Below, one piece after another: positions 1-46,525 of a stretch of DNA of 46,525 nt. The stretch is from Candidatus Saccharimonadota bacterium. Its GTDB lineage: Bacteria > Patescibacteriota > Saccharimonadia > Saccharimonadales > UBA4665. The stretch lies in NCBI GenBank assembly GCA_028286385.1, contig JAQBRQ010000030.1, positions 1-46,525 on the forward strand, read 5' to 3'. The notes beneath the pieces were generated by a model that did no database searches, was not told where the DNA came from, and worked only from the letters and a program-made list of their open reading frames with translations. Position 1 is the stretch's first letter. Each line of letters starts with the position of its first letter. Position numbers and translations under genes: made by a program.

Positions 1-2
1 TA

Positions 3-986
3 GAAGAGATCAGCCGCAACAAGCAAGCTATTGCTGCTCAGTACTCGCAGGTTTTTGGCGGGCAATCATTCAAAACTGTCGACAACTACGACTGGTTCAA
101 GGACATAAATTACCTCGACTTCCTGCGCGATGTTGGCAAGCACGTGCCAATGCGCCAGATGCTGGCCCGCGATTTTGTCGGTAACCGCCTTGGCGAGGAA
201 GGCACCGGCCTCAGTTACGCTGAGTTTAGCTATGTCTTAATCCAAGCCTACGACTTCCTGCACTTATATAACGAGCACGGCGTCACGCTCCAAGTTTGCG
301 GCTCCGACCAGTGGGGAAACAGTATCGCGGGGGTCGATTTGATCCGCCGCAAAACCGGTGGTGAGGCCCATGTCTACTCTGTGCCGCTAATCGTCAACAA
401 ATCGACAGGCAAAAAATTCGGTAAGAGCGAAGAAGGGGCAATCTGGCTCGATCCAGCCAAAACAACGCCAACTCAGTTCTATCAGTTTTGGATTAACGCC
501 GATGATGCCGGTGCCGAAGATTATCTCAAGGTGTTCACTGAACTCGATAAAGACACTATTGAAGCTGTCATGGCCGAACATGCCGAGAACCAGGGCTTAC
601 GTGTTGCTCAAAAGCGCTTGGCGTTGGAGGTTACCACCTTGGTGCACGGCGCCGAGCAAACGGCCGTAGCTGTCGCAGTTACCAACTACTTGACGGGCGC
701 GACTTCGATCGGTGAAGCCGATGACGCATCGCTGCAGGCACTACGCCAGGAAATTTCTGCCGTCCACAGTCCCCAAAACGGCTCAATCGTCGACGCACTG
801 GTGCGGGCTGATTTAGCCACTTCAAATACCGAAGCCCGCCGCTTGCTGAGCGGCAACGCCATCGCGGTCAACGGTGTTAAAACTGCTAACGAAACCTTCC
901 AGCCGAGCGATTTCCAGAATGGTAAGCTACTCCTGCGCCGCGGTAAAGCATTCAAAGACTCAGCGCTCGTGGAGCTTGGAGAATAG
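3..986 (+). CDS. tyrS: Tyrosyl-tRNA synthetase, 5'-truncated by the window edge
   Basis: Class I aminoacyl-tRNA synthetase that charges tRNA-Tyr in the cytoplasm. The frame is open to the left edge (first full codon at 3), so the N-terminus with the HIGH motif is missing; about 327 residues are visible against about 400-420 in the family. Visible signatures are the tyrosine-binding stretch GSDQWGN, the class I KMSKS-like loop KFGKS, and a C-terminal S4-type RNA-binding domain (ADLATSNTEARRLL ... NGVK). An internal ATG at 144 is not the start, because conserved TyrRS sequence precedes it. It ends in TAG and is followed 28 nt later by a methyltransferase gene with its own -10 box. Identity is secure. 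Confidence 0.97.
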   Translation, partial: EEISRNKQAIAAQYSQVFGGQSFKTVDNYDWFKDINYLDFLRDVGKHVPMRQMLARDFVGNRLGEEGTGLSYAEFSYVLIQAYDFLHLYNEHGVTLQVCGSDQWGNSIAGVDLIRRKTGGEAHVYSVPLIVNKSTGKKFGKSEEGAIWLDPAKTTPTQFYQFWINADDAGAEDYLKVFTELDKDTIEAVMAEHAENQGLRVAQKRLALEVTTLVHGAEQTAVAVAVTNYLTGATSIGEADDASLQALRQEISAVHSPQNGSIVDALVRADLATSNTEARRLLSGNAIAVNGVKTANETFQPSDFQNGKLLLRRGKAFKDSALVELGE

Positions 987-1003
987 TCAGCGGCTGTTAT
1001 ACT
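976..1003 (+). promoter_or_regulatory. Promoter of the methyltransferase gene
   Basis: TTGGAG (976-981), a 16-nt spacer and TATACT (998-1003) lie across the end of tyrS. The -10 box ends 11 nt before the ATG at 1015, predicting an RNA leader of only about 5 nt with no Shine-Dalgarno sequence. Confidence 0.55.
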
Positions 1004-1014
1004 AGAAAACACTT

Positions 1015-1833
1015 ATGTCACATACAACTACACCAATCACACCAACACCAATCACTAAAAATCCAGTCGCTAAGGCCGCCAAGAAGAAGGCCGATCAGTA
1101 CAATGACCCCACCCACAACTATCTTCGCTACTGGGACGAGCGCAAATACGAACATGCTGCCGAAGAAATTGCTATCACAAAATTGTTACGCGGCAAACAT
1201 TTCAAGAACGCTGTCGACATCGGTGGTGGTTATGGCCGTTTGTGCTTATTCCTCGAAAAATACGCCGATAAAGTAACGCTTGCCGAGCCAAGTCAGCAGC
1301 AGCTCGATATCGCCAAAGACTTCCTAAAAGGGCACAGCGAAATCGACCAAAAACTGATGCAAGCCGACGATCTGGAGTTCAAAGATGGCACCATTGATCT
1401 GTTAACCATGATCCGTGTCATGCACCACTTGCCGGATCCGAGCACTGAATTTAACGAAATTTCCCGTGTTCTAAGCCAAGATGGCTACGCCATCATCGAA
1501 GTTGCCAATTACTTGCACATGCGCAATCGCCTCAAACACCTCTCCCGCCGCGAAAAAATGCCGGTTAAGCCCGTCGATATCCGTTCCGCCAAGAACAAGC
1601 GCGATGAAGAGATCGCTTTCGTAAACCACAACCCGCACACCGTTATTCGCCACCTCGAGCACGCCGGTCTCCAGGTTGAAGCAACACTTTCTGTTTCTAA
1701 TCTGCGTAGCACCCGCCTCAAGAAAGCACTACCACAAAGCGTTATGCTTGGCATAGAACGTGCCCTTCAGAAGCCACTAGCCAGTCTGTACTTCGGTCCA
1801 AGCATTTTCTTCCTGGTCCGCAAAAGCCGCTAA
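1015..1833 (+). CDS. Class I SAM-dependent methyltransferase
   Basis: A 272-residue protein with a Rossmann-type methyltransferase core. The SAM-binding motif I is seen as VDIGGGYGRL at about residue 66, followed by the acidic motif II (TLAEPS) and a post-motif segment (DLLTMIRVMHHLPDP) typical of UbiE/type 11 methyltransferases. About 40 N-terminal residues rich in Thr, Pro and Lys precede the domain and look disordered. The substrate cannot be told from the sequence. It stands as a single gene between tyrS and an orphan, with its own promoter. A hairpin follows the stop codon. Confidence 0.85.
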   Translation: MSHTTTPITPTPITKNPVAKAAKKKADQYNDPTHNYLRYWDERKYEHAAEEIAITKLLRGKHFKNAVDIGGGYGRLCLFLEKYADKVTLAEPSQQQLDIAKDFLKGHSEIDQKLMQADDLEFKDGTIDLLTMIRVMHHLPDPSTEFNEISRVLSQDGYAIIEVANYLHMRNRLKHLSRREKMPVKPVDIRSAKNKRDEEIAFVNHNPHTVIRHLEHAGLQVEATLSVSNLRSTRLKKALPQSVMLGIERALQKPLASLYFGPSIFFLVRKSR

Positions 1834-1862
1834 CCCACTCGGGTGGCCCAGGAAGAGTGGGT
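1833..1862 (+). terminator. Hairpin after the methyltransferase gene
   Basis: ACCCACTC (1833-1840) and GAGTGGGT (1855-1862) form an 8-bp stem with a 14-nt loop directly at the stop codon. No T-run follows, so it may be a weak terminator or an mRNA 3'-end stabiliser. Confidence 0.4.
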
Positions 1863-1904
1863 AAGATTGTGTCTAGGTGATTGAGAGATCCAGACTGTAG
1901 AATA

Positions 1905-1933
1905 TTGACAATGGATGGATTAATTGCTATAAT
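1905..1933 (+). promoter_or_regulatory. Full-consensus promoter
   Basis: TTGACA (1905-1910), a 17-nt spacer and TATAAT (1928-1933) match the housekeeping sigma consensus exactly. The expected start site (about 1940) is 3 nt before the ATG of the small gene at 1943, so the transcript should be leaderless. Confidence 0.85.
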
Positions 1934-1942
1934 AGAGTTAAT

Positions 1943-2227
1943 ATGAGTAGGTTAGCGGAACAATTAAGTCTTTACACTGTAGTAGCTGCTTCTGCGGCTA
2001 CAGCTGTCTTGCTGGGGAACAGTGCCATAAGATCTACCTCAGAACTGCTTGACAGCGATCCATATAGGCTTCCGAGCTCTCCTGACTTGGTTGGCCAGCC
2101 TTATGTAGGCGATATAGCTAAACAGTCTGGACATTCGGCTGTCATAGATACGAAAAATGTGGATGAAATTCCGCTTAGAGTAAGTAGCGTAACGCTGCTT
2201 TGCCCTTTGCCTTTACAGAAAAAGTAG
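1943..2227 (+). CDS. Hypothetical small protein with N-terminal hydrophobic segment
   Basis: A 94-residue protein of unrecognised family. Residues about 9-28 are hydrophobic and Ala/Val-rich, which suggests a membrane anchor or signal segment; the rest is polar and ends in a Leu/Pro/Lys tail. The gene is supported mainly by the perfect -35/-10 promoter immediately upstream. It lies alone between the methyltransferase gene and recG. No function is proposed. Confidence 0.6.
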   Translation: MSRLAEQLSLYTVVAASAATAVLLGNSAIRSTSELLDSDPYRLPSSPDLVGQPYVGDIAKQSGHSAVIDTKNVDEIPLRVSSVTLLCPLPLQKK

Positions 2228-2246
2228 CAGCCTACCTCAGATCTCG

Positions 2247-2252
2247 TATACT
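2247..2252 (+). promoter_or_regulatory. -10 box of recG
   Basis: TATACT ends 6 nt before the recG ATG at 2259. By the usual 7-nt spacing, transcription would start on the A of the start codon, giving a leaderless mRNA. No good -35 box is visible. Confidence 0.5.
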
Positions 2253-2258
2253 AGAGCT

Positions 2259-4295
2259 ATGACAGTTACGAGCCCGATTACGGAGCTAAAGGGAGTTGGG
2301 CCGGCGTTGGCGCAAAAATTTGCGTTGGTGGGGATCAAAACCATTGCTGATTTGATTGATTATTACCCCCGTCGCTACGAGGATTATTCGCAGTTGACTG
2401 GTATTGCCGATCTAGAGCCGGGCCCGGTCAGTATTGAAGCTGTTATTGAGGAGGCTACCGGGCGCTATGTGCGCCGCGGCATGCATATCACTGAAGCTAT
2501 TGCTACTGACAAGACGGGCAGTGTCCGCCTAGTTTGGTTTAACCAGCCGTACAGAGCCGCGGCACTCAAGAGTGGCCAACGCTACTACATATCCGGTAAT
2601 TATGAGCTTAAGCAGCGTCGCTTTAGCCTGCAGAATCCGAGCGTTGAGATGGTCAGCGACCTGCCGGCCAACACAGCGCGTATATTAGCTGTCTACCGTG
2701 AGACCAAAGGCCTGACGTCGCGCCAGATTAGAGCAGCGATTATTCAGGTGCTGCCGCTGCTCAAAACATTGCCGGAGAGCCTGCCATCAGAGCTTATTAA
2801 AAAGCAGAAGCTGGTGAGTCGCGCCGAGGCTTTAACGGCACTCCATATGCCAGAATCGACCAAGCAGCTGGAGACGGCTCGCCGCCGCTTAGGTTTTGAA
2901 GAAGTTTTTCAGCTTAGCATGGCTAGTCTACTCAACAAGCGCGAAAATCAGTCGGAATCAGCCCTGGCAATTCCGTTTGAGGAGAAACTGGCCAAGCAGT
3001 TCGTGGGCAGTTTGCCGTTTGACTTAACCGACGCCCAGCGGCGCACTATCTGGCAAATTTATCTTGATCTCCAAAAGTCCGAGCCTATGAACCGCCTAGT
3101 AGAAGGCGATGTCGGCTCCGGAAAGACGGTGGTGGCGGCCATGGCAGCGCTGATGGCACTGGCCCAGGGTTGGCAGGTGGCCTTTATGGCGCCAACCGAG
3201 CTTTTGGCCCGTCAGCACGCCGAAACGATTTACCAGCTCATGAAGCCAATGGGCCGCGAGGATAGCGTTGGATTACTCGTAGGCAGCCTCAAGAACGGCC
3301 AAAAAGAGCAGGCCAGGGCAGCAATCGCCGCCGGAAAGATTCAGTTTATGATTGGCACCCAGGCGTTGATTCAAGAATCGGTCGATATGCATAAGCTAGC
3401 TCTGATTGTGATTGATGAGCAGCACCGTTTTGGCGTGGACCAGCGCAAAACGCTGATGGCCAAGGCCGGCCACATGCCGCATGTGCTCAGTCTTACGGCC
3501 ACGCCAATCCCGCGGTCACTGGCCCTCACACTGTACGGCGAGCTCGATGTCTCCATCCTTGGCGACAAGCCGGGCGGTCGCAAGCCAATCATCACCGAGA
3601 TTGCTTCGCCCAATTCGCGGGCGCAGGTATATCAGCATATCGACCAGGAACTTGATAGCGGCCGTCAGATGTTTGTGGTCTGCCCGCTCATTACCGATTC
3701 GACAGTCTTGCAGCTTAACTCAGCCGAAGCGGTCTACAAGCAGCTGAGCACCAAAGACTTTAAGCATCGCAAGGTCGGGCTGCTGCATGGCAAGCTCAAG
3801 GCCGATCAAAAACAAGCGATTATGGAGCAGTTCGTGCGTCATGAACTGGATATTCTGGTGTCAACCACCGTGATTGAGGTCGGCGTTGACGTGCCAAACG
3901 CCAGCATTATGATGATCGAAAGCGCCGAACGCTTCGGCCTAGCCCAATTACACCAGCTCCGCGGTCGAGTCGGCCGCAGCAGCGATCAGGGCTATTGCTA
4001 CCTCATGATGAGCGATTCTAAAGCTCCAGGCCGCCGCCTGCGGGCCCTAGAAAGCTCCAATGACGGCTTCCGGTTGGCCGAACTCGACCTCGAACTACGC
4101 GGTCCGGGTGCCATTTACGGTACCTCACAGCACGGTCAATTAGATTTGCGAATCGCCAAATTAACAGATATAAAGCTGATTGCCGCTGCCCGCCAAGCCG
4201 CGCAAGAACTGCTCGATTCCGGTCAAAATTTGTTACAATATGAGCACCTCATGACACACGTAACCCGGCTGCGAGCCGTCACCAATCTTAATTAG
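2259..4295 (+). CDS. recG: ATP-dependent DNA helicase RecG
   Basis: Superfamily 2 helicase that reverses stalled replication forks and branch-migrates Holliday junctions. It has 678 residues, close to the usual 690. Seen in order: an N-terminal wedge/OB region (about 1-200), Walker A GDVGSGKT near residue 283, the DEQH box in VIDEQHRFGV near 385, motif III SLTATPIPRS, motif VI QLRGRVGRS, and the RecG C-terminal hook with LDLELRGPGAIYGTSQHG. The start at 2259 fits the family N-terminus (ITELKGVGPALAQKF). The next gene starts 2 nt after the stop, so recG heads a small operon with the 4298 gene and rsmD. Confidence 0.97.
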   Translation: MTVTSPITELKGVGPALAQKFALVGIKTIADLIDYYPRRYEDYSQLTGIADLEPGPVSIEAVIEEATGRYVRRGMHITEAIATDKTGSVRLVWFNQPYRAAALKSGQRYYISGNYELKQRRFSLQNPSVEMVSDLPANTARILAVYRETKGLTSRQIRAAIIQVLPLLKTLPESLPSELIKKQKLVSRAEALTALHMPESTKQLETARRRLGFEEVFQLSMASLLNKRENQSESALAIPFEEKLAKQFVGSLPFDLTDAQRRTIWQIYLDLQKSEPMNRLVEGDVGSGKTVVAAMAALMALAQGWQVAFMAPTELLARQHAETIYQLMKPMGREDSVGLLVGSLKNGQKEQARAAIAAGKIQFMIGTQALIQESVDMHKLALIVIDEQHRFGVDQRKTLMAKAGHMPHVLSLTATPIPRSLALTLYGELDVSILGDKPGGRKPIITEIASPNSRAQVYQHIDQELDSGRQMFVVCPLITDSTVLQLNSAEAVYKQLSTKDFKHRKVGLLHGKLKADQKQAIMEQFVRHELDILVSTTVIEVGVDVPNASIMMIESAERFGLAQLHQLRGRVGRSSDQGYCYLMMSDSKAPGRRLRALESSNDGFRLAELDLELRGPGAIYGTSQHGQLDLRIAKLTDIKLIAAARQAAQELLDSGQNLLQYEHLMTHVTRLRAVTNLN

Positions 4296-4297
4296 CT

Positions 4298-5110
4298 ATG
4301 TATTCTGGTTCTACTTTTAACAAATACTCTGGTCATGTACTGGGCGCGCACCAGAAAATAGATCGCATGGCCTGTCGCCAACTGAAGCAGCTAGCGCATA
4401 ACAAAAAATTTCCGTCGATTAAAACTATCCTGCATTTCGAGGGGGATAATGGCCCTGACGGCATCAAGCGTAAAAGTCCGGCCAAGGACGAGCCATGGCA
4501 TTATATACAGCCATTTGACGCCGATGACACACAGCTCATCGAGCTAATCGAAGAACACTACAAACAGCTCGTAAAAGCGTTGAAGGCCAAAGACGACATC
4601 CGCTCTGCTTTTGAGGCGGCTTGGCTAGCTCACGCCATTGTTGATGGACTAACGCCGGCTCACCACTACCCGTACGAAGAGAAGTTAGTCGAACTAAGCA
4701 GCGGACGCGGCATCGAAGATCGCACCACTATTAGCAAAAAGCTGATTATGCCAGGCGCGACGGTTAGCCATCAATTTGGTAACAACTGGAAAATGTGGGG
4801 GCCAAAGGGCTTATTCACCACTCATGCTGCCTTCGAAGCTGGCGTCGCGGTGCTAATGGCGCCACTGAGTCGCATTGGCGTCGTGCCGACTGCTGACAAA
4901 ATTGATGATTTCCAGGCACAGTCGCTGGCGAGTTGGTTCCGTACGCAGGCCCAAAACGTTGCTCGCATGGAGCTATACGATACGTTTTATGAAACTGGTT
5001 GGACGATCCCGCTGGCTCGCCGTGTCAGGAATCAACTTGTTCCTACGCTCGTGCAATCAGTCACACTGGTTTGGCATGGAGCCAGTTTGGAAGCTGCCAA
5101 ATGCGAGTAA
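4298..5110 (+). CDS. Uncharacterised protein, possible zinc phospholipase C / P1 nuclease-like fold
   Basis: A 270-residue protein with a spaced set of His and Asp residues: GAHQKIDR near residue 18, HFEGDNGPDG near 48, WHYIQPFD near 67, and AHAIVDGLTPAHHYPYE near 108. The helix carrying H-x3-D followed by HH resembles metal-binding helices of the zinc-dependent phospholipase C/P1 nuclease superfamily, but this is a pattern resemblance only. No clear signal peptide is seen. It lies between recG (2-nt gap) and rsmD (start codon at 5101 overlaps its 3' end), so it is co-transcribed and probably translationally coupled. The reading frame is secure; the function is a guess. Confidence 0.8.
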   Translation: MYSGSTFNKYSGHVLGAHQKIDRMACRQLKQLAHNKKFPSIKTILHFEGDNGPDGIKRKSPAKDEPWHYIQPFDADDTQLIELIEEHYKQLVKALKAKDDIRSAFEAAWLAHAIVDGLTPAHHYPYEEKLVELSSGRGIEDRTTISKKLIMPGATVSHQFGNNWKMWGPKGLFTTHAAFEAGVAVLMAPLSRIGVVPTADKIDDFQAQSLASWFRTQAQNVARMELYDTFYETGWTIPLARRVRNQLVPTLVQSVTLVWHGASLEAAKCE

Positions 5111-5634
5111 TATCCGGCTTCCTTGGCGGCCGTAATTTTGCTAGCCCGCACGGCCACCGCACCCATCCCATGAGCGAAAAAGTCCGCGGCGGCATCTTTG
5201 GCGTCCTGGGCGACATTAAAGGTCTGACCGTGCTCGATGCCTTCTCGGGTAGCGGCGCACTGGCCATCGAGGCAATCAGCCGTGGCGCCAAAAGCGCTGT
5301 GGCTATCGAAGTCGATAAAGGCGCACACACCATCATCACCGAAAACATTAAGGCGCTCGGTATTGATGATCGCATCAAGGCTATCAGGGCGTTCGCAAAC
5401 GCCTGGTCAACCCGCCACCAAGCCGAATTCTTTGACTTGATCTTTATTGACCCGCCATATGATAAGATCCCGTACCGTGATCTTAAAGTCCTGCCGCGCC
5501 ATTTAAAAGATGATGGCGTCCTGGTACTATCGTGGCCCGGCAAAATGGAAGTCCTCAAGTTTGAGCGGCTTACAAAAGTCATGGAAAAGCAGTACGGTGA
5601 CGCCCAACTAGTGTTTTACAAGAAAATCAGCTAA
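5101..5634 (+). CDS. rsmD: 16S rRNA (guanine966-N2)-methyltransferase RsmD
   Basis: Methylates the exocyclic amine of G966 in 16S rRNA during small-subunit assembly, using SAM. The 177-residue protein begins with the family signature MRVISGFLGGR, continues with HRTHPMSEKVRGGIFGVLG, SAM motif I LDAFSGSGALAIEA, and the N6/N2-methyltransferase catalytic motif DPPY. The same frame is open further upstream (to about 4999), but the ATG at 5101 gives the correct family N-terminus and overlaps the stop of the preceding gene by 10 nt. A tRNA gene follows after 22 nt. Confidence 0.95.
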   Translation: MRVISGFLGGRNFASPHGHRTHPMSEKVRGGIFGVLGDIKGLTVLDAFSGSGALAIEAISRGAKSAVAIEVDKGAHTIITENIKALGIDDRIKAIRAFANAWSTRHQAEFFDLIFIDPPYDKIPYRDLKVLPRHLKDDGVLVLSWPGKMEVLKFERLTKVMEKQYGDAQLVFYKKIS

Positions 5635-5656
5635 AATACTTCGGTACCAATTGCAT

Positions 5657-5740
5657 GCGGATGTGGTGGAATGGTAGACACGCTAGTTTTAGGAACTAGT
5701 GCCGCAAGGCGTGGAGGTTCAAGTCCTCTCATCCGCACCA
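5657..5740 (+). tRNA. tRNA-Leu (anticodon UAG)
   Basis: The acceptor stem GCGGATG pairs with CATCCGC, discriminator A and an encoded CCA follow. The anticodon stem CTAGT/ACTAG holds the loop TTTAGGA, giving anticodon TAG, which reads CUA leucine codons. A short variable arm and the T-arm GGAGGTTCAAGTCCTC are present; the 84-nt length and class II variable region fit leucine. Its 3' end is duplicated at 5809-5818 and 5891-5908. Confidence 0.95.
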
Positions 5741-5778
5741 AATAAAGAACCGGCCTAGAGCCGGTTTTTTATTTGGTC
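5739..5778 (+). terminator. Rho-independent terminator after tRNA-Leu, bidirectional in form
   Basis: AACCGGC (5748-5754) and GCCGGTT (5760-5766) form a 7-bp stem with loop CTAGA followed by six T's. The pairing extends outward: CCAAATAAA from the tRNA CCA end matches TTATTTGG at 5770-5777, so the inverted repeat is about 17 bp with small bulges and could work in both directions. Confidence 0.85.
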
Positions 5779-5908
5779 TGAGTAGACTCGAACCTCCGTA
5801 CCCGTAGGGTGGAGGTTCGTGGAGCGAGGACGCGCACAGAAGTGTGTACACACTTCGAGCACGCCGCAGTGGAAAAGGACGAAGTCCGCTAGTCCTCTCA
5901 TCCGCACC
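5774..5908 (+). repeat. Mosaic of duplicated and inverted tRNA 3'-end sequence with an inserted palindrome
   Basis: GTGGAGGTTC of the tRNA T-arm (5711-5720) recurs at 5809-5818, and the following 18 nt of the tRNA 3' end (5722-5739) recur exactly at 5891-5908. The two halves of the copy are split by 72 nt (5819-5890) carrying the 16-nt palindrome AAGTGTGTACACACTT (5840-5855). In addition, the minus strand of 5774-5797 resembles a tRNA 3' end (GGAGGTTCGAGTC ... GACCA) and pairs with 5811-5819. It may be a decayed tRNA, an integration scar or a tRNA-derived mobile repeat. No gene is seen here. Confidence 0.75.
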
Positions 5909-5945
5909 GGTGCGCAGACTTACAGAACATGCGCACAAAACGTTA

Positions 5946-5951
5946 TATAAT
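5946..5951 (+). promoter_or_regulatory. -10 box before the orphan gene at 5975
   Basis: A consensus TATAAT is followed after 23 nt by the ATG. Unlike the leaderless genes nearby, this short leader contains a Shine-Dalgarno sequence (AGGAG at 5963-5969). Confidence 0.55.
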
Positions 5952-5974
5952 GCGCCCAACTAACAGGAGTTCCC

Positions 5975-6514
5975 ATGGGTCCAGAAGCCATTAAGAAGAT
6001 TACAGACGCAAAGCTAAATCTCGAACACGCGCAAAACCGAGTAACATCGACGAACATTGAAGTGAATCAACCAATATTAAAGAGATACTTCGAGTTGCAT
6101 GAGAGGTACGAAGCCTGTGGAATTAGCCGTGAAGAACGAGCCGAGCTTGGCCATGCACTTAAGCAAAGAGTCGAAGATTTGGTGCAGGGGCTTTGGGATC
6201 AAGAGGCCCACTCCGCGATTAAGCCTGCATTCAAGTACCTAGACAAGGAGACAAAGTCAGTAAAAGCTCCAGGTTTTGTAGACATGTACCTAACGCGATA
6301 CACGGGTGAAGGTCCTGATTTCGTGCAAAATAAACCAGCTGGTCACCTTGATCTAGAAGACGAGAATGGCTACTGGAAGTTGTATCACAATAGCGTAGTT
6401 GAGATTGTGCCTGACCTTGACTACCCAATGGTGCATGCTCGTCTGGAAGACGACGTTGCCACACTTGAAACAATGTTTGCAGCATTAGAGCTTCCGACCC
6501 CTGAAGTAGCCTGA
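5975..6514 (+). CDS. Hypothetical protein
   Basis: A 179-residue, hydrophilic, Glu/Lys-rich protein that I do not recognise. The first about 90 residues look alpha-helical, with heptad-like spacing, and the second half has mixed polar sequence (GYWKLYHNSVVEIVPDLDY). There is no signal peptide or membrane segment. The start is supported by TATAAT and AGGAG upstream. It sits just beyond the tRNA-Leu 3'-end duplication, the usual place for integrated cargo, but nothing in it looks like an integrase or phage gene. Codons such as ATA and AGA are more frequent than in neighbouring housekeeping genes. Confidence 0.75.
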   Translation: MGPEAIKKITDAKLNLEHAQNRVTSTNIEVNQPILKRYFELHERYEACGISREERAELGHALKQRVEDLVQGLWDQEAHSAIKPAFKYLDKETKSVKAPGFVDMYLTRYTGEGPDFVQNKPAGHLDLEDENGYWKLYHNSVVEIVPDLDYPMVHARLEDDVATLETMFAALELPTPEVA

Positions 6515-6521
6515 GGCTACT
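6505..6521 (+). terminator. Hairpin with the stop codon in its loop
   Basis: AGTAGCC (6505-6511) and GGCTACT (6515-6521) flank the TGA stop of the 5975 gene. The 7-bp stem has no T-run after it, so termination is uncertain. Confidence 0.35.
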
Positions 6522-6551
6522 GGAATGCTGCAACGGCACCAACCACGAAAT

Positions 6552-6860
6552 TTAGAACAGATTGAATGGTGGCGTCGCGAGCGCAGTGAGGGCCCAAGCA
6601 CCCAGGCCAACCCCCATCGCGTCAAAAACTATGTCTGAAAGCGAGTTGCGCAGCGTCTCATGGCCAAATACAATGTCAAAGCGGGCCAAAAACGGCGATA
6701 GCACGAAGATCTCTAGGGGCTCCCACAGAATCATCAAACTGAGCGCAAAAAAGGGATCCATGACCCACCCCAAAGCCACTCCCGTACACAAGTGAACAAT
6801 GCTCCAAGGGTCAAACAGGGCATCGTTACGTTTTAGAGCAATATTTGTATTTTTAGACAT
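6552..6860 (-). CDS. Small integral membrane protein, uncharacterised
   Basis: A 102-residue membrane protein on the minus strand. It has about three hydrophobic helices and conserved-looking polar residues inside or next to them (DPWSIVHLCTG, LWEPLEIF, NSLSDIVFDAMG), a layout seen in small Patescibacteria membrane proteins of unknown role. The frame is open to a GTG at 6878, but the ATG at 6860 is preferred because a minus-strand -10 box TATCTT ends 6 nt before it. It is divergent from the hydrolase gene at 6884, and the two -10 boxes overlap. Confidence 0.75.
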   Translation of the reverse strand: MSKNTNIALKRNDALFDPWSIVHLCTGVALGWVMDPFFALSLMILWEPLEIFVLSPFLARFDIVFGHETLRNSLSDIVFDAMGVGLGAWALTALATPPFNLF

Positions 6861-6865
6861 ACCAC

Positions 6866-6872
6866 TAAGATA
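6866..6872. promoter_or_regulatory. Overlapping divergent -10 boxes
   Basis: TAAGAT (6866-6871) on the plus strand serves the hydrolase gene at 6884. TATCTT (6872-6867) on the minus strand serves the membrane-protein gene at 6860. The two boxes share five base pairs, so only one polymerase can open this site at a time. Confidence 0.5.
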
Positions 6873-6883
6873 GCGCACTTCTT

Positions 6884-7486
6884 ATGCAAAAACCACTACA
6901 CTTGATTTACATTACCGGCCTTGGCGACCATAACGTTGATAACCAACGTAGAGCAGTCGATACCTGGCGCTGGTACGGTGTTGAGTCTGAGGTTTTCCAA
7001 GTGCTTTGGGCCGACCGCGAGCCCTGGCAGCCTAAGTTCGATCGATTACTTGCTCGTATTGATGATTTGAACGCTCAAGGCAAAGATGTGGGCTTGGTGG
7101 GCGTAAGCGCCGGCGCCACAGCCGTGATCAACGCCTACGCAGCTCGCAAAGGCGTGCTCGTCGGCGTAGTGCTTATAGCCGGCAAAGTGAATCGCCCTGC
7201 AGCTATCGGCGGTCGCTTTCGCAGTGATAACCCAGCGTTTATTACTTCGGCTCTGAATTGTCAGGATGCGCTAGTTACACTCACTGCCGAGGATCGCCGC
7301 CGCATTTTATCGCGCTTCGGCATCATCGACGAGGTTGTACCGTTCAAAGACAGTATTATTACAGGCGCTCGCAACCGTGTTAGCCTGACTATCGGCCATA
7401 CTCCAACAATCGGGCTGCAAATTAGCTTTGGCGCCTGGAGTTTCATCCACTTCTTGAAGCGCCAAGCTGCCGCACGCGCAGAGTAG
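6884..7486 (+). CDS. Alpha/beta-hydrolase-like protein
   Basis: A 200-residue protein with the outline of an alpha/beta hydrolase: an early strand and oxyanion turn (IYITGLGD), the nucleophile elbow GVSAGA (GxSxG) near residue 78, an acid region (IIDEVVPFKD) near 148, and a C-terminal GHTPT whose His is placed for the catalytic triad. The substrate is unknown; small esterase-like or chaperone-like members of this fold occur in reduced genomes. It has its own promoter, divergent from the membrane protein, and lies just upstream of hisS, which has a separate -10 box. Confidence 0.8.
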   Translation: MQKPLHLIYITGLGDHNVDNQRRAVDTWRWYGVESEVFQVLWADREPWQPKFDRLLARIDDLNAQGKDVGLVGVSAGATAVINAYAARKGVLVGVVLIAGKVNRPAAIGGRFRSDNPAFITSALNCQDALVTLTAEDRRRILSRFGIIDEVVPFKDSIITGARNRVSLTIGHTPTIGLQISFGAWSFIHFLKRQAAARAE

Positions 7487-7507
7487 CCCTCGGGCGGGCA
7501 TGTAAGA

Positions 7508-7513
7508 TATACT
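7508..7513 (+). promoter_or_regulatory. -10 box of hisS
   Basis: TATACT ends 10 nt before the hisS ATG at 7524, giving a predicted leader of about 4 nt. No strong -35 box is visible. Confidence 0.45.
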
Positions 7514-7523
7514 AAGCATACCA

Positions 7524-8819
7524 ATGGCATTATCAACACAACCATACAAAGGCGCGCGGGACTTTTACCCCGAAGATAAGCGCGTGCAAAAGTACATGTT
7601 CGGCAAGCTGCGCGAAGTCGCGGAGCGCTTTGGTTACGAAGAGTATGACGCGCCTATTTTGGAGCCGTTAGATATCTATTTGGCCAAGTCCGGTGACGAA
7701 ATTGTCAACGAGCAGACCTACGTCTTCGAAGACCGCGGTGGCCGCAAAGTCGTGATTCGTCCCGAGATGACACCAACTGTCAGTCGTATGGTGGCCGCCA
7801 AGCGCCAGGAACTGGCGTATCCGCTCAGGTGGTACAGTCTTCCAAACTTGTGGCGCTACGAACGCCCGCAACGCGGCCGCTTGCGCGAGCACTGGCAACT
7901 GAATGTCGATATATTTGGCGTTGCCGACACCGCTGCCGAGACCGAAATCGTGACCCTAATCGATGACATCTTTAAAAACTTCGGGGCTGAGCGTAACATG
8001 TACGACATAAAGCTCAACAGCCGCGAACTGATCAATTACTTGTTGCAAGATTACTTACAGTTCACCGACGAAGAGTCGCACACCATCAGTAAACTTATCG
8101 ATCGCATGCACAAAATGGAACGCAGCGTCTTTATCGAAAAGATCGATGAAACGCTCAGCAGCGACCACCGCGAAGCTGGCGCAACCGAAAAACTGTTAGC
8201 TATCTTAGACGCCAAAGCCATCAAAGATCTGCCAAAAGAAGCTCAGAAGCAAACGTTTACGCAAGATTTGCAGACCATGCTCGAACAGCTCCAAAAAGCA
8301 GGCATCAGTAATGCCAGCTTCGATATTACGCTGATGCGCGGCTTCGATTACTACACTGGCATCGTTTTTGAAGTCTTTGACACGCACCCAGAAAATAACC
8401 GCTCAATGCTCGGTGGTGGCCGCTATGATGGCTTGGTTGGCCTATTTGGCGTGGCGCCCGTGCCAACTGTTGGTTTTGGCTGGGGTGACGTAACGCTCCA
8501 GAACTTCTTGGAATTACACCGCTTGCTGCCAGATCTTAAGCCCGAAACAGATGTCTATGTGGTGCTGGTCGGCGATGTCGCTGCAGGCGCCCAAGCAGCG
8601 ATTGCTGAACTGCGCGCTGCTGGCCTTAACGTTGCAGTAGACTTGAGCGGCAAAAAGATCGGCGACCAGTTTAAGAACGCCGACAAGCATGGTATCGAAT
8701 ACGCACTGATCGTTGGTGAATCGGAACTCGCCAGCGGGCAATTCAAGCTCAAAAACCTCAAAACCGGTGACGAGCAATCTGGCGATATTGCGGTTCTAAG
8801 TCAGACGATTAAAGGGTAA
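7524..8819 (+). CDS. hisS: Histidyl-tRNA synthetase
   Basis: Class II synthetase that charges tRNA-His. The 431-residue length is normal. Visible are the N-terminal ARDFYPED, class II motif 2 in the form WRYERPQRGRLREHWQ (near residue 108), the HisRS signature MRGFDYYTGIVFE, the glycine-rich LGGGRYDGL and motif 3 (TVGFGWG). The C-terminal anticodon-binding domain (YVVLVGDVAAGAQAAIAELRAAG) is complete. The start follows a -10 box and the family N-terminus is intact. The membrane-protein gene at 8823 begins 3 nt after the stop, so the two share a transcript. Confidence 0.97.
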   Translation: MALSTQPYKGARDFYPEDKRVQKYMFGKLREVAERFGYEEYDAPILEPLDIYLAKSGDEIVNEQTYVFEDRGGRKVVIRPEMTPTVSRMVAAKRQELAYPLRWYSLPNLWRYERPQRGRLREHWQLNVDIFGVADTAAETEIVTLIDDIFKNFGAERNMYDIKLNSRELINYLLQDYLQFTDEESHTISKLIDRMHKMERSVFIEKIDETLSSDHREAGATEKLLAILDAKAIKDLPKEAQKQTFTQDLQTMLEQLQKAGISNASFDITLMRGFDYYTGIVFEVFDTHPENNRSMLGGGRYDGLVGLFGVAPVPTVGFGWGDVTLQNFLELHRLLPDLKPETDVYVVLVGDVAAGAQAAIAELRAAGLNVAVDLSGKKIGDQFKNADKHGIEYALIVGESELASGQFKLKNLKTGDEQSGDIAVLSQTIKG

Positions 8820-8822
8820 GTT

Positions 8823-9281
8823 ATGACAGCGATCAATCACGCCTTAACCGGAGCTGTGATTGGGTTGGTTGTGGGGCAGCCATTGTTGGCATTGCCTATG
8901 GCGGTCGTTTCGCATTATGTGTGCGATGCTTTGCCGCACTTTGGTCTACGCATGTCTAATAAACTAAAACTCAAAACCAACGGCTTTCGTAATTACCTGA
9001 TCGTCGAAGCTGCACTATGTTTTTTGCTGGTGGTTATGCTGGCAGTATTACATCCGGCAAATTGGCTGCTGGCTGCTGAGTGTGCATTTTTAGCTGCTGC
9101 ACCGGACTTCTTGTCCATTAATCGATATCTGACTACGCGAGCTGGAAAACATTGGAAGCCCGGTTTATATAGCAAGTTCGCAGGCGGTATTCAGTGGTTC
9201 GAGCGGCCGATTGGTGCCGTGGTGGAGGTGGCCTGGCTCATTGCGGCGATTATTGTGATGGCGCCGTTCCTTGTACGATAA
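8823..9281 (+). CDS. Small membrane protein with conserved His/Asp motif
   Basis: A 152-residue protein with three or four hydrophobic helices. Its N-terminus (NHALTGAVIG) and the following SHYVCDALPHFG place His6, His31, Asp35 and His39 near the membrane, a pattern shared by membrane proteins annotated as metal-dependent hydrolase-like (YdjM/DUF457 type); a second AAAPDF motif occurs near residue 93. The biochemical role is not known. It is tightly linked to hisS (3-nt gap) and followed by tig, which has its own -10 box. Functional assignment is tentative. Confidence 0.75.
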   Translation: MTAINHALTGAVIGLVVGQPLLALPMAVVSHYVCDALPHFGLRMSNKLKLKTNGFRNYLIVEAALCFLLVVMLAVLHPANWLLAAECAFLAAAPDFLSINRYLTTRAGKHWKPGLYSKFAGGIQWFERPIGAVVEVAWLIAAIIVMAPFLVR

Positions 9282-9308
9282 GGGGTAGTCAAGCTTGCCG
9301 CCATCTGT

Positions 9309-9314
9309 TATGAT
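9309..9314 (+). promoter_or_regulatory. -10 box of tig
   Basis: TATGAT ends 8 nt before the ATG at 9323; the predicted leader is about 2 nt. The -35 region is poor (TAGTCA at 9286-9291). Confidence 0.4.
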
Positions 9315-9322
9315 AGACCACT

Positions 9323-10609
9323 ATGAATGTAACCCGCGAACAACTATCCCCAACTAGTATCAAATTAACGATCCAGACTGATCAGGCAAAGCTCGATCAT
9401 GCCAAAGAGTCTGTGCTGAAGCAGCTCAGCAAGAACGTCAAGGTTCCCGGCTTCCGCGATGGTAAAGCACCAGTTAACCTCGTAGAGAAGCAGATCGACC
9501 AGGCTGTTCTGCAGTCAGAAGTCATCGACCACGTTATTAATGAAGTCTACGTTGATGCCGTTGAGCAGGAAAAGATTCGTCCAGTTGCTCAACCCCAGAT
9601 TGCTATTACCAAGTTCGTGCCTTTTAGCGACTTAGAGTTTACTGCCGAAATCGAAGTTGTCGGCGACATTAAGCTGCCTGATTATAAGAAAATCAAGCTT
9701 GCTGCCGAGTCAACTAACGTCACAGCTAATGACGTTACCGAAGTGCTGAACAATCTCGCAACGCGCGGCGCCACCAAAGAAGAAGTGACGCGCCCAGCCA
9801 AAAGCGGCGACGAAGTAATTATTGACTTTGTTGGCACCGATGCCAAAACCAATGAGCCACTCGAAGGCGGTGCCGGCACCGATTATCCATTGGTACTCGG
9901 CAGCAACACCTTCATCCCCGGCTTTGAAGACGAACTAATTGGCGCTAAACCAGGCGCGACTAAGACTTTCGACATAACTTTCCCGACGGACTATGGTTCA
10001 GAAGCCCTCCAGAACAAGAAAGTGACCTTTGCCGTCACCATACACAAGGTTAACGCCGTTAAGCCGGCCACTATCGACGATGCTTTCGCTACCACCATTG
10101 GCCCATTCAAGACTGTTGATGAGCTCAAGACCGATATCAAGAAGCAGCTAACAGCGGAGCGCGAACAAGAAGCTCAACGCGCTTACGACAACCAACTTCT
10201 CGAAAGAATCGCCGATAAGTCCGAAGTTGCTATTCCAGCTGGCCTAATCGAAGAAGAAATCGATCGCATCGAAGAAGAAGAGAAGCGCAACACCGTTTAC
10301 CGCGGCCAAACTTGGCAGGAACATCTTGACGCCGAAGGCCTGACCGCAGAAGAGCACCACGAAAAACAGCGCGAAGGCGCAACCTTACGCGTTAAGGCTG
10401 GCTTAGTACTCGGCGAAATCGCTCAAACAGAGAAGATCACTGTTAGCCCCGACGAACTCGAGTTGCGCATCGAACTTCTCCGTGGCCAATACACGGACCC
10501 GAATATGCAGGCCGAACTCGATAAGCCCGAAAACCGCCGCGACATCATGAGCCGCATCCTTACCGAGAAAACCCTCGACAAGCTCCGCAGCTACGCTACC
10601 AGCAAATAG
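9323..10609 (+). CDS. tig: Trigger factor, ribosome-bound chaperone
   Basis: ATP-independent chaperone that binds nascent chains at the ribosome exit tunnel through protein uL23 and has peptidyl-prolyl isomerase activity. The 428-residue protein carries the ribosome-binding signature VPGFRDGKAP near residue 41, an FKBP-type isomerase domain (about 150-245: GDEVIIDFVGTDA ... FIPGFEDELIGAKPG) and a long helical C-terminal substrate-binding domain. It ends with the expected C-terminal helix and is of normal length. It is a single-gene unit with its own promoter upstream of the clpP-rpoBC region. Confidence 0.96.
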   Translation: MNVTREQLSPTSIKLTIQTDQAKLDHAKESVLKQLSKNVKVPGFRDGKAPVNLVEKQIDQAVLQSEVIDHVINEVYVDAVEQEKIRPVAQPQIAITKFVPFSDLEFTAEIEVVGDIKLPDYKKIKLAAESTNVTANDVTEVLNNLATRGATKEEVTRPAKSGDEVIIDFVGTDAKTNEPLEGGAGTDYPLVLGSNTFIPGFEDELIGAKPGATKTFDITFPTDYGSEALQNKKVTFAVTIHKVNAVKPATIDDAFATTIGPFKTVDELKTDIKKQLTAEREQEAQRAYDNQLLERIADKSEVAIPAGLIEEEIDRIEEEEKRNTVYRGQTWQEHLDAEGLTAEEHHEKQREGATLRVKAGLVLGEIAQTEKITVSPDELELRIELLRGQYTDPNMQAELDKPENRRDIMSRILTEKTLDKLRSYATSK

Positions 10610-10672
10610 CCCGATATAGATCACATTGTTACTGTAAAAAACTTCGCTGAAGCCCACCTAAGATTGTCGATA

Positions 10673-10696
10673 AGATACCTGTAAAGAAAGGTATCT
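10673..10696. promoter_or_regulatory. Perfect inverted repeat at promoter and start of the 10697 gene
   Basis: AGATACCT (10673-10680) and AGGTATCT (10689-10696) are perfect inverted repeats with an 8-nt spacer, ending right at the ATG. A possible -10 box TAAGAT (10671-10676) lies in the left arm. This is an operator-like layout; if transcription starts further upstream, it would instead be an RNA hairpin holding the ribosome-binding sequence. Confidence 0.5.
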
Positions 10697-11086
10697 ATGA
10701 TTGAGCTTGATGATGGAAGTTGGCACATACGAGGGGCTTTTGAGGCCCGAAAGATTGGCAGAGCGGCAGTCTTGCACGACCCGCTAAATTCAAAGATGAG
10801 ATTTTTCCATCATGAAGGCACTGAATCCATGGCGGGGACAGAAAGTGAATTTGTAACACGTGACCTACAAAACGAACCGTTGATTATTACCAGAGCTACG
10901 GCCACGGTCGTCGAAGAAGCGTTTAGGTTAATCATATCTAATGGCAAAGCGTGGAATCAAATAGAGCCAGACGTCGCTGAAGCTTTTGTGTCCATGCTGG
11001 ATACGCAGCGCCAACCAGCAACATTGCAAGTTCCTGATATGGAAGAACCGGTCAGTATTACACGGCGAACGAAGCAGGCAGCTTAA
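10697..11086 (+). CDS. Hypothetical protein
   Basis: A 129-residue soluble protein of no recognised family. The N-terminal half is probably beta-rich (SWHIRGAFEARKIGRAAVLHD) and the middle is predicted helical (VVEEAFRLIISNGKAWNQI). It has no signal peptide, membrane segment or metal motif. A purine-rich stretch (AAAGAAAGG) just before the ATG could act in ribosome binding. It lies between tig and the CIRCE-controlled clpP promoter, and a perfect inverted repeat overlaps its promoter, suggesting specific control. Confidence 0.7.
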   Translation: MIELDDGSWHIRGAFEARKIGRAAVLHDPLNSKMRFFHHEGTESMAGTESEFVTRDLQNEPLIITRATATVVEEAFRLIISNGKAWNQIEPDVAEAFVSMLDTQRQPATLQVPDMEEPVSITRRTKQAA

Positions 11087-11105
11087 CAATGTATGAACCG
11101 GTAAA

Positions 11106-11143
11106 TTAGCACTCTTGACTTGAGAGTGCTAATTTTTTATACT
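11106..11143 (+). promoter_or_regulatory. CIRCE operator combined with the clpP promoter
   Basis: TTAGCACTC (11106-11114), a 9-nt spacer and GAGTGCTAA (11124-11132) match the CIRCE consensus without mismatch. CIRCE is the operator of the heat-shock repressor HrcA. The -35 box TTGACT (11115-11120) lies inside the spacer and TATACT (11138-11143) follows after 17 nt, so bound HrcA would directly cover the promoter. Transcription should start near 11150, 27 nt before clpP. Confidence 0.95.
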
Positions 11144-11176
11144 TATAACATTGAATCAGTTACTTGGAGGTACGAT

Positions 11177-11770
11177 ATGAGTGTTTTGATCCCAACTGTC
11201 ATTGAAACCGAAGGCCGCGGTGAACGCGCCTATGACATCTATAGTCGCTTATTAAAAGACCGCATTATCTTCTTAGGCAGCGGTGTGAACGAGGCGAGTG
11301 CTAATATTGTTGTCGCTCAACTATTATTCCTGCAAGCCCAAGACGCTAAGAAGGACATCTTCTTCTACATTAACAGCCCCGGCGGCAGCGTCTACGATGC
11401 CTTAGCAATTTATGACACTATGCAGTTCGTCACCAACGACATTCAAACCGTTGGTATTGGCGTCCAGGCCTCGGCGGCAGCCTTCCTGCTCAGCAGCGGC
11501 ACCAAAGGCAAGCGCTATGCACTGCCAAACGCCACTATTATGATCCACCAGCCATCATCCGGTACGCGTGGTAAGGTGACCGATCAAGAAATCGACCTCC
11601 GTGAGAGCTTGCGCATCAAGAAGCTCCTCGAATCAATCATGGTTAAGAACACCGGCCAGAAAGCTTCCGTCGTCCACCAGGACATGGAACGCGATAAATG
11701 GCTCAATGCCGAAGAAGCCAAAGAGTACGGCATCGTCGACGCCATCATCCAAAGCCCGCCCAAAGCCTAA
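11177..11770 (+). CDS. clpP: ATP-dependent Clp protease proteolytic subunit
   Basis: Serine peptidase that forms the barrel degraded-protein chamber used by ClpX/ClpC-type ATPases. The 197-residue protein has the catalytic triad at family spacing: Ser99 (QASAAAFLL), His124 (MIHQP) and Asp173 (ERDKW). Family sequence [19 protein letters not shown] is present. Around the active serine, the usual ASMGA is ASAAA. The frame is open back to 11120, but the ATG at 11177, preceded by GGAGG (11166-11170), gives the normal N-terminus. Control by heat-shock repressor HrcA is indicated by the CIRCE element upstream. rpoB follows with its own promoter. Confidence 0.97.
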
Positions 11771-11787
11771 GTTTTACGATAAAAGGG

Positions 11788-11817
11788 TTGACATATTAAC
11801 AGCGGGTCGTCTATAGT
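11788..11817 (+). promoter_or_regulatory. rpoBC promoter
   Basis: TTGACA (11788-11793), an 18-nt spacer and TATAGT (11812-11817) lie just after clpP. Transcription would start near 11824, leaving a leader of about 194 nt before rpoB, the longest in the window. Confidence 0.75.
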
Positions 11818-11835
11818 AGTAATCAAGAAGTAGTG

Positions 11836-11950
11836 TAAATTAGGGCGCTTATGATTATTTGCAAGCCAAACACCCCTGATTTAGGATCTTCGGCCGAACA
11901 AACTAAACAAACACAGTAGTACAAACAATTTGGACATCTAGCGGGTGTTT
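11836..11950 (+). promoter_or_regulatory. Structured rpoB leader with two competing helices
   Basis: TAAATTAGGG (11836-11845) can pair with CCCTGATTTA (11874-11883) in a 10-bp helix with one G-U pair. AAACACCC (11868-11875) can instead pair with GGGTGTTT (11943-11950). The two helices share bases 11874-11875 and exclude each other, the usual form of a switching leader. No known riboswitch or L10-binding leader was recognised. The rest of 11771-12017 holds no gene. Confidence 0.5.
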
Positions 11951-12017
11951 TATACCTGTTAGAGGCGATGTATTTAGATCTATTAGCAATTAATTCAGCG
12001 GGGGATTAGTAACGCGT

Positions 12018-15000
12018 ATGGCGAAAACAGCGGTTAATAAAGCACAAAGAGTATTCTTTACGAATGCAGACGACGCACTCGATTTACCAAATTTAGTTGA
12101 CCACCAGAACAAGTCTTTTCAATGGTTTGTTGAAGAGGGTTTGGGCGAACTTTTAGCCGAGATTAGTCCTATAGACGACTACACCGGCACAAAATTATCA
12201 CTGCGTTTCAAGGACTACAAGTTCGGTGAGCCAAAGCTTACCGAGGCTACAGCCCGTGAAAACAACGTTAGCTACGACGCGCCTCTAATGGCCAACGTCG
12301 AACTCACTAATAAGGTGACTGGCGAAGTTAAAGAGCAAGAAATCTACCTGGGTGACTACCCATGGATGACCAGCCGCGGTACCTTTGTGATCAATGGTGC
12401 TGAGCGTGTTGTTGTGAGCCAGCTGATCCGTTCTGCTGGTGTATTCTTCACCGCCGATCCACATGGTGCGACCAGCCTGTACGGTGCCAAGGTTATCCCT
12501 GGCCGTGGTGCATGGCTTGAGTTCGAAACCGCTGCTAATGGTGCAATGTACGTCAAGATCGACCGCAAGCGTAAGATGGCCGTCACTACGCTGCTACGCG
12601 CTCTTGGTGTTACCGAAGCCCGCATGAAGGAAACCTTCAAAGACGTCGATACCGGCAAAGTCAGCCACCTCGAAATTACACTGGACAAAGACCCTACCAA
12701 GGGTCAGAACGAAGCACTTATCGAGGTTTACCGCCGCTTGCGCCCAGGTGACCTGGCAACTGTCGATAACGCTAAGTCTCTTATTGAGAACATGTTCTAC
12801 AACTACAAGCGCTTCGACTTCAGCCGCGTTGGTCGCTACAAGATCAACAAGCGCCTGAACCTCGATGTGCCAAATACCCTCGAAAACCGCGTTATGCGCC
12901 TCGAAGATATCGAAGCTATCATCAAAGAGCTGATGCGTCTTAATAATACGCAGGAACCAGCTGACGATATTGATTCATTAGCTAACCGCCGCGTCAAATT
13001 GGTTGGTGAACTCGTTCAGCGCCAGTTCCGCATCGGTCTGCTGCGCATGGAGCGCAACACTAAGGACCGCATGAGCATGAGCGAAATCGAAACCGTTGCG
13101 CCTGGTCAATTGATCAACGCTCGTCCAATCGTCGCTGCTGTTCGTGAATTCTTTGCCAGCTCTCAGCTGTCACAGTTCATGGACCAAATTAACCCACTGT
13201 CCGAGCTGGCTCACAAGCGTCGCCTAAGCTCAATGGGCCCTGGTGGTCTGAGCCGCGAACGTGCCGGTTTTGAAGTCCGTGATGCTCACGCGACTCACTA
13301 CGGTCGTATCTGTGCTGTCGAAACGCCAGAAGGTGCCAACATTGGCCTCGTACTCAACTTGGCTAACTATGCCCGTGTTAACGACTACGGTTTCGTGGAG
13401 ACACCTTACCGTAAAGTTGTTGGCGGCAAAGTTACCAACGATATCGTCTATCTCGATGCTTACGAAGAAGAAACTGCGGTTATCGCCGGCAGTGGTAGCG
13501 TACTTGACGACAAGGGTCGCTTTGTCCACGAGCGTGTCAGTGCTCGCATCCGCCTGAAGGCTGGTGAAGTTGACTCCAAAGACGTTAACTACATCGACGC
13601 CTCTCGCAACCAAATTATTGGTAGCTCAGCCGGTTTGATTCCGTTTATTGAAAAGAACTACGTCTACCGATCACTGATGGGTAGTAACCAGCAGCGCCAG
13701 GCCGTCCCGTTGATCCAGCCACAATCACCGATTGTTGGTACCGGTCTCGAAACATCAGCCGCTCGCAACACCGGTCAGGTTGTCTTGGCTGAAGCTGACG
13801 GCGAAGTCACTAAGGCAAGCGCTCAACAGGTCGTCGTTAAGTACAAGAATGGTACGAACACCTACGAGCCACAGCGCTTTGTCCGTTCTAACGAAGGCAC
13901 TTCTGTTAACCAGAAGGTTGTCGTTCACACCGGTGACAAAGTTAAAGAGGGCGATGTCCTCATAGAAGGTATGTCAATCCAGGGCGGAGAACTCGCACTT
14001 GGTAAAGACCTCGTCGTCGCATTTATGCCATGGGGCGGTTACAACTTCGAAGATGCCATCATCATCAGCCGCAAACTGGTTGAAGACGATACGCTCACCT
14101 CTGTTCACATCGTTGACTTCATGATTGAAGTTCGCGAAACCAAGCTGGGGCCTGAAGTCATCACCTCCGATATCCCTAACGTTTCAGAAGAAACACTGCG
14201 CCACCTCGATGAAGACGGTATTGTCCGCATCGGTGCCGAAGTCCATCCTGGCGATATCCTCGTCGGTAAGATTACCCCTAAGGGTGAGCAGGAACTCAGC
14301 TCAGAAGAGCGCCTGCTTCGCGCTATCTTCGGCGAAAAAGCCAAGGAAGTTCGCGATACCTCACAGCGCATGAGCAATGGCAAGCACGGTAAAGTCGTGG
14401 GCGTCAAAGTCTTCAGCCGCGAAAACGGTCATGAACTTAAAGCCGGTGTCATTATGCAAATCCAGGTTTTCGTAGCGCAAATGCGCAAAATCGCTGTTGG
14501 TGACAAACTCGGTGGTCGTCACGGTAACAAGGGTGTTATCGCCCGTATTCTACCTGTTGAAGACATGCCATTCATGGAAGACGGTACACCTGTCGAAATC
14601 GTACTTAACCCGCTCGGCGTCCCATCTCGTATGAACGTCGGACAGTTGTTCGAAACTCACCTTGGTATGGCTGCTCGCGCTCTCGGTATGAAAGTCGCCA
14701 GCCCATCATTCAATGGTGTTCCCGTTCCTAAGATTCACGAGCTGCTCAAAGAAGCTGGTTTGCCAGAAGATGGTAAGCAACAGCTGTTTGACGGCCGCAC
14801 CGGTGAAGCCTTCAGCGAACGTACCACGGTCGGTAGCATGTACATGATCAAGCTCAACCACATGGTTGCCGATAAGATCCACGCCCGCTCAACCGGTCCA
14901 TACACCATGGTTACCCAGCAGCCACTCGGTGGTAAAGCTCAAAACGGTGGTCAGCGCTTCGGCGAAATGGAAGTCTGGGCTCTCGAAGCCTATGGCGCCG

Positions 15001-15413
15001 CCAACACGCTACAAGAAATGCTGACTATCAAGTCCGATGACGTCTACGGTCGTTCTAAGGCTTACGAGTCCATCATCAAGAAGACCCAGATTGTTGGTCC
15101 AAAGGTCCCTGAAAGCTTTAACGTCCTCGTTAAGGAACTCCAAGGTCTTGGCCTTAAGGTTGACCTGGTACACTCCGATGTCGTCGTAGACGCCGAAGAA
15201 GTACTAGCTAACAACATCAAAGACGAAGCAGCGCATCCATCAGAAGTCGATGTACCACAAGCTTCCGTATCTGAAGTCGACGTAACTGAAGAAGCTGTCG
15301 CTGACGAATTTAATGTTGTAACTGCCGATGAAGACGCTGCTGGAAACACTGTCTCAGGTGACAATCTTGCATCGGTGCCCGCTACTAACGATGATAAAGA
15401 AGAGGAGGCTTAA
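12018..15413 (+). CDS. rpoB: DNA-directed RNA polymerase subunit beta
   Basis: Catalytic subunit of RNA polymerase, 1131 residues. The rifampicin-pocket region is well conserved (SSQLSQFMDQINPLSELAHKRR is the local reading, with Ile where E. coli has Asn518), followed by GPGGLSRERAGFEVRD and ETPEGANIGL. The HPTHYGR motif reads HATHYGR. The fork and C-terminal clamp regions (GDKLGGRHGNKGV, LGGKAQNGGQRFGEME) are intact. After the usual C-terminus, an acidic tail of about 75 residues rich in Glu, Asp and Val is added. rpoC starts 2 nt after the stop, with AGGAGG overlapping the end of rpoB. The genes for L10 and L7/L12 are not upstream, unlike in most bacteria. Confidence 0.98.
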   Translation: MAKTAVNKAQRVFFTNADDALDLPNLVDHQNKSFQWFVEEGLGELLAEISPIDDYTGTKLSLRFKDYKFGEPKLTEATARENNVSYDAPLMANVELTNKVTGEVKEQEIYLGDYPWMTSRGTFVINGAERVVVSQLIRSAGVFFTADPHGATSLYGAKVIPGRGAWLEFETAANGAMYVKIDRKRKMAVTTLLRALGVTEARMKETFKDVDTGKVSHLEITLDKDPTKGQNEALIEVYRRLRPGDLATVDNAKSLIENMFYNYKRFDFSRVGRYKINKRLNLDVPNTLENRVMRLEDIEAIIKELMRLNNTQEPADDIDSLANRRVKLVGELVQRQFRIGLLRMERNTKDRMSMSEIETVAPGQLINARPIVAAVREFFASSQLSQFMDQINPLSELAHKRRLSSMGPGGLSRERAGFEVRDAHATHYGRICAVETPEGANIGLVLNLANYARVNDYGFVETPYRKVVGGKVTNDIVYLDAYEEETAVIAGSGSVLDDKGRFVHERVSARIRLKAGEVDSKDVNYIDASRNQIIGSSAGLIPFIEKNYVYRSLMGSNQQRQAVPLIQPQSPIVGTGLETSAARNTGQVVLAEADGEVTKASAQQVVVKYKNGTNTYEPQRFVRSNEGTSVNQKVVVHTGDKVKEGDVLIEGMSIQGGELALGKDLVVAFMPWGGYNFEDAIIISRKLVEDDTLTSVHIVDFMIEVRETKLGPEVITSDIPNVSEETLRHLDEDGIVRIGAEVHPGDILVGKITPKGEQELSSEERLLRAIFGEKAKEVRDTSQRMSNGKHGKVVGVKVFSRENGHELKAGVIMQIQVFVAQMRKIAVGDKLGGRHGNKGVIARILPVEDMPFMEDGTPVEIVLNPLGVPSRMNVGQLFETHLGMAARALGMKVASPSFNGVPVPKIHELLKEAGLPEDGKQQLFDGRTGEAFSERTTVGSMYMIKLNHMVADKIHARSTGPYTMVTQQPLGGKAQNGGQRFGEMEVWALEAYGAANTLQEMLTIKSDDVYGRSKAYESIIKKTQIVGPKVPESFNVLVKELQGLGLKVDLVHSDVVVDAEEVLANNIKDEAAHPSEVDVPQASVSEVDVTEEAVADEFNVVTADEDAAGNTVSGDNLASVPATNDDKEEEA

Positions 15414-15415
15414 TC

Positions 15416-18400
15416 ATGATGCCACAACGCTACGCAAACAATGGCACTGACATCGCTGATTTCGACGCAGTACGCCTAGCTGTCGCCAGCCCGGAAGACA
15501 TTAAGGACTGGAGCCACGGCGAAGTTCTGAAGCCCGAAACCATCAACTACCGTACTCAGAAACCTGAGCGCGACGGTTTGTTCTGCGAACGAATCTTCGG
15601 ACCAGTCAAAGACATTAATCCGCATGACGCTAAGTACAAGGGCGTTCGCTCTCGTGAAGCCGCAGTCGATAAGAATGGCGAACTTGTTACCCGTTCAATC
15701 GTCCGTCGTGAGCGCATGGGCCACATCCAATTGGCTGTGCCTGTCTCACACATCTGGTTCCTCCGTGGTACGCCAAGCGCCATGGGCCTCTTGCTCGGCC
15801 TGACCGTCAAGAACCTGGAACGCGTCGCTTACTTTGCAAGTTACATCATTAAGACAGTTGATACCGCTAAGCGCGATCAGCTGCTTGCCGATAAAGAAGC
15901 AGAATTTGCAGCTGGCAAAGAAGCCATCAAGCTCCGCTTCGAAAAAGAAGCTGAAGCTGAGGACGCTAACGTCAAGGCGCTTGCCGAAATGCAAACCAAA
16001 GAAACCGAAGAGCTTGCTGAAGCTTTCGACTTCTTCAAGTCCCAGCTTACCGGTTTGAATCCACTAGCGCTCATTAATGAGACTGATTACCGCAACTTGC
16101 CAGACAACCTTCGTAGCTTGGTTACGGTTGGTATGGGTGGTGCCGCGCTTCGCGACCTGCTCGTCTCGGTTAACTTGAAGCAATTAATTGCCGATCTGAC
16201 CGCTGAAGCAGAAGATGCTAAGGGCCAGCGCAAGAAGAAGCTGATGAAGCGCCTTCGCTTGCTGGAAAGCATGGACCGCGCCGGCATCAAACCTTCAAGC
16301 ATGTGCTTGAGCATCCTTCCAGTGATTCCTCCGGATCTTCGCCCGATGGTTCAGCTTACCGGTGGCCGTTTTGCAACCTCAGATCTTAATGACCTTTACC
16401 GACGTGTCATCAACCGTAATAATCGTCTTAAGAAGCTGATGGACCTTAACGCTCCAGAAGTTATCCGCCGCAACGAGCAGCGTATGCTTCAGGAAGCCGT
16501 TGACGCCCTGATCGACAACAACAGCGCCCGCAGTGGTCGTGCTGTAGCCGCTACCGGCCAGCGCCGCCGCCTCAAGTCTTTGAGCGACATGCTCAAGGGT
16601 AAGCAGGGTCGTTTCCGCCAGAACCTTCTTGGTAAGCGCGTTGACTACTCAGGTCGTTCCGTAATCGTTGCTGGTCCTGAACTCAAGATCCACCAGTGTG
16701 GTCTACCAAAGATGATGGCTCTCGAACTATTCAAGCCATTCGTTATTGGTGAGCTCATCGAACAGGAACAAGCTCATAACATTCGTAGCGCCAGCCGCTT
16801 GATCGAAATGGGCGAAACCGTTGTCTGGGATGCTCTCGACGAAGTCATTAAGGGCAAGTACGTTCTTTTGAACCGTGCTCCATCACTTCACCGCTTGAGT
16901 ATCCAGGCTTTCCAACCAGTCCTCATCGAAGGTCGCGCTATTCAGTTGCACCCACTCGTTTGTAAGGGCTTTAACGCCGACTTCGATGGTGACCAAATGG
17001 CCGTTCACTTGCCGCTCAGCGACAAGGCTCAGGCCGAAGCTCGCGACATCATGGCTGCTAACCGCAACCTGTTGAAGCCAGCTGACGGTTCACCGATCTT
17101 GCACATTGAGCAGGATATCGTCCTCGGTTGTTACTACTTAACCTACGAACGCCCGCAGAACGCTGACAAGAAAGTCCGCAACTTCAGTAGCCTCAACGAA
17201 GCCATGATGGCGCTTGATAATAAGAGCATCATGCTGCAAAGCCAGGTCCGCTTACCATTCCGCGGCGAAATCCGTGAAACCACCTTGGGTCGCTTGCTGT
17301 TCAACGAAATCTTCCCAGAAGAATTCCCATTGCAAGACGAAACCATGACCAAGAAGCGCCTGCAAAAGGTAATGGCCAAGGTGTACACTCAGTTCGGCCA
17401 GGAAAAGACCGCCGAAATCGCCGATGACCTTAAAGACCTTGGTTTCTACTACGCAACACTGTCCGGCCTATCAATGGGTATGGGTGACTTCAACCCAATC
17501 AAGGGCATGGACAAAGTGCTCGACGAAGGTGAAGTCCGCTCAGCCGCTATCTCTGACCAATACGATGAAGGTTTCATCACTGATGACGAGCGTCACCGCT
17601 TAATCGTCGACAACTGGACCAAGGTTGAAACCAAAGTCCAAGACATGTTGACCGAACAGATGGTTGGCCAGGACTCATCAATGGCAATCGCTATTAACTC
17701 CGGTGCCCGTGGTAACGTATCGCAGCTGAACAACGCTGTCGGTATGCTCGGTGTCCTCCAGGATGCTGGTGGTAACGTCATTGAACTGCCAATTAAGTCC
17801 GGTTATGTCGCCGGCCTGAACCCGCTCGAATACTTTACCGGTACACGTGGTACCCGTAAGGCGCTCATCGACATCGCCCTTAAAACGGCTGATGCCGGTT
17901 ACCTGACTCGTCGCTTGGTTGACGTATCGCAAGATGTGTTTACGCTCGACGAGGATCTGATCGATCCAGGCTTCGCGATGTTGCGCTCTGATGCTGCTGA
18001 AATCGGTGTGCCATATGGCCAGCGCCTGATTGGCCGCTTCGTAACAGACGCCGTTAAGGGTCACGCTAAGAAGGGTCAACTGATCACTGCCGAAATCGCT
18101 CAAAGCATCGAAGACGATGCTGCGGTTGACGGTCTTAAGATCGCCAGCGCCCTCAGCTGTACCAGTGTCCGTGGTGTTTCTCAGAAGTCATACGGCATCG
18201 ATCCAGCAACCGGTAACCTCGTAGCCGATCACCACCCAATTGGTGTGATTGCTGCCCAGTCTATCGGTGAGCTCGGTACCCAGCTAAGTCTTGACTCTAA
18301 GCACCGTTCCGGTGGTGTTGTCGCCGACAACTCAGCCCAAGGTCTGTCTCGTGTTGAGGAACTCTTCGAAGTTCGTCAGCCAAAGGGCCAAGCCTATCTG

Positions 18401-19282
18401 ACAGAAATCTCCGGTATTGCTAATACCTGGGAAGAAGGTGACCACTACATCGTTCAGGTTACGGCCGACGATAAAGAAAAGGTTACTCTTAAGCTCGGTG
18501 AGCGCAAAGCCCAGATCGCCAGCGGCACCGATGTTGTTGCCGGTGATGTTGTCGCAGCTCTCGAAGATGCTTCTGAGCCACTGATCGCGCCAATGGCCGG
18601 TAAAGCCTCAGTCACTAATAGTGCTGTCGTCATTACGCCGACCAGCCAGAGTGTTGTTCGCTACGAAATCCCAGGCTTTAAGCAGCTACAGATCCAGGAC
18701 GGCGACAAAGTCGTTACTGGTCAGCGCTTAACCAACGGTTCAATCAACCTGCAAGACCTCATGCGTCTGCAAGGTGTTGAAGCTACCCAGCGCTACATCA
18801 TGAACGAAATCCTGAAGATCTTTGCAGGACAGGGTCAAAACGTTGCTGATAAGCACCTTGAGATCATTGTTCGCCAGATGTTCAGCCGCGTTCAAATCGA
18901 AGAAGCTGCTGATAGCGAATTCGTTACCGGTGACGTTGTCAGTAAGCTGGCCGTCGTCGAAGCTAACGACGCGTTAGTCGCCGAAGGCAAGAACCCAGCT
19001 AAGTACGTTCAGTTGCTGCTTGGCATCACCAAGGCCAGCCTGAGCACCGACTCATTCCTGAGTGCCGCATCGTTCCAGGACACCACCCGTGTCCTAATCG
19101 CTGCCGCTACCAGCGGTAAGGTCGACAAGCTGTACGGTCTTAAAGAAAACGTCATCTTGGGTCGCAAGATCCCAGTTGGCACCGGCGCCAAGCGCGACGA
19201 AGATGAGCTGGATGAAGAGCAGGCCGAACTAGCCGCTGAAGCCCAGGTCGTCATCGGCGCAGAGCCAACGGTTGAAGCTTAG
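15416..19282 (+). CDS. rpoC: DNA-directed RNA polymerase subunit beta', lacking zinc-site cysteines
   Basis: Catalytic subunit of RNA polymerase, 1288 residues. The Mg-binding NADFDGDQMAVH motif, the lid/rudder region and the LLNRAPSLHR motif are intact. Three departures stand out. The N-terminal zinc finger cysteines are replaced by Pro69, Asp71, Val84 and Asn87. In the second zinc site only Cys915 remains; Ser922 and Ser925 replace the CxxC pair. The trigger-loop motif TMRTFH reads SLDSKH (residues 958-963), keeping only the His. The bridge helix is GTRKALIDIALKTADAGYL, also with changes. The frame is otherwise intact and clearly functional in sequence. It is co-transcribed with rpoB; rpsL follows behind its own promoter. 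Confidence 0.98.
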   Translation: MMPQRYANNGTDIADFDAVRLAVASPEDIKDWSHGEVLKPETINYRTQKPERDGLFCERIFGPVKDINPHDAKYKGVRSREAAVDKNGELVTRSIVRRERMGHIQLAVPVSHIWFLRGTPSAMGLLLGLTVKNLERVAYFASYIIKTVDTAKRDQLLADKEAEFAAGKEAIKLRFEKEAEAEDANVKALAEMQTKETEELAEAFDFFKSQLTGLNPLALINETDYRNLPDNLRSLVTVGMGGAALRDLLVSVNLKQLIADLTAEAEDAKGQRKKKLMKRLRLLESMDRAGIKPSSMCLSILPVIPPDLRPMVQLTGGRFATSDLNDLYRRVINRNNRLKKLMDLNAPEVIRRNEQRMLQEAVDALIDNNSARSGRAVAATGQRRRLKSLSDMLKGKQGRFRQNLLGKRVDYSGRSVIVAGPELKIHQCGLPKMMALELFKPFVIGELIEQEQAHNIRSASRLIEMGETVVWDALDEVIKGKYVLLNRAPSLHRLSIQAFQPVLIEGRAIQLHPLVCKGFNADFDGDQMAVHLPLSDKAQAEARDIMAANRNLLKPADGSPILHIEQDIVLGCYYLTYERPQNADKKVRNFSSLNEAMMALDNKSIMLQSQVRLPFRGEIRETTLGRLLFNEIFPEEFPLQDETMTKKRLQKVMAKVYTQFGQEKTAEIADDLKDLGFYYATLSGLSMGMGDFNPIKGMDKVLDEGEVRSAAISDQYDEGFITDDERHRLIVDNWTKVETKVQDMLTEQMVGQDSSMAIAINSGARGNVSQLNNAVGMLGVLQDAGGNVIELPIKSGYVAGLNPLEYFTGTRGTRKALIDIALKTADAGYLTRRLVDVSQDVFTLDEDLIDPGFAMLRSDAAEIGVPYGQRLIGRFVTDAVKGHAKKGQLITAEIAQSIEDDAAVDGLKIASALSCTSVRGVSQKSYGIDPATGNLVADHHPIGVIAAQSIGELGTQLSLDSKHRSGGVVADNSAQGLSRVEELFEVRQPKGQAYLTEISGIANTWEEGDHYIVQVTADDKEKVTLKLGERKAQIASGTDVVAGDVVAALEDASEPLIAPMAGKASVTNSAVVITPTSQSVVRYEIPGFKQLQIQDGDKVVTGQRLTNGSINLQDLMRLQGVEATQRYIMNEILKIFAGQGQNVADKHLEIIVRQMFSRVQIEEAADSEFVTGDVVSKLAVVEANDALVAEGKNPAKYVQLLLGITKASLSTDSFLSAASFQDTTRVLIAAATSGKVDKLYGLKENVILGRKIPVGTGAKRDEDELDEEQAELAAEAQVVIGAEPTVEA

Positions 19283-19300
19283 GCTTAAACCTGTTACAAT
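19272..19300 (+). promoter_or_regulatory. str operon (rpsL-rpsG) promoter
   Basis: TTGAAG (19272-19277), a 17-nt spacer and TACAAT (19295-19300) overlap the end of rpoC. The start near 19307 leaves a 78-nt leader with a small hairpin (GGAAT/ATTCC around 19331-19346) and AAGGAG at 19374-19379. Confidence 0.65.
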
Positions 19301-19384
19301 AGAACTATCAACTAAGTAGTCCGAGCCGTTGGAATTGGCATATTCCCTCGCAGCAGCAGATTACAGATCCGATAAGGAGCAATA

Positions 19385-19798
19385 ATGCCAACAATCAATC
19401 AACTCGTGCGCAAGCCACGCACCAAGGCCTCGCCTAAGAGCAAGTCGCCTGCCATGCAACGCGTCACGAACAACTTAAAGACCAAGAACTACGAGAAGCC
19501 AGCGCCTTTCAAGCGCGGTGTCTGTGTTAAGGTCACCACTAAAACACCAAAGAAGCCTAACTCCGCTTTGCGTAAGGTTGCCCGTGTGCGCCTGAGCAAT
19601 GGTTACGAAGTTTGGGCTTACATTGGTGGTGAAGGTCACAACCTACAAGAGCACGCCGTCGTATTAGTGCGCGGTGGCCGCGTAAAAGACCTTCCAGGTG
19701 TTCGTTACCACATCGTCCGTGGTAGCCTCGACCTCCAAGGTGTCCAGAACCGTAAGCAGGGCCGCTCCAAGTACGGTACCAAGAAAGAGAGCAACTAA
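19385..19798 (+). CDS. rpsL: Ribosomal protein uS12
   Basis: Small-subunit protein at the decoding centre, 137 residues. The family N-terminus [11 protein letters not shown], the streptomycin-region motif [16 protein letters not shown] and the [15 protein letters not shown] loop are all present, with the wild-type lysines expected of a streptomycin-sensitive form. It heads the str operon; rpsG begins within its stop codon (TAATG). Confidence 0.98.
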
Positions 19799-20277
19799 TG
19801 CCACGCAAAAAGACCGCCTCACTAGTTCGCGATATTCCAGCTGACCGTATTTACGGCAGCGTACCACTGCAACGCCTTATTAACCGCGTTATGCTTAACG
19901 GTAAGAAGCAAATTGCAGAACGCCTGGTTTACGGTGGCTTACTCAAAGCAGCCGATAAGCTCAAAGTAGAAAACCCTATCGAAGTATTCGATACTGCGTA
20001 CAAAAACATCCAGCCACACGTCGAGACTCGTTCTCGCCGTGTCGGTGGTGCAAACTACCAGATTCCTTTCGAAGTTAAAGGTCAGCGCCAAAGTCACCTG
20101 ACCGCCATGTGGTTCGTAGCTGCTTGCCGTGCCCGCAAAGGCATGAGCATGCAAGATCGCATCGCTGCTGAACTCGTCGACGCCTACAACGGCCAAGGCG
20201 CAGCAGTCAAGAAGCGTGAAGACGTAACCAAGATGGCCGACGCTAACCGTGCCTTCGCACACTTCGCCCGAACATAA
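19798..20277 (+). CDS. rpsG: Ribosomal protein uS7
   Basis: Primary 16S rRNA-binding protein that organises the 3' head domain and contacts E-site tRNA; 159 residues. Recognised by PRKKTASLVRDIPADRIYGS at the N-terminus, the VMLNGKKQIAERLVYGG segment and VETRSRRVGGANYQIPFEV. It overlaps the rpsL stop by one base, so translation is coupled. In many bacteria fusA follows directly; here two orphan genes intervene. Confidence 0.98.
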   Translation: MPRKKTASLVRDIPADRIYGSVPLQRLINRVMLNGKKQIAERLVYGGLLKAADKLKVENPIEVFDTAYKNIQPHVETRSRRVGGANYQIPFEVKGQRQSHLTAMWFVAACRARKGMSMQDRIAAELVDAYNGQGAAVKKREDVTKMADANRAFAHFART

Positions 20278-20315
20278 GGAAGGGGTTCCGAGTTCACCCT
20301 GAACAGGTAAAGGAA

Positions 20316-20603
20316 ATGGAACAATCTCCTGCCTACTGTGAAGAAATTGGCGCTATCTGTAATTACCGTCGCGCGTGCGTTAATAGAAACGTAAAAGCTC
20401 GTGAAGCGGTAGATGAACAGATGGCGTTTCGAGACCCATCCAGTAAGTTTGCCGGCTTTTTTAGAACGCTAGTCGCTGGCCATCTTTTCTTGCAAGACGA
20501 CCAATTCATGTTACTTAAAAACGAGCTAGCTATAACAGATGCATTGGTGGCACTTAACTGCAATCGAGAATGCATAGTGCAAGAGGCAATGGGTCATAAG
20601 TAA
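20316..20603 (+). CDS. Hypothetical cysteine-containing small protein
   Basis: A 95-residue protein with no recognised family. It has five cysteines: three in the first 21 residues (YCEEIGAICNYRRAC) and two near the end (LNCNREC). Their spacing could bind a metal but matches no known finger. The middle is amphipathic and helical. An AAAGGA sequence precedes the ATG by about 5 nt. It lies 38 nt after rpsG, so it may be the last gene of the str transcript. Confidence 0.7.
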   Translation: MEQSPAYCEEIGAICNYRRACVNRNVKAREAVDEQMAFRDPSSKFAGFFRTLVAGHLFLQDDQFMLLKNELAITDALVALNCNRECIVQEAMGHK

Positions 20604-20645
20604 TAGGTTTGTGTTTTCGTCAAGCCTGGGCTACAGTGTGAGCTA

Positions 20646-20651
20646 TATAGT
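20646..20651 (+). promoter_or_regulatory. -10 box before the orphan gene at 20675
   Basis: TATAGT is followed by a 17-nt leader containing GGAGG (20663-20667). No clear -35 box is seen. Confidence 0.4.
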
Positions 20652-20674
20652 ACTACTTGAATGGAGGCGACCAG

Positions 20675-21295
20675 ATGGCGGCAGAAACACACGGCAACGA
20701 CCCACAACTCCCACCACTATCTTATATTCCGCTACCGCAACTGCGGCAATTCCCGCCTGAGGGGGCGGTGTATCCAATGGAAAAGTTTACTGGTGAACAG
20801 AGGGGCAATTATGAGTTTCCAGATGACTTTAGACTGCCGAATCTCTGCGACAGCTGCCCGCTAAGTGCAACTATGCCAAAGCAGCGCATAGCTCGTGTTA
20901 GTGGCTTGCAGCACTACAATATACAAGATACGTATGTAACCAACATGGCTGGCTCAACATCTTTGGTGCTGTTAATGCATGATGCTGTTTTGCTCGATGT
21001 AGAGCCAGTAGTTTTAGGCGAATTGCCAATCACTAGCCCGTTTTCGGTAGAACATGAGAGCCCGACATCTCAAGTACTAGGTGGCATGCATAATAGGGCC
21101 CGTGCCTGTCAAGGAAGTATCGTTCGAAGCGGTTTGGCAGCCCGTTTACTGAGAAGAACTGGCGTTACGTGCCGGCAGTTCCCAACAGTGTCAGAGTATA
21201 ACCGCCGGGCATCACGCAATGCCTTGGGTCAAATGCTGCGCTTCGAGCAGGCTGATTTAACCGACGAATATACCGCGGTTGTTCCAAGGTTGTAG
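20675..21295 (+). CDS. Hypothetical protein with CxxC motif
   Basis: A 206-residue protein of unknown family. The N-terminal about 40 residues are Pro-rich. A CDSCPLS motif follows near residue 52, then a probably beta-rich section with a hydrophobic stretch (STSLVLLMHDAVLLDVEPVVL), then a basic segment GGMHNRARACQGS ... RLLRRTGVTCRQ. The four cysteines could form a metal site. The frame extends to a TTG at 20657, but the ATG at 20675 is preferred because GGAGG lies 7 nt upstream. It separates rpsG from fusA and uses rare Arg and Ile codons that neighbouring ribosomal genes avoid. Confidence 0.72.
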   Translation: MAAETHGNDPQLPPLSYIPLPQLRQFPPEGAVYPMEKFTGEQRGNYEFPDDFRLPNLCDSCPLSATMPKQRIARVSGLQHYNIQDTYVTNMAGSTSLVLLMHDAVLLDVEPVVLGELPITSPFSVEHESPTSQVLGGMHNRARACQGSIVRSGLAARLLRRTGVTCRQFPTVSEYNRRASRNALGQMLRFEQADLTDEYTAVVPRL

Positions 21296-21354
21296 ATTTG
21301 CTCTATATGGGGTACAATATTGTTATCACGTGAGCGTATTTGCCGCTCATTTTT
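21290..21354 (+). promoter_or_regulatory. fusA promoter and early terminator-like hairpin
   Basis: TTGTAG (21290-21295), 17 nt and TACAAT (21313-21318) form the promoter; transcription should start near 21325. Directly after it, TGAGCG (21331-21336) and CGCTCA (21344-21349) form a 6-bp stem with a 7-nt loop followed by five T's (21350-21354). The hairpin lies inside the leader, so it could attenuate fusA, or it may simply end upstream transcription. Confidence 0.55.
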
Positions 21355-21395
21355 AATGTAAACAGCTTAATCGACATAAGGAAAACTGAACTATC

Positions 21396-23489
21396 ATGGC
21401 AGCAGCAACCAAGAAAACAGCAATGGACAAAATTCGTAACATGGGTATTATCGCGCATATTGATGCCGGTAAGACCACGACCACCGAAGGCATTTTGTAC
21501 CGCACCGGCTTGAAGCACAAAATTGGTGCCGTTCACGAAGGTGAAACTACCACAGACTTCATGGAGCAGGAACGCGAACGTGGTATTACCATCGCTTCGG
21601 CCGCTGTTACGACTTACTGGAAAGACCATCAGGTCAACATTATTGATACGCCAGGGCACATCGACTTCACCGTAGAAGTTGAGCGTTCATTGCGCGTGCT
21701 TGATGGTGCCTGTGTTGTCTTCGACGGTAAAATGGGTGTCGAATCCCAGTCAGAAACTGTTTGGCGCCAAGCAGACAAGTACAAAGTCCCTCGTATCTGT
21801 TTCATCAACAAGATCAACCAGACCGGCGGCGACTTCTACAAGTCTCTCGACACTATTCATGCCCGTCTTTCTAAGCGCGCATTCCCAATCCACCTGCCTA
21901 TCGGCTTTGAGCAGAGCATCAACGGTATCGTTGACCTGATTGCTATGAAGGCTTACACCTACAAAGACTTTACCGACCACGAACTGGTTGAGGGCGAAAT
22001 CCCTGAAGACATGATGGATCAGGTTAAGAAGTACCGCTCACTGCTTATCGAAAACGCTGTTGCCGAAGACGAAGCTATGCTCGAAAAGTACTTCGAAGTT
22101 GGCGAAGAAGGCCTCACAGTCGAAGACATCAACCACGCTGTTCGTACCGCTGTCCTAACTGGCGCATTCTACGCGGTCACCGGTGGCGATGGCCGTGGTG
22201 TTATTGTCGAAAAGGTCCTCGACGCTGTCAACGACTTCTTGCCAAGCCCACTCGATCGTGGTTCAACTTGGGGCACACATCCAAAGACTGGCGATAAAGT
22301 CGAGCGCAAGCCGGCCGAAGATCAGCCGTTCAGTGGCTTGGCCTTTAAGATCGCGACTGACCCATTCGTTGGTAAGCTGGCTTACTTCCGTGTTTACTCC
22401 GGTACGCTGGCTTCCGGTTCGTATGTTCTTAACAGTTCAACCGGCGAAAAAGAGCGCGTTGGCCGTATCGTTCGTATGCAAGCTGACAAGCGTGAAGACG
22501 TTACCGAAGTTGGCGCTGGCGACATTGCCGCTATTGTGGGCCTCAAGGGCACAACCACCGGTAACACGCTATCTGACCTGACCAACCCGATCGTTCTGGA
22601 AAGCATTACTTTCCCAGAGCCTCCAGTGTCTATCGCTATCGAGCCTAAGACCAAAGCCGACCAAGAGAAGATGAGCATTGCTATGCAGCGCCTCGCCGAG
22701 GAAGACCCTACCTTCCGCATCAATGTCGATGACGAAACCGGCCAGACCATCATCAGTGGTATGGGTGAGCTTCACCTCGAAATCATTGTTGACCGCATGA
22801 AGCGCGAATTTAGCGTCGAAGCAAACGTCGGACAGCCACAGGTTGCTTACCGCGAAACCATCCGCAAGGAAGGTGTCGAAGTCCAAGGCAAGTTCGTCCG
22901 CCAATCCGGTGGTCGTGGTCAGTACGGTGACGTTTGGATCCGTGTTAGCCCTAACGAAGAAGGCGAAGGCTTTAAGTTCGTCAACTCCATCAAGGGTGGC
23001 GTTGTCCCAACTGAGTACATCAAGCCAGTCGAACAGGGTATTAAAGAGGCTATGGCCAACGGTGTTATCGCCGGCTACCCAGTGGTTGACGTTGTCGCTG
23101 AACTTTACGATGGCAGCTACCACGATGTCGACTCCAACGAAATGGCCTTTAAGATTGCTGGCTCATTAGCTCTCCAAGAAGGTGTTAAGAAAGCTGGTCC
23201 AGTCCTGCTCGAGCCTGTCATGAAAGTCGTCGTTGTAACCCCAGAAGAATTCATGGGTGAAGTTATCGGAGCCCTCAACTCCAAGCGCGGCCGCATCGAA
23301 ACTATGGAAGATCTGTCCGCCGGCATCAAGGAAATTACTTCTTTCGTGCCACTCGGTGAAATGTTCGGTTATACCACCGATCTCCGCAGCTCAACCCAAG
23401 GTCGCGCCAGCTCAAGTATGGAGCTCGACCACTACGCTGATGTGCCAAACCACGTGGCTGAAGCCATCATTGCCAAGAACGCCAAATAG
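21396..23489 (+). CDS. fusA: Translation elongation factor G
   Basis: GTPase that drives ribosomal translocation and, with recycling factor, subunit splitting. The 697-residue protein has the P-loop AHIDAGKTTT, switch II DTPGHIDFTVEVERS, NKINQ in place of the usual NKMD, and all five EF-G domains, ending with FVPLGEMFGYTTDLRSSTQGRA. The asparagine-lysine base-recognition motif is therefore conservatively changed. It has its own promoter and leader rather than being co-transcribed with rpsG. Start and length fit the family. Confidence 0.98.
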   Translation: MAAATKKTAMDKIRNMGIIAHIDAGKTTTTEGILYRTGLKHKIGAVHEGETTTDFMEQERERGITIASAAVTTYWKDHQVNIIDTPGHIDFTVEVERSLRVLDGACVVFDGKMGVESQSETVWRQADKYKVPRICFINKINQTGGDFYKSLDTIHARLSKRAFPIHLPIGFEQSINGIVDLIAMKAYTYKDFTDHELVEGEIPEDMMDQVKKYRSLLIENAVAEDEAMLEKYFEVGEEGLTVEDINHAVRTAVLTGAFYAVTGGDGRGVIVEKVLDAVNDFLPSPLDRGSTWGTHPKTGDKVERKPAEDQPFSGLAFKIATDPFVGKLAYFRVYSGTLASGSYVLNSSTGEKERVGRIVRMQADKREDVTEVGAGDIAAIVGLKGTTTGNTLSDLTNPIVLESITFPEPPVSIAIEPKTKADQEKMSIAMQRLAEEDPTFRINVDDETGQTIISGMGELHLEIIVDRMKREFSVEANVGQPQVAYRETIRKEGVEVQGKFVRQSGGRGQYGDVWIRVSPNEEGEGFKFVNSIKGGVVPTEYIKPVEQGIKEAMANGVIAGYPVVDVVAELYDGSYHDVDSNEMAFKIAGSLALQEGVKKAGPVLLEPVMKVVVVTPEEFMGEVIGALNSKRGRIETMEDLSAGIKEITSFVPLGEMFGYTTDLRSSTQGRASSSMELDHYADVPNHVAEAIIAKNAK

Positions 23490-23517
23490 TTGACACTGTT
23501 CGCAATTACACTATAAT
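23490..23517 (+). promoter_or_regulatory. Strong promoter of a leaderless orphan gene
   Basis: TTGACA (23490-23495), a 16-nt spacer and TATAAT (23512-23517), beginning in the last base after the fusA stop. The expected start (23524) is 3 nt before the ATG at 23527. Confidence 0.8.
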
Positions 23518-23526
23518 AATTTGCAA

Positions 23527-24003
23527 ATGGGAGACCACGAACAAGCAGCGCAGACCCGAGCGCAAATAATTGCCGAATTGTCCGCAGTAGATCACTTTGC
23601 TACTCCAACACTTTTGGGCTTGGCAGCCCAGTTTGTCGATAAAACAGAAACAATGCGGCAAGACCGAGTCTTTAGAAATTTCAACGCGTCGGTTGTGCAG
23701 TATGATTGTGAGACTATCACGGCTACAAACAGGGCTGAGCGTGCTCTGTCAATGGCCAAACTCGCTACAAAGGCCGTAATTCCATTAGTGTTCTGCACAC
23801 CAGCTTTCGGCAAACGTCATAGGGCAAAACAGGAATTTGAGCAGCAACTACATGAAGAGCACAGCGAAGTTTGGAAACCATCAGTCACTACCTCAGTGAC
23901 TGGTTTAGCTGAGGTCTATAGACTCAAGCACGAACCGATCGAGTACGCCTACGCCATTCTTAATATGTATGCCACAAAGCAACAATCTAGGCCAAGCGCA
24001 TAA
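23527..24003 (+). CDS. Hypothetical protein, leaderless transcript
   Basis: A 158-residue, mostly alpha-helical soluble protein that I do not recognise. It has an acidic helical N-terminus (GDHEQAAQTRAQIIAEL), a central Ala/Leu-rich helix (LSMAKLATKAVIPLVF) that is barely hydrophobic enough for a membrane segment, and a basic middle (GKRHRAKQEFEQQ). The ATG at 23527 is preferred to the TTG at 23521 because the consensus promoter places the transcription start at about 23524. It stands alone between fusA and tuf. Confidence 0.72.
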   Translation: MGDHEQAAQTRAQIIAELSAVDHFATPTLLGLAAQFVDKTETMRQDRVFRNFNASVVQYDCETITATNRAERALSMAKLATKAVIPLVFCTPAFGKRHRAKQEFEQQLHEEHSEVWKPSVTTSVTGLAEVYRLKHEPIEYAYAILNMYATKQQSRPSA

Positions 24004-24028
24004 TAATTGATCGTGCGAGCTTTGACTC

Positions 24029-24057
24029 TTTACAAACTGTAAATTCTTCCCTATACT
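24029..24057 (+). promoter_or_regulatory. tuf promoter
   Basis: TTTACA (24029-24034), a 17-nt spacer and TATACT (24052-24057). Transcription should start near 24064, leaving an 84-nt leader with AAGGAG 9 nt before the ATG. The rest of 24004-24147 holds no gene. Confidence 0.7.
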
Positions 24058-24147
24058 ATCTTCGGTAACTTGTGTGAGCTCTACTATTCTCATGCAAAAG
24101 ACAATTTAAAACGTTATTTATAAATAGCTAACTAAGGAGCAATACTA

Positions 24148-25332
24148 ATGGCTGAAAATTTTGACCGCACTAAGCCCCACGTTAACGTCGGCACCATGGG
24201 CCACGTTGACCATGGTAAAACAACTCTAACCGCAGCAATCACCGCAGTCCTTGCTAAGAAACTGCCATCAGCTGTTAACAAGCCAATCGCTTATGATATG
24301 ATCGACAACGCTCCAGAAGAGCGCGCTCGTGGTATCACCATCGCTACTTCTCACCAGGAGTACGAGTCAGAAAAGCGTCACTACGCTCATGTCGACATGC
24401 CAGGTCACGCCGACTACGTTAAGAACATGATCACCGGTGCGGCTCAGATCGATGGCGCTATCCTCGTTGTTGGTGCTAACGACGGTCCACTTCCACAGAC
24501 TCGTGAGCACGTGTTGCTCGCTAAGCAAGTCGGTGTTCCAAGCATCTTGGTCTTCATGAACAAGATGGACCTCGCTGATCCTGAGCTCGTCGAACTCGTC
24601 GAAGAAGAAATCCGCGAACTGTTGGAAAAGAACGGTTTCGACCGCGACTGTCCTATCATCAAGGGTTCTGCTACCAAGGCTCTCGAAGGCGATGCTGCTA
24701 ACGAAGACGCTATCATGGAGCTCGTTAAAGCTATGGACGAATACGTACCAGAGCCAAAGCGCGAACTCGACAAGCCATTCCTAATGCCTATCGAAGACGT
24801 CTTCTCAATCAAGGGTCGCGGTACTGTTGCTACCGGCCGTGTTGAAGCAGGCATCATCAAGATCAACGACGAAGTTGAAATTGTCGGTATCCGCAAGACC
24901 ACTAAGAGTGTTGTAACCGGCATTGAAGCCTTTAAGAAGAACCTCGACCAAGGTCAGGCTGGCGACAACGCTGGTATCCTGCTCCGCGGTATTGAGCGCG
25001 ACGACATCGAACGCGGTCAAGTTCTTGCTAAGCCAGGTTCTATCACTCCACACACCGAATTTGATTCAGAAGTTTACATCCTGAACAAAGACGAAGGTGG
25101 CCGTCACACGCCTTTCTTCAAGGGCTACAAGCCTCAGTTCTACTTCCGTACTACGGACGTAACTGGTGAAGTTGAGCTTCCAGCTGACAAAGAAATGGTC
25201 ATGCCAGGCGACACCGTAACCTTTAAGGTTAAGTTGCTCGCTCCAATCGCCATGGAACAGGGTCTCCGCTTCGCTATCCGCGAAGGTGGCCGTACTGTCG
25301 GCGCCGGTGTTGTTACCAAAGTCGTTAAGTAA
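24148..25332 (+). CDS. tuf: Translation elongation factor Tu
   Basis: GTPase that delivers aminoacyl-tRNA to the ribosomal A site; 394 residues, normal length. G1 [10 protein letters not shown], switch [13 protein letters not shown]3 [12 protein letters not shown] (Met in place of the usual Cys), G4 NKMDLAD and the SATKAL G5 region are present, followed by beta-barrel domains II and III ending in [12 protein letters not shown]. It is a single-gene unit with its own promoter, a long leader with Shine-Dalgarno sequence, a folded 112-nt element 5 nt after the stop, and a strong terminator. Confidence 0.99.
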
Positions 25333-25337
25333 CGTAC

Positions 25338-25449
25338 CTTTTAGGATGCGCATTTCGGGCGCTGGACCTCTTGCTTGGTGCTCACCGTACGTAATGTACG
25401 GTTGCGCTCAACCAATAGGCCAGCATCCCAAACTGCATCACCCTAAAAG
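25338..25449 (+). ncRNA. Candidate structured RNA element in the tuf 3' region
   Basis: Nested complementary segments fold the whole 112 nt. Outer stem: CTTTTAGG (25338-25345) with CCTAAAAG (25442-25449), extended by ATGC/GCAT across a 3-nt bulge. Middle: GCTGG/CCAGC, CCT/AGG and TTGGT/ACCAA separated by small loops. Tip: CCGTAC, loop GTAAT, GTACGG. It matches no RNA family I know (not tRNA, SRP RNA or tmRNA). It may be a processed 3'-UTR RNA, an mRNA-stability element or a palindromic repeat. Confidence 0.6.
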
Positions 25450-25463
25450 CTACTTAGCTTGGT

Positions 25464-25492
25464 AAAAGAGTCCTCACAGAGGGCTCTTTTTT
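25464..25492 (+). terminator. Rho-independent terminator of tuf
   Basis: AAAAGAGTCCTC (25464-25475) pairs with GAGGGCTCTTTT (25479-25490), 12 bp with one G-U pair and a 3-nt loop, ending in a run of T's. Confidence 0.9.
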
Positions 25493-25560
25493 GTGATGCA
25501 AATCACCTTTGTAAACAGCTGGAATTATCGTACGCTTATGATTATAAATAAGGAGCGAAT

Positions 25561-25737
25561 ATGTCAGAATTTGATGAATGCATATCTGTCCCCGAGCAGC
25601 ACACTGAACTCAGTGAACGCATGCGCAAAGCTGAAGCGGCCGTGTCACAACGCATAGGTGATAAGGCTCTCGCAGCACTCCAGGCGTTCGATCTTACCAT
25701 GCCATGTGATAGTGGCGGCGAAATCCTGCTTAGTTAA
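25561..25737 (+). CDS. Small hypothetical protein (58 aa)
   Basis: A 58-codon reading frame with AAGGAG 6-7 nt before the ATG and a TATGAT -10 box at 25537-25542. The protein is acidic at the start, with a helical middle (ELSERMRKAEAAVSQRIG) and a C-terminal MPCDSGGEI. The promoter and ribosome-binding site make it more credible than a random frame, but no homologue is recognised. It heads a run of four small orphans between tuf and rpsJ. Confidence 0.6.
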   Translation: MSEFDECISVPEQHTELSERMRKAEAAVSQRIGDKALAALQAFDLTMPCDSGGEILLS

Positions 25738-25750
25738 GCACGCTGCTATT

Positions 25751-26047
25751 ATGCCAATACAGCGAATATATGAAACTTCACGTTGCGCACTCGATGTTTA
25801 TCTAGCCGCAACAGTGGCTAGAAACGACCTCGGAGCACAAAAACTGCTTCATGAGCGGACTGTGCGATCTATTAACGAGGCAACGGTCATACTCTGCGGC
25901 AAATGCGCAGCGCAGTTCTTGTTCATAGACGGAGTAGTTTCTGATTCGGCTAAAGCCCTAGCAACATGCGACGATATAGCATTCGAAGACACACATATTC
26001 CTAATGAGTTGAGATTTTCTGGTAAATGGCCAAGTGCTGAACTCTAA
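25751..26047 (+). CDS. Hypothetical small protein (98 aa)
   Basis: A frame of 98 residues from the ATG at 25751, 13 nt after the previous stop. It is rich in Ala and contains four cysteines, two as CGKC. The frame is open upstream to 25658, where it overlaps the preceding gene, so the start is uncertain; no good Shine-Dalgarno sequence is seen. It may be translated by reinitiation after the 58-residue gene. Not recognised. Confidence 0.55.
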   Translation: MPIQRIYETSRCALDVYLAATVARNDLGAQKLLHERTVRSINEATVILCGKCAAQFLFIDGVVSDSAKALATCDDIAFEDTHIPNELRFSGKWPSAEL

Positions 26048-26051
26048 CAGC

Positions 26052-26080
26052 TTTGCTATAACAACGTACCATGATATAGT
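26052..26080 (+). promoter_or_regulatory. Promoter of the small gene at 26114
   Basis: TTTGCT (26052-26057), 17 nt and TATAGT (26075-26080); start expected near 26087. GGAG at 26102-26105 precedes the ATG. Confidence 0.5.
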
Positions 26081-26113
26081 ATGGTCAATTAACCTCTGAG
26101 CGGAGCTTTGTTC

Positions 26114-26404
26114 ATGTCCGAAATGCACGAAAACGTTGCGAGTGAAGTAGTACTTTTGTCTCCTGTGGGACGCAAGCCGGATGGTTTAGCAATTACCGCT
26201 TTCTTTAGCGAATCGGTTGGCTATGGCTCAGTCGAAGAGACCTGCGACAGGGATGGTGGTAAATGCACCGTCACAAGCTTCGACGATTATGTGCCAGGGT
26301 GGGTTCGTATAGATAGGGAGCGGGTTAACGCCCAAACACCTGAAGAGACAGAGCACATCATCCGTAACGGAATTGCATTAGTGCGCAAACTAAGAGAGGC
26401 ATAA
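26114..26404 (+). CDS. Hypothetical small protein (96 aa)
   Basis: A 96-residue acidic protein, start chosen at the ATG at 26114 (a TTG lies at 26108) because of GGAG upstream. The middle carries ETCDRDGGKC, a short Cys pair, and DDYVPGWVRID; the C-terminus is helical (EETEHIIRNGIALVRKL). Unknown family. The next orphan starts 10 nt after its stop, so the two are probably co-transcribed. Rare AGG and ATA codons are frequent. Confidence 0.62.
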   Translation: MSEMHENVASEVVLLSPVGRKPDGLAITAFFSESVGYGSVEETCDRDGGKCTVTSFDDYVPGWVRIDRERVNAQTPEETEHIIRNGIALVRKLREA

Positions 26405-26414
26405 CTTACGTTTT

Positions 26415-26804
26415 ATGGTATTTGAGAAATTACGCACAGTAGTAGACCCAGCGACTATCGGTCTGCCCCCAGCGCCAAGTGTTGAACAAGAGTCAAAGCC
26501 GAGTGGTCCCATGTATGAAGTAATTATACCGTGGCCACTCCCTGAAGTCGGCAATTCAAGGCACGATATTGTCAGCGGCTTTAACCGCGAATCCAGCTAC
26601 CACGACCAGATCGAAACCCTTTATGGGGGCGCTGATGATTTCAGGATGAGTCGGGTTCGTAAAGAAGAGGCGGATACCTACGCAGGCATACCGATGCATC
26701 GAACGGCAGGCGGACTAATCGTGCAGCACTTCACGGTGTTCCCGGGGGCAACGCACCAGAGCTGGCGTACGAGTAGAAGACACTACAGACGATGTTTGAC
26801 ATAG
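26415..26804 (+). CDS. Hypothetical protein (129 aa)
   Basis: A 129-residue protein of unknown family. A Pro-rich N-terminal part ([17 protein letters not shown]) is followed by [18 protein letters not shown] and a basic C-terminal end rich in Arg, His and Ser. It lies just before the S10 operon, and the rpsJ -10 box starts 6 nt after its stop codon. No domain, signal peptide or membrane segment is seen. Confidence 0.6.
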
Positions 26805-26805
26805 T

Positions 26806-26816
26806 ATGGTATAATG
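26806..26816 (+). promoter_or_regulatory. S10 operon promoter, extended -10
   Basis: TATGGTATAAT combines a TGn extended -10 with a perfect TATAAT (26811-26816). Transcription should start near 26823, 92 nt before rpsJ. Confidence 0.65.
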
Positions 26817-26849
26817 TTAATACAATTAAATAAGATTGCTGACTAAAAG

Positions 26850-26898
26850 TCACTTGTGCAAAATCAAGTGATGTTACAGCATCCGACCACAACGGTCG
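26850..26898 (+). promoter_or_regulatory. Two hairpins in the rpsJ leader
   Basis: TCACTTG (26850-26856) pairs with CAAGTGA (26865-26871) around an 8-nt loop; CGACC (26884-26888) pairs with GGTCG (26894-26898). AAGGA follows. Such leaders often serve feedback by ribosomal proteins, but no T-run or known binding site is visible here. Confidence 0.45.
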
Positions 26899-26914
26899 AG
26901 AAGGAATAACACCT

Positions 26915-27241
26915 ATGGCTGAAGCCAAAACCGATGTAAAGCAACGAATTCGTATTCGTCTTAAAGCATATGACCACAAAGTAATCGACCAAGCTGCAAA
27001 GCAGATTGTCGACACTGCACTGCGCACTGGCGCAACCCTTGCGGGTCCAATCCCATTGCCAACCCGCCGCAGTACTTTCACGGTGGTTAAGAGCCCACAC
27101 GTGTACAAGAAGGGCCGCGAACAGTTCGAAATGCGCGTGCACAAGCGCCTCATCGACGTCTTCGAACCAACGCCAAAGACAATCGACTCGCTTATGAACC
27201 TCAGCTTGCCTGCTGGTTGTGACGTCGAAATCAAGATGTAA
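26915..27241 (+). CDS. rpsJ: Ribosomal protein uS10
   Basis: Small-subunit head protein, also a NusB partner in transcription antitermination; 108 residues. Family sequence [20 protein letters not shown] and [14 protein letters not shown] ... [17 protein letters not shown] are clear. It opens the S10 operon, but an orphan gene and a separate structured leader separate it from rplC. Confidence 0.98.
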
Positions 27242-27264
27242 CCTCCTAAGGGATAGAGAAAAGT

Positions 27265-27582
27265 ATGAGTGAACGTGGCAAAATGCGCGTCGGCATAACG
27301 CCTAGCGAGATGTACTGCTTGGGCCTAAGCCGTCCAATAACTGAGCTTGATATAGCTGAAGCAATTCGGCCGGGCTTAACGCCCAGCACCAAGCACAACG
27401 CCGACGGAACCCAAACTGTTCGTTTTGAGCGTGAGCAGTTTGGCGATAATGAGAGTGACCGCTGGGGTGACTTTGAAGTATTTGCGCAAGAATTTGCAGC
27501 CCACATTGGTAAATTTGCACTTGATCTCGATCCACGTCTATTAGGGCGTGACGAAACAACGTTGTTTGGTCAGCGCCGTTAA
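27265..27582 (+). CDS. Hypothetical protein between rpsJ and rplC
   Basis: A 105-residue acidic protein without recognised homologues. It starts 23 nt after rpsJ, preceded by the purine-rich GGGATAGAGAAAAGT, and ends 174 nt before rplC. The sequence is polar, with [10 protein letters not shown] and a helical [16 protein letters not shown]; no cysteine cluster or membrane segment. It is likely co-transcribed with rpsJ. In most bacteria rplC follows rpsJ directly, so this is an insertion in a very conserved junction. Confidence 0.72.
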
Positions 27583-27610
27583 TAAAAGGTAGAGTTTTAT
27601 TTGCAACATA

Positions 27611-27730
27611 TTGACAGGAGTAATACTGTCGTGTTACTCTAGTATGGTATCTCAATAAAGACATGTACTTGGAATACGGGACCTAGGTCTACCAAACAGA
27701 GGTAGAAACCAGTCGTATCCAAGAATTTTT
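27611..27730 (+). promoter_or_regulatory. Structured rplC leader with terminator-like end
   Basis: A TTGACA box (27611-27616) suggests a new promoter, though the -10 is poor (TAGTAT or TATCTC near 27640-27653). GAGTAA/TTACTC form a dyad at 27618-27639. Downstream, CTTGG-A-ATACG (27668-27678) pairs with CGTATCCAAG (27714-27723), enclosing a second hairpin TCTACC/GGTAGA (27688-27706); five T's follow at 27726-27730, 26 nt before rplC. This looks like a transcription attenuator, possibly fed back by L4. Confidence 0.6.
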
Positions 27731-27756
27731 ATGTCAGGGCATACAGAAAGAACTAC

Positions 27757-28374
27757 ATGAAAGCACTTATTACACGAAAAGTTGGCATGACCAGCACCAT
27801 CGCAGAAGATGGCGCCGTTACTGCTATTACCTTGCTTTCTGTAGCTAATCAGACTGTACTTCACCACAAGACCGAAGAAAAAGACGGCTATACCGCGCTC
27901 CAAATCGGCGCAGAAACAGCCAAGAAGATGGGCAAGTCTCTCGCCGGTCACGTCAAAGAATCAAAGGTGATGCCTAAGATTATTCGCGAATTCCGTATCG
28001 ATGAAATCCCAGAAGAACTTACCGTCGGCGCCAGTTACAGCGCCGACGTTTTTAGTGTTGGCGATAAAGTTCAGGTCACTGGCCTAACTAAAGGTAAGGG
28101 CTGGGCTGGTACTATCCGCCGTCACAACTTCCACCGTCAGCGCAAAACTCATGGTGGTAAGGGCAACACTCGTAAGCCAGGTTCAATTGGTTCTATGTAC
28201 CCACAGCACATCCTTAAGGGAACCCGCATGGCTGGCCAACTCGGTCACGAGCAAATCACCGTTCGCGGCCTTAAAATCGCTTTAGTAGACATGGAACACA
28301 ACGTTATCGGAGTAACCGGCGCCGTTCCAGGTCCACGTAAGGGAATCATCATTCTTAAAGGGGCGATACGATAA
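27757..28374 (+). CDS. rplC: Ribosomal protein uL3
   Basis: Early-assembling large-subunit protein reaching the peptidyl-transferase centre; 205 residues. The N-terminus MKALITRKVGMTS, the core GKGWAGTIRRHNF and HGGKGNTRKPGSIG ... GTRMAGQLGHEQIT are diagnostic. It begins the main block of the S10 operon behind its own leader, and rplD overlaps its stop codon (TAATG). Confidence 0.98.
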   Translation: MKALITRKVGMTSTIAEDGAVTAITLLSVANQTVLHHKTEEKDGYTALQIGAETAKKMGKSLAGHVKESKVMPKIIREFRIDEIPEELTVGASYSADVFSVGDKVQVTGLTKGKGWAGTIRRHNFHRQRKTHGGKGNTRKPGSIGSMYPQHILKGTRMAGQLGHEQITVRGLKIALVDMEHNVIGVTGAVPGPRKGIIILKGAIR

Positions 28375-29012
28375 TGGCTATTGCAACTTACTCTAAGACC
28401 GGCACCAAAGCTACAACCGCTGCTAAGCTCGACGCTACAGTATTCGGTGTAGCTGCCAAAAACCACGAACTTGTCAAAGCTGCTTACGTAACCTACCTGG
28501 CCAACGGCCGCGAAAACTTAGCTGTTGTTAAGACTCGCGCCATGGTTAGCGGTGGTGGTAAGAAGCCTTGGAAGCAAAAGGGAACTGGCCGCGCGCGTTT
28601 CGGTTCATCTCGTGTGCCTATTTGGCGCGGTGGTGGTATCACTTTTGGTCCAACCGGCGAAGAGAACTACTCAAAGCAAATGAATGTTAAGGCCAAGCGC
28701 CTGGCAGTTCGCCAAGCTCTTACTATGGCTAACGAAGCCGGCAAAATTAAAGTTGTCGAATCATTCACTACTATGGAAAACAAGACCAAAGACATGGTTA
28801 CTTTCCTAGGTAAGATCGAAGCTACCGGTAACATCCTCTGCGTCGTCGCCACTAAAGATGCAACCAAAGAACGCGCTACTCAAAACATCCAGAAGCTTAA
28901 AGTTGTTTCAGCTAATTATCTTAATGTATTCGATATCCTAAATGCCGACACAATCGTATTTAGCCAGGACGCACTAAAGGCTGTCAGCGAATGGCTGGGA
29001 GAGAAGAAATAA
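28374..29012 (+). CDS. rplD: Ribosomal protein uL4
   Basis: Large-subunit protein lining the exit tunnel; in some bacteria it represses its own operon through the leader RNA. 212 residues with GGGKKPWKQKGTGRARFGSSR, the tunnel-loop signature, and GGGITFGPTGEENY. Coupled to rplC and rplW by TAATG overlaps. Confidence 0.98.
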   Translation: MAIATYSKTGTKATTAAKLDATVFGVAAKNHELVKAAYVTYLANGRENLAVVKTRAMVSGGGKKPWKQKGTGRARFGSSRVPIWRGGGITFGPTGEENYSKQMNVKAKRLAVRQALTMANEAGKIKVVESFTTMENKTKDMVTFLGKIEATGNILCVVATKDATKERATQNIQKLKVVSANYLNVFDILNADTIVFSQDALKAVSEWLGEKK

Positions 29013-29452
29013 TGAGTAAAACTACTACCCTCAAGCCACGTCTTAACGAAAAGACCTACGCACTGGCCGCTAACCGCGTCTACGTCTTCGACATCGAAAA
29101 GGGTGTTAATAAGCATACTGTGGCTCGCGCCGTCGAAAATCAGTTCGAAGTTAAGGTTGTAGCCGTCAACACGCTCAACACCAAAGGCAAAGCTAAGCGC
29201 ATTATCAGCATTAACGGCAAGCGCTCAGTTAACGCCGAAGGTCGCCGCAATGGCATCCGCAAAGCATATGTAACCCTCGCCGAAGGTCAAAGCCTGCCAT
29301 TCTTCAACGCTATCGAAGAAGAAGACCAAAAAGAACAAGCTGTTCAGCAAAAAGTCGATAAAGCTGCCGACAAAAAGGCTGCTAAAGAGACCAAGGGTCG
29401 CTTAGGCCTGCGCCGCAAAAAAGACGATAAAAAGACCGAGGAAACAAAGTAA
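29012..29452 (+). CDS. rplW: Ribosomal protein uL23 with Lys-rich C-terminal extension
   Basis: Large-subunit protein at the exit-tunnel rim, docking site for trigger factor and SRP. The first about 100 residues are the family domain (LKPRLNEKTYALA ... VYVFDIEKGVNKHTVARAV); about 45 further residues rich in Lys, Ala and Glu are an extension. The ATG at 29012, in the rplD stop codon, is preferred to an upstream in-frame ATG at 28991. Confidence 0.96.
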   Translation: MSKTTTLKPRLNEKTYALAANRVYVFDIEKGVNKHTVARAVENQFEVKVVAVNTLNTKGKAKRIISINGKRSVNAEGRRNGIRKAYVTLAEGQSLPFFNAIEEEDQKEQAVQQKVDKAADKKAAKETKGRLGLRRKKDDKKTEETK

Positions 29453-30309
29453 TGGCTATTAAAGTATACAATCCTACTACTCCCGGCCGCCGCGGCATGA
29501 CTAGCCAGGACTTCGACGGTATCACTACCAAGAAGCCACTGCGCTCACTGCTCGTTGCTCAACGCCGTGGTAACGGTCGTAACAACCAGGGCCGCATCAC
29601 GACTCGTCATAAGGGTGGCGGTACCAAGAAGTTTTACCGACTGGTTAACTTCAAGCTCGCTGAAGGCATCACTGCTGTTATCGAGCACATCGAATACGAT
29701 CCAAACCGCAGTGCGCGCATCGCCCGTATTAAAGAGCCAAACGGTATCTATCACTACATTCTCTGCGCAAACGGTATGAAGGTCGGTCAGACCATCACCA
29801 GCGGCGAAGAAGCTCCTGTAGAAATGGGCAATCGTCTTCCACTCAAGAACATCCCAGTCGGTGCTACTATCCACGCTATCGAAATGAAGCCAGGCCGCGG
29901 CGCCCAGATGGTACGCTCAGCTGGCAACAGCGCTCAGCTTATGGGCCGCGCCGAAGGTGGCTACGTCCAGGTTCGCCTTCCATCAGGTGAAGTCCGTCTT
30001 ATCAACGAGATGTGTACCGCATCACTCGGTGTTATCGGTAACGAACAGCATCAGAACGTCAAGATTGGTAAAGCCGGTCGTAACCGTCACCTGGGTAAGC
30101 GCCCAAGTGTTCGTGGTGTTGTTATGAACGCGGCCGATCACCCACACGGTGGTGGTGACGGTGGTCGTCACGGTATCGGTGGTGGTAAGAACCATGGTTC
30201 AGCACCTAAGACACCTTGGGGTCAGAAGACACTTGGTTTCAAGACCCGTCGTCGCAAGAATACCAGCCAGTTTATCGTAAGAAGCCGTCACGCGGCGAAG
30301 AGGAAATAA
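29452..30309 (+). CDS. rplB: Ribosomal protein uL2
   Basis: Large-subunit core protein needed for subunit association and peptidyl transfer; 285 residues. Recognised by GRNNQGRITTRHKGGGTKKFYR and the C-terminal VRGVVMNAADHPHGGGDGR-like loop (here GGGDGGRHGIGGGKNHG), which includes the conserved His near the peptidyl-transferase centre. Coupled to rplW by TAATG. Confidence 0.98.
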   Translation: MAIKVYNPTTPGRRGMTSQDFDGITTKKPLRSLLVAQRRGNGRNNQGRITTRHKGGGTKKFYRLVNFKLAEGITAVIEHIEYDPNRSARIARIKEPNGIYHYILCANGMKVGQTITSGEEAPVEMGNRLPLKNIPVGATIHAIEMKPGRGAQMVRSAGNSAQLMGRAEGGYVQVRLPSGEVRLINEMCTASLGVIGNEQHQNVKIGKAGRNRHLGKRPSVRGVVMNAADHPHGGGDGGRHGIGGGKNHGSAPKTPWGQKTLGFKTRRRKNTSQFIVRSRHAAKRK

Positions 30310-30313
30310 CCAT

Positions 30314-30637
30314 ATGTTGAAATTTCTAAATTTCCCACCGAAAACAGCCGAAGACGTAGCGTTTACAGCGGATTACGAGTTGCATATAAAGTCAGCGGGC
30401 GATGAGCCTGATTTTGTAAGAGAGTTAGGCAAGCAGGTTGGTTCACTACTTATGGCAAACGCCGAACCTGCAACACTTGGAACGGTAATAAGTATAGCTG
30501 AAGGCTTGGCTGATTCCAATGATGACTTCTTCCAGACGATTGAGCCGAAAGCTGATTTTATGCACTCGGTACTAACACAGGCATTGGAAGAACAGCGCGC
30601 ATATGAAAATACTAAGAATCAGGGAGCTACAGTATGA
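30314..30637 (+). CDS. Hypothetical protein inserted between rplB and rpsS
   Basis: A 107-residue acidic protein, unknown family. It has [20 protein letters not shown] at the start, then two helical stretches ([33 protein letters not shown]). It starts 4 nt after rplB, and its stop overlaps the rpsS start in an ATGA junction, so it is a full member of the operon and coupled to S19 synthesis. Codon choice (AGA, ATA, GTA) differs from flanking ribosomal genes. A ribosome-related role is possible but unproven. Confidence 0.75.
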
Positions 30638-30906
30638 GTCGTTCACTAAAAAAAGGTCCATACGTAGACTTTAAACTCGCTAAAAAGGTTGAGGCTTTGG
30701 GCGATAACGATCGCACCATCATCAAGACTTGGGCGCGTTCTAGCACCATTACCCCTGAATTTGTTGGTAAGACCATCGCTGTTCACAATGGCAAAGTGCA
30801 TGTTCCAGTATTCGTTACCGAAAACATGGTTGGCCATAAGCTTGGTGAATTTAGTCCAACCCGTAAGTTCCGCTCACATGGCGGTAAGTTAGCGAAGGGC
30901 AAATAA
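30634..30906 (+). CDS. rpsS: Ribosomal protein uS19
   Basis: Small-subunit head protein, 90 residues. [26 protein letters not shown] and the C-terminal [18 protein letters not shown] are the family hallmarks. Its ATG overlaps the stop of the orphan gene (ATGA). Confidence 0.98.
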
Positions 30907-30907
30907 G

Positions 30908-31297
30908 ATGGCAGTTCAAGCAATCGCTAAAGGCGTACAGATGAGCCCACGCAAAGTTGCTGCAGTCGCAGCCCTCGTTCGTGGTCGCACCGTCGAAGAC
31001 GCTCTGACTATTCTGCAGCACGTACCTCGTCGTTCAGCTATCCCTGTCCGCAAAGCTATCGAGAGTGCCAAGGCTAACGCCGATCACAATCATGGCCTCA
31101 AGCCAGGAACCCTGCGCATTACCGAAATCGGCGTCACGCCTGGCCCGCGCCTTAAGCGTTTCCGCCCAGCAGCCCATGGCCGCGCACTGCCTTTCCAGCG
31201 CAAAACATCCCACATTCGTGTCGTTGTCGACGGTGATATCCGTGAAGTTAAAAAACCAGCTAAGGCTAAAACGCCAGTAACCGAGAAGGAGACATAA
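30908..31297 (+). CDS. rplV: Ribosomal protein uL22
   Basis: Large-subunit protein with a beta-hairpin in the exit tunnel; 129 residues. KGVQMSPRKVAAVAALVRGRTVEDAL and the hairpin region GPRLKRFRPAAHGRA are present. A short Lys/Thr/Pro tail (about 15 residues) is added at the C-terminus. rpsC follows after 3 nt. Confidence 0.97.
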   Translation: MAVQAIAKGVQMSPRKVAAVAALVRGRTVEDALTILQHVPRRSAIPVRKAIESAKANADHNHGLKPGTLRITEIGVTPGPRLKRFRPAAHGRALPFQRKTSHIRVVVDGDIREVKKPAKAKTPVTEKET

Positions 31298-31300
31298 GAT

Positions 31301-31930
31301 ATGGGCCAAAAAGTAAATCCAATATCAATGCGTCTCCAGGTCAATAAGGACTGGCGCAGCAAATGGTTTGTAGATAAGCGCGATTACGCGAAGTTCTTAG
31401 CGGATGATTTGGCTGTTCGCCGCCTCATTTCTAACAAGCTTGGCAGCCGTGCTGCTATCAACAAAGTAGAGATTAGCCGTACGCCAAACTTGGTAACGGT
31501 TACGATCGCTACCGCTAAAGCCGGTGTTGTCATTGGCCGTGGTGGCGTTGGTGCAACCGAACTTAAGGCTGCAATCGAAAAGATCTATTCAATTCCTACC
31601 CGTATCAATATCGAAGAAGTTAAAAAGCCAGACCTGTACGCTAAGCTTGTTGCCGAGAACATCGCGCATCAGCTCGAGCGCCGCATGAGCTTCCGTCGCG
31701 CCATCAAGTCTACCGCAGCTGCTACTATGCGTGCCGGTGCTAAAGGTATTCGTATCGAAGTTGCTGGTCGTCTGAACGGTGCCGAAATGTCACGCCGCGA
31801 AAAAGAAGTAGCTGGTTCCGTACCGCTGCACACTATTCGTGCAGATATCGACTACGCGCAAGTTAATGCACAGACCATCGCCGGTATCATCGGTGTTAAA
31901 GTGTGGATCTACAAGGGCGAGGTTCAGTAA
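31301..31930 (+). CDS. rpsC: Ribosomal protein uS3
   Basis: Small-subunit mRNA-entry protein, 209 residues. [22 protein letters not shown], a KH domain with [19 protein letters not shown], and the C-terminal domain [21 protein letters not shown] are complete. rplP begins 1 nt after its stop. Confidence 0.98.
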
Positions 31931-31931
31931 T

Positions 31932-32345
31932 ATGTTAATGCCTAAACGTCAAGCACACCGCAAGGTACGCAAGGGTCGCATTCGCGGCGTTGCTACGAGC
32001 GGTAACTACATCGCCTTTGGTGAGTATGCACTGCAATCACAGGGTAATGAACGCATTACTGCTCGACAGATTGAGGCCTCTCGTCAGGCTATGACCCGCT
32101 ACATCAAGCGTGGTGGTAAAATCTGGATTCGCATCTTCCCACACACTCCTGTTACGCGTAAGCCACAGGACGTTAAGATGGGTAGCGGTAAAGGTAACCC
32201 AGAGTTCTTCGTCGCCAAAGTTCGTTCCGGTACTATCTTGTTTGAAATGCAGGGTGTTCCAGAACCTATTGCCCGCGAAGCAATGCGCCTAGCCGCTCAT
32301 AAGCTTCCAGTTAAGACCAAGTTTCTAGTTCGGGAGGAGGCGTAA
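31932..32345 (+). CDS. rplP: Ribosomal protein uL16
   Basis: Large-subunit protein near the A-site tRNA, 137 residues. [18 protein letters not shown] and [20 protein letters not shown] are diagnostic; the arginine hydroxylated in some bacteria lies in the RKPQDVKMG loop region. The frame is open upstream to 31839, inside rpsC, but the ATG at 31932 gives the family start. Confidence 0.97.
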
Positions 32346-32347
32346 TT

Positions 32348-32548
32348 ATGAAAGTCGCTGAAATCCGTAAGCTCAGTACCACTGACCTTACCAAGGAAAC
32401 TACCAAAACCCGCGAAGAAATCGCTGAGCTCAAGCGCCGCTTGCACCTCGGTGAAATCCAAAATGTCCGCATTATCCGTGGCAAACGCAAAGATTTAGCT
32501 CGCATGCTTACCGTACTCGGTGAAGCCCTAACTAAGGAGGCCAAATAA
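32348..32548 (+). CDS. rpmC: Ribosomal protein uL29
   Basis: Small helical protein at the exit-tunnel rim, 66 residues. The pattern EIRKLSTTDLTKE and RRLHLGEIQNVRIIRGKRKDLARM marks the family. Preceded by GGAGG within the end of rplP. Confidence 0.95.
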   Translation: MKVAEIRKLSTTDLTKETTKTREEIAELKRRLHLGEIQNVRIIRGKRKDLARMLTVLGEALTKEAK

Positions 32549-32549
32549 T

Positions 32550-32900
32550 ATGGCAAAACAAATTACCGGTGTCGTATCCTCCAATAAGGGTGACAAGACC
32601 ATCGTCGTAACTGTCCAGGTTCGCAAGACTCATCCGTTGTACCGTAAACAGTACACCGTAACGAGTAAGTTCATGGCGCACGACGAAAAGAACGAAGCTG
32701 AAGTTGGCGACAAGGTTTCTATCGTAGAAACTCGTCCAATAAGCGCTCGTAAGCACCACATTTTGGAGCGCATCATCCAGAAACCTGTACTCCGCGAAGA
32801 TTCACTTCAGCTCACTAAGGCCGTAGACGAAGCAGCCCAGCCTGCTAGCAAATCTAAGGCAGTTGCCGAAGATGCAGAAACGAGCGAGGGAGAAGCGTAA
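32550..32900 (+). CDS. rpsQ: Ribosomal protein uS17 with C-terminal extension
   Basis: 16S rRNA-binding OB-fold protein. Residues about 1-85 are the family domain ([51 protein letters not shown]); about 30 added residues are Ala/Ser/Glu/Lys-rich and probably disordered. Total 116 residues against about 85 usually. Confidence 0.96.
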
Positions 32901-33268
32901 TGATCCAACAAGAATCACGCCTTATCGTTTGCGACAACAGCGGTGCCAAAGAAATTCTTTGCATTCGTGTTCTTGGCGGCAGCCGCAGGCGCTACGCTGG
33001 CGTTGGTGATGTTATCGTCGCTACTGTTAAGCAAGCTGCTCCTAACGGCGGCGTCAAGAAAAAGTCTGTTATCCGCGCGGTCGTTGTTCGTACCCGCAAC
33101 ACCATTCGTCGCAAAGACGGCTCAACCATCAAGTTTGATGACAATGCCGCCGTCGTTATCGGCGACGATAAGCTACCAAAGGGTACTCGTATTTTTGGTC
33201 CAGTTCCTCGCGAACTTCGTGACCAGGGCTACGCTAAGATTGTGTCACTCGCACCGGAGGTATTATAA
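32900..33268 (+). CDS. rplN: Ribosomal protein uL14
   Basis: Large-subunit protein forming an intersubunit bridge and the site of silencing factor RsfS; 122 residues. [38 protein letters not shown] and the C-terminal [24 protein letters not shown] are diagnostic. TAATG overlaps on both sides. Confidence 0.98.
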
Positions 33269-33609
33269 TGAATACTGCAACCACTAAGATCTTTAAGATC
33301 CGTCTCAAAAAGGGTGATACTGTCATCGTTCTAGCTGGCAAATACAAAGGTAAGACTGGCAAAGTTACCACCGTCCATCCTAAAGAAAACAAGGTTACCG
33401 TAGAAGGTATCAACATTGTTAAGAAGCACGTTAAGCCAAACCAGGCGCACCCGCAAGGTGGCATCATTGAGCTTACAAAGCCTATGTGGGTTAGCAAGGT
33501 TGCAATCGTCGAACCAACTAGCAAAAAAGCCAGTCGTATTGGATTCTCAATCGACAAAGATGGCACTAAGACTCGAGTCTTTAAGAAGACCGGAAAGGAG
33601 ATTAAGTAA
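33268..33609 (+). CDS. rplX: Ribosomal protein uL24
   Basis: Large-subunit assembly-initiator with a KOW motif; 113 residues. KIRLKKGDTVIVLAGKYKGKTGKV and INIVKKHVKPNQAHPQGGIIE identify it. Coupled to rplN and rplE by TAATG. Confidence 0.97.
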   Translation: MNTATTKIFKIRLKKGDTVIVLAGKYKGKTGKVTTVHPKENKVTVEGINIVKKHVKPNQAHPQGGIIELTKPMWVSKVAIVEPTSKKASRIGFSIDKDGTKTRVFKKTGKEIK

Positions 33610-34220
33610 TGGCTACTGCAACTAAAACTACCGCAACAAAAACCGCTAAACCAGCGAAGACTACCAGCACCGGCGCTCGTCTCCGAGTACAGTATAACGA
33701 TGCCTTGGCTGCCGAGCTCATTAAAGAACTTGGTTTGACCAACGCGCACCAAGCACCTAAGCTCGAAAAAGTCATCGTAAACATCGGTCTCGGCAAAGCC
33801 AAAGACGATAAGAAGATGATGGAAGTCGCTGCTAACACCCTCCGCAAGATTACCGGCCAACAGCCAATGGAAACCTTCGCTAAGAACTCTATCGCTGGCT
33901 TCAAGCTTCGCGAAGGTAATAAAATTGGTCTCAAAGTAACCCTCCGCGGCGAAAAGATGTACGAATTCACCGACCGCCTCATTTCGATTGTATTGCCTCG
34001 CCTCCGTGACTTCCACGGCGTCAGCTTAAAAGCTTTTGACAAGCAGGGTAACTACAGCCTCGGCCTTATCGACCAATCCGTCTTCCCTGAACTGAGTTTT
34101 GAAGAAACCACGACCATACATGGTTTGCAGGCTGTGTTCGTAATTAAGTGCCAAGAGCCGGCACACGCAAAAGCATTGCTCGAGAAATTCGGCATGCCAT
34201 TCGAGAAGGAGAACAAGTAA
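33609..34220 (+). CDS. rplE: Ribosomal protein uL5 with N-terminal extension
   Basis: 5S rRNA-binding central-protuberance protein, 203 residues against about 180. The first about 25 residues are Thr/Ala/Lys-rich and added; the family domain follows ([36 protein letters not shown]-type loop read here as [13 protein letters not shown]). No upstream-start artefact: the ATG lies in the rplX stop codon (TAATG). Confidence 0.97.
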
Positions 34221-34221
34221 T

Positions 34222-34491
34222 ATGGCACGTAAATCCAACATTGCCCGCGATAAAAAGCGCATCAAAATGATCGAGAAGTACGCGGTTCGACGCGCTGAAC
34301 TCAAAGAGCTCGGCGACCTGGAAGGTTTAGCTAAGTTGCCACGCAACAGCTCACCAACCCGCCGCACTAACCGATGCATCGAAACCGGACGTCCACGTGC
34401 TTACATGCGCCAGTTCGGCCTCAGCCGTATTAGCTTCCGTGAACACGCAAGCAAGGGCGAAATCCCTGGCATAACGAAATCGAGCTGGTAG
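34222..34491 (+). CDS. rpsN: Ribosomal protein uS14, zinc-free long form
   Basis: Small-subunit head protein. At 89 residues it is the long form without the CxxC zinc ribbon; the ending [25 protein letters not shown] keeps a single Cys. This form is common in other phyla but fits the zinc-free beta' and L36 in this window. Confidence 0.96.
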
Positions 34492-34501
34492 GAGATATAA
34501 T

Positions 34502-34909
34502 ATGAGTACAACCACAACCGACCCAATCGCAGACATGCTTACCCGCATCCGTAACGCTATCCTCGTGCGCAAACACGAAGTTAGCTTGCCGCACTCAACA
34601 ATCAAAGAAGCTGTTGCTCGCTTACTCAAAGAAAACAATTTCGTTGATAATGTTTCTGTCAGCGACAACAAAGATGCTCCTGGTAAAACTCTGGTCGTTA
34701 AGATCAACAGCGAAACCAGCAGCGCCCGCATCAGCGAAATCGTTCGCCTCAGCAAGCCCGGCCGTCGCTACTACGTTAACTCCAAGGAAATCCCTGTTGT
34801 AAAGCGTGGTCGCGGTATCGTAATCATCTCTACCAGCAAAGGTTTGATGACCGGTAACAAAGCCAAGACCGAACATATCGGTGGCGAATTAATTTGTAAA
34901 GTTTACTAG
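34502..34909 (+). CDS. rpsH: Ribosomal protein uS8
   Basis: 16S rRNA central-domain protein and, in E. coli, repressor of the spc operon; 135 residues. DPIADMLTRIRNAI and the C-terminal RGIVIISTSKGLMTGNKA (family GxGxxIxSTSxGxMT) are clear. Confidence 0.97.
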   Translation: MSTTTTDPIADMLTRIRNAILVRKHEVSLPHSTIKEAVARLLKENNFVDNVSVSDNKDAPGKTLVVKINSETSSARISEIVRLSKPGRRYYVNSKEIPVVKRGRGIVIISTSKGLMTGNKAKTEHIGGELICKVY

Positions 34910-34933
34910 AGAAAGAATTAAGGAAATAATACT

Positions 34934-35473
34934 ATGAGCCGAGTAGGAAAACTGCCGATCGCAATCCCGAGCGGTGTGACAATCACTATCGAGCCATCTG
35001 AAATTACTGTTGCAGGCAGCAAAGGAACTCTCAAGCAGTTCACGATGCCCGACATTACAGTAACCCAGGAAGGCACAGAACTAATCGTAAGCCGCGCCAA
35101 TGACGAGCCGAAGATTCGTGCCAAACACGGTCTGATGCGCGCCCTGATCAATAACATGGTCACTGGCGTTACCACCGGTTTTAGCAAGAAGCTGGAAATC
35201 AACGGTGTTGGTTACCGCGTTGCAGCTCAAGGTGCCAACCTCAAGTTAAACTTAGGTTTCTCGCACGACGTTATCTTTAGCGTCCCAGCTGGTGTCACTA
35301 CCGCAATCGATCAGAATACTATTACTGTCACCGGTATCAGCAAGCAGCAGGTTGGACAGGTTGCTGCCGAAATCCGTGCACTAAAGAAGCCAGAACCTTA
35401 CAAGGGCAAGGGCATTAAGTACGAAGGTGAACGCATTATCCGTAAATCTGGTAAGAGCGGTAAGGATAAATAA
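34934..35473 (+). CDS. rplF: Ribosomal protein uL6
   Basis: Large-subunit protein near the sarcin-ricin loop, 179 residues with two duplicated domains. SRVGKLPIAIPSGV, the domain junction LEINGVGYRVAAQG, and the C-terminal PEPYKGKGIKYEGERI RKSGKSGK region identify it. Preceded by AAGGAAAT. Confidence 0.97.
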   Translation: MSRVGKLPIAIPSGVTITIEPSEITVAGSKGTLKQFTMPDITVTQEGTELIVSRANDEPKIRAKHGLMRALINNMVTGVTTGFSKKLEINGVGYRVAAQGANLKLNLGFSHDVIFSVPAGVTTAIDQNTITVTGISKQQVGQVAAEIRALKKPEPYKGKGIKYEGERIIRKSGKSGKDK

Positions 35474-35474
35474 T

Positions 35475-35834
35475 ATGAGTAAAATTTTAGCACGCAAATT
35501 ACACAATCGCGCTCAGCGCAAAGGCCGCATTCGTTCTGTCGTTAGCGGCACTGCAACGCGTCCGCGCCTGAGTGTTTTCATCAGCAACATGCACATTACC
35601 GCGCAGTTGATTGATGATACCTCCCACAAAACACTTGGTTACGTTTCTACCGTTGGTCAGAAGAGCCTTACAGGCACCATGACCGAAAAAGCTACGTGGG
35701 CCGGCACTGAAATCGCCAAGCAAGCAAAGGCTGCAAAGATTAAGGCTGTAGTATTCGATCGCGGTGGCAAATTGTACCATGGTCGCGTAGCAGCTTTGGC
35801 TGACGCAGCTCGTAAAGCAGGACTGGAGTTCTAA
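35475..35834 (+). CDS. rplR: Ribosomal protein uL18
   Basis: 5S rRNA-binding protein, 119 residues. RAQRKGRIRSVVSGTATRPRL and the C-terminal FDRGGKLYHGRVAALADAARKAGLEF are diagnostic. The ATG at 35475 is chosen over an upstream in-frame ATG at 35427 inside rplF. Confidence 0.97.
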   Translation: MSKILARKLHNRAQRKGRIRSVVSGTATRPRLSVFISNMHITAQLIDDTSHKTLGYVSTVGQKSLTGTMTEKATWAGTEIAKQAKAAKIKAVVFDRGGKLYHGRVAALADAARKAGLEF

Positions 35835-35835
35835 T

Positions 35836-36432
35836 ATGGCAGATCAGAATCAGAGTCAAAAACCTGGTGAACGACGTAATCGTCGTCCAGAAGTACAGCA
35901 AGAAGAAAAGCAGTACGATGAGCGCACACTGCACATCGACCGCGTTGCCCGCGTTGTTAAAGGCGGCCGTCGCTTCCGTTTTCGCGCACTCGTTGTCGTC
36001 GGAGACCGCAAGCACAAAGTTGGTGTTGGTACCGCAAAAGGTGCTGACGTAACCGCTGCTATCACCAAAGCAACCGAAGTCGCTAAGAAGAACTTCATCA
36101 CTGTTTCTCTGTACAAGGGAACGTTGCCACACGAAGTTGAGAAGAAAGTTTCTGGCGCGCACATTCTACTAAAGCCAGCTAGCGCTGGTACCGGCTTGAT
36201 CGCTGGTGGTGTTGTCCGAACAATCCTCGAAGTTGCTGGCGTTAAAAACGCCCTCAGCAAGTCACTTGGTTCAACCAACAAGACCAACACCGCCTACGCT
36301 ACAATCGAAGCTCTAGAAAGCTTAGTGCCTGCCAGCAAGTGGGTTACCACCGTTGCTAAGCCAAAGAAAGAAGCAGCTAAAAAGCCTGCAGCAGCTCCAA
36401 AGGCCGAAAAAGCAGAAAAGGTTAAAGCATAA
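35836..36432 (+). CDS. rpsE: Ribosomal protein uS5
   Basis: Small-subunit fidelity protein, 198 residues. The double-stranded-RNA-binding part (VARVVKGGRRFRFRALVVVGD, GVGTAKGADVTAAITKA) and the S5 fold domain (VRTILEVAGVKNALSKSLGS) are present, with an added Lys/Ala/Pro tail of about 25 residues. In most bacteria rpmD comes next; here rplO overlaps its stop directly. Confidence 0.97.
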   Translation: MADQNQSQKPGERRNRRPEVQQEEKQYDERTLHIDRVARVVKGGRRFRFRALVVVGDRKHKVGVGTAKGADVTAAITKATEVAKKNFITVSLYKGTLPHEVEKKVSGAHILLKPASAGTGLIAGGVVRTILEVAGVKNALSKSLGSTNKTNTAYATIEALESLVPASKWVTTVAKPKKEAAKKPAAAPKAEKAEKVKA

Positions 36433-36914
36433 TGAAATATCACGAATTACAGACAATCACCCCTAAAAAAGGCAATCGCGTTGGTCGCGGTATTGCAGCC
36501 GGACAGGGTAAAACTGCTGGTCGCGGTACCAAGGGACAAAAGTCCCGTACCGGTTCAAGCGCGAAGCCAGGTTTTGCCGGTGGCCAAAATCCACTCATGC
36601 AAAAACTACCTAAGTTGCCTGGTTTTACCAGCCACAAAACTCCAGCCGAAAACATCTACACTGGCCAACTGGAACAATTCAGCGGCAAAACTGTCGATGC
36701 CAACGTACTTGCCGAAGCTCGCTTAATCAGCAACCCATTCGTAACGGTCAAACTGATTGTTAAAGGTGAACTGACTAAGAAAGTTACCGTCAAGCTACCA
36801 AACGCCAGCAAGTCAGCTATCGCAGCCGTCGAAGCCGCTGGTGGCACGTTCGAACCAACTGCACGCCTGAGCCGTCCTAAGACGAGCACCAAGCCAAGCA
36901 AAACCGACAAATAG
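36432..36914 (+). CDS. rplO: Ribosomal protein uL15
   Basis: Large-subunit assembly protein, 160 residues. MKYHELQTITPKKGNRVGRG, GKTAGRGTKGQKSRTG and FAGGQNPLMQKLPKLPGF are diagnostic. It starts in the rpsE stop codon (TAATG), so the rpmD (uL30) gene is truly absent from its usual place. The spc block ends here; an ABC transporter gene, not secY, follows. Confidence 0.97.
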   Translation: MKYHELQTITPKKGNRVGRGIAAGQGKTAGRGTKGQKSRTGSSAKPGFAGGQNPLMQKLPKLPGFTSHKTPAENIYTGQLEQFSGKTVDANVLAEARLISNPFVTVKLIVKGELTKKVTVKLPNASKSAIAAVEAAGGTFEPTARLSRPKTSTKPSKTDK

Positions 36915-36967
36915 TCGCACGCTTCTACTATCCGACCAGGACGCTTGTCCACTCACAACCAGCAAGG

Positions 36968-36973
36968 TACTAT
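36968..36973 (+). promoter_or_regulatory. -10 box of the ABC transporter gene
   Basis: TACTAT ends 7 nt before the ATG at 36981, predicting a leaderless transcript. Confidence 0.4.
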
Positions 36974-36980
36974 TAAGGCA

Positions 36981-38768
36981 ATGAGCCAAAATCAAATACA
37001 GCGCGATAGGCATGTCAATCGTGCGATTCATCGCTTGTTTTGGCGCGCCATGCTTCATGCCAAGGGCCACTCTGCGGTTGCCGCACTGCTGCACCCACCG
37101 GCATTTTTTATAGCCAATATTTTTGTGCCGTTGCAGATAGCCTACGCTATCCAGGCCACTATACATAAAGATATCCCGCTAGTTCAGCACTATGTTTGGA
37201 TTATCGTACTGGCTACCGTCGTCTCTAATGCGATACTGGCATTTGCCACTTCATCGTTTAATCGCAGTGGTGCGTATGGTTGTAGCTTCGTGCAACGAGA
37301 AATATTTGCGAATTATCTCGCGAAAGATTACGACTTTTACGCCAATAATCATATCGGCGCCCTCGGCACCCAGGCAGCCAGAGTTCGCGACGCTTTTAGC
37401 GATTACAACCGAATTGTTCTCTTTGAGATTCCAAAAGTAACCGTCATGGTGGTCGCCGGTTTAGCGGTACTGGCCACTCTTTCACCTACGCTCGCAGGCC
37501 TAACACTGCTTTGCATAAGTGTGATTTTTGGCTTTACGCTTGCTATCGGTCGATTTCGGCTGCGGTACCGTCGTGCTGTTAGCCAATCAAGCAGTGCCCT
37601 GGCTGGCGTACTCGGCGATGCGCTGTCGCATGCGACAGCGGTAAAGACGTTCGCCCAAGAGCCGTATGAGCAACAAAGGCTAAACCGTCCGCTACTGAAC
37701 TGGCAGCGAGCGCAGCTCAAGGCTTGGGACTCCTTTACACCAGCAAATATTGTACGGACAATGACCCTATCGATTGCCATGGGATTGTTGTTATTGGCAT
37801 CAGCGCATCTGTATATCGACGGTGCTATATCTATAGCTGTCGTAGCTCTTGTGCAGCTGTACATCGTTCGACTGATCAACACCACAATTGAGATTGGTGA
37901 AATAATTAAATTGTATGAAAATGTAATGAGTACGGCTTACCAGTCGGTCGCGACCATGCTTGTCCCGAGTACAATTAAAGACCGGACGTCGCCGCTACAG
38001 TTGCCAGAGCAAAGTTCGTACGAGTTAAACTTTGAAAATGTTAACTATAGCTACCCAGAAGCCAAGGGTAGAAGTGCGATAGATAACTTTTCGTTGCATA
38101 TCAAAGACGGTGAAAAAATCGGCCTTATAGGGTATTCTGGTGGCGGCAAAACAACCATCACTAAATTATTGCTCCGTTTTATGGATATAGATGACGGCTC
38201 AATTACGGTGAACGGTATTGATATTCGCGAGATAAGCCAGGCAAAGCTGCGCGGTCTGATCGCCTACGTGCCGCAGGAGCCTCTGCTTTTCCACCGTTCA
38301 ATCAAGGAGAATATTGCCTACGGACGCCCTGAAGCATCCGACGGAGCTATCAAAAAAGCCGCAGAAACCGCCTATGTTGATGAGTTCGCAAAGCATTTGC
38401 CGGGTGAATACGAATCGATGGTTGGCGAACGCGGCGTTAAATTATCGGGAGGCCAACGGCAACGAATTGCCATTGCAAGAGCGCTGCTCAAAGACGCGCC
38501 AATACTGGTGCTCGACGAAGCAACCAGTGCGCTGGACAGTCAAAGTGAGCATTATATTCAGTCGGCTCTCTGGGAACTGATGAAAGACAGAACTGCAATC
38601 GTGATCGCCCATCGCCTAAGTACTATTCAGCATCTTGATCGAATTGTCGTAATTGACGAGGGACACATCGTTCAGATAGGTACCCATGCCGAGCTTCTCA
38701 AGAAGCCTAAGGGCATCTACGCCAAGCTATGGGCGCACCAGAGCGACGGCTACCTTGTTTCAGACTGA
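36981..38768 (+). CDS. ABC-type exporter, fused membrane and ATPase domains
   Basis: A 595-residue half-transporter of the MsbA/lipid-multidrug exporter type, working as a dimer in the cytoplasmic membrane. Residues about 35-330 hold six hydrophobic helices. The ATPase domain has Walker A GYSGGGKTT near 383, Q-loop YVPQEPLLFH, signature LSGGQRQR near 489, Walker B ILVLDEATSALD and the switch His in AHRLS. The ATG at 36981 is preferred over a TTG at 36945 because a -10 box ends 7 nt before it. The substrate is unknown. It lies between rplO and secY, an unusual location. Confidence 0.93.
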   Translation: MSQNQIQRDRHVNRAIHRLFWRAMLHAKGHSAVAALLHPPAFFIANIFVPLQIAYAIQATIHKDIPLVQHYVWIIVLATVVSNAILAFATSSFNRSGAYGCSFVQREIFANYLAKDYDFYANNHIGALGTQAARVRDAFSDYNRIVLFEIPKVTVMVVAGLAVLATLSPTLAGLTLLCISVIFGFTLAIGRFRLRYRRAVSQSSSALAGVLGDALSHATAVKTFAQEPYEQQRLNRPLLNWQRAQLKAWDSFTPANIVRTMTLSIAMGLLLLASAHLYIDGAISIAVVALVQLYIVRLINTTIEIGEIIKLYENVMSTAYQSVATMLVPSTIKDRTSPLQLPEQSSYELNFENVNYSYPEAKGRSAIDNFSLHIKDGEKIGLIGYSGGGKTTITKLLLRFMDIDDGSITVNGIDIREISQAKLRGLIAYVPQEPLLFHRSIKENIAYGRPEASDGAIKKAAETAYVDEFAKHLPGEYESMVGERGVKLSGGQRQRIAIARALLKDAPILVLDEATSALDSQSEHYIQSALWELMKDRTAIVIAHRLSTIQHLDRIVVIDEGHIVQIGTHAELLKKPKGIYAKLWAHQSDGYLVSD

Positions 38769-38784
38769 CACTTTATGCCATAAT
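38755..38784 (+). promoter_or_regulatory. Promoter of the orphan gene at 38794
   Basis: TTGTTT (38755-38760), 18 nt and CATAAT (38779-38784) at the end of the transporter gene. Start expected near 38791, 3 nt before the ATG. Confidence 0.5.
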
Positions 38785-38793
38785 GTTGGCAAT

Positions 38794-39117
38794 ATGATAC
38801 ACAGCCTTTTTACTGGTATGAGAGATCGGGAAACAGGCACCAGGTATCTTGTGGTGGTGCCTCCTTTTGAAAGCGAAGAGGTAGCGCATAAGGTTGCTGC
38901 TGAACTCGGCGCTAAGAAGGTAGAGTCTGATGAGGATCGAAGCGTTATTTCTATAGGTCCAACAGTGCTTTCTGACAGAGCACTCTGGCAGCGTGGGGCT
39001 GAGGCTATTCGATATGCCGGACATGCCGTGGATCCGATGATTTCTACGACTGAGTACGTCAGCTCCGAAATGTTAGCGTTGTGGCTGCATCAGGCAGCTC
39101 AAATGCGCGATCGATAA
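38794..39117 (+). CDS. Hypothetical protein (107 aa)
   Basis: A 107-residue soluble protein, not recognised. The start has hydrophobic TRYLVVVPPFESEEVAHKVAAELGAKKV, suggesting a beta-alpha unit, followed by SVISIGPTVLSDRALWQRGAEAI and a helical C-terminus. The ATG at 38794 is preferred to upstream in-frame starts inside the transporter gene because of the promoter spacing. It separates the transporter gene from secY. Confidence 0.68.
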   Translation: MIHSLFTGMRDRETGTRYLVVVPPFESEEVAHKVAAELGAKKVESDEDRSVISIGPTVLSDRALWQRGAEAIRYAGHAVDPMISTTEYVSSEMLALWLHQAAQMRDR

Positions 39118-39166
39118 CGCACATAATTCGGTTAAAAGTGAAATAAGCTTCACCAAGCTAGCTGTT

Positions 39167-39177
39167 TATGGCATACT
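39167..39177 (+). promoter_or_regulatory. secY promoter, extended -10
   Basis: TATGGCATACT holds a TGn extension and CATACT (39172-39177), similar in form to the rpsJ promoter. Start expected near 39184, 30 nt before the ATG. Confidence 0.45.
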
Positions 39178-39213
39178 GGTTGTAATACTTGTAAGAGACC
39201 GATTGAGAGAGAC

Positions 39214-40710
39214 ATGAACTGGAAAATAATTGCGAAATCATTGACGCATAAAGATATGCGAGGGCGCGTTCTCGTTGTGCTGGGTATTTTGCTCGTTTTC
39301 CGTGTTCTGGCACATATTCCAGTGCCACTGGCTAATCCCGAAACCCTTCGCCAGGTCCTCGACAACTTGTTCAACTCCCAGAACACGCCACAACTGCTGA
39401 GCTTCATCAACGTCCTGTCTGGTGGCGCGCTGGCAAACTTCTCAATTATGATCGCCGGTCTGGGGCCGTACATTAACGCCTCAATCATCATGCAGCTGCT
39501 TACCAAGGCAATTCCGCAACTTGAAGCCCTCCGTAAGGAAGGCGAGTTTGGCCAAAAGAAGATCAACCAATACACTCGTATGTTAACGCTGCCGCTGGCA
39601 ATTATTCAGTCCATCGGCTCAATTTACCTCATCAAACAAGCCGCGCAATCTATCGGTGGTATTGGCGATATTACAGCCAATAGCACACCTGCTCAGTGGG
39701 TTCTGATGATTGCCGCTCTAACCGGTGGTTCAATGCTGCTTATGTGGCTCGGCGAACTGGTGACCGAACAAAGTGTCGGTAACGGTATTTCGCTGCTTAT
39801 TACCGTCGGTATCGTTAGCGGGTTACCTGGCCAGATTTCTAGTATTGTCAGTTCAGTTTTGGACGGCAAAGATCGCTGGGTGCTCTTCGGCCACAGCCTG
39901 CCCGTTAACAAGGGAGCACTGACGGTCGGTTTAATTATAGGTGCATCGGTGTTAGTGGTTACGTGGCTGGTGGTAATGCTCAACGAAGCGGCCCGTAAGC
40001 TAACTGTTAACTACGCCAAACGTGTGCAGGGTAACCGTACCTATGGCGGCATCACGACTGTCTTGCCGGTTAAGCTGATTACTGCTGGCGTGGTGCCAAT
40101 CATCTTCGCGGTAGCCTTCCTGAGTGTTCCGAGTTTTATCGGGCAACTACTCAGCACTCACAGCAGTCAACGATTGGCCGAGCTTGGCGCGCACCTAAGC
40201 CAATGGTTCCAGACTCCAACAGCTCAAACCTTTTCATCATTGGGCTGGCAAGCCTTTATCTATCCCGTAACCTATTTCCTTCTGGTCTTTACCTTCACGT
40301 TTTTCTACACCAGCATCACCTTTAACTCGCAGGAGATCGCCGAGAACTTGCAGAAGCAGGGTGGATTCATTGAAGGCATCCGTTCCGGTCAGCAAACCGA
40401 AAAGTACCTGACTACGACGATTAACCGCCTAACCTTCTTTGGAGCCATGAGCCTGGGATTGCTGGCACTGTTCCCAATCATTGCCCAGCTGTTCATTACG
40501 GCTAGCATTAGCCTTGGCGGCACCAGCGTGCTCATCTTGGTGTCGGTAGCCCTCCAGACGTTGCGTGCGGTTGAATCACGCGCTCTGATGGTCACCTACG
40601 ACCAGTACTCCCAACCTGACTTCTTCAACGACACGCAAATAGATGTTCCTGGCCAGCGCAGCCGCCTAAGTAGGCTTCGACCAGGCTTTGCCAAGCGGGG
40701 CAAGAAATAA
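39214..40710 (+). CDS. secY: Protein translocase subunit SecY
   Basis: Pore subunit of the Sec translocon in the cytoplasmic membrane. The 498-residue protein has the ten-helix pattern: RVLVVLGILLVFRVLAHIPVP at the first helix, the plug/second-helix region GGALANFSIMIAGLGPYINASIIMQLL, and the family motif QQTEKYL TTTINRLTFFGA. It is about 60 residues longer than usual, mainly in loops (around TNSTPAQ, and STHSSQRLAELGAHLSQ) and at the C-terminus. It is not joined to rplO; adk and map, usual neighbours, are absent downstream. Confidence 0.97.
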   Translation: MNWKIIAKSLTHKDMRGRVLVVLGILLVFRVLAHIPVPLANPETLRQVLDNLFNSQNTPQLLSFINVLSGGALANFSIMIAGLGPYINASIIMQLLTKAIPQLEALRKEGEFGQKKINQYTRMLTLPLAIIQSIGSIYLIKQAAQSIGGIGDITANSTPAQWVLMIAALTGGSMLLMWLGELVTEQSVGNGISLLITVGIVSGLPGQISSIVSSVLDGKDRWVLFGHSLPVNKGALTVGLIIGASVLVVTWLVVMLNEAARKLTVNYAKRVQGNRTYGGITTVLPVKLITAGVVPIIFAVAFLSVPSFIGQLLSTHSSQRLAELGAHLSQWFQTPTAQTFSSLGWQAFIYPVTYFLLVFTFTFFYTSITFNSQEIAENLQKQGGFIEGIRSGQQTEKYLTTTINRLTFFGAMSLGLLALFPIIAQLFITASISLGGTSVLILVSVALQTLRAVESRALMVTYDQYSQPDFFNDTQIDVPGQRSRLSRLRPGFAKRGKK

Positions 40711-40758
40711 GCAGTAGTCGCCCTTAGTTCTGTAAGAAGTTTTTATTCCACAAAACCC

Positions 40759-40788
40759 TTTACAAAACGTTGTGCAACCTGCTATAAT
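40759..40788 (+). promoter_or_regulatory. infA operon promoter
   Basis: TTTACA (40759-40764), 18 nt and TATAAT (40783-40788). Start expected near 40795, an 11-nt leader without Shine-Dalgarno sequence. It probably drives infA through rpsI. Confidence 0.75.
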
Positions 40789-40805
40789 TAATTCTTGTTA
40801 TATCT

Positions 40806-41027
40806 ATGGCAGTTAATAAAGAAGTAATCGAGCTTACGGGCGTAATTATTGAGACTCTTCCAGGGACTCAATTTCGAGTAGAGCTTGAAAACGGACATAA
40901 GATCATAGCCCACGTCGCCGGTAAGATGCGAAAGCATTTTATCAGAATTGTTCCCGGTGACACCGTTACGGTTGAGTTGACCCCTTACGATCTTACTAAG
41001 GGCAGAATCACCTATCGGAAAAGTTAA
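40806..41027 (+). CDS. infA: Translation initiation factor IF-1
   Basis: OB-fold factor that binds the A site during initiation; 73 residues. [24 protein letters not shown] and [33 protein letters not shown] match the family throughout. It is first in the infA-rpmJ-rpsM-rpsK-rpsD-rpoA-rplQ-rplM-rpsI block. Confidence 0.98.
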
Positions 41028-41071
41028 GTATCAAATAAAGCAGTGTGTCATTGCAGTAAAGGATGATCCGC

Positions 41072-41188
41072 ATGAAAGTGCGTGCAAGTGTTAAAAAAAT
41101 CAGTCCCGATGATAAGATTGTCCGCCGTAAAGGACGTCTTTATGTTATTAACAAGCTTAAACCTAAGCATAAGCAGAGGCAGGGATAA
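41072..41188 (+). CDS. rpmJ: Ribosomal protein bL36 without zinc ligands
   Basis: The smallest large-subunit protein, 38 residues: [11 protein letters not shown] at the start and PKHKQRQG at the end match the family. The usual zinc ligands (three Cys and one His) are reduced: the Cys positions read Ser11, Asp14 and Asn27, and only His33 remains. Preceded by AAAGGA. A 19-codon frame begins in its stop codon. Confidence 0.95.
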
Positions 41189-41247
41189 TGACGAAGTCGT
41201 TTAAATTATCATGCGATATGTTTGTAATCACCGAAGGGGGTTACTAA
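41188..41247 (+). CDS. Possible 19-codon micro-gene between rpmJ and rpsM
   Basis: An ATG in the rpmJ stop codon (TAATG) opens a 19-residue frame ([19 protein letters not shown]) whose stop lies 1 nt before the rpsM ATG. It fills the gap exactly and holds the rpsM Shine-Dalgarno sequence GAAGGGGG. It may only serve translational coupling, or be chance. Confidence 0.3.
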   Translation: MTKSFKLSCDMFVITEGGY

Positions 41248-41248
41248 C

Positions 41249-41635
41249 ATGGCTCGAATCAGTGGCGTAACAATTCCTGCTAAAAAGCAGATCTGGGTAG
41301 CACTTACCTATGTCTACGGTATTGGCGAAAAGACATCTTTAGATATCTTGACCAAGGCTAACGTAGAAACGACCGCTCGCGTCGAAAACCTGACGGATGC
41401 CGAGATTTCTCGCATTCAAGACGTTATCAACACCGACCTACTTGTAGAAGGTGAACTGCAACGCGTCGTCAGCGGTAATATTAAGCGTCTTAAAGAGATC
41501 AAGTCTTACCGTGGCATGCGTCACGCTCAGAGCTTGCCATCTCGCGGTCAACGCACTAAGACTAACGCTCGTACTCGTCGTGGTAAAAAGACCACTGTCG
41601 GCGGCACCGCTAAGAAGGTAGCGTCTAAGACTTAA
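41249..41635 (+). CDS. rpsM: Ribosomal protein uS13
   Basis: Small-subunit head protein contacting the P-site tRNA and L5; 128 residues. ARISGVTIPAKKQIWVALTYVYGIG and the basic C-terminus RGMRHAQSLPSRGQRTKTNARTRRGK are diagnostic. Confidence 0.98.
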   Translation: MARISGVTIPAKKQIWVALTYVYGIGEKTSLDILTKANVETTARVENLTDAEISRIQDVINTDLLVEGELQRVVSGNIKRLKEIKSYRGMRHAQSLPSRGQRTKTNARTRRGKKTTVGGTAKKVASKT

Positions 41636-41639
41636 GATT

Positions 41640-42098
41640 ATGGCAGATCCTATTAATAATTCAGCAACCCCAACAACCCCAGTAGAAGCAAAGACGCCGG
41701 CAACGACGGCTAAAGCAGCTGCCCCGAAGCGTAAAAAGGCTAAGCGAAGCGTGCCAAGTGGCCAAGTCCACGTTCAGGCAACGTTTAACAACACCATCAT
41801 TACCTTTACAGACGGTAGTGGTAACAAGCTTACTGCATCGAGCGCTGGAGCCTGTGGCTTCCGTGGCTCTAAGAAGGGTACGGCTTATGCTGCGCAAATC
41901 GCAGCTGAACGTGCCGCTCAAGCAGCTAAGCAACAGTACGGCTTTAGCCGCGCTGAAGTATTCATCAAAGGCGTAGGCCTTGGTCGCGATGCGGCAGTTC
42001 GTGTCCTCGCTGGCATGGACATTCAAGTTGAAGCCATCAAAGACGTCACCGGTATTCCACATGGTGGCGTTCGTCCTAAGAAAGCTAGGAGAATCTAA
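41640..42098 (+). CDS. rpsK: Ribosomal protein uS11 with N-terminal extension
   Basis: Small-subunit platform protein, 152 residues against about 130. About 35 N-terminal residues are Ala/Thr/Pro/Lys-rich and added. The core is typical: HVQATFNNTIITFTDGSGN, GFRGSKKGTAYAAQ and DVTGIPHGGVRPKKARRI. Confidence 0.97.
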   Translation: MADPINNSATPTTPVEAKTPATTAKAAAPKRKKAKRSVPSGQVHVQATFNNTIITFTDGSGNKLTASSAGACGFRGSKKGTAYAAQIAAERAAQAAKQQYGFSRAEVFIKGVGLGRDAAVRVLAGMDIQVEAIKDVTGIPHGGVRPKKARRI

Positions 42099-42100
42099 CC

Positions 42101-42724
42101 ATGGCAAGAGATCGTTCATCCATTGTTAAGCAGAGTCGCCGTGAAGGTTACGCGCTGCACCCTAAAGCTCACAAAGCTTTAGTTAAGCGTTCTAGCATGC
42201 CTGGTCAGGGTCCACAAAGTCGTGGTCCTCGTGGCGGCAAAGCTAGTCAATACTCACTGCAACTCCGCGAAAAGCAAAAAGTAAAACGTTTGTACGGCTT
42301 GCTAGAAAAGCAGTTTAGCAACCTTATGAAGGAAGCTAGCAAACGCGACGGCCAATCCGGTCACAACTTGCTCCAGTTCTTAGAGCAACGCGCCGACAAC
42401 GTCGTCTACCGTGCTGGTTTCGCACCGAGCCGCCGAGCCGCTCGTCAGTTAATGACGCACGGTCACTTCCTGCTCAACGACAGCCGTGTCGACATCCCTT
42501 CAATCCGCTTGAAGCCTGGCGATACATTAACTGTTCGTGTTAAGAGTTCACAATCCGAATATTTCAAGAAGCTTGATGATGTAAGTCCTGCTCCGAGCGA
42601 AACGCCCGGCTGGTTAAAAGTTGATCGTAAGAAAATCACACTTTCCGTAACCGCTGTACCTGTTCGCGAAGATGCTGAACTCGATATCAATGAGCAATTA
42701 ATCGTAGAATACTACTCACGCTAA
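42101..42724 (+). CDS. rpsD: Ribosomal protein uS4, zinc-free form
   Basis: 16S rRNA 5'-domain assembly protein and general antiterminator; 207 residues. The N-terminal zinc finger of some lineages is absent (KQSRREGYALHPKAHK), as in many bacteria. SQYSLQLREKQKVKRLYGLLEKQF and the S4 domain (RADNVVYRAGFAPSRRAARQLMTHGHF) are normal. Confidence 0.97.
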   Translation: MARDRSSIVKQSRREGYALHPKAHKALVKRSSMPGQGPQSRGPRGGKASQYSLQLREKQKVKRLYGLLEKQFSNLMKEASKRDGQSGHNLLQFLEQRADNVVYRAGFAPSRRAARQLMTHGHFLLNDSRVDIPSIRLKPGDTLTVRVKSSQSEYFKKLDDVSPAPSETPGWLKVDRKKITLSVTAVPVREDAELDINEQLIVEYYSR

Positions 42725-42740
42725 GAAGGAGCCACCCCGC

Positions 42741-43694
42741 ATGTCAAATATTATTCACACTCCAGGTCTCGTCAAAGTTGACGATCACAGCGCCACCAGC
42801 GCAACCTTTGCAGTTGAGCCACTTCACAGTGGTTACGGCATGACGCTTGGTAACAGTCTTCGCCGCGTGTTGCTCTCGAGCATCTCTGGCGCAGCTATTA
42901 CGTCATTCAAGGTCGAAGGTGTTACCCACGAGTTTACCGCTGTTGAAGGTGTTAAAGAAGATGTCGTCGACATTATGCTCAACCTCAAAGGTGTCCGTTT
43001 CCGAATTTACGGTGGCGAACTACAGACCCTGCGCATCGTTAAGAGCGGCAAGGGCGTCGTTACTGCTAAAGACATTCAGACTAACGCTGACGTCGAAATT
43101 GTTAATCCAGACCACGTTATCGCAACAATTGATGATGCAAAAGCTAAGTTCGTCGTCGACCTAACCGTCGAAGTCGGCCGCGGCTACCGCACCATCGAAG
43201 AAGGTGCTGCTAAGAAGCCAAGCGACATGATCGCTATCGACGCTATCTTCAGCCCAGTTCTTCGTGTTCGTTACAAAGTTGAGAACACCCGTGTCGGCCA
43301 GGCAACTGACCTCGACCGCTTGCTCCTGACTGTTGATACCGATGGTTCAATCACTCCTCAGGACGCTTTCGAAGAAGCATCTGCCGTATTGGTTAACCAG
43401 TACACTGCACTTGCTGGCAAGACTCGTGTCGCTACCGTAGAAGTAGTTAACGAATCAACCAACAGCGACGGTGAATTTGGCAGCGACATGCTTGGTGAAG
43501 AGTCAACGGCACTGAGCACTTCTATTGAAGACCTCAACCTGTCTGCTCGCACCACCAACGCCCTGATCAACAACGACATTCACACTATTCGCGACCTATT
43601 TGCACTGAACGACGCTGAGCTGCGCGACCTCAAAGGTTTTGGCAGTAAAGCACTTGATGAAGTCAAAGAAAAACTAGCGGAGTTGGAGCTTTAG
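42741..43694 (+). CDS. rpoA: DNA-directed RNA polymerase subunit alpha
   Basis: Assembly platform of RNA polymerase, 317 residues. The N-terminal dimerisation domain (FAVEPLHSGYGMTLGNSLRRVLLSS) and the C-terminal domain that contacts UP elements and activators (DLNLSARTTNALINNDIHTIRDLF, with the key Arg kept, then GFGSKALDEVKEKL) are complete. AAGGAG precedes the ATG. rplQ starts at the next base after its stop. Confidence 0.98.
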   Translation: MSNIIHTPGLVKVDDHSATSATFAVEPLHSGYGMTLGNSLRRVLLSSISGAAITSFKVEGVTHEFTAVEGVKEDVVDIMLNLKGVRFRIYGGELQTLRIVKSGKGVVTAKDIQTNADVEIVNPDHVIATIDDAKAKFVVDLTVEVGRGYRTIEEGAAKKPSDMIAIDAIFSPVLRVRYKVENTRVGQATDLDRLLLTVDTDGSITPQDAFEEASAVLVNQYTALAGKTRVATVEVVNESTNSDGEFGSDMLGEESTALSTSIEDLNLSARTTNALINNDIHTIRDLFALNDAELRDLKGFGSKALDEVKEKLAELEL

Positions 43695-44189
43695 ATGCAT
43701 CGCCACGGATATCAAGGACGTAAATTCCATCGTGAGCGCGATCAACGTCGCGCGCTCATCAAGGGTCTCGCCGACTCACTCATTAAGTATGAGTCAATCG
43801 AAACCACCTTGTTTAAGGCTAAAGAAATTGTGCCTTACGTAGAGAAGTTAATCACCAAAGCCAAGAAGGGTGATCTGCACAATCGCCGTCAGGTTGTTAG
43901 CAGCTTGCAGACTATTGCCAGCGCTCACAAGCTTGTCGACGAAATCGCACCGAAGCTCGGCGCCCGCAACAGCGGTCACCTGCGCATCGAAAAGACCAAG
44001 ACCCGCCGTGGCGATAACGCTCAACTGGCTCGCGTCAGCTTTGTTGATGATCTCAGCTCAGCGCCAGTAGCTAAAGCTGCCGTTCCTGAAGCCAAGGTTG
44101 TCGAAGCGCCAAAGCCAAAAGCAGCGGCTAAGCCAAAAGCGGCTGTAAAGCCTGCTGCTAAAGCTAAAGCCGCTAAGGAGACTAAATAA
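43695..44189 (+). CDS. rplQ: Ribosomal protein bL17 with Ala/Lys-rich tail
   Basis: Exit-tunnel-rim protein. The first about 118 residues are the family domain (MHRHGYQGRKFHRERDQRRALIK, ETTLFKAKEIVPYVEKLITKAK); about 45 extra residues are low-complexity Ala/Lys/Pro. It begins at the base after the rpoA stop codon, and the ATG of rplM lies in its stop (TAATG). Confidence 0.97.
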   Translation: MHRHGYQGRKFHRERDQRRALIKGLADSLIKYESIETTLFKAKEIVPYVEKLITKAKKGDLHNRRQVVSSLQTIASAHKLVDEIAPKLGARNSGHLRIEKTKTRRGDNAQLARVSFVDDLSSAPVAKAAVPEAKVVEAPKPKAAAKPKAAVKPAAKAKAAKETK

Positions 44190-44629
44190 TGAAAACCTAT
44201 AGCGCAAAACCAACCGAAGTCACCCGTCAGTGGTACATCATCGATGCCGGTGAAGCTCCACTTGGCCGCGTTGCAACTCAGATTGCAATCCTACTCACCG
44301 GTAAGTCAAAGCCTCAGTTCACCAAGCACATCGATTGCGGCGACTTTGTCGTAGTCATCAATGCCAAAGACACCAAGGTCACCGGCGACAAGCTCGACAA
44401 GAAAATGTACTACAAGCACAGTGGTCACCCAAGCGGTCTCAAAGAAGCCACCCTCCGCGAAAAGATGGAAAAAGATCCTACTTTTGCAATCACCAAAGCT
44501 GTCCGTGGCATGCTTCCTGTTAACCGTCTTCGCGATGATCGCTTACTGCGACTCAAAGTATATGAAGGTGCAGAACACAAGCACGAGGCCCAAAAGCCTA
44601 AGTTAATTTCTATAAAGGACGTCAAATAA
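44189..44629 (+). CDS. rplM: Ribosomal protein uL13
   Basis: Early-assembling large-subunit protein, 146 residues. RQWYIIDAGEAPLGRVATQIA, VVINAKDTKVTGDKLDKKMYYKHSGHPSGLKE and VRGMLPVNRLRDDRLLRLKVYEGAEHKHEAQKP are diagnostic. Confidence 0.98.
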   Translation: MKTYSAKPTEVTRQWYIIDAGEAPLGRVATQIAILLTGKSKPQFTKHIDCGDFVVVINAKDTKVTGDKLDKKMYYKHSGHPSGLKEATLREKMEKDPTFAITKAVRGMLPVNRLRDDRLLRLKVYEGAEHKHEAQKPKLISIKDVK

Positions 44630-45030
44630 TGGCTAAAGATTCATACTTTTACGCCCTTGGCCGCCGCAAAAGCGCCACTGCACGTGTTCGCCTGGTAACC
44701 AGCGGTAAAGGCAACATGACTATCAACGGTAAGCCAGCAAACGAGTATTTTGCCGAAAGCAAATACTTGCTCGCTAAACTACAGCAACCTTTCGTAGCTC
44801 TCGACCAAGTCGACAAGTACGATGTGAGCGCTGTTGTATCCGGTGGTGGTCACGAAGGCCAGACCGAAGCTATTCGCCTCGGCATCGCTAAAGCCCTCGT
44901 CGTCATGAACGAAGACCTCAAGAGCACGCTCAAGCGCGCTGAGCTCTTAACTCGTGATGCCCGTGAGCGCGAACGCAAGAAGTTCGGCCTCAAGGGTGCT
45001 CGCAAGCAGCGCCAGTTTACCAAGCGCTAA
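44629..45030 (+). CDS. rpsI: Ribosomal protein uS9
   Basis: Small-subunit protein whose C-terminal tail touches P-site tRNA; 133 residues. YALGRRKSATARVRLV, GGGHEGQTEAIRLGIAKAL and the C-terminal RERKKFGLKGARKQRQFTKR with final Lys-Arg are normal. Last gene of the block; a terminator follows. Confidence 0.98.
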   Translation: MAKDSYFYALGRRKSATARVRLVTSGKGNMTINGKPANEYFAESKYLLAKLQQPFVALDQVDKYDVSAVVSGGGHEGQTEAIRLGIAKALVVMNEDLKSTLKRAELLTRDARERERKKFGLKGARKQRQFTKR

Positions 45031-45049
45031 TCCGCTTCGTAACTTCTTT

Positions 45050-45079
45050 AAACAGCCTCGAATTTTGGGGCTGTTTTTT
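45050..45079 (+). terminator. Rho-independent terminator after rpsI
   Basis: AAACAGCC (45050-45057) pairs with GGCTGTTT (45069-45076) around a short loop, followed by further T's. Confidence 0.9.
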
Positions 45080-45086
45080 GTTGCGT

Positions 45087-45131
45087 TTGACAACTCTTGA
45101 CATGAGGGTGTATATTACACGGTATGTCAAG
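45087..45131 (+). promoter_or_regulatory. Promoter and operator-like dyad of the DAHP synthase unit
   Basis: TTGACA (45087-45092), 18 nt and TATATT (45111-45116) place transcription near 45123, directly at the leader-peptide ATG. Around the -10 box lies an 8-bp perfect inverted repeat, CTTGACAT (45096-45103) and ATGTCAAG (45124-45131), with inner GTGTA/TACAC arms (45108-45120) nearly on the same centre. A repressor may bind here. Confidence 0.6.
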
Positions 45132-45204
45132 ACTTAGTGCAAACAGCAACCAGTATTGGTTTACCGACTCATCCCGTGGCGGTTATTTCGCTGTGTTTGC
45201 ATAA
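45124..45204 (+). CDS. Aromatic-rich leader peptide (26 aa)
   Basis: A 26-codon frame with six aromatic codons: Tyr11, Trp12, Phe13, Tyr21, Phe22 and Phe25. Its role would be to measure charged aromatic tRNA by ribosome pausing. The Gly19-Gly20-Tyr21 codons form the TGGCGGTT segment (45177-45184) that can pair with the terminator's left arm. It starts at the predicted transcription start, so it would be leaderless, as elsewhere in this window. It is the first part of the attenuator before the DAHP synthase gene. Confidence 0.8.
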   Translation: MSRLSANSNQYWFTDSSRGGYFAVFA

Positions 45205-45252
45205 ATTTACACAGAATCAAGATCAACAAAACCGCCACACAGGCGGTTTTTT
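45177..45252 (+). promoter_or_regulatory. Antiterminator/terminator pair before DAHP synthase
   Basis: The terminator is AAAACCGCC (45228-45236), loop ACACA, GGCGGTTTT (45242-45250) and further T's. Its left arm AACCGCCA (45230-45237) is exactly complementary to TGGCGGTT (45177-45184) inside the leader peptide gene. A ribosome stalled at codons 11-13 leaves 45177-45184 free to form the antiterminator; a ribosome that reads on covers it and lets the terminator form. Confidence 0.85.
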
Positions 45253-45276
45253 AATTTGTAAGAAAAGGAGAATATC

Positions 45277-46518
45277 ATGTCACCAGAACGAGGCATACAC
45301 GGTACATCAATACTAGAAGAATCAGCAAGGATTCGAGATGAACTGCTCCCAATTGAGGCAGCGGCTGCTGCCGATGCTCACGCCACACGCAGTAAGCTGC
45401 TGGAAGGCGCTCGCCTGCGACTAGGCTACGGTGAACCAGATGCCGGACCAACCGGAGGGCTCGTGGATACTCGCATATCCGAAAAGCGCCCGGTAATCAC
45501 TCCTGAGTCACTCAGTGAAGTATTGCCACCATCAGAAATTTCAGTAGCGACGACGCTAAAGAGTCGTAACGATATTGCCGAAATTCTGACACACCAAGAT
45601 GACCGGATGATCGTCATTGTAGGGCCGTGTTCGATTCATGACCCAGAAGCTGCACTTGAGTACGCCGAGCAAGTAAAAAACTGGAGAGAGCAGTACGGTG
45701 ATGACCTCGAGATTGTTATGCGCGCCTACATGGAAAAGCCGCGCAGCGAGCTTGATTGGAAGGGATTCATTTACGATCCTGAGCTCGATGGGTCGGATGA
45801 CATTAACCTTGGCGTTGTGGCTACGCACCTCGTCGCATGTCAGATAACAGATATGGGAGTCCCTATTGCTATGGAGCGGCTCAACGCGCTCACCCCGCAG
45901 TATGTTAATGGGCTTGTGGCCTACGACGCAATCGGCGCCCGTAACACAACCGACCAAAAGGCGCGCGAATATGGCTCCGGCACATCATCACCTGTGGGGT
46001 TTAAGAACACGCCTGAGGGCAGTATTGTGGCGGCCGCACAGGCCGTCGTAACGGCCAATGGAGCGCACGCATTTTTGGGTATGGGAATGAACGGTATGCC
46101 GAACCAGATCGAAACGACAGGGAATGAGCTGGCACACGTTATACTGCGTGGCGACCAGAATGGGCCAAACTATTCCGAAAAACACATCGCCGAAACAACT
46201 GCATTGCTCAAGAAGAAGGGTTTACTGAATGCGATAGTGATTGATGCATCACATGGCAACAGTCTCAAGGTTGCTGACAATCAAATCGAGGTCATAGCCG
46301 ACGTCAGCCGGCAGGTGGCGCTCGGTGAGCAAGCCATACGTGGCGTCATGATTGAGAGCAACCTGGTTGCAGGCTCCCAAAATCTTAAGAAAACACCAAA
46401 GGAAGAGCTCATATACGGACAGAGCGTTACCGACGAATGTGTGGGCTTGCCCGACACAATAACTATGCTGTCAGCATTAGCAGATGCCGTTCGGAAAAGA
46501 CGTTTAGTTACAAGTTAG
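45277..46518 (+). CDS. 3-deoxy-7-phosphoheptulonate (DAHP) synthase, class I
   Basis: First enzyme of the shikimate pathway: condenses phosphoenolpyruvate and erythrose 4-phosphate. The 413-residue protein is of the AroF/AroG/AroH type. Visible are IVGPCSIHDPEAALEYAE near residue 113, MRAYMEKPRSELDWKGFIYDP, DGSDDINLG, SSPVGFKNTPEGS, the phosphate/metal region IDASHGNS and GVMIESNLVAGSQ. About 70 N-terminal residues precede the usual start; such extensions often carry feedback-inhibition sites. AAGGAG lies 9 nt before the ATG. Aromatic biosynthesis is rare in reduced Patescibacteria, so the rest of the pathway should be sought elsewhere in the genome. Confidence 0.95.
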   Translation: MSPERGIHGTSILEESARIRDELLPIEAAAAADAHATRSKLLEGARLRLGYGEPDAGPTGGLVDTRISEKRPVITPESLSEVLPPSEISVATTLKSRNDIAEILTHQDDRMIVIVGPCSIHDPEAALEYAEQVKNWREQYGDDLEIVMRAYMEKPRSELDWKGFIYDPELDGSDDINLGVVATHLVACQITDMGVPIAMERLNALTPQYVNGLVAYDAIGARNTTDQKAREYGSGTSSPVGFKNTPEGSIVAAAQAVVTANGAHAFLGMGMNGMPNQIETTGNELAHVILRGDQNGPNYSEKHIAETTALLKKKGLLNAIVIDASHGNSLKVADNQIEVIADVSRQVALGEQAIRGVMIESNLVAGSQNLKKTPKEELIYGQSVTDECVGLPDTITMLSALADAVRKRRLVTS

Positions 46519-46525
46519 ACACACA

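Follow-up and report, generated by a model that had tools for sequence, protein, structure and literature searches.

A candidate aromatic attenuator with a predicted leaderless leader peptide precedes DAHP synthase and trpS genes in Saccharibacteria

Attenuators with features of the element reported here have been described in several bacteria outside the Patescibacteria. In Corynebacterium glutamicum, an attenuator leader, AroR, precedes the DAHP synthase gene aroF (Neshat et al. 2014, as related in PMC11802643 and PMC4046766). The trpL leader of Sinorhizobium meliloti is leaderless, i.e., its transcript begins with the ATG, and it acts by transcription attenuation (PMC7298713). Leaderless trp and leu leaders are also known from Streptomyces, where TrpL2 of S. 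lividans precedes trpS (PMC8079986). Given these published precedents, neither a leaderless attenuator leader nor an attenuator of a DAHP synthase gene is new. A preliminary description of the present locus had mentioned no known case of such an attenuator in Patescibacteria, and the literature that we searched (largely without subscription journals) indeed yielded no paper on a ribosome-mediated attenuator in this phylum.

The element lies near the end of the window, i.e., the whole stretch of 46,525 nucleotides that was analysed (Table 1). Its promoter matches 11 of 12 consensus positions, and the relatives discussed below are arranged likewise. The 26-codon frame with six Tyr, Trp or Phe codons, including Tyr-Trp-Phe in a row, that had been noted before was seen at 45124-45204, with the aromatic residues being Y11, W12, F13, Y21, F22 and F25. 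The complementarity reported between TGGCGGTT at 45177-45184 and AACCGCCA at 45230-45237 is exact and in fact grows from eight to nine nucleotides when GTGGCGGTT (45176-45184) is set against AACCGCCAC (45230-45238), the latter consisting of the terminator left arm plus the first bases of the loop. The terminator (45228-45250) reads AAAACCGCC-ACACA-GGCGGTTTT, is followed by the T-run and stands, as had been described, just upstream of the DAHP synthase gene, which starts at 45277. When 45030-45276 was shuffled 5000 times with dinucleotides preserved, the combination of leader, complementary segment and terminator never arose. Moreover, the window locus was the sole promoter-bearing match in a scan of 828,912 bases, which covers nearly the whole genome on both strands, and the reversed-sequence control of the same scan gave zero matches. 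When the window genome was scanned for other amino-acid leaders, two matches without promoters were found versus two in the reversed control, and we therefore claim no second attenuator in this genome.

Table 1 Features of the element in the window and of diverged first genes in related genomes
Feature	Position	Strand	Remark
Intrinsic terminator of the ribosomal-protein operon, 3′ of rpsI	45050..45076	+	Divides transcription units
Promoter	45087..45116	+	-35 TTGACA 45087-45092, 18 nt, -10 TATATT 45111-45116
Leader peptide MSRLSANSNQYWFTDSSRGGYFAVFA	45124..45204	+	ATG 7 nt 3′ of the -10 box; predicted leaderless
Control codons Tyr-Trp-Phe (TAT TGG TTT)	45154..45162	+	
Segment 1, ACCG	45163..45166	+	Pairs with CGGT of segment 2; pairing present in the predicted fold
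Segment 2, antiterminator 5′ arm GTGGCGGTT, within the leader frame	45176..45184	+	Covaries with segment 3
Segment 3	45228..45238	+	Terminator left arm 45228-45236; antiterminator 3′ arm 45230-45238
Segment 4	45242..45252	+	Terminator right arm 45242-45250, then T-run
Shine-Dalgarno AAGGAG of the DAHP synthase gene	45265..45270	+	
Type I (AroFGH) DAHP synthase	45277..46518	+	Catalytic motifs intact; 7 nt from stop to contig end
Diverged type I DAHP-synthase-like genes and one class II gene	L260:181-1227, L255:1342-2514, L282:1047-2162, L266:1500-2576, L245:2549-3496, L230:491-1462, L224:2606-3787		Behind the attenuator, upstream of trpS

The same element was found in Saccharibacteria of 14 family-level groups, 38 genomes in all, with a shared layout of a predicted leaderless leader carrying a Tyr/Trp/Phe cluster, an antiterminator segment and a terminator. 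Alignment of related genomes, the check that the preliminary description had proposed, thus came out strongly in favor of a conserved frame and conserved complementary segments. The aromatic cluster is present in every member by definition, taking the form of YWF or FWF in most; a YWFT motif is kept in many members, while the remainder of the leader peptide drifts. A degenerate genome pattern, which was too loose for counting (it matched the control about as often as the real sequence) and served as a source of leads only, pointed to the same leader and terminator upstream of trpS operons without AroFGH, and a search of the regions before trpS in additional genomes brought the total to 38. Since 14 of the 38 genomes were reached via DAHP synthase or the loose pattern, the fraction of genomes with the element would not be a fair estimate of its frequency. 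No element was found within 1.5 kb of trpS at 16 loci of the large family f26, nor at about 25 other, non-f26 trpS loci. Two genomes (G242 and G048) carry tandem attenuators (L289:881 and 1496; L282, two on the minus strand).

Segments 2, 3 and 4 were taken from 34 elements, and covariation was scored on the 31 distinct rows. In the antiterminator (segments 2 and 3), 83.9% of the cells are paired, seven of eight pairs are changed on both sides and 27 cells are doubly changed, giving a covariation score of 0.300 versus 0.095 in shuffles, none of 500 of which scored as high (the shuffles ignore relatedness); in shifted registers the score fell between 0.013 and 0.130. The terminator (segments 3 and 4) is 98.4% paired, with five of six pairs changed on both sides and a score of 0.250 versus 0.063 in shuffles, again with 0 of 500 as high and with relatedness ignored. 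For example, the exchanges include GGACGGT with ACCGTCC in family f28, where the terminator right arm is still GGGCGGT through a G-U pair, as well as AGCGGT with ACCGCT (G117), CGGGGT with ACCCCG (G434) and CTCGGC with GCCGAG (G358). Four segment-2 assignments in divergent members were picked by complementarity, a bias that is avoided by considering two positions of segment 3 that lie in the terminator loop. Of the 40 cells at these positions, 25 match segment 2, compared with 17.4 when partners are swapped (25 or more in 72 of 20000), and there is no match to segment 4 (4 matches against 3.9). The loop positions support the antiterminator specifically, without any choice of segments by complementarity.

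The geometry of the element is likewise constrained. Counting from the first base of the cluster's last aromatic codon, segment 2 starts after 15-17 nt in 27 of the 34 elements. The spacings of 15, 16 and 17 nt place it in three reading frames, and GGCGGT is accordingly translated as Ala-Val, Gly-Gly or Trp-Arg. Preservation of the antiterminator segment in all three frames implies that selection acts on the RNA. With two exceptions, the elements have 18-29 nt between the leader stop and the terminator. The predicted fold of 45170-45238 has the antiterminator as its minimum (-18.8 kcal/mol), and with segment 4 added the terminator belongs to the minimum. A pairing stretch of the segment 1 type occurs in 20 of the 34 elements, about 4.7 being expected from shuffles; it is 4 nt long and not evident in the other 14. 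The parts and the conservation of their order and spacing can be read from the sequences, as can the covariation of both alternative helices, and with frame and segments kept in 38 genomes they support the interpretation given in the preliminary description, namely that the element is, very probably, a ribosome-mediated transcription attenuator.

For such an attenuator we infer the 5′ end, the stalling and the direction of control as follows. Transcription would start at the leader ATG, or within a base or two of it, and the leader would be read from a leaderless mRNA. When charged Tyr, Trp or Phe tRNA is scarce, the leading ribosome would stall at codons 11-13 and cover segment 1, and segment 2 would stay free. 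With the usual footprint, a ribosome that has Trp12 or Phe13 in its A site reaches to about 45169-45172 and should leave segment 2 free. The free segment 2 would pair with segment 3 as it emerges and leave segment 4 without a partner, and RNA polymerase would continue into the DAHP synthase gene and probably trpS. With Tyr, Trp and Phe tRNAs all charged, the ribosome would proceed, segment 2 would be masked or paired with segment 1, and segments 3 and 4 would form the terminator, at which transcription would end. What the terminating ribosome would mask is less evident than for the trp leader of E. coli, given that the leader stop lies 2-28 nt past segment 2.

The suggestion that the sensor peptide is itself leaderless gains support from the promoter geometry, the 5′ end being a prediction. 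A -10 box is located 6-9 nt upstream of the start codon in 26 of the 34 elements (exactly 7 nt in 16), and a Shine-Dalgarno-like motif precedes the leader start in only two. Among the long ORFs of the window genome, 103 TATAAT-like boxes were counted at the three positions 6-8 nt before the start, versus ~15 expected from more distant positions. This pile-up at the leaderless distance suggests that leaderless starts are ordinary in this organism, and the leader start seems to follow a general style of the genome.

Conserved alternative helices upstream of trpS operons, which T-boxes often precede, would also fit an RNA that senses a ligand or a tRNA (a riboswitch or T-box), with the small frame being incidental. 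T-box and other riboswitch readings were rejected, as neither the window element nor the loci of 19 relatives matched any Rfam family at its gathering score. Furthermore, a start codon at a distance typical of a transcription start site, an open frame, a cluster of aromatic codons placed 15-17 nt ahead of segment 2 and a stop before the terminator all recur while the remainder of the peptide changes, and the predicted transcript from its start to the terminator spans only about 105 nt, in which no further conserved helix was seen. We regard a riboswitch or T-box as very unlikely.

The alternative helices might instead belong to a translational switch, or the hairpin could simply be a constitutive terminator with incidental complementarity; the 9-nt complement of the window, taken by itself, arises in 52 of 20000 shuffles of the 3′ part of the leader ORF. 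However, a T-run follows the hairpin in every member, the downstream Shine-Dalgarno sequence lies outside the hairpin, and segment 2 covaries with loop positions left unpaired by the terminator, which leaves little probability for either version. The conservation of YWFT in many members could also mean that the leader ORF encodes a functional small protein, which the terminator merely divides from the next gene. Against selection on a peptide, the C-terminal half is read in three frames over one nucleotide segment, and we consider such a protein extremely improbable.

The gene behind the element in the window encodes a type I DAHP synthase, as indicated by 369 bits to TIGR00034 (aroFGH, cut-off 173), a match to Pfam PF00793 and 304 bits to solved DAHP synthases. 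The residues that we take to bind metal and substrate in E. coli AroG (C61, R92, K97, R165, K186, R234, H268, E302 and D326) have equivalents that are invariant in the alignment (C118, R149, K154, R222, K243, R291, H326, E360 and D386). Of the 393 genomes of the order, only 11 have a gene of the AroFGH type (E <= 1e-40), and in nine of these the element lies directly upstream of it (the window genome G000, G003, G016, G019, G039, G343, G155, G352 and G434), while in G117 and G439 the element is not at this gene but upstream of trpS. In G019 the DAHP synthase is split over two frames with N bases between them (G019:C10:23125-24281; L005, L009), i.e., an assembly gap or a broken gene. The DAHP synthases of the order form two well separated lineages in the tree (the separating branch being fully supported), and the same element stands before both. 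One lineage adjoins Geodermatophilus and the other lies inside the main group; no such leader was seen in Geodermatophilus, which has the nearest DAHP synthases outside the order.

Control of the enzyme at the entry to the shikimate pathway, as proposed earlier, holds locally but not as a general account of the element, since later pathway genes were not found here and the element of the relatives mostly heads a trpS operon. In G000, G003 and G343, aroB and aroC were not found, and for aroA there were weak matches only, which we read as the related MurA; aroA, aroB and aroC are all present in G019, G155, G352 and G434. A tblastn search of G000 with the TyrA, PheA, AroK and Trp proteins of relatives gave nothing convincing. 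The assemblies of G000, G003 and G343 are 91-92% complete, so that the absence of a single gene means little; three genes missing in three genomes are hard to explain by assembly gaps. With aroA, aroB and aroC not found, these three genomes appear to have an orphan DAHP synthase. The intact catalytic motifs of the apparently orphan enzyme were checked for G000.

The element mainly heads the trpS operon, and its cargo is interchangeable. On the same strand, trpS follows the DAHP synthase gene by 13 bp in G343 and by about 1 kb in G003, with an M20-peptidase-like frame in between, and it lies 2.6 kb after the gene in G039, an order-mate of the window genome (contig CALMSM010000009.1). In the window genome trpS was not found in the assembly, and given that the contig ends 7 nt past the DAHP synthase stop, it very likely lies in the gap; we infer that it is the next gene. 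The first gene after the element encodes an AroFGH DAHP synthase in nine genomes, prephenate dehydratase in G036, a strongly diverged DAHP-synthase-like protein in G430, G005, G048, G014 and G358 (and in G021, there under the Pfam cut-off), and a class II DAHP synthase in G138. In several genomes (L217, L218, L279, L275 and L289) the first gene encodes a small protein of 64-87 aa with a common NKV/GIEV-P-DPRS look, and these proteins matched no Pfam family. Behind the element of G016 are genes for a prephenate dehydrogenase-like protein, chorismate mutase/prephenate dehydratase, an aminotransferase fragment, shikimate kinase, a TrpR relative and TrpC. A TrpR-like repressor is seen in the aromatic clusters of G016 and G019 (L017:2691-2945, L018:6968-7222), the former scoring 52 bits against TIGR01321, under its 67-bit cut-off, and the latter being recognized by eye only.

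The downstream genes fit the amino acids that would be sensed, as DAHP synthase, prephenate dehydratase and trpS concern their metabolism or charging. We tentatively suggest, at somewhat less than an even chance, that the element is a general sensor of aromatic tRNAs upstream of trpS, whose cargo has repeatedly been exchanged, and that genomes devoid of the shikimate pathway retain a DAHP-synthase-like protein for another function. In the case of such a sensor, the exchanged cargo may comprise the type I DAHP synthases of two lineages, the diverged DAHP-synthase-like proteins, the class II enzyme, prephenate dehydratase and the small proteins, and the other function may be a different reaction, the binding of an aromatic ligand, or an intermediate supplied to or from the host cell. 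Saccharibacteria are tiny, parasitic, genome-reduced epibionts and are said to lack most amino-acid synthesis. If the attenuator is real, such epibionts would still gauge the charging of aminoacyl-tRNAs through coupling of ribosome and RNA polymerase, and would do so from a leaderless start. It is puzzling that a putatively regulated DAHP synthase with intact catalytic motifs is retained where aroA, aroB and aroC were not found. The element would also give this phylum, which has no inducible expression system (for this need, see PMC11665869), a regulatory part that is compact and testable.

Aromatic leaders also precede DAHP synthase genes in other phyla, as a scan of named genomes revealed. 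Rhodococcus, Prescottella, Nocardia, Bradyrhizobium, Duodenibacillus and others have a YFWFS- or YFWYFS-like leader and a GC-rich hairpin before the gene, in several cases with a -10-like box near the start codon; their DAHP synthases, however, sit elsewhere in the tree than those of Saccharibacteria. The loci seen in Actinomycetota and Pseudomonadota are L060, L068, L082, L083, L090 and L105 (Nocardiaceae), L064 and L066 (Bradyrhizobium), L080, L089, L098 and L047. The DAHP synthase of L080, which is titled Mycobacterium sp. KBS0706, groups with Bradyrhizobium, and the label may be wrong.

Among the described systems, AroR of C. glutamicum shares with the window element a run of aromatic codons (there Phe-Tyr-Phe) upstream of a DAHP synthase gene and the read-through on stalling that is predicted here, as far as the secondary accounts of it go. 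By the same accounts, and unlike what we predict for the window, AroR reportedly responds to Phe and not to Tyr, and its run is given without Trp; the window element has Tyr, Trp and Phe codons, and its family belongs to another phylum and is found mainly at trpS operons. S. meliloti trpL has the leaderless leader and transcription attenuation that are predicted for the window element but senses Trp only and controls trpE(G). The TrpL2 leader of S. lividans is leaderless, as predicted for the window, and precedes trpS, whereas it has one Trp codon, is not triple-aromatic and has no reported U-rich terminator tract. The E. coli trp and pheA attenuators share the control codons and the mutually exclusive antiterminator and terminator but have leaders with a Shine-Dalgarno site and sense one amino acid each. 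Against the Rfam models Trp_leader (RF00513) and Phe_leader (RF01859), the window stayed below threshold, with 21.1 bits (gathering score 41) and 21.7 bits (gathering score 55), respectively. Each feature of the element has a precedent in these systems, and what appears to be new is this family of elements and its phylum, the combination of a triple-aromatic codon set with trpS, and the exchange of cargo.
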